Source: Siphonodentalium dalli (Eukaryota > Mollusca > Scaphopoda > Gadilida > Siphonodentaliidae). From it: a stretch of 64,000 nt of DNA. Location of the stretch: the NCBI GenBank assembly GCA_032622095.1, contig CP136066.1, positions 156,821,152 to 156,885,151 on the forward strand. Direction: 5' to 3'. The notes below the pieces were generated by a model. The model did no database searches. It was not told the origin of the DNA and was given only the letters and a program-made list of their open reading frames with translations. Positions within the stretch are counted from its first letter, which is position 1; every line of letters starts with the position of its first letter. Positions 1 through 64,000 of this stretch are shown one piece after another. The position numbers and the translations under genes are program-made.

Positions 1-258
1 TCGATTATGCAATGTGTCGTCTGCCAGTTTGGGGATCGATATAGAGAAACTAAACTAAAAAAGAAATAGAATCTATGCGAAGAAGTTTCTACAGAAATTT
101 GATAATAAAGAAACGTTCCAGAGAAGATGAGGCCTGAGCAGAATGTTGCGGGATAGCGTCACTAAATTCACCCTCTGGGGACCTCATGGTGCAAATGACA
201 GGCACACTAAACTCAGGCTTGCTTCTATGATATTCCGCAGTCGAAATACATATCACAT

Positions 259-472
259 ACAGTAATGCTCTAATTAATCGACCTCTTAACCAAAGAAGAA
301 TTATGGGTAACTTTTCAGGATTTAGTCGGAAATATGGCTTGTTGGATTCATCGGAAAGCTCTCCCCGAGAGCTTTCCGATGAATGGCAACAAGCCATATT
401 TCCGACTAAATCCTGAAAAGTTACCCATAATTCTGCTTTGGTTAAGAGGTCGATTAATTAGAGCATTACTGT
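259..472. mobile_element. 214-bp foldback MITE, copy 1
   Basis: The sequence ACAGTAATGCTC at the left end is mirrored by GAGCATTACTGT at the right, and the arms pair almost perfectly through about 100 bp, leaving a short loop near the repeated GAAAGCTCTC motif. The spurious reading frames here are palindrome translations. The same element recurs near 4170 and 38961. It has no coding capacity, so it is a non-autonomous element. Confidence 0.85.
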
Positions 473-939
473 ACTCCTATTATTTTATCTGTCCACATTT
501 CCCAATCTTCTGTTTCTGATTATTCTGTAATCTGGAAGTTGTAAAAACTGGTGCCCCTATCCCTTTTGAGAACTTAACTTTCAATTTCCTCTTCATTGTA
601 TTTGTTATTATGTAGGAGACACAAATAAAATATGTTTAAACTATATATACCATTCAAAAAGCTTTATAACGCTTTATCAATGGTAGCCAAAGTGCCTCCT
701 TTGTGGCTGTTGGTGTGTGAATACATAATAATGGTATCATGTATATCAAGTGGTCGACTCAAATGTCTGCCATTGAATTGGCCATTTTTCTCAACCGTGT
801 GCCATTCATTTGAGGATTGATATAAAGTGGCATGCACAATTGATATATGTGCAGGCAATATTATGTTTACCATGGTTGTGTTATACCGCCATGACCAAAG
901 GAAATAGTGTGTATACTGGATTACATACATCCGACCTTC
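473..939. other. No recognisable feature
   Basis: AT-rich sequence between the foldback and the trimeric repeat. Open frames are short and overlap on both strands; no splice-bounded exon or known domain was seen. Confidence 0.4.
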
Positions 940-1400
940 CGTCCGTCAATCTGTCAGTCTGAGCAGATATCTCAACCACCGGTTGACAGCATAATGAAAT
1001 TTTGTATGGATGCTCACTACTATGAGGATATCCAATGTGGTGTTCCATTCTAGATTTAGTTATTCATCTTTGTTTATCTGGAAATGTTGGGGTTTTTTCC
1101 ACCCAAGAAGATATCTCAAACATACAATGTAGGTTGTCGGATCTCAATGAAATTTGGTATGGATGTTCACCACTATGAGGACATTCAACTGAGTGTTCAA
1201 TCGTTTTGTTCATGTTTTCTGTTCTAGAGTTATTCATCTTCGTTTATCTGGAATTGTTGGGGGTGTTTTTGTCCGTCCAAGCAGATATCTCAACCATAGG
1301 TTGTCGATCTCAATGAAATTTGGTATGGAGATTCACCGCTATGATGACATTCAACGGAGTGTGCAATCTTTTTCTTCAGGTTTTCCGTCCAAGAGTTAAC
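940..1400 (+). repeat. Tandem repeat of about 160-170 bp, three diverged units
   Basis: Each unit carries AGATATCTCAACCA, then a GTTGTCGGATCTCAATGAAATTTGGTAT-like core and TTCACCACTATGAGGA, followed by TTATTCATCTTCGTTTATCTGGAA. Units begin near 960, 1105 and 1280. The TGAAATTTGGTATGGA core resembles the larger satellites further right in the window. Confidence 0.75.
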
Positions 1401-1410
1401 CCATTCAAAA

Positions 1411-2860
1411 ATATGTCTGATTTGCGGAGGGAGAATGTGATGCCAAGGAGGGTAATGAATCGGGTTTCCAATTAATTTATCGTATATGACGTCTATGCAA
1501 CCCCCCTTATTTCCAATCCAAACTACAAACGTTTTTGTTGTAATTGACATCTAGCCTTGACCTGAAACAATCTGGAACTTTACTAGCAGCAGAAATGTAC
1601 GTGTTCCACCCAAACGAAGGGTAATAGTAATATGTATAGGGTTGTCGGGGGGGGGGGGTACGAGTAGGTGATTTCTACATGCACCCGGTCTATATTGTCA
1701 TAGTGAATTCAGCAATATGTTCCTGTCGTTAGTCCACCGATAAAACTGACAGATATTATTGCAAAACTTGTGACGATATTAAACAACCAGTTACACGGAT
1801 TTAATCCGTGATCATGCATCCTGGAGTCTTAATTCCAACGATCCACATATATCATCTTATGTATTTTTGTGAAAGCTGTTGCACTGTTAGCTATTGTTAT
1901 GGGCATGAGGCATAATCATTCTCATGTCTGTATGCATTGTATACACCTGTATATTTCGTCGCGCGTGTCCTGTAAATACCTTAGCATCAATTCCGCGCGC
2001 CGAGTACAAACGCTCTCACCTGACTGCACCTTAATTATTTCATACAGGTAACTGTATAATGTAAGGGTTTATTTCCGAATTTAGATAGCGCTATTCTGTG
2101 CTGCGGCTGTGCAGTCAATGGGCAAATATTCGCTTCTTATCAAGGCGACCCAGATATGTCCACCAACACAAAATGACAAACAGGTATGACAATTTACCTG
2201 AATTGACGATCGCATTAGGCCGGTTTTTGCGGATACTACATAATTCCTAATGATTTATAAACCTGTGGTTGGTGATTACGTCGCGTTATAGTCAACCTGA
2301 ACACAGTTTTGACCTCAGGATATACATCGGTCGATAGTGTTCTACAGTTTAAGGAGAAGCTGCTTAAGGGAGGATTACATGAGGTGGCATTTGCCATCTA
2401 TTTGTGATTGTAATTGATAAACAATAGTGCCGTAAAGAGTTGGCAGACAGAATGCAATGATCATTTTTGGAGATATACATATCACCATAAACGTGAGTAT
2501 AAACGCTCTTTGAATATGTAAATGTCGAATGCCGATGTATTTTTTTTAGATAAGTTTGCTGGTTTCTATATTATGTTTAAAGATGTTTTGTCTATATTCT
2601 CAGAACTTCCCAACACAGACTCTTTAATTTATGTCTAGATTCGGTGGAATAAAGTAAGAGAAACCAGTCTCTATGATATAAATTTTCCACATTTTACTTC
2701 GAACTTGGACAGAAAATGTAGCTATTTTTTTGTTTAGAAAATTACGTTTTTCGACGGTGATGTGCGTATGTTTTTTGATAGTCAATCTCTTAAAACGTTA
2801 GGTGAAATATGTGTAATGATAATAATGCAAACGCACATGTCTTCACGACAAGTTTCATAC
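1411..2860. other. No recognisable feature
   Basis: Apart from a run of G near 1647 nothing stands out. No frame has a credible domain or paired splice sites. Confidence 0.4.
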
Positions 2861-2861
2861 A

Positions 2862-2862
2862 A

Positions 2863-2896
<34 letters not shown>

Positions 2897-2963
2897 TTGT
2901 TGTTTTTGTTCTTGCTGTTCTTGTTGTTCTTGTTGTTGTCGTCGTCGTCGTCGTTGTCGTCTT
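2862..2963 (+). repeat. (GTT)n/(GTC)n microsatellite
   Basis: A run of GTT with interspersed TTC and CTT changes to a GTC run at its right end. The glutamine-rich frame read on the minus strand and the leucine-rich frame on the plus strand are products of this microsatellite. Confidence 0.9.
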
Positions 2964-2965
2964 GA

Positions 2966-4167
2966 TTTGTTTCTAAAAAAATTCACATGGAATCCGGAAA
3001 AAATCGTTAAGATGCATTTTACTGCCAAATATGATGAAAATGTTTCTTTTTGGAATGTGCATCTGGTGCACACATAACCTTGAATTATTCTACCATGTAA
3101 AGTTTCTGACCATGTGACTCTCATTTCATGGTCTCAAGTATTCAAACATTCATTATTTCGGTTTTGTCTTTGGAACTTATTTTATTTGCATAAAATACGA
3201 AATTAATTGGTGCACAATGTTTTGTAAAACTTATGGAGCCCCTCTCCCGATACAATAGTATGAAATTCACATGTTACAATATGTCAAATTGACGACATAA
3301 ACCTATCGTTACATAGCGGTAGGATTTCAAATTTGTACTGTCTTCGAGAGAGATTTCTCGTTTCTATTTCTTTGCATTGTATTATCTGGTGATAATACTC
3401 TCTATATCACCCCTGGTCAAGTGGTCCTGCTATTCTATTATGGTGCAGGTGGGTCATGTGAAGTGCTGTGATGTTGGTAGGGCAAACTGATGCCGTTACG
3501 AAAAAGTACCGTTATTTTTTCTAAAGTTGTAATTTTCGCGGTGTTTGGCTAATCCGAGCGATTTGAGAAAAAGTCAGCGTCTGTATGAAACATTCAAGAA
3601 GATTTGCAACAACTAACACAACCATGCAAGTATATTAATCGCAATATATATGTTTTTGAAAGTTTGATACATATAATGGATTTTTCTGGATAATTAAGTT
3701 CAGATTATTCGAACAACGCGAAAATGACAACTTAAAAAAAATAGCTGTAATTTTTCTTAACAACAGTTTTGCCTCTACAGTATCGTAGCAGGACCAATTG
3801 ACCAGGGTGGACATATATATCTTAAATTGTGTCCAGAACGGCTTGTTATCGATATATGTGAATATTGCTTCAATTTGCCCTTAAACCGAGTGATATCAGT
3901 TTACATCACAAATCCGGTTAATATCACGTTACGACATCACAAATCCGAGTAATATTGATTTACGCCATGCCTTAATCTACTTCACTGCTAAATAATGTAT
4001 AGATATAACTTTTTTTGATGTCACTCATTTGAAAGAGTTGTCAGTTACCTCGAGCTGATAACGGTCCTAACATCAAACCAACCAAGTAATATCCTCTAAA
4101 TATACTATAATTATATACATGTACAGTTTTGATGTTGGTCTGAGTCTGCTTTGAAAGTAAGCACAGG
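2966..4167. other. No recognisable feature
   Basis: Intergenic sequence. Short TCACAAATCCG-type motifs repeat near 3900-3960, but no gene or clear element boundary was seen. Confidence 0.35.
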
Positions 4168-4168
4168 T

Positions 4169-4382
4169 AGTTAATGCTCTAAGTAATCGACTTATTAACC
4201 ACAGCAGAATTATGGGTAACTTTTCAGGATTTAGTCGGAAATATGGCTTGTTGCCATTCATCGGAAAGCTCTCGGGAGAGCTTTCCGATTAATGGCAACA
4301 AGCCATATTTCCGACTAAATCCTGAAAAGTTACCCATAATTCTGCTGTGGTTAAGAAGTTGATTACTTAGAGCATTACTGTA
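4169..4382. mobile_element. 214-bp foldback MITE, copy 2
   Basis: Near-identical arms to the element at 259, ending in GAGCATTACTGTA, with the same GAAAGCTCTC loop. Arms differ by only a few bases, so the element can fold into a long hairpin. Confidence 0.85.
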
Positions 4383-5940
4383 GTTAGATTTGTATATTTG
4401 GATTTCAATTGTGTCCATTTGTGAGATATCTGCACAGATTAAATTGAAATATATAAGCGGAGGGAAAACGCATTCAACAGCATAATAAGTAGGGTTTGAG
4501 ACGCTTATAGTCGCATCAACATATCATATATGGCTGTGGGATGTATTTATGCATGCTACGGGGTATAAGTTATTCCACACAACAGTTCAGTTATGATTAT
4601 TTTGAAATTTTCGTGAGTGAGTTTCTCAATATTCTAGACACATTAATACAGCTCTTGTCGTCTTCATGCGACCCCTATAATGTTATCAGTTAAATCGGGT
4701 GGGCTGCTGTAATAATATAATTCCATTTGACATGCTCTATTTACCACCCCATGACTATACCGGCTGTTTTCAATTCCGCCTGACTCAACATTGTCACAGG
4801 ATGGTCTGTGGTAGACACATACCACTATAACAGTAACAATTGACAAGTCATAAATGTTAAAGACATGGATGATTCTCATCGCATCCATTAGTATCGATGT
4901 ATCACATTGCTACCCGGTGAACTACCTGATGTTCAGTCTGTTATCGTAAAAATAAGCACAATATTACGGGCTTATTTTGAATGTCGCGTTTTAGGCACAT
5001 ATAGAGCTTATTGGAGGAAAAAAATACGTGTCGTTCAAAATAAGCACACATAGAGCTGATTTAAATACGAAATAAACTCATATAGGTACTATTTAAACTA
5101 CATTTCTCATCGACACGACTTACCAGATTAACGCTCTCTATAATGTATGTTCACTGTGGCCCGCGCCATTCAACGGAATAACGGGAATAAGCTTATTTCA
5201 TAATCAAATAAGTCCAATATGAACCTATGTGAATATTTGGGTCCTACATGAACCTATTTGCAGGAAGATACGTAGACATGTTATCCTTACAACAATTTCA
5301 ATGCAAAGTGGGTGGGTGGGTGTTATTGGTGGATACGGAGCTGTTGTCGTCGTGGCACATTGTGTGAAGCGGTTCACACTAAATGTGCCCCAACGACCAC
5401 AGCGCCGTCATGGTATCCCCCAATAACACACACCAATACATTCATTACATTTGTATAGTGTGTTTGATTATTTACACCCATAAAAAGTTGAAAGTATTCT
5501 TATTTATTTTTACAAAATCTGCCGAGAATTTGAGACTATAGTGAGCCCACGCAGCACATTAAGTCAACCCAATATAATATTTACAAGCACTTAGCAACGG
5601 TAACGTGTTCGATATTAATAACTGGCTTCAGATGCAATTTGGCCGAACCTTTAAAAGCACGCCAAATCATTCTGCTGGTCGCTTTTAGTGATTAGGTCAG
5701 ATTGTATCAACAATTTGTGACTAGTGTTCGTGTTACAGTATATGTGTCATTGGGGGGGGGGGTATGTGTGTTATTGTGATATGAAATTTGAACGCCAAAA
5801 ACAAATATGTTCGATATTCCTATTTTTACAGTATCCGATATGAGTTGTTGGGATAGCTCATAATAAGTTTAATAACTTTTAGGAAAATATAGGAAAAAAC
5901 GAATGGTGAAATTGCCAGGCCTGATATATTTTCGAGCACA
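4383..5940. other. Mostly featureless, with a relic of an AATAAGC repeat
   Basis: The stretch 4940-5290 carries motifs (ATAAGCACAATA, CACATAGAGCTTATT, GTCCAATATGAACCTAT) that recur near 18340-18420 and 26200-26560, partly inverted, so it is an old dispersed repeat. A G-run lies near 5752. No gene was seen. Confidence 0.45.
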
Positions 5941-5981
5941 TTATCGCGTATATATACGTTCCTTATCTGGAATATATAAGT

Positions 5982-6115
5982 GAAGGGTGGCTGAAGGATG
6001 GGGTGACTGAAGGAGGGGGTGACCGAAGGAGGGTGACTGAAGGGGGTGGCCGAAGGAGGGTAGCTGAAGGAGGGGTGACTGAAGGATGGATGGCCGAAGG
6101 AGGGTGGCTGAAGTT
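5982..6115 (+). repeat. Minisatellite with GGTGACTGAAGGAGG units
   Basis: About nine imperfect units of roughly 12-18 bp built on TGACTGAAGGAGGG. Both strands read open through it as Arg/Gly- or Pro/Ser-rich low complexity, which explains the short frames there. Confidence 0.85.
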
Positions 6116-6740
6116 CGAGGTTATTCGAGTTGACTTGATCATAATCAGGTACCGTGCTTGTCTTGTATCTGATGACAATTTTAGTTCTTAATCATCCCTA
6201 AAATCATCACGGTGAAAATTTACATCGAATAGAACATAACTGCATGCACCGCCATGTTTGTGTTAAGACGGGTGCTTATATGGTGCTTACATAAGTTACA
6301 TTGAAATGACCTAGAAGGAAGTAAAACCACAAATGCGTAGGTTGCTGACTTCAAAACAACATCAACACTTTGCTGTGCGTATTGTTAAATATAGTTGTGT
6401 TGACATAACTAACTCAGACTGTTTAACCATGCACGGTGTCACTCCTGGGGGTTTTGAATATGGAGACGTGCTTTCGTGCACCTTCAGTCTGGAATATTAT
6501 ATGTATTTCTTGGAACCAATTCAAAACCGAAAATGTTACCATGGCATGCATGATTTATCGCTTTAGGTATGTATAATGGTGTTGAGGTTGGTTGCCCGCA
6601 CACAAATATGACTGTCTATTATCTATATATATATCTTATCATTATCGTATAGCCCTCTTATTTCCTCTGTCGAATGGCATGACCTCATGTGTCGTGCTAT
6701 TTTTCGCTCAGTTTTAAATAGTACATGTACTGCGCGAATT

Positions 6741-7197
6741 CAAAGGTACTCAATCCGATCAGACGGTCCCCATATCATCAAGTTACAACATCAACAACAT
6801 TTCTACAAAATAAGCTTTAGTTATCAGAATCGATTAATTACAACAAAATAATGCTAACCGCTGTCAACTATGGTATCAAATTTCCCAAAACGAGTTATTT
6901 ATCAACATGTTGTTCAACGAAATATGGCCGTATTATCACTTGGGTATAATATCACGAAATTTGGCCGTATTACCACTTGATTTTAGAGTTATCCATCTTC
7001 ATCCGCAATTTTGTCCGAGACCGTCGGTTTGACGACTTTTTTCTGGGCCACATTTCGAGAAATAAAAATTTTCAAAAATCGATATCTTATCACTGAGCTT
7101 TGATGGGTGGGTTCCTCGACTCTAATCAAATATTTATCACTCCTGAAGCCAAAGAAATAGAAATTTGTGAGCGTTAATTCGGATTATGCAACTTTAA
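6741..7197 (+). mobile_element. TTAA-type MITE with GGTACTCAATCCGAT end, copy 1
   Basis: Left end reads AAAGGTACTCAATCCGATC; right end reads CGGATTATGCAACTTTAA. The interior is shared with copies near 45811 and 48848 (TATCAGAATCGATTAATT, TTCATCCGCAATTT, GATGGGTGGGTTCCTCGA). There is no coding capacity. Termini resemble those of the copies at 30808, 37592 and 53767. Confidence 0.75.
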
Positions 7198-7480
7198 ATA
7201 CGAGTAAGCTATATGAGTTGACCTTAATTTACATGCCATATTAAGCTGGCGAGGGTACGAAATGACTTACTGATCCCAGGTTAGATCTTCTATATGCCAT
7301 AGTTTAAAGTCACATGGCGGTTTGCGCTCAAAAATACACCTAATAATATTCGCCTTTGAATGTTTCCCGGTATCAATTTAGGTCGATAAATACTAAAAAA
7401 TTGAACTGCCTTTATATTGGCATTATATATGTCCCAGAAAGACACATTGACGTCATAAAAAATCAGGCAATTCTTCAAGG

Positions 7481-8046
7481 GTTGTCCACTTATAAATGGA
7501 CAATCGGTACCTAAAATGGTCATTAATAAATGGACAATCCAACCACGCGTGGCACGCGAGCTTGGGATTGTCCACTAAATGAAGACATGTTTTGGTAATC
7601 CTGCACGTTAGCTTCATATTTAATATGAAGGGCAATAACTCTATAAATAATATTAATTTGCTAAATAACGGTGATTTGTATGAGAAGAAGTGTTTTTGAC
7701 GAAATAACGGAGATATTTGAAGAAGAGTTGTTGACGAAATAACGGAAATATTCGAAGAAGTGTTTTTAAAGAGCGTACCTCCCAATGGAAGAATTTGACT
7801 TATATTTCACAAAAGTTGATCTGTTGTGGTGTTGCAAATTTCTCACACAAATCACCTTCATTTAGAAAATGTACATTCTTTATAGAGTTATTACCCTTCA
7901 GATTTAATATGAAGCTAACATGCACGATTATCTATATATGTCTTGATTTAGTGGACAATCCCAAGCTCGCGTGCCACGCGTGGTCGGATTGTCCATTTAT
8001 TAACGACCATTTTAGGTACCGATTGTCCATTTATAAGTGGACAATC
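7481..8046. mobile_element. Long-TIR foldback element of about 566 bp
   Basis: The left arm from 7481 (GTTGTCCACTTATAAATGG) is the inverse of the right arm ending at 8046. The arms carry GGACAATC motifs several times and a CACGCGTGGCACGCGAGCTT segment and extend about 180 bp. The unpaired middle repeats GAAGAAGTG. Frames on the two strands encode the same peptide because the arms are inverted copies, not because they are genes. Confidence 0.8.
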
Positions 8047-8394
8047 TTATGCGCATTAGGTGTAAAAAATACAACTATGAACACGATGTTTGGGTCCCAA
8101 AAAACAACCCAGCCATTTGCACGACTTGGAACAGTCTATTCCTAATATAGTAGAAAGAGCTTTTATTTCACTTCTGGGCGAAAAATTGAAAACAGCTGGG
8201 AAATGGTAAACGAAATTTGGAAACAATCATTGGATCATAGATATATTTGATTAGATAACAAAATAATAATCGACAAATTCTAGTCGAAAGTGGGGCATAA
8301 CTCCGTCAGAAATGGTCGGACCGAACCTAAATTAGAACTTGATCTGTATTTTCATGTGATTAATCCACTCGGTTAAATACTAAATTTTAAAGTT

Positions 8395-8700
8395 ATCAGA
8401 TAATCATAACTGGAGTTATCATCCGGACAACAAAATAATCAGCAAATTCTCAGTCGAAAGGGGGCGTGACTCCGCAAGGAAATTGTTGGACCGGGTCCAA
8501 ATTCGAAGGTTTCATGACATTCTCACACGAAGGACAAATATAAAATTTCATCAAATTATTTGGAATACTATTCAAAGTATCATCTGGACAACATACGGCG
8601 GACGCACATACGGACGGACGGACGGATGGACACCGCTCATTTCTATAGTCCCCGAATACGAATCGAAGACACCTGTCGAGAACGCTTCTATCAATTAATA
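8395..8700 (+). repeat. GGAC-tract repeat, copy 1
   Basis: Contains ACTGGAGTTATCATCCGGAC, GGACCGGGTCCAAATTCG, a (GGAC)n tract and ACCGCTCATTTCTATAGTCC. The same order is found near 18540-18880 and 22416-22757, so this is one dispersed repeat family, SINE-like in size. No tRNA-like head was recognised. Confidence 0.7.
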
Positions 8701-8736
8701 TTTTATTTAACCCTTTACCCAACAGAACGGCCCTGT

Positions 8737-8802
8737 GCCAATGCATTCTCTTATATATGCGAGTCGACCATAGGTATATTTATATAAGAGAATGCATTGG
8801 CT
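8737..8802. repeat. Short hairpin element, family CCAATGCATTCTCTTATATA
   Basis: The arm GCCAATGCATTCTCTTATAT is followed, after a short GAGTCGACC loop, by its inverse ATATAAGAGAATGCATTGGC. A TTTAACCCTTTACCCAAC motif sits about 30 bp to the left, as at other copies of this hairpin. Confidence 0.85.
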
Positions 8803-9429
8803 TAACACATTACAAATCGCGACCTGATTTCCATTCTGTTCTAAGTGCATTTTTTGTGTTTCCGAGTAAATCGATTTTTAAATTTCAAAGTTCTGGCAAT
8901 TGGTTGTTATTAGACTTATGGTGGATATCCTGGTATCTGCCGAGAAAACAGTATTCATTCTGCCAATAACCATCAACTTCGATAAGGAGATGCTCTTTCT
9001 TATATGATATTTTGACCAGATTCAGGAGGTGGGGTGCGATTTTTTGCATTTAGCACAATATGGACTCAGTCTAAACTCTTAGTAGAATATTTTTCGTGGG
9101 ACACTATGGAAACGGAAATTATTTCAGGACCGGTCTGTTCCAAGTGGTGATTATAAAAGAGATAATACGCACTTGGGACAACATGAAGAAATATTTAGTC
9201 TCAATTTACCGTATAACATGATAGAATTAGAGATTACAATGTGAGCAGAGTGTGATATGTGCGCTCTTTGGAAAAGTTAGCCAGCACATCGACATAGAAA
9301 CAAGCATTTTGAATTGGTGTTGTATGGAAAGCACGCGACTCTTGATGATATATTGCATACGTAATGTTGATATGGCTTCATGGAATGTACTCTTCGTTAA
9401 TGTTACATTGCGAATTTGACGCGTATATA

Positions 9430-12400
9430 TTAGTCCAGGAGATATTGGTCGACATCTGCACCCCCCAGGACTCAAATTCACCCCACTAATTTTCTTTCTT
9501 AATGTCTCCTCTAATTTGTTTCGGTTGTTAACAAGAAAAAAAGTGGCCGCAGAGACTCCAGACAAGATGGCGTCCATCGTGGCGGCCGTTTTGTTTATAT
9601 GCATCAGGTCTCTTTGATCGCCATTATAGTAAAGATGATATAAAAAGCGGTCTTGTTTTCCGCTCGATTTGTTATGCTAATATACAACCCTCACAAATTA
9701 GCCAAAAGTCCGACACCAGAATCCAATATGGCGGCCAAGATGGCCTCCGAAATGTGAATATATGCTAATTTTCTTACATTTTACCACCTTTCGTTTGTCT
9801 CTATGGGAAAATATTGGCATCTTGGCGTGAATTTATACATTTATCGTATAGAAGAGTCATTGACGAACACAATGGGATCATAATATACATTCATAGCGGG
9901 ATATTTTTGTCCAATAACACGTTTCCCAAATGCCGGTATAATAGGTCAAAGCCGAATCAACACTAATAACGCGATGTAATGTTTCGAATCAATGAAAGTT
10001 ATTGCTATCATAATAACACCCATGCATATATATGTGCAGGAGATACTCGAGCTAGGATTCCTCTTATACCTGAGTTGTGGAATATTTATCCAAATCCAAG
10101 ACGGCGGCCAAAATGGCCACCAGAAATAGAAAAATCGCTGATTTTAACATCAGTGAGCGTCACGACAACTCCACACTTGTTAACTATTGTGAGTTGGTAA
10201 CACTTATGCGAAGTACTTTCATTATACCACATCCAAATAAAAGTTCCCCAGATCTAAAATGGCGCCCACAATGGCGGAAAGATTTTGAAAAATCACCGAA
10301 ATTCCCTCATATTTACATCATTGGGCATTATTTTCGAGACAACTGCACACATGCAGACAGTTGATTTGGAAATACTGAGGTGAAGTAATTACCTTGTATC
10401 TCATACAATAAATTGTTTTCCAAATCGAAGATGGCGGCCAAAATGGAGACCGAAATTTGTAATCAAGCTCACATTCCTTTACTTTCTTACGATGGTCGTT
10501 ATTGTTACGCGAATTCTGCCCACAATTACATGTTCATATGGAAAATTGATATGAAGTATTCATTTGAGTTTGGCAAACTCTCACAGTCAAGATGGTGGCC
10601 AAACTGGCGGCCAGAAATTGAAAAGAAGTCGATATTATCACATACTAATTTCAACTTTTTGTCATTATATCGATACGTATGTACGACACTGTACATACTA
10701 TAGGCCATTTATTAGTTTCAACATAAGTCGTAGAAAGATGAAAACCCACAATTAATCATCGCGATGTGGCATTTCGAAATGCATTGTCCACCATAAGCGC
10801 CCATGATGGCCGTTTAGGTGCGCCAAATAGTCTCTTCGTCAGATTAATATATCTCTCTCACACCATCACAGTATTCTACACTTCTTTTTAGAAAGGTCCC
10901 ACTAATCGGAATATTTCAAACAATACATATGCCGGTGTCCAGCTCACGTGTTTGTCTCGAACACTGGGAATTCTTATCCTTAATCTTGGCGATCTTCATT
11001 CGTGGTATAGGTTATGGTATAATTCAGATGCTACATATGGGATCTGAGCGTTATTTTGTGCAATAAACTAGAAATGAATGTGGTCGATGCAATTACTAGC
11101 TTTCAGAAGGACCTCGCTATCTGCGTATGTTCAGCTTTGGTGACCTAATGGGGATAACAACATATACACCTGATGATCTTACCAAACAGACACTTCTCAA
11201 TATATGGTTCATCAATTCACATACTCATCTAATGCACTGACGTACCCGGACAACTTATGTATATGGCTTCGAATGTTGAAAGCCAGACATTTGACGGATG
11301 CCTTTCTGCTAAGGCGTAAAAGACCATAATGCATAACATACCCACACGTCTTGACCATGAACAAAACAAAAATCTTGTTGCGTACAGCAATTGTCTCACC
11401 GACCAAATTCAAGCAGATAATAACAATACGCACGGTGCTAGTTTGTGGGCATGTGTCATGATAGTGGAAATGAAATTGGACCATGACTGCACCACCCTTC
11501 TTTGGGTATGTTTTAGATTCAGACATGATCTCATGTGTGGCTTTGCAAGGGTGAACTGTTCAATACGAAGAACATCCAGAGGAATGTTACGTTGATGAGA
11601 TCTTGCATTCAGTTCAACACACGTTGGGTACACCAAGTGATTTCTTGGCAACATCACCATTCCGACCATTTTACCATGGCCAATTTATTTCATTCCCACT
11701 ATCATGGCGTATGTCCACAAACTAACACCGCGAGTATTGTTCTTCTCTGCTGGGAGCTATTCGACGAGACGACTGCGGGACATCACACAGTTTCCTTAGG
11801 ATCATGGTCAAGAAGTGTGGGTAGTCGGTACATTATGGTCTTCTCCTTAGCAGATATACATCTGTCCAAGAGAATGAGACGACTAGCAACATTCGAAACA
11901 ATGCCGAAGTTGTCCACGTATTGCAATGCGTTCGCTAAGTTTGTGAGTTGACGAACCATCTATTGAGAAGTTACTAGCTAATTGGTTCGCCAGGTGTACA
12001 TGTCGTTACCCCCATGTGGTATGAGACACATACATAGACATGACATTTTGCAAGCTTTTATACTCATCGACCATATGCCTTTCTAGTTCAAGATGACGCA
12101 CAAATCCCATATTTAGCATATTTAAAATCGTAAGCTAGACACCGGAGAATGAATTGTTTGAAACGTTATGATTAGAGGGACCCTTCTCCCAGGAGGTTTT
12201 GAATACTTTGTCGGTGTGAGCGACCCAGATTTACCAGACAAAGAAATGGAAGCTGGTCCAGATAATTATGGACGTGATGTGGCAAATCAGAATCTGTTAT
12301 CAGGTAATTGTTGTAATATTACTATTCGGCGCTCCTACGGTTACGGCAATTGTCGGTGCTAAGTGGAGAATGGATTTCGAAATGCCACATCGCGATATTA

Positions 12401-13620
12401 ATGGTGGGTTTTCGACTTTCCAGAAGGATACGAGCCATTTTATGCATTTTGATACGTATTAAGTTAAACTAATAGATTGTTTATGTACAGTTTCGTCCAC
12501 ACATATTGATATTATGACAAAAAGTTGAAATTAGTATGTGAAAATATCGATTTCTTTTCAATGTCTGGCCGCCAATTTAGCCGCCATCTTGACTGCGAGT
12601 ATCAATTGCCAAACTCAAATGAATACTTCATATCAATATTCCATTTCAACATGTAATGGAGGGTAGAAATCGCGAAACATTAACGCCCATCGTAAGAAAG
12701 TTTAGGAAATTAAGGAATGTAGGCGTGTTTTGGAAAATTTTGGTGGCCATTTTGGCCGCCATGTTCGATTTGGAAAAACAATTCTTGTACCTCAGTATTT
12801 CCAACTCAACTGTAAGCATGGGTGGAGTTGTCTCGACAATAGTATCCAATGATGTGAATATGAGGGCATTTCGGTGCCATTGTGGCGCCATTTCTGAAAC
12901 TTTTATTTGGATATGGTACAATGACAGTTCTTCGTCTAAGTGTTCCCAATTCACAATAATAAGCAGGTGTGGAGTAGGTTGTGACAATAACGCTCACTGA
13001 TGTTAAAATCAGCAATTTTCGGCAATTTTTCTATTTCTGGTGGCCATTTTGGCCGCCATCTTGGATTTGGGTGAATATTCCTCAACTCAGGTATAAGAGG
13101 AATCATAGCTCGAGTATGTCCTGCACATATATGCATGGGTGTTGTTATGATAGCAATAACTTTCATTGATTCGAAACATTACATCGCGTTATTAGCGTCC
13201 ATTCGGCTTTGACCTATTATATCGGCATTTGGGAAAACGTGATATCGGACAAAAATATCCCACAATTAATATATATTATGATCCCATTGTGTTCGTCAAT
13301 GATTCTTCTATACGATAAATGTATAAATTCACGCCAAGATGCCAAAATATTCCCATAGAGACAAACAAAAAGTGGTGAAATGTCAGAAAATTAGCATATT
13401 TTCACATTTCGGCGGCCATCTTGGCCGCCATATTAGATTATGATGTCGGACTTTTGTCTAATTTGTAACGGTTATATATTGGCATAACGAATCGAGCAGA
13501 AAACAAGACCGCATTTGATCTAATCTTTACTATAACGGCGATCAAAGAGACCTGGTGCACATACAAAAAATGGACGCCATGATGGACGCCATCTTGTCTG
13601 GAGTCTCTGTGGACACTTTT
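9430..13620. mobile_element. Giant imperfect palindrome, arms about 2.15 kb, centre near 11580
   Basis: Matching inverted segments lie at equal distance from about 11580: the motif near 9550 that gives GGCGTCCATCGTGGCGGCC against 13585; CCCATGCATATATATGTGCAGG near 10020 against 13120; TTTCGAAATGC near 10770 against 12380; ACTTCTCAATATATGGTTC near 11195 against 11955. Several AAGATGGCGGCC motifs occur in the arms. The last 110 bp or so of the right arm continue at 17094-17203 after a later insertion. Reading frames at 11212 (-) and 11535 (+) encode similar peptides only because they are arm copies. No transposase was found. Confidence 0.85.
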
Positions 13621-13664
13621 TAGCTCAACTTACTTGTAAGTTTGAGCTATTGCCATGGTTTGGC

Positions 13665-13742
13665 GTCCGTCGTCCGTGTGTCCGTGTGTCCGTGTGTGCG
13701 TGTGTTCGTGTGTGCGTGTGTGCGTGTGTGCGTGTGTCCGTC
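13665..13742 (+). repeat. (GTGTGTCC/GTGTGTGC)n minisatellite
   Basis: Alternating TCCGTGTG and GCGTGTGT units head the satellite array. The His/Thr-rich frame on the minus strand here is low complexity. Confidence 0.9.
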
Positions 13743-13744
13743 AA

Positions 13745-16700
13745 CAATTTCCTTTGGCGCGGGCTACAGGTTGTACCTTTGGTCTGATCTTCATGAAATT
13801 TGTCATGAATGTTGACATTGACATGTAGATGGGAACGAGTCATTTTTGGGTCATTCGGCCAAAAAACATGGCCGCTGGCAGCCATTTTGGATTTCAAGAT
13901 TCAATCCATTGGCGCGGCCTACAGGTCGTACTGTTCATCTGATCATCATGAAATTTGTCATTGATGTTAATAATGACATGTAGATGGGAACGAGTGATTT
14001 TGGGGTCGTTCGGCCAAAAAACATGGCTGCCAGCAGCCATCTTGGATTTTACTCTTTGCATGACTAAATCCTTTGGCGCGGGCTACAGGTCGTTGTTTTG
14101 GTCGGAAGTTTATGAAATTTGTCATGGATGTTAACACTGTCATGTAGATGGGAACGAGTGATTTTGGAGTTGTTCGGCCAAAAAACATGGCCGCCAGCAG
14201 CCATCTTGGATTTTACTCTTTGCATGACTAAATCCTTTGGCGCGGGCTACAGGTTGTACCTTTGGTCTAATCTTTATGAAATTTGTCATGAATGTTGACA
14301 TTGACATGTAGATGGGAACGAATCAATGTGGGGTCATTCGGCCAAAAACATGGCCGCTGGTGGCAATCTTAGATTTCAAAATTCAATCCATTGGCGCGGG
14401 CTACAGGTCGTACTGTTCGTCTGATCATCATGAAATTTGTCATGGATGTTAATATTGACATGTAGATGGGAACGAGTCGTTTTGGGGTTGTTCGGCCAAT
14501 AAACATGGCCACCAGCAGCCATCTTGGATTTTACTCTTTGCATGACTAAATCCTTTGGCGCGGGCTACAGGTCGTACCTTTGGTCTGATCTTTATGAAAT
14601 TTGTCATGAATGTTGACATTGACATGTAGATGGGAACGAGTCATTTTGGGGTCATTCGGCCTAAAAACATGGCCGCTGGCAGCCATCTTGGATTTCAAGA
14701 TTCAATCCATTGGCGCGGGCTACAGATCGTACTGTTCGCCTGATCATCATGAAATTTGTCATTGATGTTAATAATGACATGTAGATGGCAACAAGTGATT
14801 TTGGTGTCGTTCGGCCAAAAAACATTGCCGCCAGCAGCCATCTTGGATTTTACTCTTTGCATGACTAAATCCTTTGGCGCGGGCTACAGGTTGTACCTTT
14901 GGTCTAATCTTTATGAAATTTGTCATGAATGTTGACATTGACATGTAGATGGGAACGAATCATTGTGGGGTCATTCGGCCAAAAAACATGGCCGCTGGCG
15001 GCCATCTTAGATTTCAAAATTCAATCCATTGGCGCGGGCTACAGGTCGTACTGTTCGTCTGATCATCATGAAATTTGTCATGGATGTTAATATTGACATG
15101 TAGATGGGAGCGAGTCATTTTGGGGTCGTTCGGCCAATAAACATGGCCGCCAGCAGCCATCTTGGATTTTACTCTTTGCATGACTAAATCCTTTGGCGCG
15201 GGCTACAGGTCGTAGCTTTGATCGGAACATCATGAAATTTGTCATGGATGTTAACAATGACATGTAGATGGGAACGAGTGATTTTGGAGTTGTTCGGCCG
15301 AAAAACATGGCCGCCAGCAGCCATCTTGGATTTTACTCTTTGCATGACTAAATCCTTTGGCCCGGGCTACAGGTCGTACCTTTGGTCTGATCTTTATGAA
15401 ATTTGTCATGAATGTTGACATTGACATGTAGATGGGAACGAGTCATTTTGGGGTCATTCGGCCTAAAAACATGGCCGCTGGCAGCCATCTTGGATTTCAA
15501 GATTCAATCCATTGGCGCGGGCTACAGATCGTACTGTTCGCCTGATCATCATGAAATTTGTCATTGATGTTAATAATGACATGTAGATGGGAACGAGTGA
15601 TTTTGGTGTCGTTCGGCCAAAAAACATGGCCGCCAGCAGCCATCTTGTATTTTACTCTTTGCATGACTAAATCCTTTGGCGCGGGCTACAGGTCGTACCT
15701 TTGGTCTGATCTTTATGAAATTTGTCATGAATGTTGACATTGACATGTAGATGGGAACGAGTAATTTTGGGGTCATTCGGCCAAAAAACATGGCCGCTGG
15801 CAGCCATCTTGGATTTCAAGATTCAATCCATTGGCGCGGGCTTCAGGTCGTACTGTTCGTCTGATCATCATGAAATTTGTCATTGATGTTAATAATGACA
15901 TGTAGATGGGAACGAGTGATTTTGGGGTCGTTCGGCCAAAAAACATGGCTGCCAGCAGCCATCTTGGATTTTACTCTTTGCATGACTAAATCCTTTGGCG
16001 CGGGCTACAGGTCGTTGTGTTGGTCGGAAGTTTATGAAATTTGTCATGGATGTTAACACTGACATGTAGATGGGAACGAGTGATTTTGGAGTCGTTCGGC
16101 CAAAAAACATGGCCGCCAGCAGCCATCTTGGATTTTACTCTTTGCATGACTAAATCCTTTGGCGCGGGCTATAGGTCGTGCCTTTGGTCTAATCTTTATA
16201 AAATTTGTCATGAACGTTGACATTGACATGTAAATGGGAACGAATCATTGTCGGGTCATTCGGCCAAAAAACATGGCTGCTGGCGGCCATCTTGGATTTC
16301 AAAATTCAATCCATTGGCGCGGGCTACAGGTCGTACTGTTCGTCTGATCATCATGAAATTTGTCATGAATGATAACAATGACATGTAGATGGGATCGAGT
16401 CGTTTTGGGGTCATTTGGTCAAAAAACATTGCCGCCAGCAGCCATCTTGGATTTTACTCTTTGCATGACTAAATCCTTTGGTGCGGGCTACAGGTCGTAG
16501 CTTTGGTCAAATGGTCATGAAATTTGTCATTAATTATAACAATGACATGTAGATGGGAACGAGTCGTTTTGGGGTCATTCGGTCAAAAAACATTGCCACC
16601 AGCATTTTACTTTTTGCATGACTAAATCCTTTGGCTTGGGCTACAGGTCATACCTTTGGTCTGATATTTATTAAATTTGTCATGAATGTTGACATTGACA

Positions 16701-16990
16701 TGTAGATGGGAACGAATCATTGTGGGGTCATTCGGCCAAAAAACATGGCTGCCAACGGCCATCTTGGATTTCAAAATTCAATCCATTGGCGCGGTCTACA
16801 GGTCGTACTGTTCGTCTGATCATCATGAAATTTGTATGTCGTAGCTTTGGTCAGATCTTCATAAAATTTGTCATGGATGTTAACAATTATACGTAGATGG
16901 GAACGAGTTCTTTTGGGGTCAATTGGCCAAAAAAAATGGCCACTAGCAGCCATCTTGTATTTTACTCTTTGCATCACTAAATCCTTTGGC
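13745..16990 (+). repeat. 160-bp satellite array, about 20 units, with higher-order structure
   Basis: Units of 157-162 bp share TTTGGCGCGGGCTACAGG, ATGAAATTTGTCATGAATGT, ACATGTAGATGGGAACGAG and CGGCCAAAAAACATGGC followed by AGCCATCTTGGATTT. Three variants can be told apart after CAGGTCGT: ACCTTTGGTCTGATC (T), ACTGTTCGTCTGATC (A) and a TGTTTTGGTCGGAAG or AGCTTTG type (C). They follow the order T-A or T-A-C. T units end in TTTCAAGATTCAATCC; A and C units end in TTTACTCTTTGCATGAC. The last units (after about 16400) are truncated or diverged. Confidence 0.95.
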
Positions 16991-17093
16991 GCATGTTAGA
17001 CATTTCAATTAGCACCTTTCCTATTCCTCCATTTACTGTCAACCATTAAATTATTCCCCTACCTAAGTTGAGCTACAGTGTCATTGACACTTT

Positions 17094-17203
17094 CATTGTT
17101 CTTGTTAACAACCGAAAAAAATTAGAGGAGACATTAAGAAAGAAAAGTAGTGGGGTGAAGTTGAGTCCTGGGGGGTGCAGAGGTCGACCAATATCTCCTC
17201 GAC
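17094..17203 (+). repeat. Displaced end of the giant palindrome's right arm
   Basis: TTGTTCTTGTTAACAACCG, TTAGAGGAGACATTAAG and GGTCGACCAATATCTCCT are the inverse of the palindrome's left terminus at 9430-9535. In the uninterrupted duplicate (from 20957) this sequence follows directly on GGACACTTTT, which shows that the insertion separated it. Confidence 0.85.
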
Positions 17204-17710
17204 TACGTGTGTTTCTTTTCGCGGGAAATATTTTCTCTGTTCGATCGCAATTTGAGTTGCAACCTTTCGATGTGAGAGAATTTAGCAAAATAGTTCAGTT
17301 CCATCCTGTAGTAAGTGACAGTTCGAAAAACCGAACTGCACATAGAACAACATCGATCTGAATAATTATCTGTTGTGTCCGAAACTCAAGATAGAATTCA
17401 TCTTTGTTTTTAAATGACAGGATATAACTGGCTTTATAAGTATGTTTTATTTATAGGACATAATGGTTCTAAGAAATAGTGTTTTTATGCAGAACGGACA
17501 GAAAAGAATAGCTAATATCACCGCGAAAAAAACAGATACCGCTTAGGGGCCGGTACCGTTAGACGCGGAATTTGACGCCGATTCCAACGATACCCATACG
17601 GACGTTTCGTACCAGCATGTCACTTAGGACAGAATGGAAATCAGGTCGCGAAATTATAAAATTGTTAAAGAATGTAAGAAAAAATGGTAAAAAGTGTTTT
17701 AAAAAGTTAG

Positions 17711-17779
17711 GCCAATGCATTCTCTTATATATGCGAGGCGACCTATGGTCGACTCGCATATATAAGAGAATGCATTGGC
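17711..17779. repeat. Short hairpin element, copy 2
   Basis: Near-perfect palindrome: GCCAATGCATTCTCTTATAT, then a GCGAGGCGACC/GGTCGACTCGC core and the inverse arm. A GGGTAAAGGGTTAA motif lies about 150 bp to the right (17920-17933), the mirror of the motif beside copy 1. Confidence 0.9.
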
Positions 17780-18539
17780 ACAGGGCATAACTGTAACCAT
17801 CACAATGTGGTCAATGAGCCGGTTCCAATGATATCCATATTTGTATGGTTTTATTGAGACAGACCCAAGATAATTTAGGCTGTTGCAGCTTTATTTGGCC
17901 GTTTTTGGCCGGTTTGTTGGGTAAAGGGTTAAATTGTTCTGGTATGATACATACAACATATTGGGACAGTTTTATTTTGATTGTTGTATCAATGTGGATA
18001 ATTATGTACTTTCAATAAATACACAGTATAGTTTTATCAGGTTTTCGTTTGATTTTTGGTTGCGCACCCAAAACGTCAAATCACCACAGTGCGTCTATAA
18101 CCCCGTTTTTGAACATGTGTTGTAAATTATGTCAATTTGTTTGTATGTGTTAAATGTTCTGTTCGAAAATTAAATATTGTTTACACTATAACCAGAATTG
18201 GTTCCTATACAGTGAAATATCTACAGATAACATATGACATGTGACATAAAGAGCGTTTCTGTTTAGTTGACCGTTAACTATCAACAATAAAGAGAGTTAT
18301 AAAATATTGTATGTTTATTAATATTATCGACATCCTTGTGCAAATAGGTCAATATTGGACCTAAATATTCTCATAGGTTCATATTGGACTTATTTGCTTC
18401 TGAAATAAGTCCACAAGTGATTATGTGGAAGAAAAAAAAGGTTCTCAGATGAGTCGCAATTATATACGAAATGTATTAACCACGTCCACTAAATTCGATT
18501 TAGTGCGCTCGGTTACATACTAAATTTGAAAGGTTTCAG

Positions 18540-18880
18540 TTGAAAGGTTTCAGATTATCATAACTGGAGTTATCATCCGGACAACAGCAAATTCTCAATC
18601 GAAAAAGGGGGAATGACTCAGCCAGGAAACTGTTGGACCGGATCCAAATTCGAATGATTCATGACTTTCTCATATGAAGGATACATATCAAGTTTCATCA
18701 AATTATGTGGAATACTATTCAAGTTATCATCGGGACAACATAGGACGGACAGGCGGACGGACGGACGGACACCGCTCATTTATATATAGTCCCCGATTTT
18801 TTTTCTGGAGACAATAAATACGAATCTAAGACACCTGCCAGGAACGCTTCTATCAATTGATATCTTATTTGAATTATTCT
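18540..18880 (+). repeat. GGAC-tract repeat, copy 2
   Basis: Same order of motifs as 8395-8700: ACTGGAGTTATCATCCGGAC, GGACCGGATCCAAATTCG, (GGAC)n, ACCGCTCATTTATATATAGT. Its duplicate is at 22416-22757. Confidence 0.7.
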
Positions 18881-19046
18881 GGTATAATACATACGAGCTT
18901 TTGGGACAGGTTTGTTACATATTTTAGAACATAAACTTCAGGCGCATTCGGAGCGTAGCAAGAGGGAGAACTATATCTAGCTAGCACCCTCCATCAAGGC
19001 AAAATGTCATTTCGATTCAGATAATAAACCACTTTCTTATGCTTTT

Positions 19047-20690
19047 TAGTCGAGTTTTTTTCCAAAACTCGACTTATAGCTTGATGAGGGACGGTGGGCG
19101 GGCGGGCGGGCGGGCGACGTGTTTTGCTTATAACTCAACCGTTTATTGACGGATTAAAAAAAAAATTGGTGTGTGAGTACATATCCATGCACGTAAAATC
19201 GGGTTCTTCCGCACATTTATTACCGAGTTATGGCCCTTTGCCATTTTCACCGATTTTAGGCTCGTTAACGCAACAACTTCAACAAACGTTATCCGATTTG
19301 ATTGAAATTTGGTATATAGGTGTCTCCCAAGAATATCTCGGACGAGTTCGAAAACCGGCCGGGTCCGATAAAATTTGATAGTTATGGCCCTTAATTAGTC
19401 ATTTTTCACGAATTTTCAGCTCGTTAGCGCGATAACTTCAACAAACGTTATCCGATTTGATTGAAATTTGGTATATAGGTGTCTCCCAAGAATATCTCGG
19501 ACGAGTTCGAAAACCGGCCTGGTCCGATAAAATTTGATAGAGTTATGGCCCTTAATTAGTCATTTTTCACGAATTTTCAGCTCGTTAGCGCGATAACTTC
19601 AACAAACGATATCCGATTTGATTGAAATTTGGTATATAGGTGTCTCCCAAGAATATCTCGGTCGAGTTCGAAAACCGGCCAGGTCCAATAAAATTTGATA
19701 GAGTTATGGCCCTTAATTAGTCATTTTTCACGAATTTATAGCTCGTTAGCGCGATAACTTCAACAAACGTTATCCGATTTGATTGAAATTTGGTATATAG
19801 GTGTCTCCCAAGAATATCTCGGACGAGTTCGAAAACCGGCCTGGTCCGATAAAATTTGATAGAGTTATGGCCCTTAATTAGTCATTTTTCACGAATTTTC
19901 AGCTCGTTAGCGCGATAACTTCAACAAACGTTATCCGATTTGATTGAAATTTGGTATATAGGTGTCTCCCAAGAATATCTCGCACGAGTTCGAAAACCGG
20001 CCTGGTCCGATAAAATTTTATAGAGTTATGGCCCTTAATTAGTCATTTTTCACGAATTTTCAGCTCGTTAGCGCGATAACTTCAACAAACGTTATCCGAT
20101 TTGATTGAAATTTGGTATATAGGTGTCTCCCAAGAATATCTCGGTCGAGTTCGAAAACCGGCCAGGTCCAATAAAATTTGATAGAGTTATGGCCCTTAAT
20201 TAGCTCGTTAGCGCGATAACTTCAACAAACATCATCCTATTTGATTGAAATTTTGATATATAGGTGTCTCCCAAGAATACCTCGGACGAGTTAGAAAACC
20301 GGCCCGGTCCGATAAAATTTGGTAGAGTTATGGTCCTTAAGTAGTCATTTTGTACGAATTTTGAGCTCGTTAGCGCGATAACTTCAACAAACGTCATCCG
20401 ATTCAACTAAAATTTGGTATATAAGTGTCTTCCAATAATATCCTGGACGAGTTCGAAAACCAGCCTGGCCCAATAACATTTGATAGAGTTATGGCCCTTA
20501 ATTAGTAATTTTTCGTGAATTTTTAGCTCGTTAGCGCGTTAACTTCAACAAACGTCCTCCGATTTGTTTAAAATTTGGAATAGACATACTTGCCAAGAAT
20601 ATTTCGGACGAGATCGAAAACCAGCCTGGCCCGATAAAATTTTATGGAGTTATGGCCCTTAATTAGTCATTTTTTCGATTTTACCTATTA
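19047..20690 (+). repeat. 161-bp satellite array, about 10 units (copy 1)
   Basis: The array begins with an inverted AAACTCGAC pair and a (GGGC)n tract. Units carry CTCGTTAGCGCGATAACTTC, ATCCGATTTGATTGAAATTT, GGTATATAGGTGTCTCCCAA, GACGAGTTCGAAAACCGGCC and GAGTTATGGCCCTTAATTAG. Unit starts recur near 19420, 19581, 19742, 19903 and 20064. One unit near 20204 is about 20 bp short, and the last two are more diverged. Frames reading through it are array artefacts. Confidence 0.95.
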
Positions 20691-21586
20691 ATTAGTCTAC
20701 CGATACTGATGCACACCAATTGGCGGTAGCCACCGAAAACGAGACACAGCATCTCTGATGCCACCTCTTGTATAGACAAATACTATACCAACTTTTGTCT
20801 AATTTGTAACGGTTATATATTGGCATAACGAATCGAGCAGAAAACAAGACCGCATTTGATCTAATCTTTACTATAACGGCGATCAAAGAGACCTGGTGCA
20901 CATACAAAAAATGGACGCCATGATGGACGCCATCTTGTCTGGAGTCTCTGTGGACACTTTTTGTTCTTGTTAACAACCGAAAAAAATTAGAGGAGACATT
21001 AAGAAAGAAAAGTAGTGGGGTGAAGTTGAGTCCTGGGGGGTGCAGAGGTCGACCAATATCTCCTCGACTACGTGTGTTTCTTTTCGCGGGAAATATTTTC
21101 TCTGTTCGATCGCAATTTGAGTTGCAACCTTTCGATGTGAGAGAATTTAGCAAAATAGTTCAGTTCCATCCTGTAGTAAGTGACAGTTCGAAAAACCGAA
21201 CTGCACATAGAACAACATCGATCTGAATAATTATCTGTTGTGTCCGAAACTCAAGATAGAATTCATCTTTGTTTTTAAATGACAGGATATAACTGGCTTT
21301 ATAAGTATGTTTTATTTATAGGACATAATGGTTCTAAGAAATAGTGTTTTTATGCAGAACGGACAGAAAAGAATAGCTAATATCACCGCGAAAAAAAACA
21401 GATACCGCTTAGGGGCCGGTACCGTTAGACGCGGAATTTGATGCCGATTCCAACGATACCCATACGGACGTTTCGTACCAGCATGTCACTTAGGACAGAA
21501 TGGAAATCAGGTCGCGAAATTATAAAATTGTTAAAGAATGTAAGAAAAAATGGTAAAAAGTGTTTAAAAAAGTTTGTTTTTTTTAG

Positions 21587-21655
21587 GCCAATGCATTCTC
21601 TTATATATGCGAGGCGACCTATGGTCGACTCGCATATATAAGAGAATGCATTGGC
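21587..21655. repeat. Short hairpin element, copy 3 (duplicate of copy 2)
   Basis: Same palindrome as 17711-17779 carried in the second duplication copy, preceded by a longer T-run. Confidence 0.9.
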
Positions 21656-22415
21656 ACAGGGCATAACTGTAACCATCACAATGTGGTCAATGAGCCGGTT
21701 CCAATGATATCCATATTTGTATGGTTTTATTGAGACAGACCCAAGATAATTTAGGCTGTTGCAGCTTTATTTGGCCGTTTTTGGCCGGTTTGTTGGGTAA
21801 AGGGTTAAGTTGTTCTGGTATGATACATACAACATATTGGGACAGTTTTATTTTGATTGTTGTATCAATGTGGATAATTATGTACTTTCAATAAATACAC
21901 AGTATAGTTTTATCAGGTTTTCGTTTGATTTTTGGTTGCGCACCCAAAACGTCAAATCACCACAGTGCGTCTATAACCCCGTTTTTGAACATGTGTTGTA
22001 AATTATGTCAATTTGTTTGTATGTGTTAAATGTTCTGTTCGAAAATTAAATATTGTTTACACTATAACCAGAATTGGTTCCTATACAGTGAAATATCTAC
22101 AGATAACATATGACATGTGACATAAAGAGCGTTTCTGTTTAGTTGACCGTTAACTATCAACAATAAAGAGAGTTATAAAATATTGTATGTTTATTAATAT
22201 TATCGACATCCTTGTGCAAATAGGTCAATATTGGACCTAAATATTCTCATAGGTTCATATTGGACTTATTTGCTTCTGAAATAAGTCCACAAGTGATTAT
22301 GTGGAAGAAAAAAAAGGTTCTCAGATGAGTCGCAATTATATACGAAATGTATTAACCACGTCCACTAAATTCGATTTAGTGCGCTCGGTTACATACTAAA
22401 TTTGAAAGGTTTCAG

Positions 22416-22757
22416 TTGAAAGGTTTCAGATTATCATAACTGGAGTTATCATCCGGACAACAGCAAATTCTCAATCGAAAAAGGGGGAATGCCTCAGCCA
22501 GGAAACTGTTGGACCGGATCCAAATTCGAATGATTCATGACTTTCTCATATGAAGGATACATATCAAGTTTCATCAAATTATGTGGAATACTATTCAAGT
22601 TATCATCGGGACAACATAGGACGGACAGGCGGACGGACGGACGGACACCGCTCATTTATATATAGTCCCCGATTTTTTTTCTGGAGACAATAAATACGAA
22701 TCTAAGACACCTGCCAGGAACGCTTCTATCAATTGATATCTTATTTGAATTATTCTG
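22416..22757 (+). repeat. GGAC-tract repeat, copy 3
   Basis: Duplicate of 18540-18880 with one visible substitution (AATGCCTCAG for AATGACTCAG). Confidence 0.7.
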
Positions 22758-22922
22758 GTATAATACATACGAGCTTTTGGGACAGGTTTGTTACATATTT
22801 TAGAACATAAACTTCAGGCGCATTCGGAGCGTAGCAAGAGGGAGAACTATATCTAGCTAGCACCCTCCATCAAGGCAAAATGTCATTTCGATTCAGATAA
22901 TAAACCACTTTCTTATGCTTTT

Positions 22923-24566
22923 TAGTCGAGTTTTTTTCCAAAACTCGACTTATAGCTTGATGAGGGACGGTGGGCGGGCGGGCGGGCGGGCGACGTGTTT
23001 TGCTTATAACTCAACCGTTTATTGACGGATTAAAAAAAAAATTGGTGTGTGAGTACATATCCATGCACGTAAAATCGGGTTCTTCCGCACATTTATTACC
23101 GAGTTATGGCCCTTTGCCATTTTCACCGATTTTAGGCTCGTTAACGCAACAACTTCAACAAACGTTATCCGATTTGATTGAAATTTGGTATATAGGTGTC
23201 TCCCAAGAATATCTCGGACGAGTTCGAAAACCGGCCGGGTCCGATAAAATTTGATAGTTATGGCCCTTAATTAGTCATTTTTCACGAATTTTCAGCTCGT
23301 TAGCGCGATAACTTCAACAAACGTTATCCGATTTGATTGAAATTTGGTATATAGGTGTCTCCCAAGAATATCTCGGACGAGTTCGAAAACCGGCCTGGTC
23401 CGATAAAATTTGATAGAGTTATGGCCCTTAATTAGTCATTTTTCACGAATTTTCAGCTCGTTAGCGCGATAACTTCAACAAACGATATCCGATTTGATTG
23501 AAATTTGGTATATATGTGTCTCCCAAGAATATCTCGGTCGAGTTCGAAAACCGGCCAGGTCCAATAAAATTTGATAGAGTTATGGCCCTTAATTAGTCAT
23601 TTTTCACGAATTTATAGCTCGTTAGCGCGATAACTTCAACAAACGTTATCCGATTTGATTGAAATTTGGTATATAGGTGTCTCCCAAGAATATCTCGGAC
23701 GAGTTCGAAAACCGGCCTGGTCCGATAAAATTTGATAGAGTTATGGCCCTTAATTAGTCATTTTTCACGAATTTTCAGCTCGTTAGCGCGATAACTTCAA
23801 CAAACGTTATCCGATTTGATTGAAATTTGGTATATAGGTGTCTCCCAAGAATATCTCGCACGAGTTCGAAAACCGGCCTGGTCCGATAAAATTTTATAGA
23901 GTTATGGCCCTTAATTAGTCATTTTTCACGAATTTTCAGCTCGTTAGCGCGATAACTTCAACAAACGTTATCCGATTTGATTGAAATTTGGTATATAGGT
24001 GTCTCCCAAGAATATCTCGGTCGAGTTCGAAAACCGGCCAGGTCCAATAAAATTTGATAGAGTTATGGCCCTTAATTAGCTCGTTAGCGCGATAACTTCA
24101 ACAAACATCATCCTATTTGATTGAAATTTTGATATATAGGTGTCTCCCAAGAATACCTCGGACGAGTTAGAAAACCGGCCCGGTCCGATAAAATTTGATA
24201 GAGTTATGGTCCTTAAGTAGTCATTTTGTACGAATTTTGAGCTCGTTAGCGCGATAACTTCAACAAACGTCATCCGATTCAACTAAAATTTGGTATATAA
24301 GTGTCTTCCAATAATATCCTGGACGAGTTCGAAAACCAGCCTGGCCCAATAACATTTGATAGAGTTATGGCCCTTAATTAGTAATTTTTCGTGAATTTTT
24401 AGCTCGTTAGCGCGTTAACTTCAACAAACGTCCTCCGATTTGTTTAAAATTTGGAATAGACATACTTGCCAAGAATATTTCGGACGAGATCGAAAACCAG
24501 CCTGGCCCGATAAAATTTTATGGAGTTATGGCCCTTAATTAGTCATTTTTTCGATTTTACCTATTA
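22923..24566 (+). repeat. 161-bp satellite array, about 10 units (copy 2)
   Basis: Unit-for-unit duplicate of 19047-20690, including the short unit and the diverged last units; isolated differences include TATATATGTG near 23513. Confidence 0.95.
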
Positions 24567-24669
24567 ATTAGTCTACCGATACTGATGCACACCAATTGGC
24601 GGTAGCCACCGAAAACGAGACACAGCATCTCTGATGCCACCTCTTGTATAGACAAATACTATACCAACT

Positions 24670-26375
24670 CTTATGTAATTTTATTGACAGAAAAGGTATG
24701 TGTAGTTTTGAAATCGGGTTTTATACAAAAAATGTTGTTCTTGTTGTTCTTGTTGTTGTTGTGGCCCCGGAAGAGATACACCATCTTTAACGAGGTGGTA
24801 AAGGCGACCAATTTTGAATGGGGATTTACATGAAAATCTCAGGAACAAAATTTTCAGAGTAGCAATTGTTCCAGGGAGTGACTTGATACAATAATGAGAA
24901 AAAACATATATTTTTATCTGAAGGGTCGGCCTGGAAAAGTCTTCGTTTAGCGTATTTGTAGATTTATTTTTGTTTTTTATAATGATTTTTCAAAAGAAGA
25001 TCATGAGTTTTAATTACAGAAAAATATTCTCAAAAATATATTGTGCCTTATTAGTGAAAAATTTATCATTTAACTAAACGATCCGCTACATATAGTGCGT
25101 GCGTCAAATGTTATGACTGTTCAATGATACACCTGATTCCGAATAACTGCTTATGATAAATTTAGCTCCAGAGATTATCTCGGTGATCCCCGTTCAAATC
25201 AGTCACTTGACCACCCTTTTAAAGTGTTGTCGTCTTTCCTCAAAACGTGTCTATTAGTACATCACAGCTAACTCACAGCTCAAATCTCCAAGTAGGTGTC
25301 ATTATTGAACATTAACCAAACAAACTGCATTTCTTTTCAGCTACTTAATCCGGCGGTCATTAATTAGACTGTCCACGAGAGCGTGTAAGAACACCTTACC
25401 GATCAGAAGAACAATGCAAGTTAGCACATCTTACGTCACACTCGGCTAGCAAGAAACCAACACACCGGCGACACATGCAATATTGACGCACCTGGACAAC
25501 TATGCCTAAAGGTATGCATAGTTACGGGTATAGATCGGTACATAACATATAACTCGTGCGCGTTACTCTTGTTGGGACCTATTTACAATTCATGGGCCGG
25601 TATGTAAATTATGCATTTATTATGTTGTTACATAATTATGGTGTAGGAATTTATATTTCATATTTATACCATTTATATTCATTATTCGTGGACTATTGTA
25701 ACACATATCTTCATTAGTCCAAGATATATGCATATATCTATATTAGTCCCAGATATATTCAATAAAGTTCCATGGGTATAGCCAGTCGTGTTTCGTGTCT
25801 ACCATACTAGACATGGACGATAAATTCTTTCTCATCCAGGACGGCATGTTTCCACTGGGAAATTCACATCAAAAGAAACTAAACTAAATTCCGATCTGAC
25901 CATACTATACCAGAACATAATCCTATCTAACGTATGAAATTATCCATTATAATTTAGGATTGTTATATATATCAATATGGATAAGCATGTACTTTCGATA
26001 AATGCATGCATAGTAATAGTTTTAGCAGTTTTATTTAATTTTTGGTTGCGCACCCAAAAGGTAAAAACATCACATATGATATAAAGAGCGTTTCTGTTTT
26101 AGTTCACCATTAGCTGTTAACATTAAAGAGCGTTATAAAAAATATTATTTTATTCTTATTATCGCGTATTATATTTCTTCACCACATCATCGTGAAAATA
26201 GGACCATATTGGACCTAGATATTCACATAGACTCATATTGAACTTATTTGATTATGAAATAACTCCACAGTTTTACCCGTTATTCCGGTGGGTGGTGCAG
26301 GCCACAGTCAAAACACATTATAAAGACCGTACATCTGGCTTGTCGTGAGTTGGATTATTCGTGTTATTTTCTAGT
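24670..26375. other. No gene seen; relic repeat near 26000-26300
   Basis: A GTT/CTT-rich tract lies near 24735-24760. The part 25970-26300 resembles 18000-18430 (TTTTTGGTTGCGCACCCAAA, ATATTGGACCTA), so it is an older copy of the same dispersed repeat. A 23-codon frame at about 25813 was not accepted as a gene. Confidence 0.45.
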
Positions 26376-26573
26376 CTGTTCTCCTGTCAGAAAATAGGCA
26401 CAATACGGGCTTATTGCATATTGAAATATTCACATATAATAACCAGCGTTTAGGCCCACATAGAGCGTAATTGAGTTTTCAAATAATGCCAATATAAATG
26501 AGCTTATTTCGCGCAATTGTAAAAATAAGCCCGTATTGTGCTTATTTTCACGAGAACGACAGGGTGTTGAGAA
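26376..26573. mobile_element. Foldback element of about 198 bp
   Basis: CTGTTCTCCTGTCAGAAAAT at the left pairs with ATTTTCACGAGAACGACAG at the right, and GCACAATACGGGCTTATT pairs with AATAAGCCCGTATTGTGC. The interior carries the CACATAGAGC motif also seen near 5050. Confidence 0.75.
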
Positions 26574-26641
26574 CTACAGGGTGTAAATTGAGAACTACAG
26601 GGTGTTGAGAACTACAGGGTGTTGAGAACTACAGGGTGTTG
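26571..26641 (+). repeat. 17-bp minisatellite GAGAACTACAGGGTGTT
   Basis: Four near-perfect units with one 4-bp variation (GTAAATT). The array directly abuts the end of the foldback element and may have grown from its GAGAACGACAGGGTGTT edge. Confidence 0.9.
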
Positions 26642-26644
26642 CGG

Positions 26645-29600
26645 ATACCGACATCATAATTTGCTCGAAAATACTTTCATAATATATCAGCAAATTATTA
26701 GACTAATTAGTTACCATAACAACTCATCATGGATACTGCACCAACCTGACATCGAATAGATGTGTGTTTAATGAAATGTGGATTTACATTTCAACCAAAG
26801 TTTAATAAAAACTTGATGGTAACCATTAGAAAAGGTCAAATCTTTGAGGAATATTCTGAAAATTTTATTCAGACTAAAATATTACTACATTGACAAATTA
26901 ATGTGATATATTTGTTTAAATATCAATGGTTTCAAAACACGCGAAATTACGTTATTGGAAAACTATCAATAACGAATATAGGGGGGGGGTTCTATATTTC
27001 TCCATGTTCTTAGTTGTGATGTTTTAACTACCCCGAAGAAACAGCAATCATGCTGCTATGTTCCTTTTTTTCAAACAGAATCGGTATAAACGCTCTTTAT
27101 TTTAACCATATCTAGAATAGATTAACAAGGAACGCTCTTTATTGTTCCACGATAAAGAATAGCCAACAGTTCACTGCAAGACAGCTCAGTCATCTCGCTA
27201 TGTTGGTCTGACCACTATCAGCACATTTACAAGTATGACATACTTGTCGTCCACGGTCCAATCCCTTGTAAACTATTTTCTATTTCCTGGTTTCTACACA
27301 CATTATATTTACACGTATAATCTGTTTGACCCCACCCCCACCAACTTCGGTCCAATTTTTCTAGTTGGACATTTGGGACCAAAAATAGGATGAAATTGTT
27401 ATGATAGTATTGATTTAGTATGCATTCTGTTGTTTTCAGATCGTTGAATATACGTTCGGTCAAAGTTTTGGACTGAGATGGCAATCAGTTGAAAAATGCC
27501 CCACCATTCGCGCGGGGGGGGGGGGGTCACGAAAAAAAGCAGACGTGTCCACCACCCTATCCTCTTCTGCAAAAGAAAAAAATTTCCGCCTAGGTTTTTT
27601 GGGACTCACCCCAAACTCCAATTTCAATTGACTTCGTCAAGCTTTTCCAGACCGTTCTGGTATACTATACAGTTCCGACACCTCACTCATATTTAATCCA
27701 TATCCAATATCCAATATGATCCCGGGCTTAGATATATTTAGAGATCACCTGGCAGTAGCTAGGAAGTATAAATCACCTGGCAGTAGGAAGTTCAAAGTTC
27801 AACTTGACTGAAAAAAATCACACTGTATGTCCAAAACAGCTGGTCAAAAAATTACGTGATATCCCCCTAATTCGACCTGATTGAACATATATAAGCTGTT
27901 CGCGTATTTAGGTATGCACACGTGCATATACAGTATACCTGTCTAATATACCTGCAAATACGAATATACCTAAATATACCAGAATATAACATCAATAAAT
28001 GGGATGATGGTTTGCAGAGATGTCCTAGCTAAAGATTATTCTTGTTGAATGTTGTTGTTCATTATATCTAGCACATCTGCTGAACGGGCTGTCCGCATTT
28101 TATTAGCAGGGTGGGGAAATGTCCGGTGGGTAAATGTCCGGGTGGGGAAATGTCCGCTTTTGAAAGTGGGGAAATGTCCGTATACCAACGGGCTACATAT
28201 CTCAGTCGTGATAAATGTGCCCGAGTGGCGCAACGAAACATAAACAACCCCGCATATAGGGCCTATGTTCATATGGAGCGATTGCGACACACAATTAAAT
28301 ATCTGACTGCGAAGTTGGGTGTCATAAATTGCACAGACATTAACCCTCTTGCCAGGGGGTGGGGGTCGCACAAAAGTTTTATCATACAGGGCCGGGGTGG
28401 GTGGGTCCGAAGAGGCCCGAAAAAATGAGTTTGTGCACATTCACATTTTTGCCCTTGTTTTAAGTTGTTTTCATATATATTCATTAATAATTGTGTTCTA
28501 AGGCATGTTATATATATGGCCTTTACAGACACTTAGGAACAGGGTAGGTATAAGATATCAGTAATACAGGGGAGATCTTCCAAAAACATACCTATACCGG
28601 GCGGGGTGGGTGCATCTCAGAGGCCTGAAAAAAATTGTTTGTGCAAATTTTTTTCAACCCACATTATGGACATTGTTTTAAGTTTTAACACTAATACATG
28701 TGTTCTAACATAGATTATGACCTTAACCAACACTTAAGAACATATGTATAGGTATAAGATAAAGCACCCTCTGGTGCCAAATAAAAGTGATGACTAGGAG
28801 TGCTGGTTTGCATTTCACCTAATTAATATTGAATAGTGCCTGATAGTGCTGGCATTTTCACTCTGGCATGTCTAATGACCAAATAATACTAGTGCTGCAG
28901 AGTGCTGGCTAACAAAATACCTCAAATTAAAAAAATAAACATGCCAGCCTGTTTATTTGGCTCCAAAGAGTGATACTTATATAATATATAACTGTCATTG
29001 CAGGTATGGCTATAAGGTGTTCTGATATGATGGTTGGTGGCACCTTTTTGGGAACAACAGTGAAGAAGTCATTAATTAGTAACTCGGTGGACTATTTATG
29101 TAAAAATTAAACACAATGTTGGCTTATTGGCACTATAAATATTACCTCACAATATCTGTGCATACTGTAGAATAAAACACTTTATATTATCAAAATGTAT
29201 TTTTCAATGTCGAAAACAACATCATAACCGTTGATAGTTTTTCAATTGTTTGAACACTTGGAATCTGCCAGAAACGGACCAATTTAAAACTTACCTTTGA
29301 TTCTGTTTGATTTGGTCTTGAATAGATTTAAAATGATTTTTTTCTTATTTTAGGGGGTGGGTCCAAAAAAAATCAGGTGGAAAAAAATATTTTGTTTGCA
29401 CAAAAAGGGTGGGTGGGTAGCAAAAGGGCTGTACAATTTTTTTTGGGCACTGTGTTTGTAAATTTTCTCACACCCCCCCCCCCCCCCTGCTCTTGCTGCT
29501 AATTAAAAACACAAATGACGTTGGTCACCACCGAATTCCCCATGTTATGATGTCGGGGCAGATATATCGATATGTTGCGGTCAACCGGGGAGCAGTCACC

Positions 29601-30805
29601 CTGCTGCGGTAAATTGGTTCGAAATCACGTTGACGCTAAAAAAAAATGAAAAATGCAAACATCTGGCTACGCAAATTGACGTAAGTGACAATTCATGGCG
29701 ACGAACAATTCGGTTCTTACCACAGGTTCCTGGCAATTGCTTTCCTCAATACCTAGTATATACAGAGAGTAAACTTACCATAGCTATGCCTATTAATGAG
29801 AATGCCAAGGACCTGAGATTCTCATCGGACGATTGAAGTTAACTTGAAGCCATGCCGAGCCTAGTTACAGTGTTTTGATTGAGATATTTAGCCCAGTCGG
29901 TAAATGTACTGGACCTGTCCATGCCAACATGAGCAATGCATTGTCATTAAGTTAAGTCTTTATTCATTCACCATTGTACATACATAAGTGTTATATACAT
30001 GTAATGGTATTAGCATATATATAATTATAAGTATAACGGTCAGTATGCAACAATAATTTTGAAATAGAAAAGAAAGTGATGTGGAGTGCAATGAGTAAGT
30101 TAAGAACATTGTGCTTAGCTGTGGCATAAGCTCAGTGTGATGCCACACACTAACCACAGTATAGTATAGTTGCGTAGACACACTTTGCATGATAGAGTCG
30201 CCAAACACTTCAACTTTCTTAGGCAAACCTGATCACTGGGACCTGTGTGTAGTTTTTAAGTATGCCATATATGTGTTATATAGACCATAACACAATCAAA
30301 CAATCACAATATTGGGTAAATTACCTTGTAATTAGGTGAAGAGAAGCCAAAAGGAAAACATTTGCAAACACCGGAAATACGTGTTTTCTCGACCAATGAA
30401 ATACCCACCCCCTGTGTAAGATTTTTTTTTTGCACCAGTACAGCCTTATAGTTAAAGATGGACATTTGTAACATAATGCAGTTGGAAAGCTTGGTCTACC
30501 AATTACCAACATAGGAGGGTACAAATGGATTTTTTTTTGTCTGGTGCAGGTGAAAATTCCAAGTTGGATAAACCCTATCCTTGAGTACGAATATACATCT
30601 ATGAACCTGACTATTAAGTAAATAGTATAGGCTGTTAAATTTCCCATCTTGCACAGTTAAAGTATACATGTGTGTACACATTCAGGATAAGATCTTCTGA
30701 CGCCGACGAAGTCCAGTAATCTGACATGATTACCAATATAACCAATTTAAATTCCCAGCGGAGACGACTTTTAAACAGCTATATTGGCTTATGTCCAATG
30801 CACTT
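26645..30805. other. No gene recognised; homopolymer runs
   Basis: Long G or C runs occur near 26983, 27513 and 29463. A short GGTGGGGAAATGTCCG repeat lies at about 28115-28175. Two diverged copies of a GGGTGGGTG...CAGAGGCCTGAAAAAA segment lie near 28390 and 28610. Frames of 60-134 codons overlap on opposite strands and show no domain. Confidence 0.4.
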
Positions 30806-30807
30806 TC

Positions 30808-31297
30808 TTAAAGGTACTCAATCCGATAAAACTCCTCTCAATTACTATTTCAATGGCTTCGGAGGGGTCAAAAATATTTGATTCGAGTCGAGGAAGTCAC
30901 CCATCAAAGCTCAGAATTGTTAGATATCGATTTTAGAAATCTATTATTTTTCATTATCGGGAATACTTTCTGGCCCAGAACACAGTCAAAATTGCATTAT
31001 TATTACCACTTGATTTTAGAGTTATCCATCCTTGTCTGTTTGAATAGTGTTTTGGTGTACACATCTCGAGCAGATTACGAAATTGAATGCAATTATTAGT
31101 ACTCATCTCGAGAAAATAACAAATTTCAAAAATCAATATCTAATAACTCTGAGCTTTGTTTGATGGGTTCCTCGACTCGAATCAAATATTTTTTACCCCC
31201 AAAGCCAAATAAATAGTAATATAGGACCCTCTGATCGGATTGTTGTTGTTGGAATCTGTTGAGATGGGGACCATCTGATCAGATTGAGTACCTGTAA
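30808..31297 (+). mobile_element. TTAA-flanked MITE, copy 2 (left of receptor gene)
   Basis: Starts TTAAAGGTACTCAATCCGAT and ends ATCAGATTGAGTACCTGTAA, giving inverted termini and a TTAA-like flank (one side mutated to GTAA). The interior includes GATTCGAGTCGAGGAAGTCA inverted later as TTCCTCGACTCGAATC. Nearly identical to 37592-38079. Confidence 0.85.
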
Positions 31298-31574
31298 TCT
31301 CTCTGTATTTGTATGTGTATTGTGTTTGTGTTATGTTCTTGATTTTAAAGTAAATATTGTCTACACACTCGTCGCAGATCACGTGCGAAGATAATGAGCA
31401 CCTCGTGTGTTTCGGGCAAATATACGAAAATAAATTTACTGTATATATATACTTACTTATAAGGCTATTTGTCGTTCAACTTTGTGTGGCGATGTTGTAC
31501 ACAGGAGGGTGTTACACCCTCGTTTTTTTGTTGGTACGCGGGGTTCAGGACATGTACGCCGGATTCAAACCCCT

Positions 31575-31745
31575 CTGTTAACTGGTTCATTCCCCTCTAT
31601 TAAATGGTACTCGGGATTTATAACCCTCTGTTAACTGGTACTCGGGATCCGTACCCCTTTGTTAACTGGTACTTGTGATTCATATCCCTCTGTTAACTCA
31701 ACTTAACTGGTACTCGGGACTCATCTCTTAACTGGTATACTCTGG
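31575..31745 (+). repeat. Minisatellite built on GTTAACTGGTACTCGGGATT
   Basis: About six units of 30-40 bp with the pattern CCCTCTGTTAACTGGTACTCGGGA. A lone relic is near 31950. It ends about 770 bp before the receptor start codon, and transcription-related function cannot be judged. Confidence 0.85.
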
Positions 31746-32484
31746 ATTCATGATTCAAAAATACACAAATGTTGATTATGTCCCAGCCGAAATGACATAG
31801 TTTGATGTAAATCAGTCTAATACCTCTTGATATATGTTAATGTTATGGATATTGCTTATGCAAATGTGTGGAAACTATGATATTAGTGTATGTAATATTA
31901 CTAAGTACGTATTCCATATGTTCTTAACTGACATACGAATGGCCCACACCTCATTGTTAACTGGTATATTTGGGATCCAGGGGGTATAGTGGGTGACTAC
32001 ACAGCAGTGTGCAACTTCACATGAACGTGGCTAGAAGGTCTCTGTTATGCGATGTCCACATTGGAATTTGAAATTGTACCCCCTCCTTGAATCAGACAAA
32101 AATATCCCAAGTTCGAGAAATTATAGTTGCATGCACCACGCCCTTAGGTTGTAATCTTCCAACTGGTATCTCAATCTTTCCAGCCAGGAAATTTCAAACG
32201 CATGACCATCCTTCAATCCAAGAATTGATAAAAAGTGGGGAAAATATTAAAAATTTGATCAAATCCTCGACGCATTTCACACCAAAGTACACACCGTCTG
32301 GTTTGAATATCAAACTATGTACTGAAACAAATTCAACATACGTTTGGTCCGACATTTCCAACTGATGGTACGGTGTCATCCACACGCATGAGATGTCCAA
32401 ATGTTGAAAATTGTGATAAAATCCCTACCTTTCGCCACGTGCATGTGCCAATTGCCATATACCAATACATGGCACGCATCTAAT

Positions 32485-32504
32485 GTCCTTAATCTTTTTT
32501 TCAG
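32485..32504 (+). other. Splice acceptor of a 5' UTR intron
   Basis: A pyrimidine tract ending TTTTTTTCAG stands 14 bp before the receptor ATG. This suggests that the coding exon is preceded by at least one non-coding exon; the upstream donor was not located. Confidence 0.65.
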
Positions 32505-32518
32505 GCACTCGTTAACTG

Positions 32519-35500
32519 ATGAAGAAGCGAATCAAGATGACTCATGAAATTATATCCGCTCTTCTGGTGGTGTGTGTATTTGTGGAACTCACACGCTCAT
32601 GTCCAGTGCAATCGCCATGCAAGTGTACAACCGAAACGGATGGAAGGACTATTATAGACTGTGGCAAAAAAGACTTGTATCAGGTGCCAACTTTTAATTC
32701 ATCGTCTGTGTTGTACGACGAACTTCTCCTGCAAGGGAATCGCATAACTTCAATAGGCGATGACGCTTTCTCTGGGCTGAGAGTTCGGAGGATATTCTTA
32801 GTGGATAGCCCACAAAGCAGCGACAATGTTCTGGGCGAAATTTCTTTAAACGCTTTTCGCGGCTTGGAAAATGATCTGGTCGAACTTTCTATCCGAGGAA
32901 ATACAACACTTGATGTCCCATTCGGTACTATCCGCGTCCTTGTATCTTTGGAGAGTATAACTCTTGTTGACTTTCACCAGGCTCGCATAGAAACCGGCGA
33001 TTTTTCACCATTCCCGAATCTCCGAAGTCTACACTACGCTAACATCCTCTTGCAGAGTATCGCATCAGATGCGTTCGGGGGAAACTCATTTCTGGAGACG
33101 TTGAAGATAGAATCTAGCAGTTTGGAAAACTTGCCAGTGGGCGTCCTTCAGAATATTCGAAACGTGACTAGCTTATCGCTGACAGGGTCGCGAATCGCTA
33201 GCGTCGCACGTGGTGTTTTTGCCGCAATGACAAGCTTAGTTAATCTGGATCTGTCGGACAACACTAATAACATAAACCTGGACCCAGGGTGTTTTTCCGA
33301 CCTAGAGAGCCACCTCCAAAGCCTCAGTCTGGTTGGGAATAAATTGAATAGCGTAGATGTGACCAACATAGGAAATTTATCATCTCTACAAGTTCTCAAA
33401 CTTTCATCCAATATCATCACATCCTTTCCGAACAATGATTTTCCTAATTTGAGAATTCTTCAGCTGGACACTAATCAGATTACAAATTTGCTTACACCGT
33501 CGCAATTTGAACAGCTAGAGGAACTGCATCTCACCAACAATTTTATAAGCTCTGTTGGTGAATCGTTTTTCAGTAAATCCCCTTCGTTGAAGAAACTCTA
33601 CATGACAGACCAACAGTCAACATCGGTACTGAACATTTCGTCGTTCCGTGGTATTGAGAATTCATTGGAGTATCTGGATTTATCACAGAAGGGCGTAGGC
33701 AGTCCGGATTTAGCCGAACCAGAGATATGGGCTTCGGTTAAGACACTGCGAGCGTTACGTGCTCTGAATCTTGGTGACACTGGACTTACATATATTCCAG
33801 ATTTCGTGTTTGAGGATGCCAAGAATCTCCAGAATATAAGTCTGAGCAATAACCATATATCTCTTTTGAGCCAGGAGATGTTCCATGGATTGAAAGATAC
33901 CCTGCGGTTGGTGGATCTTGATTCGAACAGCATTCGAACGGTTGATGGGTGCGTTTTTGAGTATTTCACCAACTTGGAGAGAATACATCTTAACAACAAC
34001 CCGTTCCATTGTGACTGTCGTATGACTTGGTTATCAGAATGGTATCAGGAACAGGACGCTCTTAATATGGACTTTCACATTTACAATCCATGGGAGTGTA
34101 CAACTCCACCAGAGCTTGCTGGTGAAAGCTTTCTTTTGCTGTCAAACCTCGCATGTGACGCGAATGTCACGCAACCTACGTGCCGGAACTATTACGTCAC
34201 ACTTGAGTTGTATGTGTTATCCATATCGGAGAATTTTCTAAAATTAAAATGGAATATATCAGACAATAGTGACATAAGTTATTATGTGATGACGTATAGC
34301 CGACTACCAGCTGGAGCTGAACATAGCATTTCCAACATCCCAAACGTAGAAACGGAGTATGAGTTGGGAAAGTTGGAAAATATTCAAGGAGGTACATCAT
34401 ACCGGGTCTGTTTGCGCCCTACTATGCTGAATTTTCCCCAGAACTATCTTCTAGAAAGTTGTTTGGTTGCGAACACTACCGTTCTTCCGACGTTTGACGC
34501 TTCTCTGTCAACTTTCCCATTGGACGTTAATATGAACTGGACCATAACACCGGCCACATATGTTCTTGACTTTTTTCTCTACTACACAGAAGAGTCTATT
34601 GGAATAAGAGAGGATGTTACTGATATATCAACTCACTCATATGCTCTGCCCAGCTTGAAACCTAGCACGGCGTACAGCATTTGCGTGGGCGCCAACATGG
34701 ACCCAATTGTCGAAGCAATCTATCCTATATTGTGCGTTAGATTACTCACATCGGGATACAACGTTTCCTTTGACTCAAGAATCGCGTCCAGATCCGATTC
34801 CTACATAAAAATTCAGTGGGACGCAGCCGACATTACGCACGTGTCTGGATTTTCTGTTGTCTATCAAACGAATAACATTGAAGAGCGTCGTCTTAATATA
34901 TCCCGCAATCTTCGTGAGCTCACGATCAACCCCATGGACCAGGGTGTCGCATATAATATATGTATTACGGCTGAAATAACAGGAGGCGTTCAGGGCTATA
35001 GTCCAGAGATGTGTATGACATCTGCTCTTGTGATCTTGCCGACGTTGACTATTGACGTTTTGTCAAAAGATGTCGACAATTTCTTGGTTCAATTCAACGT
35101 GTCAAATCCGGAATATTTCTCGTCTTTTTCGATGCAATACGAAAACATTGAAACTGAAATTATAATCACGGTGCCAAATCTGGAACAAGGGCGTGTATTG
35201 AGTCTCCCACACCTCAACCCGACAACGTCATACGAGTTGTGTGTCATCGGCGATCTTCTTCCTGGAATCGACATTTTGAAACCAAGAGAATGCATGAACG
35301 TCAGGACTGTCACTCCTATTACCACGACATTGGTGCCACCTGGCGGCTCGAGTGATACTCTTGAAGGGTGGATAATAGGAGCTGCGGTGGCAGGCGGAAT
35401 ATTCCTCATACTGATTATTCTCATATTATGTTTCATATGTTGCTATAGAAAAAGAGCAAACAAATTTAAGGATGTTCCAGATGTTCGATACACTGTCGAG

Positions 35501-36043
35501 GCGCGTTCATTCCAGTCCACAGGCACGCCGAGATTGGGCTACGATTCCAAACGTTATGCGAGGAAGAAAGTGATAGCGGCCGATGGATCTGAGATGGTCG
35601 TGACTGTTGTGTCGTCTGGAAAGCTTGATGGATCTTCAAAGGGGGATAAACCGGACAACCCAAGAACGTCTGCAATGTCTGCTGGCAGCTACCAATACTT
35701 GAGTAAAGACAAAGTAATGAATAAGCCAACAAATAAGGACCAGGCGTACTTGGAACCTGTGCAATCAACTTCGGACAATGTATACCTGGAACCCGTACCA
35801 TCGACTTCCGGCGGTCACGATCCCAGGCACTCGACGTACGTCAATAGTTTGGGGTCACGCCTGCTACCACCCGAGCCGAAACAAAATGGCAAGGCTAGTG
35901 ATTCTCAGAAGCGAGGATTGGGTTTTACAGATTTACACGCGAAACCGGGATCACCAGCTACAACTTACGTGAACGCATACGATGAAATACCAGACACTGC
36001 CAAACAAGGAGTGGAAAACCAGGGATTTATGGACCCAGTGTGA
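32519..36043 (+). CDS. Leucine-rich repeat, FN3-like type I transmembrane receptor with tyrosine-rich tail
   Basis: A single open frame of 1174 residues. A basic N-terminus and hydrophobic stretch (about residues 9-27) form a signal peptide. A cysteine cap follows (C28, C34, C36, C48), then about sixteen LRRs with LxxLxLxxN cores up to about residue 492 and a C-terminal cap with the NPFHCDC motif (C498, C500). Residues 550-940 hold four fibronectin-III-like repeats, each ending in a YxxC segment with a second Cys about 19 residues later. A single membrane helix runs from W951 to about C976 and is followed by YRKRANK. The tail of about 198 residues has tyrosines in YQYL (1058/1060), YLEP (1077, 1089) and YVN (1107, 1150) contexts. 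LRR-FN3 receptors act in adhesion, neural wiring or immunity; ligand and role here are unknown. The ATG follows a splice acceptor by 14 bp. A second in-frame ATG at codon 7 is also possible. I cannot assign an orthologue. Confidence 0.95.
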   Translation: MKKRIKMTHEIISALLVVCVFVELTRSCPVQSPCKCTTETDGRTIIDCGKKDLYQVPTFNSSSVLYDELLLQGNRITSIGDDAFSGLRVRRIFLVDSPQSSDNVLGEISLNAFRGLENDLVELSIRGNTTLDVPFGTIRVLVSLESITLVDFHQARIETGDFSPFPNLRSLHYANILLQSIASDAFGGNSFLETLKIESSSLENLPVGVLQNIRNVTSLSLTGSRIASVARGVFAAMTSLVNLDLSDNTNNINLDPGCFSDLESHLQSLSLVGNKLNSVDVTNIGNLSSLQVLKLSSNIITSFPNNDFPNLRILQLDTNQITNLLTPSQFEQLEELHLTNNFISSVGESFFSKSPSLKKLYMTDQQSTSVLNISSFRGIENSLEYLDLSQKGVGSPDLAEPEIWASVKTLRALRALNLGDTGLTYIPDFVFEDAKNLQNISLSNNHISLLSQEMFHGLKDTLRLVDLDSNSIRTVDGCVFEYFTNLERIHLNNNPFHCDCRMTWLSEWYQEQDALNMDFHIYNPWECTTPPELAGESFLLLSNLACDANVTQPTCRNYYVTLELYVLSISENFLKLKWNISDNSDISYYVMTYSRLPAGAEHSISNIPNVETEYELGKLENIQGGTSYRVCLRPTMLNFPQNYLLESCLVANTTVLPTFDASLSTFPLDVNMNWTITPATYVLDFFLYYTEESIGIREDVTDISTHSYALPSLKPSTAYSICVGANMDPIVEAIYPILCVRLLTSGYNVSFDSRIASRSDSYIKIQWDAADITHVSGFSVVYQTNNIEERRLNISRNLRELTINPMDQGVAYNICITAEITGGVQGYSPEMCMTSALVILPTLTIDVLSKDVDNFLVQFNVSNPEYFSSFSMQYENIETEIIITVPNLEQGRVLSLPHLNPTTSYELCVIGDLLPGIDILKPRECMNVRTVTPITTTLVPPGGSSDTLEGWIIGAAVAGGIFLILIILILCFICCYRKRANKFKDVPDVRYTVEARSFQSTGTPRLGYDSKRYARKKVIAADGSEMVVTVVSSGKLDGSSKGDKPDNPRTSAMSAGSYQYLSKDKVMNKPTNKDQAYLEPVQSTSDNVYLEPVPSTSGGHDPRHSTYVNSLGSRLLPPEPKQNGKASDSQKRGLGFTDLHAKPGSPATTYVNAYDEIPDTAKQGVENQGFMDPV

Positions 36044-36834
36044 CGTCATAATAATTCATATTCATATTTTATTCCAGACGTTTCCAATGACCAAAAATAG
36101 TTTACTAATATATATTGGAAAACGTTAACTTTTGCCCGCCAAGTATATTAACCTTTCCATAACGTGTGGCGGGAAAACTGCACAATGGAAGCTGGATTAT
36201 AATATGTAGTTTCTCGCAATTAGCTCTAACATATAATACGGGGTGTAGCATGTTATGTTTCAAAACTCGCTACCGACTAAGAGACCAAACGATGTTGCGC
36301 TTCGTGATCTGCGTATACACATTCCAGTTTTATTGTTGATATGAACATCATTTTAGGTGTCAACAGCAGATCACCGGTGTTGTTTATATATACAGTGGCA
36401 AACTGGAACACGAAACAAACCACTACCAGGTTATGTTGCCAGTTATTATTTTCATTAATAGTGATCCGAGCGATACTAAACTTGGGATGTTGTCACATAA
36501 GATACCCATCGGTGTACAGATTATTTTCCAAATATTGCAATATGCGGATAATTATTGATTATACGTATCATTATCCTGCATTCACCTAAATTATGTCATG
36601 TTATGAAAACAAACTGCATCAATAATTCATGCCATGTTATGAGACCTGTCATGTTATGAAAACAAAATGCATCAATATCTCATGTGGATAAATTGAAAAT
36701 AACAGTCAGCCATTTCTCCGTAAATAATATGCAATATAACACTACTTGAAGTGAGCAGGAAATTAGATTGCTGATCGAGCATGTTTGTTTACATCAACAA
36801 TAAAACCGGAATGTGTATAAGCAGATCACGGAAC
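36044..36834. other. Presumed 3' UTR and downstream flank of receptor gene
   Basis: Follows the TGA at 36041-36043. No coding frame is convincing. An AATAAA occurs near 36799 and could be a distal poly(A) signal, but nothing confirms it. The phrase CATGTTATGA(A/G)A repeats three times at 36595-36660. Confidence 0.35.
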
Positions 36835-37358
36835 TTAAAGATGGATTATCTCTTTAAATAACAAATTTTAAATAGCGGGGTATAAAATAATAGATATGAA
36901 CTGAAGACATATGTCCGGAAAAGCTTCTATCAATTAATATTGATTTTATTTCGAATATTAAATCTGGCCCGTTTATGTTACTATTTTTAGAACCGACCAT
37001 TCGGATGAGACCGTATTGCGATATAGAGCACTGGGCTGTTCCTACGGCTACGCAACGAATGTCAAATGTCACAGATTGGTTGTTTGTATTGTGTTGTTCC
37101 ACATATATAAGCGATAATGAGTATAATTAACGTTTATTTGTGACAAAATTGCACAATATAATTTCTGGTCTCTGTGAACAGTAACCACTATTGTTCGTTA
37201 GCTGAACAAACACACCTTTTTAGACCAGAAAATATTCGTAATTAAATGAATATTAATCGATAGAAGCATTTCCGGACAGGAGTCTTCGATTCAAATCTAA
37301 TATTTTATACCCCGATAACTATATAATACATGATTACAAAGAGATAATCCACCTTTAA
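36835..37358. mobile_element. TTAA-flanked MITE of about 520 bp, second family
   Basis: Ends TTAAAGATGGATTATCTC and GAGATAATCCACCTTTAA are inverted, with TTAA outside. Internal inverted segments GGGGTATAAAAT...TTCCGGACA and matching ATTTTATACCCC extend the terminal repeats to roughly 90 bp with a spacer near the ends. No coding capacity. Confidence 0.8.
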
Positions 37359-37395
37359 AACTATATTCCGGTAGTGCGATAACTATAGTACGCGT

Positions 37396-37479
37396 CTTGT
37401 TTTTAGAGCTGGAAATATAGTATCGCCGCTTTGACTATAAGGCTAGCGGCGATACTATATTTACAGCTCGATAAACAAG
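37396..37479. repeat. 84-bp hairpin
   Basis: CTTGTTT...AGCTGGAAATATAGTATCGCCGC pairs with GCGGCGATACTATATTTACAGCT...AAACAAG around a TTTGACTATAAGGCTA loop. The CG-containing arms are distinct from the other hairpin families in the window. Confidence 0.8.
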
Positions 37480-37591
37480 TACTAGGTGATATATTACCAC
37501 CATGCATATGACGTATGTTTTCGTTGATTATAGAGTAAAAACACCCAAGATCTCCCAAACAATTCATATGGTTCCCAGGATGTCCAAAACA

Positions 37592-38079
37592 TTAAAGGTA
37601 CTCAATCCGATAAAACTCCTCTCAATTACTATTTCAATGGCTTCGGGGGTCAAAAATATTTGATTCGAGTCGAGGAAGTCACCCATCAAAGCTCAGATTT
37701 GTTAGATATCGATTTTAGAAATCTATTATTTTTCATTATCGGGAATACTTTCTGGCCCAGAACTCAGTCAAAATTGCGTTATTATTACCACTTGATTTTA
37801 GAGTTATCCATCCTTGTCTGTTTGAATAGATTTTGGTGTACACATCCCGAGCAGATTACGGCAGTTGAAGGCAATTATTAGTACTCGTCTCGAGTAAATA
37901 ACAAATTTCAAAAATCAATATCTAATAACTCTGAGCTTTGTTTGATGGGTTCCTCGACTCGAATCAAATATTTTTTACCCCCAAAGCCAAAGAAATAGTA
38001 ATATAGGACCCTCTGATCGGATTGTTGTTGTTGGAATCTGTTGAGATGGGGACCCTCTGTTCGGATTGAGTACCTTTAA
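37592..38079 (+). mobile_element. TTAA-flanked MITE, copy 3 (right of receptor gene)
   Basis: TTAAAGGTACTCAATCCGAT at the left, CGGATTGAGTACCTTTAA at the right: perfect inverted ends inside a TTAA duplication. Nearly identical and in the same orientation as 30808-31297. Confidence 0.9.
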
Positions 38080-38089
38080 TCTAACATCT

Positions 38090-38640
38090 CTAAATCTCGA
38101 CTGCTGTATGTGTAAATAAGTACGTCATTTTTCTGAAGTGTTTATTTGCTGTGGTTGTTTTCAATAATATACAGATCATAATATTACAGAAGATTTCGGA
38201 CGTTAACATTTTTATTATCAGATCCATCGGGGGGGGATCTTTATTTAAAGATGCCCTATCGTTTGCCGGCAGCGCTTTCAATAACAACAACATTTCTATG
38301 GAATTATTTTTCTTTAAGACATGTTTCATTTATTGATAAACAATACAAAAGAAACATCTGGCGTTGTGCACATTTAAAAAATGCTGTAATGTTCTCAAAT
38401 AAACCACATCTTCTGTCCCAGTCAATAGAAAATAATATGAGAAACAAGAGAACAGAAAATAATATCCTATTGACAAGTATAAAGCTCCTGTGTTACATGA
38501 TATATCTGAATCAGAATTAATATCTATACCCCCCCCCTCCCCCACTGCACAGAAAGTAGAGATAACCAGTTATTCAAGTATATATTGGGATGGTCTATTA
38601 TAAATTTGAAGGGGTGTTCAGGGAAAATGAGCAGACAACA
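38090..38640. other. No recognisable feature
   Basis: Short overlapping frames only; a C-run lies near 38529. Confidence 0.35.
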
Positions 38641-38795
38641 GACGAAAAAAAAATGGTACAAGTACAAAATTATTCTTATACATTGGTGAGAATTGTTCAG
38701 ATAATAAGTTCAACAAACGACCTGTTACTTATTGTCTGAACATTTCATATGGGAACTACTCATCAATGAGTATTTAGTATAGAAAGGGTTAATGA
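38640..38795. repeat. Small element with AGATAATAAGTTCAACA hairpin, copy 1
   Basis: TTCAGATAATAAGTTCAACAAACG is followed by an imperfect inverse (TTACTTATTGTCTGAACA), then CTACTCATCAATGAGTATTTAGTATAGAAAGGGTTAA. Related copies lie near 44640-44742, 48700-48820 and, inverted, 50530-50640. Confidence 0.65.
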
Positions 38796-38960
38796 ATTTC
38801 AACATTTTTCTCCAATTAAACCAACGATACAAGTATATACCTTCGCGATTCTCGCGAGATTTAGAGATCATAAGTACCCTATAATCAACATTTCGAGATC
38901 CAGGGTACCCTGTAATGATCGAAAACATGCGGTACAACTTAATTGACCAATTCAGCGGAG

Positions 38961-39194
38961 TACAGTAATGCCCTAAATAATCGACTCCTTAACCACATCA
39001 GAATTATGGGTTAATTTTTCAGAATTTAGTCGGAAATATGGCTTGTTGCCATTCATCGGAAAGCTCTCAGTGAGCAATCGACTCAGTGAGAGCTTTCCGA
39101 TGAATGGCAACAAGCCAAATTTCCGACTAAATCCTGAAAAATTACCCATAATTCTGCTGTAGTCAAGGAGCCGATTATTTAGAGCATTACTGTA
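38961..39194. mobile_element. Foldback MITE, copy 3 (enlarged loop)
   Basis: TACAGTAATGCCCTAAATAATCG at the left is inverse to the right end AGAGCATTACTGTA. The centre has an additional CAGTGAGCAATCGACTCAGTGAG segment compared with the copies at 259 and 4169. Confidence 0.85.
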
Positions 39195-39199
39195 CGTAC

Positions 39200-39770
39200 G
39201 TAGACTGGATAAGTTAGACTGAATTGGTAATTGTATGGTGTCCTGCAAAAAGACACCCATGATCTCCCAAAATGTGCAAACGGTCGCCCAGCATTTGATA
39301 GTATCGTCGTCTGTCTGCGACATTCAAACTCAATGCTGGTGGACGTATGTATAGCGAACAAAACTTGTACGGATCTAACATTGCTTCATTACTCATTGCC
39401 GAATGTCACATTTAGCCATGCACATATATTTCATCGGTCATTATTCCACAATTGTATACATAATATGATGTTTTTTTTTATAAAGTTATATTTATATATA
39501 CATGTACATGTATACGTTAATTATATATATATAACATGTCATATAACTTCGTTTATATTTATTCTTCGGACATATATATAAGGGCCGGGACCTATATATA
39601 TGCGTCACAATTGGCTCGAAAATTGAATCAAAATGTCACCCATGGCAATTATAACATTTGTTTTTCTATATTTTCTAAAGATATCGGCAAGCTTTTTATT
39701 AGACTAATGAGCTATCCCAACAACTCATCTCGGCTACTGCAACAACAAAAAACGGAGATCGAACAGATCT
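39200..39770. other. No recognisable feature
   Basis: AT-rich, with TATATA runs near 39490-39530 and 39570-39600. Frames are short and lack domains. Confidence 0.35.
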
Positions 39771-39773
39771 GTT

Positions 39774-40029
39774 TTAACCCTTTCATGACGGGAGCTAACT
39801 GAATGTTTGCGAAAATCCTTGCCAATGGATTCTCTTATAATGCGAGTCGACCATTGGTCGCCTCGCATATATAAGAAAATGCATTGGCATAACAAATTTT
39901 ATATTATTTTTTATAATTGTTCCTATGTTAAAACATAACGAAAAAATCGAGATATCTAACGATGTTCACCCATTAATGAAACAACAGGTTAATAAGAGTT
40001 CCGAGTGACGTCATATACTTCAGGGTTAA
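39774..40029. mobile_element. TTAACCCTTTCATGACGG-type MITE with internal hairpin, copy 1
   Basis: Left end TTAACCCTTTCATGACGGGA; the likely right end is AGGGTTAA at 40022-40029. Inside is a hairpin at 39821-39888 of the CCAATGCATTCTCTTATATA family (left arm with one substitution). The arrangement matches 44813-45077. Confidence 0.6.
39821..39888. repeat. Short hairpin element, copy 4
   Basis: GCCAATGGATTCTCTTATAA pairs with TATAAGAAAATGCATTGGC around GCGAGTCGACCATTGGTCGCCTCGC. Confidence 0.85.
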
Positions 40030-40456
40030 CAACTTATTACCAGACCTGAAAATAGATCAGGTTTTCCCAGCGACGCTCAACGTCTTGACCAATCAATGCG
40101 CGTTTCATACAATAAAAACAGTTGTCGCATTGCTTCTTGGTTGACACAATGCAATGTCAGCCCTTGGAAGTCAATATTCACCCCGGCCTACGGCCTTTGT
40201 GAATACTGAATTCCTCGGGTTGACAATTCCTCGTATCAATCTAGAAACAACGCGATAATTGCATAATATAGGTCGTTTCTTGGACGTATTATCTTAACAT
40301 TTCCCACCAATGAATATGAATAATTTTTCTCTTGTATTATCTCGTCTGCTTGTAATTTATTACCTGAACATCCCTCCAAATGAATTGCCATATCGCGAAT
40401 ACATTATATGGGTTTTCGTCCTCCCAAGATGTTACTAGCTGCGCTATGCGTCTGAA

Positions 40457-40916
40457 GACGTTTAAAATCTGATATATCAGTTATACATATTTACATTATG
40501 ACAACAGTGGAAATTTTAAAGTGAAATTATCGACGACTTTTCAATTTCTGGCCACCAGTTTGGCCGCCATCTTGGCATGAGTATCAATTGCCCAACTCAA
40601 CTGAATACGTCGTATCAATGTTCCCTACCACCTGTAAATATGTGTGAAATTCACGTAAAATAACGCCCATTGCAGGAAAGTAAAGGACGTTTTAAATCTG
40701 ATATATCAGTTATACATATTTACATTATGACAACAGTGGAAATTTTTAAGTGAAATTATCGACGACTTTTCAATTTCTGGCCACCAGTTTGGCCACCATC
40801 TTGGCATGAGTATCAATTGCCCATCTCAACTGAATACGTCGTATCAATGTTCCCTACCACCTGTAACTATGTGTAAAATTCACGTAAAATAACGCCCATT
40901 GCAGGAAAGTAAAGGA
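40457..40916 (+). repeat. Two near-identical tandem copies of 229 bp
   Basis: The block starting GACGTTTTAAATCTGATATA and ending TTGCAGGAAAGTAAAG occurs twice in direct succession with only a few differences. Each copy contains a TTTCTGGCCACCAGTTTGGC segment also present in the palindrome arm. Confidence 0.9.
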
Positions 40917-42310
40917 ATATCAACGTTTTTTTCCATATTTGTCACCATTTTGTCCACTAGCTTGTAATTGGCAATCTATTTCCTGGTTGGGATATATAAA
41001 GTAATTAGTAATATTACATCGCCTCAGTATTTCGACCCAACTCAACTGTAAGCACGCATGGAGTTGTAATGACAATAACGCCCACTGATGAGAATATGAA
41101 GCATTATCGGTGATTTTTGTTATACGCCCGTTTGAAAAAAACGGTGGTATTATGTAAATGGGTTGTCCGTCCGTCCGTCCGCTTTTGGTTTCCGGATGAT
41201 ACATTTTTCGAATATGGGTTTCGTCCGCATGATATTGACTGAGTTATGCCCCTTTTTCGACTTAGATTTGACCTGATTTGCGGTTTCCGGATGATAACTT
41301 TAGATTTAATCAAGTGAACTGAACCAAATTTGGTATATTAGTTTGCCACCCCCAAAATACAGATCAAGTTCGAATATGGTTTCGAATATGGTTTCGTCCA
41401 CATGACTGTGTTATGCCCCTTTTTCGACTTAGATTTTATATATGTTATTATTTCATCTTAAGTAAAAGTTTTCAAACAAATGAATTAAACCTTGCCCCAC
41501 TCTACTCCAGAAACGGGGGTATTATGCCACGCCCCGACGGCGTGCTCTTATTTCAAATTATGTGCGCCATTTTAGGCGCCATCTTGGATTTGGGGGACAT
41601 TTTGTGGGATGAGATATAAGGAAAGTACTACTCACAACAGTAAGCATGGGTGGAACGTTGTCGGAATAATAACGCTCACTTGTGTGAACTTGAACTCAGC
41701 GATTTTCGGTGTTTTTTCAATTTCTGGTCGCCATTTTTGCCGCCATTATGGATTTGGGTGAATATTCCTCAACTCAAGTATAAAGGAATTCTAGCCCGGA
41801 TATCTCCTGGGCCGATATATGAATGGGCCGATTTATAATAACATTAACACCCACTGATTCGAAATAGACATTACATGATTACCCTCGATTCGGCGTTGAC
41901 GGATTATTATATAATTAACGTTATTTGGAAAAACGGGATATCGGGCAAAACTATCAGACCAGGAATGTATAATTATGGTCTCATTGTGTGCGTAAATGAC
42001 TCTTCTATAAGATGATTGAGTGTATAAAATGTTTTCCCACAGAGATAAACGTTTGGTGGTGAAATGTCGAAAATTTAGCAATTTTTCACATTTAGGTGCC
42101 ATATTGGATTTTAGTGTCGGGTTTTTGACTAGAATAGCAAGCAAAATGACAGCCATGATGGACGCCATCTTGTCGGTACTCTCTGAGGCCACTTGTTTTC
42201 TTGTTAACAACAGAAAACAATTAGAGGAGACATTATAAAGAAGAACATTAGTGGCGTGAAGTTGAGTCATATGGGATGCAAAGGTCGACCAATATCTCCT
42301 GGACTATTTT
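40540..42310 (+). mobile_element. Diverged half copy of the giant palindrome family
   Basis: The order of motifs follows 12500-13620 plus 17094-17203: GGCCGCCATCTTG, AGCATGGGTGGA, CCGCCATTATGGATTTGGGT, ATTCCTCAACTCAAGTATAA, GATGGACGCCATCTTGTC, TTGTTAACAACAG, TTAGAGGAGACATTA and GGTCGACCAATATCTCCT. Only the right-arm orientation is present. A GTCCGTCC-tract repeat (about 41105-41440) is nested inside. Confidence 0.75.
41105..41440 (+). repeat. GTCCGTCC repeat with CAAATTTGGTAT core
   Basis: AAACGGTGGTATTATGTAAA, a (GTCC)n tract, then TTCCGGATGATAACTTTAGA and AACCAAATTTGGTATATTAG. Two partial units can be seen. It shares its general pattern with the 161-bp satellite. Confidence 0.6.
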
Positions 42311-42758
42311 GTGAAATTGGCCCGATGATGGTTTTCAAAAACGCTACATATTGGTAAAACTAACACCAAGACGTGCGGCTCACAACATACCCACAATAAA
42401 GACTCCACCATTCAGCCCGAATTGTTTTCGAAAATCGTTTACATGATTAGATAACTACACTGTTAAAAACGTTTCATGAGAACCGAAACGAAGAACCATT
42501 ATTTGGTTCTTGGTGACAATTCAGTTTGTGGAACCAATGGAACATGTATACAAGCAAATAACGCTCGTTCAGCCCATCGTCATACAAGGAAAACTATGGA
42601 AACTTTCATTTAGGTAAAATAGTTTAATATTGCCTATAATATCATGAAAATGACGTAACGAAATAAACAAACATTTTAATAACAGATATGCATCAGTTAA
42701 AACATACAATCAATTGCTTTATATTTGCATAGAAGTTTGGTGTGAGTGACCATTTCCA
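42310..42758. other. Presumed 3' flank of homeobox gene
   Basis: Lies downstream of the stop codon at 42759. A GAACC-rich segment near 42478-42545 (GAACCGAAACGAAGAACC) looks repetitive. No gene was seen and no clear poly(A) signal could be chosen. Confidence 0.35.
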
Positions 42759-43694
42759 TCAGCGTTGCCATGGTAAATGCATCCCCGTTGGGTTGTAATA
42801 AGGGTTCGGAATCGACGTGAGCAGAAAAGGTTGCGGACCGGTCAGATGATCACCCGTCTCCAGGGTTGGATATTTTGGTAGAGGTCGGTGTAACTCTCGA
42901 TGTCGCAGGGAGGATAACAAAACAGGTGCATCTGCAACGATGGGAAACGGAAAAACTCGGTCTGCTACACTTAGTCGTTTGCGTTCTGGTCGAAGATTTC
43001 CTGTGGAAGATGCATCCTTCCTGAAATCCAAACAATGGTTTCTAGACCGCAGAAGTGGTTGGGTTCCCTGATGAAAGCACACGAAGTCCTGGCGAGGCGA
43101 TATTAAGTCAGATAAAATAGGTAGCGAGTCATGTGACTCTCGAATGCCACCAGTGGCATGAATGTTCATTGACACCTGTAAGCTAACGTTTGGCGAACTC
43201 GCGGATGCATTCCCGGTCATTTGAGCAGAAGTTTGAAGAATTCTCGTTGCCATGCCCGGTGGAGACCCGGATGCTGAACTGCGCGGGCTCTCAAAAGCAG
43301 ACGACCCCCTTGAATGATTCAAGGCAGACAAACCTGAGTCGTACGCACCCGATATAACTTGATTCGGTGGAGAAACCATGTCATAGATATTCCCAAGAGG
43401 AGACTTGGTGATCTGACCATTACGAGCACACATATTTGGTCGTTGATTGAATTTCTTTCGTTTCGCTTTCTGTGGTTGAGCTTTGTCGTATTTTTCTAGT
43501 TCAACCACTATACTGTTGAGCACTACTCCCGGTACAATTTTGTCGTCGCACGGCTGTTGCTTCTGGTCTGGGTTACCAACTGGTTCAGTGTCGTTACTGC
43601 ATGATTTGTCGCTGTCAGAACTCGTGTCAGATGTGTCACCGGCTTTTGTGGAGTTATCGACCACGTCTTTTCGTCTCCTGTTTTGGAACCAAAT
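42759..43694 (-). CDS. Homeobox gene exon 4: end of helix 3 and C-terminal region
   Basis: Follows acceptor CTATGTAG and opens in phase 0 with the homeodomain recognition-helix residues IWFQNRRRKD, then 301 residues to a TGA. The tail is hydrophilic and rich in Ser, Pro and Asp/Asn. A basic cluster KAKRKKFNQRP about 70 residues in could serve as a nuclear localisation signal. A second basic patch (RPERKRLS) lies towards the end. No octapeptide, OAR or other known motif was recognised. The exon has no competing frame of similar quality, and its base composition is richer in GC than the flanks. Confidence 0.9.
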   Translation of the reverse strand: MWFQNRRRKDVVDNSTKAGDTSDTSSDSDKSCSNDTEPVGNPDQKQQPCDDKIVPGVVLNSIVVELEKYDKAQPQKAKRKKFNQRPNMCARNGQITKSPLGNIYDMVSPPNQVISGAYDSGLSALNHSRGSSAFESPRSSASGSPPGMATRILQTSAQMTGNASASSPNVSLQVSMNIHATGGIRESHDSLPILSDLISPRQDFVCFHQGTQPLLRSRNHCLDFRKDASSTGNLRPERKRLSVADRVFPFPIVADAPVLLSSLRHRELHRPLPKYPTLETGDHLTGPQPFLLTSIPNPYYNPTGMHLPWQR

Positions 43695-46600
43695 CTACAT
43701 AGAAAATAATAGGATTGTTATGGTCAACTGAATGAGTGTGTATCGCCGAACATGCGCAAAAATAAGGTTGTGTAAGCACTGTAAACATTTTAATTCGCGT
43801 GAGGTTGCGCACGTTATGTCATTGTGTGGTCTTTGTGCAAAGTTTATACAATAGTTACAAATGACAGAAAAAGTCTCGGGACACAATCATGTTTACCATT
43901 ATACGTCATCCGGAAATATGGCGTGTATACATACGCGGCTAACACGTAGTCCCATCTGATTATATATAAATACTATAAGTTCTGGCATGTGCTCTATATC
44001 CACATTTTTGTTATATAAATGTTCACAATGAAAAGTTGAACAGTTCCTAATTAAACATTGTCGAAGTAATTGCAACTTTGTGTTTTGAAAGTAATTGAAA
44101 CTGTATTCGTAATTGAGATAATTGAAAGTAAATGTAATTACCATTAATTACTTTGGGTAAGTAATAGACCCATCCCTGTCGATATGTTTAAACCTTTCTT
44201 TACTACATGTTGATTTTCTCATTCACTTATAAACGTATATACTGGAATAGTTTATTATCGTCTGGAGCGATGTTCAGGATATATATGCAAACAACAGATA
44301 ATAAACAGTGAGGAAGGATTCCTATTCATATGTGGGAAATGAACAGACAGCAAGTTCAACAAAATATGGTCGTTAGTTCAACTTATTATCGCAGAAATGT
44401 TCAAGTTACTACGAATCTGGCGGCTGGTTCGACTGGGGCAAGGGCTAGTCTAATGCACGAAATTCGGCAACAACTGTCTAAGGTTCATGCATATAAAAGT
44501 ACATTGTATGAAGAGATTTTCATCTCAAACTTTATATAATTGAACAGTGAATCAAAATTGCTATCTAACTGTCGTCTGTCGTTATTTCTGCGACTCTTAT
44601 ATGTCTGTTTATTTGCGCGGACTCATTGCCTCTTGTTGAATAGACTGGTACCTGGTCAAAAACTGCAAACATCTGACCCCACCAGTCTTATTATCTGAAC
44701 ATTTTCTAAGGGAACTAATGTTTAGTAAAGAAAGGGCTAACAAACCATAATCATCTGAGGCAAGTTGCCAAAAAATGCCATGCAGATTTACCGGTTTGTG
44801 AACGTAGCCAGTATAACCCTTTCACGATGGGAGCTGCACTGGTGCAGTATTAAAGATCCTATGCCAGGGCATTCTCTTATATATGGGAGTCTTCCATATG
44901 GTGAGCCTCCATATAAGAGAATGCACTGGCTTACAGGATCAAGTTAAATATTGTATGGCCACTGTATTCTCGAATGTATGCGAGGTTCCATATGGGAGAC
45001 TCGCATTATAAGAGAATGCATTGGAACATGCAGGGTTTTCGCAAAAGTTCGTGAATCTCCAGTCATGGAAGGGTTAAGATATGGCACTTTACCCACCTTA
45101 ACTTGGTCTCTGGTGATTCCTACTCTTTTAGCAATTAGCTGTTTTTGCACGAGGTTGGGATAACGTAGATTACTGTAGATGCCATTCAGAAGCTCAGTTT
45201 GATATCTTGTGTAACTCAGTCGTTCCCTGGGTGGTGGGGGCGTGAAAGGTCGAATATCTGAAAAAGGGGCGAAAAATTAATCTGATTATGCATGTCCAAA
45301 ATAAAATAAATAGAGGATATCCACACTTTTTTGGTTGGATATGGGAATGATCTCATGAGTGATGAATTCATTATTTTGTCATCACGAATGAGATAATTAC
45401 CATATCCAACCAAAAAGTGTAGATGTTCTGTTTATTATTATGATCACCTTGAGATTCATTGTAACCTTTAGATTTACCAAAGACTATTATAGCCTATATG
45501 TTTCCTTAAAGGTCCATGTTTTTGTTCGATTAAATTAAATTTATGCCTAAATTAGTTTCGTCGATTTAGTTGTGTTTCTGCGGTCAAAATGAACTGATAA
45601 ATATATCATGCTCGTATCTATGATTCGCGTACTAAACGAGTGGATGGAAATATATTTATTTTCTTTCAATATCTGCATATCAGTGTGACTAACGCTCTTT
45701 ATTTTATAACATTGTGGGGGTATCATTAAGCGTTCTTGTTGTTCCACGTTACACAAAATAGTAAACTCTTTTTATGCGATAATTTCCATCTTTTCAGGAA
45801 TTCGATTAACTGATTCGGTGGCCCACATATCATCAAATTCCAAAAACAACAACATTTTTCGAAATGCCGCTTCAGTTATCAGAATCGATCAATTGCCCAA
45901 CAATAATGCTACCACGTGCAGTCAACTATAGTATAAAATTGCCCAAAACCTCTTATTTGTCAACATTTTGTTCAACGAAATTTTGCCAGTTTGTCAAATA
46001 GCTGACACAAAAAAAGCCACTTGATTTAGAGTTATCCATCTTCATCCGCCATTTGGTCCGAGGCCGTCTTCTCGTCGACTTTTTACTGGGCCACCAAAAA
46101 GTATCGGTGGTGAAAAATAATAGATTTCAAAAATCGATATCAGACCACTCTGACCTTTGATGGGTGGGTTCCTCTATTTCAATCAAATATGTTTTACCGC
46201 CGAAGCCAAAGAAATAGTAATTTGTGATCGTTCATTTGGATTATGCATCTTTAACCCTTTGAACCCTGGCGCCCCACATTGATCGACACCCTGACCCGGG
46301 GCTCCCAGAGGTATGTCCGCTTAAATTAGATAGTTTCTAGTAGCATGGTGTTGATTATGTTCAAATTGCGACACCGGTCTGAAACTTTACAGGTTTGTCC
46401 CCCATGGATCAGCGATCATTATAAGATCGCGAGACTTTGCCTCGCGGCAACTCCTTGGTAACGGTTGCTAGGCAACTACCCGGAATTGACTGGAAAATGT
46501 AAATATAGCTTATAGCGTCGTAATTCAACCTCAGTGATTGCGTTTTTTGATGCAGGTACTACTCTAACGTGAAATTTGAGATATACCCGACCAGAATAGT

Positions 46601-49600
46601 GAACCAAATATCCCATTTAAGGGTAGCAACGGTTGCTAAGCAAATACCACAACTGATCGAATGACATAATTGCACTAACCATTCAGTGGTATGTTTTGCC
46701 TTAATTTAGACAGTGTATAGTCGCATGGTGTTGGTTATGTTGAAAGGGGACACCTACCTGAAACTGTGCAGGCATGATATATGCATGCACGGACCACTGA
46801 TCATTGTAAGATCGGGATACTTTGTCACCCGATCTCGCCTTAGAAACGGTTACTAGGCAACTACCCGAAATTTGCAGGATAAACGAATTCTAGCTTATAA
46901 CGTTGTAATTATACATCAGCGAATTGCGTTTCGATGCAACCAATATCCTAATGTGAAATTAAGATATACCTGACCATGCGCGAGTAAGTCAACTTGATAT
47001 GCGATAGACTTTTTGCTGCATGTGGCACAACAGAGACTGATATTACAGAGACCAGAAACAACGTAATTTCCCGTAACATATCGTGGCCCCATTGTTCAAG
47101 TAAGCTGTCTAGATTGTGTCTACTATACTAACATGTGAAACATGAAACAAAATGTCATATATAGCGCCACATTTAACTTAAACGCATTTTTAAAAATGAA
47201 TTATAGTCTGCGCCCATGCGCATATTTTCCTAGCCATTTCTAGCGGGCAGCCAATCCATATAGACACCTTTGCCAGCGCTGACTTCAATAGGCCAATTTA
47301 AATATATATATTAGTGGGTATGTCGTGTATAAGTACGTTATAAACCATTTATTTGTCATTGCGCTAGTCTGCGCATGCGCGAATAAATCAACTTCATATG
47401 CGATAGACCCTTCCCCATATGTAGCAGAACACTGGTTAATATACACGAGGGTAATTTAAACTGAAATTGTGTGTCTAAATTACGTCTGTTCTGTACACAC
47501 ACGGGGAACACGAAATTATATGCCGTAAATATAGCGGCATAGTTCGCTTAAAATATCGTATGTTTTTGTAGATTATATGCTATGCGCATGCGCATATATT
47601 CTACCCGACACTAGCGGTCAACCATTCCATACGCACCATGGGCGCCGCTGACATATGTGGGGGCAATTTAAATATAAATCAGTGGGTCAGACGCTCGTTA
47701 TACTATATATAAATTTGCTACCGAATCATGTCGTCGCTGCACCGAAATATCGGTGTTACGGGATATAGTCACGGTTCGTTTGCACCTAAATATCGGTGTT
47801 ACGGGTTCAAAGGGTTAACAACATAACACTTTCGCATAATATGTTTATAACATACAATTATTGACTCATTTTTGTGAACGGAACCACTTGTTATGTTTAA
47901 TTTATGACTTGAAAGTTACGATGAAGGTCATACACGTGTCGCTTTAACACCATTTGTGCTGTTTCTTGACAGGGTTCATTAAACTCGCCATTGAAATTGT
48001 AAAAGCTCTGTGCAAATACTGTTATTTGTGAGTGGAGTGTATATTCGTCAGAAGAGCAGTAGTTCTGTGCCAATGGTCTCAATATGGGAGCTTATATTGT
48101 ACATAAATTGCTATGACATGGACATTCTAGTGTACAAATATCGACTTGTGGTGAAAAGTGCCTATTCTGACAAATAATGTGGAAGCTATATAAAACAGAG
48201 GGACCCGGTCTTAATTTGGGTTATTGGTTGTGATTAATTCTGATACAGCGAAAGATTAAATCCTAGTTAGTGAGTTGTAGTTAGTTACGTACTGTGAGTC
48301 GGTGGTTTCTGCAAGCATTGTTCTGAATTTTCAGTGAAAAAAAACCCTTCTACTGATATAGTATGGCCAGTCACTATATAACTTACCATTTGTTTCATGA
48401 TGTTCTTCATCTGGAGCCAAGTTCGATGTCGCCATTGAACTTGCACATTGGTTGTCGCGTAACCCAGCAGTCCATTGAGCTCCATTGCTTGCAGGGCAAT
48501 AGTTGGTCGTCAGGCGTGCTGCGTCAGTATTTTCTACCACTGACCTATAGTAACCTGCAAATGGACAACGACTGCATTTAGTCAACTTAAATGAGGGTGT
48601 CACCGCCCCCCCCCCCCCACGAATCCCGAATATCAGTTAACCCTATCTATACTATACATGGATTCTCCCTGTCAGTTAAAAAATGTGCCGTATTTGCTGA
48701 TGGAATTTTTAGATAATAAGTTCAACAATTGATCGTCGTTTGTTGAACTTATTATATGAACATCTCCTATGGGATAACGACTCATCAATGATGCGCGATT
48801 TAGCATCGAAAGGGTTAACGAAGGGCAGTCATTCCTGCGTACCGACTCAAGGTACTCAATCCGATTCGATGGTCCCCATATAATCAGATTGCAACAACAA
48901 CAACATTTTTTAGAAATGCCGCTTCAGTTATCAGAATCGATTAATTGCCCAAAAATAATGCTAACCACTGTCAACTATAGTATAAAATTACCCGAAACGT
49001 GTTATTTATCAACATGTTGTTCGACGAAATTTTGCCGTATTATCAACAGAAAGCCTCTTCATTTTAGAGTCACACATCTTCATCCGCAATTTGGTCCGAG
49101 GCCGTCGGTTGGTCGACTGTTTGCTGGGCCATTATTAATTCTCGATGGCAAAAAATAATAGATTTCAAAAATCGATATCTAATAACTCTGAGCTTTGATT
49201 GGTGGGTTCCTCGACTCGAATCAGATATGTTTTACCCCCGAATCCAAATAGATAGTAATTGAGAGGCGCTTAATAGGATTATGCATCTTTAAGAAGATAT
49301 AGAATAAAAGTCATTGTTATTTCACAATAATACAGGGGGGGGAATTTCCGGCACAAATCGCCGGAACAAGAATTTTTTCCGCAACTAAAAAAAAAAAATC
49401 CTGCTTTTTTGTTTAGTGTTTTGGCAATGAGTTGGGCTTCAAAACCACTTTGAATGAGAGAAATAATGTAATTCTAACTGGTACACTGACTGCAGGCAGT
49501 TATCGTGTTGTATTTTGTTGCAAATTTTGAAATCCAAGATGGCCGCTGGCAGCCATGTTTTTTTGGCCGAATGACCTCAAAATGACTCATTCCTATTTAC

Positions 49601-52265
49601 TGCCGGAAAAAAAATTGGCGGTGGGGGTGGGTGGGTACAAAAAATGATCCGACCCCCCCCCCCCCCCCCCTGAATAATATGATAATTTTCACACATTTTC
49701 TGAAGTAATGTCCATAACTTCAACATATCAAGATGTATGATACTAAATTTCATTGAACTGTGCCAACTCGGCTATGAAATAATCAAAAGTTTAAACGGAC
49801 ATGGTTCATTCGAACCTCCAAATTGTGTTCTACGTAATTTGGAGGGAAGGATAAATAAACGGACTATTGATATACCGGCATCATATGCTCTTTAAAACAC
49901 TTGCAAATTCACAGCCATTTTTCAGCCGTTTTCAACTTTTCGCCAGAAGTCAGACAAACGCTCTTTATTGCTACTTCCATGTCGCGCTAACGGCGGTTTT
50001 TTGTTTGGAACCCAAACACCGTATTCACAGTTGTATTTTTCATTACACCAATGCGTCTTTTTGCGTTACATAATGCTCGTAGAAAGGTAGTTAAGATATT
50101 TATCGACCTATTTCGATACTGAGAAAAATTCAAAAGCGAATAATTTTATGTGTATTTTGAAGCGCTTTAATAATTTGATGCTATACAAGTTGCGTTATAC
50201 CAGCCTTGTTGTTGAATCGTGAATACCGGTTTAAAATGGGCACATGAATCCCGAGCACCAGTTAAAAGAGGGGTGTGAATATTGTGCACAACTTCTAAAT
50301 AACTTGACACTCCACGTACCAGAAAAGTGGGGACGCCATCCTACATGGGCCTCGGGTATATTAAACTCATCAAAGTTCGCAGGACCCCACCCCCTCTCCA
50401 AATATATACGAGTTCCATTGTTATAAAAGTTTCCCTATATGCATTATCTATATTCGAAAACTAATCCACCCTGTGAATAATGGACATTCAGGTATATGCA
50501 TATACGTTTGTGCTTGAATGAGTATACCAATTGAACTTTTCTTTACTAAATACTCATTGACGAGTAGTTACCTTAGGAATTGTTCAGATAATAAGTTCAA
50601 CAAAACGGCCATTATTATTATCTGAATGTACCCCACCAAAGAATATATATGAATGCTTCTGTACTTGTATTATCTTTTCGGCACATTGTCGTCTGCTCTG
50701 AAGACCTCTCCAAATGAATAATGGGAAAATCCATGAATTAAAAAAGTGTTAAAGTAACATATCTGAATTTTCGAAAATTACAGAACAAATTCTCGAGTAT
50801 ACACAGAACAGAACGTACATGAGTTACCCACATAACAATTATGGTGTTATATATATATAGGTGCAGGAAAAATGAAGAATGTGACTTGGGGTCTTAAATC
50901 ATCTAATTTGCAGTAGCTAATTCCTTTGATAACATTGTCATAACGCGCGATGGGACGAAGAGTAAGTATCACCGCGGTCATCAGGCAACAAACCCATCAA
51001 AATTACTTCCCAATATATAGCCCCCCCCCAATCGCAGGATAATAACCAAAACAAAAACATCATATTAAGTATACAAAACATATAATTGAGAACGCTCTTA
51101 ATATGTACCACTAATTTTTTATATGTTATATTTTGAAAGGGCCTGACAAAGGGTTAAAAATCAATAAAAGTGCCTTTCTGAATATTCCCGACAAGCAAGA
51201 ACGCTCTTTATATTTGGTGGTAAAAATCGCTATAGGAGAATAAAAGATGGATAGTACATCCAATGCACACCAATAGCTCCATCTCCGAGATAAAAAAATA
51301 TATATATATATATACAATCAGATTAAGTCCAAAACATGAACTATGAAAAATACTTGCAATTCACGCCAAAAGTACCCTCCCCATGCAGGATATATGAGGT
51401 ATTAACATCAGTACGAAACATATAATTGAGAACGCTGTATAATATATACGTAATGCATGCTAATGATAGGCGCCGGGTCCACAGATCCTCTTTATAATAT
51501 AGGCTATCATTTGAGAGAACATAACAGAGAGCCTTAACGTGATATGATATAGAAATGGAGAATAATCTTGTTCAACGTAGTTATTTTTTACAATTATTAT
51601 ATCTAAATTGACAACACACACCGTCATTCTTACATATTAATTAAATGCAGTGACTGCCGATGGCGAAATAGTTTTCGTTAGTTTATCGCCGATAGAAGCG
51701 TCCCGATTCGAGTATAGTAAATATTTACAATTTAGCGTAGTTCAGACAATGTTTTCTATGGAGTGGTACGGTCGATTTGTTTTATATTTTCGGTGATGTT
51801 AGTAGAATGCTACATTCCTCGAGTTGGCATAGCACCCGAATACTAACTTATCAGTTCCATGCACCCGAACAAGTACCTAATGTCTCTTTAATTACCTGAT
51901 AAAACTTTCTTTTTTGAAAGTCCATTATGACGGTCAAAATCTCTCGGCAACAAGAGTATAAACGCTCTTTATGTTTTGTGGCAACACTGTCTATTTTCGA
52001 GTATATAAGACGTAAACTCGTACATTTAGTATATAGTGGCGTCAAGTCAAATGACACATGTTTAATGGCATGTATATATACCATGCATGTACAGATGTAC
52101 ATGTAAACACAATATATATGTGGAATGTGTAAAAAAAATAGTCCTATTCCAACTCAAAATCCTTATCAGGAATATCATAGACTTACCTGAGGGGTATGAT
52201 GACCCTCGGAAAGACTCCACATCCAGCATTTCTGAAACTTGTCGCACGGTGCAAAACGTCCTCAT
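42759..52265 (-). CDS. Homeodomain transcription factor, four coding exons (gene-level span)
   Basis: Joining 52187-52265, 48387-48554, 45097-45257 and 42759-43694 gives about 447 codons. The junction phases agree (1, 1, 0), and every intron begins GT and ends AG (GTAAGT/TTTGCAG, GTAAGT/TTTTTCAG, GTGGGT/CTATGTAG). The product has an 82-residue leader, a 60-residue homeodomain and a Ser/Pro-rich C-terminus. A nuclear DNA-binding role follows from the fold. The homeodomain keeps R5, L16, Y25, P26, A35, Q44, W48, F49, Q50, N51 and R53. It has an Antp-like YTRYQ in helix 1 but ends helix 3 in RRRKD. The split between codons 46 and 47 is, from memory, common in PRD-class genes. I cannot place it in a named family. 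The first ATG is the earliest in its frame after a TGA near 52344, but its Kozak context is weak. The introns are full of MITEs. Confidence 0.88.
44640..44742. repeat. Small element related to the AGATAATAAGTTCAACA family
   Basis: TTATTATCTGAACATTTTCTAAGGGAACTAATGTTTAGTAAAGAAAGGGCTAA follows the same order as 38745-38795. The left part is diverged. It lies in intron 3 of the homeobox gene. Confidence 0.45.
44863..44930. repeat. Short hairpin element, copy 5
   Basis: GCCAGGGCATTCTCTTATAT pairs with ATATAAGAGAATGCACTGGC around GGGAGTCTTCCATATGGTGAGCCTCC. The central bases differ from copies 1-4. Confidence 0.85.
44957..45025. repeat. Short hairpin element, copy 6
   Basis: GCCACTGTATTCTCGAATGT at the left and ATTATAAGAGAATGCATTGG at the right pair less well than other copies; the centre is GCGAGGTTCCATATGGGAGACTCGC. 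Confidence 0.7.
45097..45257 (-). CDS. Homeobox gene exon 3: homeodomain residues 1-46
   Basis: This 161-nt exon lies between acceptor CCTTTTTCAG and donor GTGGGTAAAG. It starts with two bases that complete an Asp codon with exon 2 and ends after a Lys codon. The reading frame gives a Pro-rich lead (TPPPPRER), helix 1 with SYTRYQTELL, the turn RYPN, helix 2 with LIAKRVG and the start of helix 3, ITRDQVK. Joined to exon 4 it gives QVKIWFQNRR, the homeodomain signature. The spacing R5-L16-P26-A35-Q44-W48 matches a canonical 60-residue homeodomain without indels. It was missed as an isolated frame because it lacks an ATG. Confidence 0.9.
45319..45424. repeat. 106-bp hairpin in homeobox intron 2
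   Basis: ATCCACACTTTTTTGGTTGG pairs with CCAACCAAAAAGTGTAGAT; the arms also include ATATGGGAATGATCTCAT and its imperfect inverse ATGAGATAATTACCATAT. It begins about 60 bp upstream (in gene direction) of the homeodomain exon acceptor. Confidence 0.8.
45811..46254 (+). mobile_element. TTAA-type MITE, copy 4 (homeobox intron 2)
   Basis: Shares with 6741 and 48848 the order CCCACATATCATCAAATTCC, ATCAGAATCGATCAATTGCC, TTCATCCGCCATTTGGTCCG, GATGGGTGGGTTCCTC and the right end GGATTATGCATCTTTAA. The left terminus is diverged. Confidence 0.7.
46251..47818. mobile_element. 1.56-kb piggyBac-like non-autonomous element
   Basis: TTAA at 46251-46254 and 47815-47818 flanks perfect 12-bp inverted ends, CCCTTTGAACCC and GGGTTCAAAGGG. 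TTAA target duplication with CCC-type termini is typical of piggyBac elements (from memory). The interior has two diverged internal tandem pairs: one with ACGGTTGCTAGGCAACTACC (near 46455 and 46850) and one with TCAACTTGATATGCGATAGA (near 46988 and 47390). No transposase frame was found. It sits in homeobox intron 2. Confidence 0.75.
48387..48554 (-). CDS. Homeobox gene exon 2
   Basis: A 168-nt exon between acceptor TCCATTTGCAG and donor GTAAGT, phase 1 at both ends. It encodes 55 whole codons of acidic, Ser/Thr/Asn-rich sequence (for example SVVENTDAARLTTNYCPAS near its start and NLAPDEEHHETN at its end) with no recognised domain. The phase-1 ends match exon 1 (last base G) and exon 3 (first bases AT), the main reason for assigning it to this gene. 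Two other frames are also open here, so the assignment rests on the splice sites and phases. Confidence 0.8.
48700..48820. repeat. Small element with AGATAATAAGTTCAACA hairpin, copy 2
   Basis: AGATAATAAGTTCAACAATTG pairs with the nearby GTTTGTTGAACTTATTATAT; then GACTCATCAATGATGCG and ATCGAAAGGGTTAA as in 38640-38795. Confidence 0.65.
48848..49292 (+). mobile_element. TTAA-type MITE, copy 5 (homeobox intron 1)
   Basis: Left end AAGGTACTCAATCCGATTCG, right end AGGATTATGCATCTTTAA, with the same interior as copies 1 and 4. Confidence 0.8.
49516..49592 (-). repeat. Isolated fragment of the 160-bp satellite
   Basis: GAAATCCAAGATGGCCGCTGG and CAGCCATG...TTTTTTGGCCGAATGACC are the inverse of the end of a 160-bp satellite unit (13850-13890). 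It lies about 32 kb from the array, in homeobox intron 1. Confidence 0.75.
49600..52186. other. Remainder of homeobox intron 1
   Basis: Contains C-runs near 49653 and 51019, an inverted copy of the AGATAATAAGTTCAACA element at about 50530-50640, and AACGCTCTTTAT motifs near 49968, 51180 and 51962. No further exon was recognised. Confidence 0.4.
52187..52265 (-). CDS. Homeobox gene exon 1 (start codon)
   Basis: 79 coding nucleotides from the ATG at 52265 to donor GTAAGT at 52186-52181, giving 26 codons plus one base (phase 1, matching exon 2). The peptide begins MRTFCTVRQVSEMLDVESF and has no known motif. The frame is open upstream for about 25 codons without another ATG and then closed by TGA near 52344, so this ATG is the most likely start, although its context (T at -3) is poor. 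The 5' UTR and promoter lie to the right; no TATA box was identified. Confidence 0.7.
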
Positions 52266-53766
52266 GCAGTTCACTTCACATGAAAAATAACTGACGAAAT
52301 ACACTTTCACTGGACGTTCCACCGTTACATATGTTTTCAATTTTCAAATTTGAAAGCTGATATCAATATGACCCTAAACAATGAGATGGGCGTGACACTC
52401 TTCGAACTGTCCACTCACGAATGTCCCCAGCATCACCACACAGCCACTCTGGTGGTGGCCGCTTATCGCGGAATTTGTTTGGAAACAAGAATCACATCTG
52501 ATAAACAAATACCAAACGCCAACATCGGCTCTTTGCAGATTTGTGTACAATTTACACCCGGCTTCCGAAACCTTGAAGTTTGATCAGCAATATGTAATAT
52601 ACTGTTAAAGTTTGCCGCGATAACACAATGTAAGCAGCACCTAATCTCTAATGGTTTTAACTGGCTTAATAAGTCATTCAGTTGTTTCGTCTCTGATTGG
52701 TAACAGCCTGCCACTATGGTCGGTACCACATTGTTTTATTAATCCCCTCATAATCTGCGACAAATCACTATTAAAGCCTAATGTGCTACATGTTATGATA
52801 AATCAGGCATACAGTCACAAGGTGTCCATGACATTTTTATTATGCGCAAGCCACTATAATCCGTATACTATAGTATAGGTAATTGGTTGTGCATATATTG
52901 TCAATGAAATTGCGGCAAATTCACCTGTACATCTATACCCATGCTGATGGATGGTATAAGCGGCCCTTTTTGGGGAATCCAAGGTTTTGCAGCAGTTGCT
53001 TTCGTAGATTGAATGCGATAAAAACTACAACAATTAGATGCATATAATGCAACATACCTGTTCAAAATGATAACATGCGAGTTTCACATCATTGTAACTA
53101 TTTGACTCTAGCAAATTTCCATTGACAGATTACAAAATAAACAAAATAATGATTTTGAAAATATAAAACTTAATCAGTTTAAGCATCCGCCCACCCTCTC
53201 CTCGTCTACCCTTCAGCTAACTCCTTGCTCTTATTATTGGTGGCATTTAGCTAGAGTGCTTCTCGTGTGACCCTTCCTTCCTTTCCCCATATTAAAGTTC
53301 GTGTGTTCTGCCCCAATTCCCTGTCCTCTCAAGGCAAAACATGATGATTCTTACCTCTTGAAATAAATCAACAAATCGAGGTGTGTAGGAAAAGGTCTTT
53401 CATGCCCAACAACATTATTCAATGGCATGATTGTCCATGTTTACTCCGACCTACATAGGCTATGATACAGGAAATTTTTCATGAAATTCTTTATTTGTGA
53501 TTCTTTATCGCACACATTTGAGTGATAAATTTTGGAATTATCGATTAAGTGCCTAATAGGTGCTAGTAGGCTATTGCATGGTTGTGCATATTGTCATTGA
53601 AATTGTCACGAATCAAAATCACCAGGGCTTACATCCATTCCGACTGCATGCATGGTAGACAATATAAAAGTTTACTCCCACTCGGGCCAATTGTACGATC
53701 CATGTACAGGAGTGCACAGCTGAATTATTTTCATGAAATTCTTTATTGTTATATATTTCACACTTT
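52266..53766. other. Upstream flank of homeobox gene; one diverged duplicate pair
   Basis: The segments near 52880-53010 and 53580-53740 are diverged copies (GGTTGTGCATAT...TTGTCA(A/T)TGAAATTG). A promoter is expected here but no core element could be assigned by eye. Confidence 0.35.
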
Positions 53767-54204
53767 TTAAAGATACACAATCCGAATTAACACTCCTAAA
53801 TTACTATTTATTTGGCTTGGGGGGGGGGGGTGGACAAATTTGATTCGAGTCTAGTAGCCCATCCATCAAAGCTCAGAGTTATCAGATATCGATTTTTGAA
53901 ATCTGTTATTTCTCACCACATGGAATATTTGACGGCCTAGCAAATATTCGACGAGCCGACCGACATACTATACTACAGTGTGGTCGTGTGAGAATTGAAC
54001 CCGGTAGAAATAGGATACAAGTTGATCCCCAAACTCAACCAGCTTCAACGACCACACTATACTCTCGATACCAAATTGTGTTGCACATAATGTTGATATA
54101 TTACACGTTTTGGAACATTTTATACTAGAGTTTACAGTGGTTACCTTTATTTGTGGGTAATTAATCGATTCTGCATGATATAACTAAAACGTCTTTTGAA
54201 TAAA

Positions 54205-54241
<37 letters not shown>

Positions 54242-54293
54242 GAAATATAAATTATATGTACGGGAACCATCGAATCGGATTCTGTACCTTTAA
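53767..54293 (+). mobile_element. TTAA-flanked MITE, copy 6, with internal (GTT)n
   Basis: TTAAAGATACACAATCCGAA at the left and GGATTCTGTACCTTTAA at the right. The interior contains GTGTGGTCGT, its inverse ACGACCACAC, and a (TTG)n microsatellite at about 54204-54242. Confidence 0.75.
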
Positions 54294-54295
54294 TG

Positions 54296-56140
54296 ATATT
54301 TTTTTGAAATATCGATTGTTTTATCGCTTATTTTAGAGAGAAGAAATGCCACGAGTTATTGCATGATTGATTATTGTCAGATGTTTTAGGATACTTTTAA
54401 ATGTCAATTGTCAAACTCCAGGCAGAATAATCTCCCATCGCTCCGCAGAGATATCACTGCCATACGGACATTTGGTAAGGATTTCTTTCGTGATCTTAGT
54501 TCTTATGTTTTAGGATTAAAATTGTCTATGTCTGGCTCAGTTCATAGTGTTCTTAATACCGAAAGAATTACAATTATTGCAAACTTGTGGTGGTCAAAAT
54601 AAGATAATAGGTGACTAAATATAAATCCGACGATACGTAAAACTAGATGTATCGGTCCGCGAAGTACCATCCTTGTGACAGTGATCTATATCGCAGTGAT
54701 AACGGGGAGGGCGCTGCATGGCGTTTGGTCAGTTGTATATAGTAACCTAAAGATCGCAAAGATGTATTCAATGTTCCAGACCTCTAGTTACAAAAACAAC
54801 ATAACTAATCTAAAATTTAAAGTCGTTTTCTGTTTGATTTATTGAAAAAATGTAGAAAAAGAAAGATGGCATAAAAACTAGTACCAAATAATATCACTTT
54901 GTTATTGAAAATTAAACAAATTTATTTTTGGTGTCCCTCTATAAGACATCGAAGTGATCTTAAATAAATGCATTAACATTAAACATCAAACACAATAACG
55001 GCTATATATATAATACTTGGTTTTATAGAATTTAAATAAATAGTGAAATATGTATCGTTAAAATTAGCATGGAACCCCGAATACATATTTTACTAACTAT
55101 AAGAGTTTCTCCCAAAATACTCCGAAACACGGATCCAAGATGGCGGACATGCGCGGGCGGATACCATGCAGTCTTTGGTCGTGGGTGAGTTTTCTGCATG
55201 CTTATTCAATAGAACACAATGGTCGGTTGGCACCATAATTTTATACAACGTCATTTATATGACGGAAATATAGTCAACTATTAAACAGCTAAGGAATAAG
55301 TGTCGTGCATGACACCTTTGTTATAAATATATAATATATTCCCAATTGCGATGTGTTTTAATTGCCATTTATTACATACTATATCCCTCTTATCGGATAA
55401 AGTTTATTAACTTTCGCATTATCTTTCTGTAAATCCCCATGCGACAAAAGACCCAATATATAGTGTCCTTTCTATGATCCACTATAATCCTACTTCATAT
55501 CGTAACCTACATAAACTTGTATATAATTGAGCCCTGTAATGGGAGCACTTTGGTGTGTAATAATGTTAAGCCACGTGCATGCCTTCTTTGCCTTCGTCAT
55601 CAAATAAAATTACGCTCGTGGATATAATGCTCATTTCGATAAGAAATGCTAATTTGCATCGAAGTCCTCGGATTCACAAGCATGGCCGAAAGAGCAATTG
55701 TAGAAAGAGGAACAAGAAAGAAGATTTGAGAAAGAAGACAACACATTTTTTAGAAGGATCTATAAAGCACAATTTTAAGCCTCTAACTATACACTGAACT
55801 ATTCACACATTTCAACTTCCAACATAAACAGCAGCAACGATAACACAACAATAACAACATCATCACCACCCTCATCAGCTGAGAATTTACCCTCGAAAGA
55901 AAGAAGAAGAAATAATGTGATTTGTGTCAATTTTTTTGGGTAAATGCCATAATATGAGTGGTGACGGTAAGGAACACATCGGTCCTTTCCACTATGCTGG
56001 GGTCAGCCCGCCCCCCAAACTTCGATGATAATTTGTTGATGCACTCTCACACGGCACTCGTAATACGAAGCAATGAACACTTCACACTGAGCCGGTACCT
56101 CCACCCATGCACTATATATATGTTATCTATTATATATTTT
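54296..56140. other. No gene accepted
   Basis: A short frame at 54408-54602 and a basic frame at 55579-55797 (SPRIHKHGRKSNCRKRNKK) were considered. The latter recalls the start of retroelement ORFs but is too short to call. An AAGATGGCGGAC start followed by GTGAGT occurs at 55138-55188. Confidence 0.35.
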
Positions 56141-56149
56141 GGGAAATAT

Positions 56150-57395
56150 GTGTGTGTCTGTCTGTCTGCGCGCCGATTTCGATGAAACTTGGTATGTGGG
56201 GGTACTTTCGACCGGGGAGTGGCATGGGCCTGTTAATTTGCCCGTGCGACATGACCTTGACATTGAAATCGGGTCATTTCAAGGTCAAATGCCCGAGTAT
56301 CACGGGATTTCGATGAAAATTAGTGTATGGGGATACTTTCGTATGGGGAGTGTCGTAAGCCTATTCGTTTGCCCGTGCGACGTGACCTTGAAATTGATTC
56401 AATTCAAGGTCAAATCGCGAATTTGTATGGGATTTCGACGAAATTTTATACGTAGGGTTACTTTTATCCACTGAGTGTTTTGGACGGGTCGAATCGTGAC
56501 CCCGACCTGACCTTGACCTTCAAAATGATCAATTCGTGGTCAAATCGGATAAAACCGGATGGATTTCGACGGGTACTTTTGTCGGGTACTTTTGTCCGGG
56601 CAGTGTTTTGGACGGGTCAAATAGTGACCCCACCTGACCTTGACCTTCAAAATGGACAATTCAAGGTCAAATCGCGCAATTCGCCGAAAAGCCGAGGGAA
56701 ACAGCCCGGACCAATTCAGGGTAAAATCGGGTAAAACCGGATGGATTTCGACGGGTACTTTTGTCGGGTAATTTTGTCCGTGCAGTGTTTTGGGCGGGTC
56801 AAATCGTGACCCCACCTGACCTTGACCTTCAAAATGGACAATTCAAGGTCAAATCGCGCAATTCGCCGAAAAGCAGAGGGGAAACAGCCCGGACGAAGTC
56901 AAGGTCAAATCGCGCAATTCGCCGAAAAGCAGAGGGGAAACAGCCGGACGACGGGTACTTTTGTCCGGGCAGTGTTTTGGACGGGTCAAATCGTGACCCC
57001 ACCTGACCTTGACCTTCAAAATGGACAATTCAAGGGTGCGACGTGACCTTGACCTTGAAATCGGGCAAAATGATCAATTCCAGGTCAAATATGGTAAAAC
57101 CGGATAGATTTCGACGGGTACTTTTGTCGGGTACTTTTGTCCGGGCAGTGTTTTGGACGGTTCAAATCGTGACCCCACCTGACCTTGACCTTCAAAATGA
57201 TCAATTCGAGGTCAAATCGGGTAAAACCGGATGCATTTCGGCGGGTATTTATGTCGGGTACTTTTGTCCGGGCAGTGTTTTGGACGGGTCAAATCGTGAC
57301 CCCACCTGACCTTCAAAATGGACAATTCAAGGTCAAATCGCGCAATTCGCCGAAAAGCAGAGGGGAAACAGCCCGGACGAAGTCGGGTCCACCTG
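56150..57395 (+). repeat. CAAGGTCAAAT satellite array
   Basis: Units carry GATTTCGATGAAA(C/A)TT, ACTTTTGTCCGGGCAGTGTT, TGGACGGGTCAAATCGTGAC, CCCACCTGACCTTGACCTTC and AATTCAAGGTCAAATCGCG. Unit lengths vary (about 130-200 bp) because internal blocks such as CGCCGAAAAGCAGAGGGGAA are duplicated or lost. All frames here are repeat translations. Confidence 0.9.
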
Positions 57396-57754
57396 CTAGT
57401 ACATATATATTTACGTACTAAGTGTGATTATCACTAAATCCAGCATTCTGATTGGTCGGCGCCCACGTGGCTAGTTGCAATTATTTCTCGGTGAACGCGC
57501 AACAGCTCATAACTGCAGCCACATAATTACATCGACGCGTCATAGGTTTGGGAAAGACGAACGCGTAATGTTTTGGGCGCATTTGGACTCGCGCAGGATT
57601 GACTTAATAAATCATCGGGTTTCAATATAAAGAGAAATTGTTCCTGTTAACTTTTGCCAAGGGTGGTATGGGATATTTTGGGCTGGTTTTGTCACGATAA
57701 ACTTTTCGATTTAAATACATTTACAAAAGTGGCTTTTTCGCTGAATGTATATAA

Positions 57755-57910
57755 ATATAAGGATTAACTGTCATGTGGACTGTTTTTATGCATGGAGATG
57801 TAACTGCGAGGTGAGTGGTCATAACTTGTGTGTAAACCCCGAAGTTATGACCACTCACCTCGCGGTTACATCTCCATAAAAACAGTCCACATGACAGTTA
57901 ATCCTTATAT
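57755..57910. repeat. 156-bp near-perfect palindrome
   Basis: ATAAGGATTAACTGTCATGT pairs with ACATGACAGTTAATCCTTAT, and GAGATGTAACTGCGAGGTGA with TCACCTCGCGGTTACATCTC. The loop is about 20 bp of TGTGTGTAAACCCC. A 5-bp TGCAT insertion in the left arm is the main mismatch. Confidence 0.9.
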
Positions 57911-58340
57911 ATATATATGGGGAAATTCAATTTACATATCCATGCTTTATATAGAGCATTATGTTATTGGCCATGATGAAGTATGCCTATCTATATAGTC
58001 CGAAATGATTCTGCCACAAACTGAATCCACGCAGGACCAATTATCTTAAGATTAAACATGTAACTGCATATACATACACGTTGACCCTATATATACACAA
58101 TTAATGTACATTGTACGGAGATACCAGATACTGATGGTTATTGACGAATTGTTCAAAATACACAAATTGAACGTGATATATACATGTATATATATATTCT
58201 TGTGTTTAATCCCCAATTTTGGCCAATTTATTCAACTGTTGGGTTTCAAGGGTGAAATTATTCTTGATATATAGTTTCATTTCCGACTAATATTTAGTGC
58301 AACGTGTGTTGTTTTTCGACCAAAAATTGTATATTTCCAT

Positions 58341-60162
58341 CACATGGGGCTTGTAACGCGCCCCGCTGCCCGCCCCTTGTGCACTGCCCCTATACACCGA
58401 CACTATATACGCGCCTGCTTCCTTATTATAGTAATTTTAACGTGAAGCAGACGCGTACATATAGTGTCGGCGTATACCCAGATAGCATGACATGGTTGGG
58501 CCAACGTTGGCACAACCAACATCTGAATGGTTGGGCCAACGTAGGGCAACCAACGTTGGGCCAACGTAATTTTGCTCATTGGGTCAACGTTGGGCCAACG
58601 TGTTGGGCCTACGTTGGGCCGACGTTGGACGATATATAGAGAGCGTTGACCCAACGTTGGGCCAACGTTGATATCCAGAATACATGGTTGGCATAACGTT
58701 GGCCCAACGTTGGAAACTAAACCATTTGGTTGGCATAACGTTGACCCAACGGAGGGACAACGTTGGGAACTCAAACTAAATTGGTTGGCATAACGTTGGG
58801 GATTATTGTTTTTTGGCATCCAATAATCCGTTCATAATTTAGTTACCACCGTCAGCCACCATGTCACTATCAGATGCAAGTTTGTGAGAAACTACTATGC
58901 ATGTTAATAAGTATTACCCGCTATAACTTATATGTACGCCGGGCAAACATTCAGAACTTTGTGATTCCGAGAAAAATATTGGAAAAATAATTAATTAATT
59001 TTACACAAAAGAGTAGTTTCTCACAAACGTAAACCTACCTCGGATAGCGACCCGATGACCGATGGTGGCATCTAAAGAGCGAACAAATCCTTGAATTCCA
59101 AATTGAAGAAACTGAATCCTTTATTTGCTAAAATCAATACCAGCAGCAACACTGAACGAGAACCAGAACAAAGCGCGCAATATGAAAAGCAGACACCTGA
59201 TCCGTTGTGCACGCGCGTATAGTTTGACGTCAGAGCTTTCTACGTCATCTACGTTGGCATTACGTTGGGCCAACGATATACCAACCGACAACATCCAGCG
59301 TGTTTTATGACATATCGTAGCATATATATTGTGTCAGCAATGTTTTATTGTACGTTTAATTGTTTACGGAACATACAGCATATCGTTGAGATTTATATCA
59401 CATGTATGTACGCTACATATGCAATTGGACTATTATGAAGCTGTAGTTGGCCGTTGGCATGTTCGCGTTGGCCCAACGTTGGACCAACGTTATAATTCCA
59501 ACGGTTGGGAGAAATAGGCCAACGTTGGGTCAACGAAGGGCCAACAACGTCAACACAACCGATGCATGTGCTGCAGTAAATTCCGTTGTCACGTTCGCGT
59601 TGGCCCAACGTTGGACCAACGTTATAATTCCAACGGTTGGGATGAATTGGCCTACGTTGGATCAACGAAGGACCAACGTCAACCCGACCGATGTGCTGCG
59701 GTAAATTTCGTTGGCACGTTCGCGTTGGCCCAACGTTGGATCAGCGTTGTAATTCCAACGGCTGGGAGGAATAGGCCTACGTTGGGCCAACAACGTCAAC
59801 CAAACCAATAAATTACGTTGGTATATTCGCGTTGGCCCAACGTTGGCCCAACTTTATAATTTCAACGGTTGGGAGGAATACGTTGGGCCAACGAAGGGCC
59901 AACAGCGTCAACCCAACCGATGTGCTGCAGTAAATTCCGTTGGCACGTCCGCGTTGACCCAACGTTGGACCAACGTTATAATTCCAACGGTTGGGAGGAA
60001 TACGTTGGGCCAACGAAGGGCCAACACCATTAACCCAACCAAACCTATTGCCAACGTTGCCGACATTATGCCAACGTTGGCCCAACGTAGTCATGCTATC
60101 TGGGATATAGGGGCAGTGCACAGGAGGGCGGGCAGCGGAGCGCGCGTTACAGGCCCCTGTGA
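58341..60162. mobile_element. 1.8-kb foldback with CCAACGTTGG tandem repeats
   Basis: The left terminus (GGGGCTTGTAACGCGC, CTGCCCGCC, GTGCACTGCCCCTATA) is inverse to the right terminus (TATAGGGGCAGTGCAC, GGCGGGCAG, GCGCGTTACAGGCCCC). Each arm carries dozens of palindromic CCAACGTTGG motifs in TTGGGCCAACGTTGGG context; the right side also repeats TTATAATTCCAACGGTTGGG. The middle, about 58800-59230, is single-copy in appearance. A secondary hairpin lies at 58391-58476 (CCGACACTATATACGCG). Frames of up to 145 codons are made of WANVGPTLGQR-like repeats and are not genes. Confidence 0.85.
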
Positions 60163-60279
60163 TTTTCATAGATAAGATCCAATTTGGGGACACTCGAGGT
60201 AGGTCTATATATAGATACCACTTTGAAAATTCCAACTCAAGTGGGGTCAAAATGCACTAAAATTGGGTTTAATTTATAG

Positions 60280-60480
60280 TTTAGTCAGACTCTATAACCC
60301 AACTTTTAGTCAACCGAATCCGACTAAACGTTGGGTTAGAGCTGTTAACTGACCTAGTTGGGTTAGAAACAATTAACCAAACATTGGGTTCGGTATCCCA
60401 ACTTTGTAACCAAACGTGGGGTTAACGTTGTAACCAAACGCTGGGTTAAATTAACCAAACATTGGGTGTGAAGTAAGTAA
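60280..60480. repeat. AACCCAAC/GTTGGGTTA repeat cluster
   Basis: GTTGGGTTA and its inverse occur many times in alternating orientation (AACTGACCTAGTTGGGTTAG, AACCAAACATTGGGTT). It resembles the CCAACGTTGG foldback in style but with a different core. Confidence 0.7.
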
Positions 60481-60484
60481 ACAT

Positions 60485-61140
60485 GGGATTAGAGAAAACC
60501 TATATATCAATATATAATATTATATATTATCTCAATGGATGGGTTTTGACCATTTAAACCTCGTGAGATTCTGGTCATTAATTAAGTCTCCCAAAAATAA
60601 GTCCAATCAATGGATTCATTTCGAACCATAACGTCTGAATAGAGGAGAGCTATTGAATTAAACCAGACTTCGAACCTGGTATGTATAATAGGACAGTCCG
60701 AAACGAGGTGCACCATATAATGACTTCCTTTTCATGAATAGTTTAACAACTTAGAAAATAAATACTTGTCCCAAAGACACAACCAATACTAGTAATATAC
60801 TACAACTATATAATTCCGACATAACAGATGCATTCACATCGTGTATTTATTTCAGTTTGATACCAACAAAGAGAAGAAAATATGACAAAGAGATCACGTG
60901 CAGCAAATCTTTACCAAGGGGCGCAACTGAAAACCAATGATTATTAACTAAACTAATCTAACCCAATAATCTAACTCTATAATTGAACCGAACTTCTAGT
61001 CGGATTCCTAATGTCATTTTGCGTTTTTGGTTTGTTAAAAGCAATCTGAAAACGGATTATGTATGCCTAGTAGGGGTATTTTCAGGATTGACTTGTTTCC
61101 ATTCTTGAATTTTGGCGGGTCGGCCTAAATCGGGGTTAAC
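60485..61140. other. No recognisable feature
   Basis: AT-rich sequence without a supported frame or repeat boundary. Confidence 0.35.
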
Positions 61141-61149
61141 ATAATTTAG

Positions 61150-61540
61150 AGAGCGTTTCGTATTTTCAGAAAATAATAAATGGCGCCATTTAGCGTAAGA
61201 TGGTCCGAACGATTTGAAATTTATCACAAATACCAAGTATGACCCTTGGATTTATTTGTGAAAATTTAGATGTGATCAGATGACTATTAGAGGCTACAGT
61301 TGTGATCAAAATTTAACACTGAACCCTATGGAGAGCTTGGGAATTTGGAAAAATGGCTGCGTTTAGCGTACAAAGGTCTGCGCGAATTGAAATTTCTTAA
61401 AACATTAAGTATGACACTTCTACCTATTAAAAAAAATAATTGGAAGTTAATATATGATGGTTGCAGCGTACAGTTGCGTTCAAAACTTAACACGGAACCA
61501 TATGGAGATTTTCCTATTTTGTTGAGGCTGATACTGCGAT
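61150..61540 (+). repeat. Two diverged tandem copies of about 190 bp
   Basis: AATGGCGCCATTTAGCGTA...GATGGTCCGAACGATTTGAAAT near 61180 is repeated as AATGGCTGCGTTTAGCGTAC...AGGTCTGCGCGAATTGAAAT near 61350. Both continue with AAGTATGAC and ATGGAGA. Confidence 0.7.
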
Positions 61541-61878
61541 TTGTGCAATGACGAGCATATGTAATTGTGTTAATTCAAGAATAGTCTAGCTTGATCAATT
61601 ACAACTTTAAGTAGCCACAATATACGAAATAGTTGCGCCGCAAAATACAGTACTTTGCAAAATTATATGTCGAATGACTTGGTACGTTCACCGATTCCAC
61701 TAATATGTATAGACTAACACAAAGATGCTCACCACGACTGAACGTATACATGATTGGTTCATTGTTTTTGCTCATACCAAAAGACAAACACTTGACTCAA
61801 CATTTCAGTACCATAGTAAATTATATTGGATCATGTATGGAAACAAACATTGGTACATGCAATAACACACAAGCAGAG

Positions 61879-62320
61879 TTATTCGTCGTCTTCTTCACCA
61901 GAGTCCATTCCATGGATATCCGGAGATTCTGTGTTTTCACATGCATTTTCAGCAGACAAGTGGCACATTTCTGTGCAGCGGAATCCCTGCTTATAGCACG
62001 TACACGATTTTGTCCCACACGTTCCATGACAATTGCATTTAACAAGTTCAAGGACTGCAACTGGGGCTGGGCCGATCGTCAATGGTATCGGGATCCAACA
62101 ATCACCATCCCAACTCCAACCAAAATGTCCAGATATAACGTCTAAATGGGGAATAGTGGGAACATTTGCATGGCACCAAGCATATGTTTGAACAAAAGCT
62201 CTCAGTAAATGGAGCTTGAACGCATTAGGAGTTGGCGGAAGCCGGTCACCATCAACCATTTTCTTCAAGAATAAAAGCCACCTGGCTGCATGCGGGCAAG
62301 GTTTCCGTGTGTTTATCGTA
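61879..62320 (-). CDS. C-terminal fragment: Cys-rich zinc-binding-like tail
   Basis: About 145 codons after the second frameshift. The stretch ARWLLFLKKM, then DRLPPTPNAFKLHLLRA, resembles the segment that follows the nuclease core in relatives. A tryptophan-containing loop (FGWSWDGDCWIPI) precedes PAPVAVLELVKCNC. Nine cysteines in CNCHGTCGTKSCTCYKQGFR and the following EMCHLSAENAC suggest a metal-binding fold resembling CXC motifs. The end is acidic (SGEEDDE). Alone it would not start at a natural ATG; the Met in LKKMVDG lies inside the conserved segment. Confidence 0.65.
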
Positions 62321-63916
62321 TCCGATTGCTATAAACCTTTCTATAGGCGAGATGAGTTCATCGTGCAAATCTTCATTCAGTCCAAATTCTGCGAATGACT
62401 TCAACATGGTATTGCCATTGTCTGATGGCTCCAAATCAAGGTATAAATTTAAACACGATTTCTTTCCTTCATCCGATAGCCTTCCGGTCGTATCGCACCC
62501 TGTAATCGCGTGCCATGCTAAAATACCTTGGGCCTTCGCCTTGCCAAGAAAGCTGTAAAGTTCACAAATGTCAAACACATTTTCCTGCCAGAACAGGAAT
62601 GTATTAGTAAGAAGTTTTGGGGAAAAGTATAGCAGCAACAATAATATATCTGTGTCTGGGCTCCATATATGTAGAATGTCTAACTTTGATGCAGACGTTG
62701 CGAAATCAATAGCATGTGCAATTATTATTGTGTCCACTTCATCGTGATTCATATCGAAGTGAGACACTTTATTCACTATGCCGCTAACGTTTGAATGTGT
62801 CACACTGAGATCATTCCCACCATAAATTGTTACATATACACACAATTTGTCTTTGAATGTTTCAAGAAATGTTTTACCAACGTAAATTGACAACTCTTGT
62901 TTTGTTTTCTCGTGTCCAAGAAAGTGCGAGAGTGGTTTATTTTGAAGACTTGTATGTTCATTTATTTTGTAATAAATGGCATCCCGATGCTTATTTCTGT
63001 TATCACGCGTTGCTGTTTTCCGTGAATGGTCAAGGTAAGGATCGAACACTAACCTAACTTGATCATAGTGCTCTATTTTGTATTCTATTATGGAATTAAA
63101 AACATCAGCGGGTTCATCAATGGAGTTCAAAATTTTGCTGTTAGGAACTAAATGCAAAACTGCCATTCCATCTGTAATTACACATTTATTTTGCGCCGAT
63201 GAACATGAATCAATGCCAAGTGAATGTTGAACATTAGTATCGAAATCGGACTGGAAGCCATGTTGATCAGAGAACAGCAAGGGAAGTTCCTCGATACCAT
63301 TATTACTAATATCTTCTTCCTGTAAAGAATCGATGGACATAGAATCACTCTCCGAACTCCATTCCGTGTCAGTTTCAGCTTCGTTTTCATCAAGTGTACA
63401 TAGAGACATCCGGAATGCATTTTGTGTTACCGAGTGAAAATGCCTCACTATTTCACTTTTATCGGTACACATACGAAGGCTGCCTTCTGCAAACAAACTT
63501 CTCGGAAACGACGAAAATTCATAGCTACCTATTGCTTCCTGTTCATCAATAGTGTGAGATGACCTAGATATTATTATAAATCTAGCCAAGAGATCTCTCT
63601 CTTTTTTTTTCAGGTGATTGATATTTCCGAATTCGGATGGAGACTTAGCTTTTGGGTTCGGCTTGGAGAACGAGCGCAAATTGTTTCTGCTTAATTTGTT
63701 TTGATGGTAAAAGTTGGTGGTGCTTTTGTTTTGATGGTAAAAGTTGGTGGTGCTTTTGTGTGACACCACATGAAATTTGTCCTGCCATTCCCTAACCACC
63801 CTAGATATGACTCGTGCTGTGATGCAATACCGATTTCTCGCGTTTAAGTTGTTCGCAATACCAGTTATGCCACCATTGATTTTCATTGTTTTCTTGTTCT
63901 CCGGCGTGATCAACAC
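62252..63916 (-). CDS. Central fragment: PIN/FEN-like nuclease core
   Basis: 554 codons without a stop (the reported start is GTG, so not a natural initiation). An N-terminal part with GGITGIANNLNARNRY is followed by an acidic low-complexity stretch (about residues 180-230). The nuclease-like core follows: VFDPYLDHSRKTATR, EVDTIIIAHAIDF, WSPDTDILLLLL and AITGCDTTGRL. The order of acidic motifs (xxVFD, E-x-D, SPDTD, GCD) resembles FEN1/XPG-type metal-binding sites, so a structure-specific nuclease fold is inferred, not shown. The last 20 or so residues, after HTETLPA, are out of frame. A 30-bp exact tandem duplication gives a repeated STTNFYHQNK near the N-terminus. Confidence 0.7.
   Translation of the reverse strand: MLITPENKKTMKINGGITGIANNLNARNRYCITARVISRVVREWQDKFHVVSHKSTTNFYHQNKSTTNFYHQNKLSRNNLRSFSKPNPKAKSPSEFGNINHLKKKERDLLARFIIISRSSHTIDEQEAIGSYEFSSFPRSLFAEGSLRMCTDKSEIVRHFHSVTQNAFRMSLCTLDENEAETDTEWSSESDSMSIDSLQEEDISNNGIEELPLLFSDQHGFQSDFDTNVQHSLGIDSCSSAQNKCVITDGMAVLHLVPNSKILNSIDEPADVFNSIIEYKIEHYDQVRLVFDPYLDHSRKTATRDNRNKHRDAIYYKINEHTSLQNKPLSHFLGHEKTKQELSIYVGKTFLETFKDKLCVYVTIYGGNDLSVTHSNVSGIVNKVSHFDMNHDEVDTIIIAHAIDFATSASKLDILHIWSPDTDILLLLLYFSPKLLTNTFLFWQENVFDICELYSFLGKAKAQGILAWHAITGCDTTGRLSDEGKKSCLNLYLDLEPSDNGNTMLKSFAEFGLNEDLHDELISPIERFIAIGYDKHTETLPACSQVAFILEENG
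63693..63760 (-). repeat. Exact 30-bp tandem duplication inside the nuclease-like gene
   Basis: TTTTGATGGTAAAAGTTGGT followed by GGTGCTTTTG occurs twice in direct succession, keeping the frame and duplicating ten residues. Confidence 0.9.
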
Positions 63917-64000
63917 CGATTGAAACGTACGGAAGAGAAGATTTAGTTACACAAAAGTCGCCATCTGAAAGAGCCTTCCATGTTTCCTTTTCTTGGAGTC

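Follow-up and report, generated by a model that had tools for sequence, protein, structure and literature searches.

The 64-kb stretch of the Siphonodentalium dalli genome analysed here (the window; contig 6, hereafter C6, 156.82-156.89 Mb, in an assembly of 2.23 Gb in 9 contigs) probably carries a functional, single-copy and highly diverged spiralian (lophotrochozoan) homeobox gene, which is most likely a PRD-like orphan; we put the probability of this reading at about 0.7. The gene is a real, intact and divergent homeobox gene, unusual mainly in the low resemblance of its homeodomain to the others sampled from the same genome. In other respects it is ordinary, a further orphan homeobox in a group already known to have many.

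The gene lies on the minus strand and is modelled with four exons (Table 1). An earlier note on this DNA had proposed four minus-strand exons with phases of 1, 1 and 0, GT/AG splice sites throughout and a protein of about 447 residues. The exons were found at exactly those places and with the same lengths, all three introns read GT...AG on the minus strand, the carried phases were reproduced on recomputation, and the spliced frame of 1344 nt gives 447 residues and a stop.

Table 1. Features of the homeobox gene, in positions of the 64-kb window.
Feature	Position	Strand	Details
Exon 1 (putative, initial)	52187..52265	minus	79 nt; ATG at 52265; donor GTAAGT; single copy; without homology
Exon 2 (putative)	48387..48554	minus	168 nt; phase 1 in and out; single copy; without homology
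Exon 3	45097..45257	minus	161 nt; 8 linker residues and homeodomain residues 1-46
Exon 4	42759..43694	minus	936 nt with stop; homeodomain residues 47-60, then tail
Intron 3	43695..45096	minus	phase 0; splits homeodomain codons 46 and 47
ATTAAA, possible polyadenylation signal	42675..42680	minus	79 nt past the stop

Exons 2 and 3 share the first linker codon, while residues 1-46 of the homeodomain occupy 45234-45097; residues 47-60 follow at 43694-43653 in exon 4, succeeded by a Ser/Pro-rich tail of 297 residues with a basic KRKK patch, and by the stop. The hexamer ATTAAA is a common variant of the polyadenylation signal, and its presence is no proof of use. As the exon 4 frame is closed by a TAG directly at its own acceptor, and that of exon 3 extends only 19 nt further upstream and has no in-frame ATG there, neither could be an unspliced gene alone. 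The predicted join between exons 3 and 4 is almost certainly correct, and is strongly supported because the homeodomain runs unbroken across the phase-0 junction at residues 46/47, a known homeobox intron position.

The complete 60-residue homeodomain of the earlier claim is indeed present, at residues 91-150 of the protein. Exon 3 supplies 46 of these residues and exon 4 the other 14, and the domain becomes complete only once the two exons are joined between its residues 46 and 47. A homeodomain profile run on the spliced translation, which had been proposed as a check, gave a Pfam Homeodomain match of 55.5 bits against a cut-off of 22.9 (4.9e-15, residues 93-145). Residues W48, F49, N51 and R53 are intact, R5, L16, I47, Q50 and K55 are also present, position 54 is R54, and Pro26 is found. 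The Homeobox_KN profile (PF05920) scores as well, at 25.9 against a cut-off of 24; membership of the TALE class was ruled out, as the domain has 60 residues without a three-residue insertion between helices 1 and 2. In a genome-wide Pfam search the window gene was not among the matches listed (150 of 505 candidates scored), illustrating how a divergent homeodomain split 46+14 across two exons can escape profile searches.

Of the four-exon gene originally proposed, exons 3 and 4 are firm, whereas exons 1 and 2, with no recognisable homology in a Pfam search of the spliced protein, are plausible but unproven, the best model found on splice scores, phase, G+C and copy number; as a whole the four-exon model is probably correct. 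Sites were ranked against the GT and AG dinucleotides of that strand, donors with a model from 48 homeodomain exon ends of the S. dalli genome, in which codon conservation biases the final bases of the exon, and acceptors with generic, rough weights of our own setting. On these scores exon 3 has a donor in the top 0.16% and an acceptor in the top 0.10%, the exon 4 acceptor is only in the top 2.7%, and the exon 1 donor is in the top 0.03%; the exon 2 sites are at a more modest level (acceptor top 0.9%, donor top 3.5%). Between 45.4 and 60 kb, exon 2 is the sole candidate with both sites at its level among 971 open, phase-compatible internal exons, and the exon 1 donor, for which two ATGs are possible, is the strongest among 283 phase-1 initial-exon candidates; no other phase-compatible candidate within these 14.6 kb equals the splice scores of either exon. 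The thresholds were the scores of exons 1 and 2 themselves, so that this test asks only whether anything better exists. The G+C content of the exons is 0.44-0.51 (0.51 in exon 1, 0.48 in exon 2) against 0.37-0.38 in the introns, and each of the two exons has a single match in the genome, itself, so neither is a repeat visible to that search.

It is nonetheless possible, if somewhat unlikely, that the homeodomain exons are real and the 5' end differs, with other exons or with a start upstream or at 52229, an alternative compatible with the main reading. Besides the lack of homology and the rank of the exon 2 donor, it is favoured by the finding that an internal candidate at the level of exon 2 arose in 14% of 200 first-order random regions of the same dinucleotide make-up, and by the tiles of the same size in the window, which held 0, 0, 0 and 0 internal candidates on the plus strand and, on the minus strand, 0, 4, 1 and 0, where the four candidates fall in the tile that covers the position of exon 2 itself. 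However, an initial candidate at the level of exon 1 arose in none of 200 such random regions, and the unrivalled scores of both exons within the region searched, together with their exon-like G+C, argue for the model of Table 1. The first ATG, at 52265, has a weak context (T at -3), and a second in-frame ATG at 52229 (G at -3) would give 435 residues; the start codon may be either.

The homeodomain was compared with others of the same genome by sampling 80 stretches from 150 genome-wide Pfam places and from the places found with the exon 3 homeodomain; a homeodomain was recovered from 76 (none in L050, L056, L058 or L033, the latter with 2 bases only), and 74 distinct full-length segments were kept, of which at least three (L069, L070, L079) look partial or misaligned. 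The best identity is just 16 of 46 residues, to a Hox gene of Lox5 type, compared with a median best identity of 32/46 within the sampled set, and only L069, L070, L078 and L079 score below the window gene, three of these being the segments that look partial or misaligned. The highest BLOSUM sums were obtained with four Otx-like genes on C6, identical at 11-14 of 46 residues. Among PDB matches DUX4 ranked top (two domains of ~32 bits each), followed by OTX2 (41.0), aristaless (39.4), CRX and ALX4, so that the leading names are all of the PRD class, with Antennapedia (37.3) not far below; the rank of DUX4 was rejected as a sign of kinship because its score sums two homeodomains, each below the 41.0 bits of the single-domain OTX2. 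A literature search with stretches of the homeodomain letters returned no match, a result of little weight, since sequences of this sort are placed in figures and supplements.

A phase-0 intron at 46/47 has been described for PRD-class genes (PMC2211742, PMC6258689, PMC2938728). The window gene has this intron position, which is common in the PRD class but not exclusive to it. A donor exactly at 46/47 was seen in 36 of the 74 sampled segments, 33 of them with Pro26, so that 33 of the 41 Pro26 segments carry this intron; a 44/45 donor was seen in 12 segments, all of them without Pro26, 24 segments (8 with Pro26) are uninterrupted and 2 were unclassified, although the sample favoured exons cut at residue 46 and these counts are therefore not genome-wide frequencies. 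The 46/47 donor is also found in L057, L062 and L063, which we take to be LIM-type, in L038 and L066, presumably Eve-like, and in L060, which lacks Pro26; none of the sampled Hox rows has it. On the intron, Pro26 and the best scores, which are Otx-like, the sequence suggests a PRD-like gene; the trees, K46, Y20 and the motif YTRYQT stand against this. Y20 takes the place of the F20 described as typical of the human PRD class, which LEUTX is also described as lacking (PMC2211742); tyrosine occupies that column in 10 of 75 rows, window gene included. Y20, K46 and a 46/47 donor also occur together in a different divergent homeodomain exon, present in three copies at C6:174620600-174665800 (L019, L020, L068), and the divergent homeodomains L059, L061, L064 and L065 likewise combine the 46/47 intron with K46.

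An alternative that we consider improbable is a diverged ANTP-class gene, derived from a Hox or Eve gene, in which the 46/47 intron was gained or kept. The first helix, with YTRYQT at residues 8-13, and K46 match Hox homeodomains, the top raw identity is to the Lox5-type gene, and the two Eve-like genes of the same genome have the 46/47 donor. However, those two genes rank just 59th and 61st of 74 in similarity to the window gene, no sampled Hox row has the 46/47 donor and all of the sampled rows with a 44/45 donor are without Pro26. Patterns for YPWM, eh1 and OAR found nothing in the 447-residue protein, and the missing YPWM-like motif likewise speaks against a Hox-derived gene.

Trees were built on 46 columns, the principal one of 49 rows containing 23 PRD and 25 ANTP rows picked by eye after a first tree and leaving out 26 rows, which include divergent rows as well as LIM-, Eve-, POU- and SIX-like ones. 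When left free, this tree put the window gene on the side of the 25 ANTP rows and apart from the 23 PRD rows (support 99/99). It falls there in a starred set (96/96) together with 8 ANTP rows, the nearest five of them Hox, and its end branch is saturated at 10 changes per site. However, a tree in which the gene was held among the PRD rows was at least as good, being 1.1 log units better than the free tree (p-AU 0.511; saturated branch), and the test does not separate the two placements. In the tree of all 75 rows the gene stands beside L028 and L054 (93/61) on a long branch of 4.65. With 46 columns and a saturated branch, the placement was counted neither for nor against either class.

Searches for accompanying domains gave negative results: none of 17 PAX matches falls in the window, the sole C6 match being at 203.3 Mb; not one of 6 OAR matches lies close to the gene; and none of the 65 listed LIM matches (150 of 235 candidates scored) is on C6. 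LIM and PAX ancestry were rejected, since no LIM or paired domains were found nearby.

The preferred reading, a PRD-like orphan, leaves room for a more specific history, in which an Otx-type gene of this chromosome was duplicated and, through extreme divergence, gave rise to a lineage-specific gene that would parallel in spiralians the ETCHbox genes of mammals, which arose from CRX; on the present sequences this is doubtful. Hints of it are the four Otx-like best matches, the position of most other weak matches on C6 and an intron plan around the homeobox like that described for Leutx. In the search with the exon 3 homeodomain part, 9 of 10 rows were on C6, the gene itself included, and these represent just three separate other loci; the next best matches (28-33% identity, E 0.02 to 0.17) were to the Otx-like cluster. 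The window gene resembles the Otx family in its highest BLOSUM sums and in its best single-domain PDB match, and differs from it in its low identity and in having Q50, whereas Otx homeodomains carry K50. Four Otx-like homeodomain exons lie within 0.12 Mb at C6:101622200-101743100 (L014-L017), of which L014 matches OTX2 at 81.4 bits; the oyster table lists one Otx (PMC5322547).

No close paralogue was found in the S. dalli genome in searches with the exon 3 homeodomain part and with a 76-residue query. Identities in the latter search were 39-43% to Hox rows and 31-39% to further homeodomains; the match of this query at C6:156864780-156864923 is exon 4 of the same gene, and exon 4 has one genome match only, itself. 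No other listed homeodomain lies within 15 Mb of the gene (150 of 505 candidates scored, plus the exon 3 homeodomain search). That the gene is a pseudogene, or a set of open stretches brought together by chance, as its extreme divergence might imply, is very improbable, given a 311-codon terminal frame beyond chance (the longest frames in 100 first-order random 64-kb sequences had a maximum of 222 and a mean of 158), intact contact residues and no parent copy in the genome searches, and as its introns are kept it is not a retrocopy.

The host genome is spiralian, as seen from its Post1-, Post2- and Lox5-type Hox genes; the homeodomains at 77.0-79.1 Mb of C7 make up what we take to be a spiralian-like Hox cluster, in which Post1, Post2, Lox5 and Lox2/4 types are represented and a gene presumably of engrailed type stands at the end. 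Two Hox exons of identical translation lie 47 kb apart in this cluster (C7:77673392 and C7:77720570; L004, L005), and may reflect either a recent duplication or a sequence duplicated in the assembly.

Spiralians are known to have diverged homeobox genes restricted to particular clades, to which the present gene adds one checked model with exact exons in a chromosome-scale genome. In the oyster, 31 of 136 homeobox genes are reported to fall outside the ancient families, among them PRD Clades I-VI as well as PRD genes without a placement; just one of the novel PRD genes is described as having a paired domain, and the clade-restricted genes are described as peaking early or late in development (PMC5322547, Paps et al. 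2015). PRD VII, PRD VIII and Lopx were added subsequently (PMC6118893, Barton-Owen et al. 2018). As described in those accounts, the noncanonical clades I-VIII share with the window gene a spiralian host, a homeodomain outside the canonical families and PRD-like features, and the gene fits this divergent-PRD kind when compared by description. Lopx is similar, again by description only, as a lophotrochozoan orphan family automatically mistaken for Otx/ceh-37, and is reported to have a diagnostic C-terminal motif, shown in a figure (PMC6118893).

Outside the spiralians, the Leutx, ETCHbox and DUX genes also have diverged PRD-like homeodomains (PMC6258689, PMC2211742, PMC4904359, PMC8208926). As in the window gene, the homeobox of Leutx is reported to be directly preceded by a phase-1 intron and split at 46/47 by one of phase 0, and its residue 20 is changed (PMC6258689, PMC2211742). 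However, Leutx is reported from placental mammals only and with three exons, whereas the window gene has four, and the likeness is one of architecture, not of orthology. DUX genes have two homeodomains, the window gene one.

The binding of homeodomains to a TAAT core is well established, and with R5, I47, Q50, N51, R53 and K55 intact, sequence-specific binding at such a core is to be expected of this protein. The gene would be transcribed from the minus strand and its four exons spliced to encode a nuclear protein of 447 (or 435) residues, whose single homeodomain would fold as three helices, with helix 3 docked in the major groove, N51 reading the A of the TAAT core and R5 contacting the minor groove. 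I47, Q50 and R54 would set the flanking bases of the predicted DNA target, expected to be of TAATTA/TAATTG type, where R54 may shift the preference, and the Ser/Pro-rich C-terminal tail would act as a regulatory domain. The role that we infer, very likely, is that of a developmental regulator of the ordinary kind.

Elsewhere in the genome, at least 13 listed homeodomain exons lie within 0.3 Mb at C1:189985546-190285778, with one more (L064) at C1:214747169. The three of the 13 that were read (L059, L061, L065) and the outlying L064 closely resemble one another, are divergent and have their break at 46/47, and best PDB matches in the array are weak; the array may have arisen by a recent expansion of homeobox genes specific to this lineage, which would make it more unusual than the window gene.

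Scans of the 64-kb window found no Rfam family at the gathering threshold and no tRNA. An open frame of 1175 residues at 32516-36043 on the plus strand has leucine-rich repeats, a fibronectin III domain and, judged by eye, a likely transmembrane stretch, and one of 564 residues at 62252-63946 on the minus strand, with no Pfam match at E 0.01, looks mobile-element-like by eye. Two blocks of a 161-bp tandem repeat, at 19244-20674 and 23120-24550, lie about 3.9 kb apart with near-identical consensus, which suggests a local segmental duplication.
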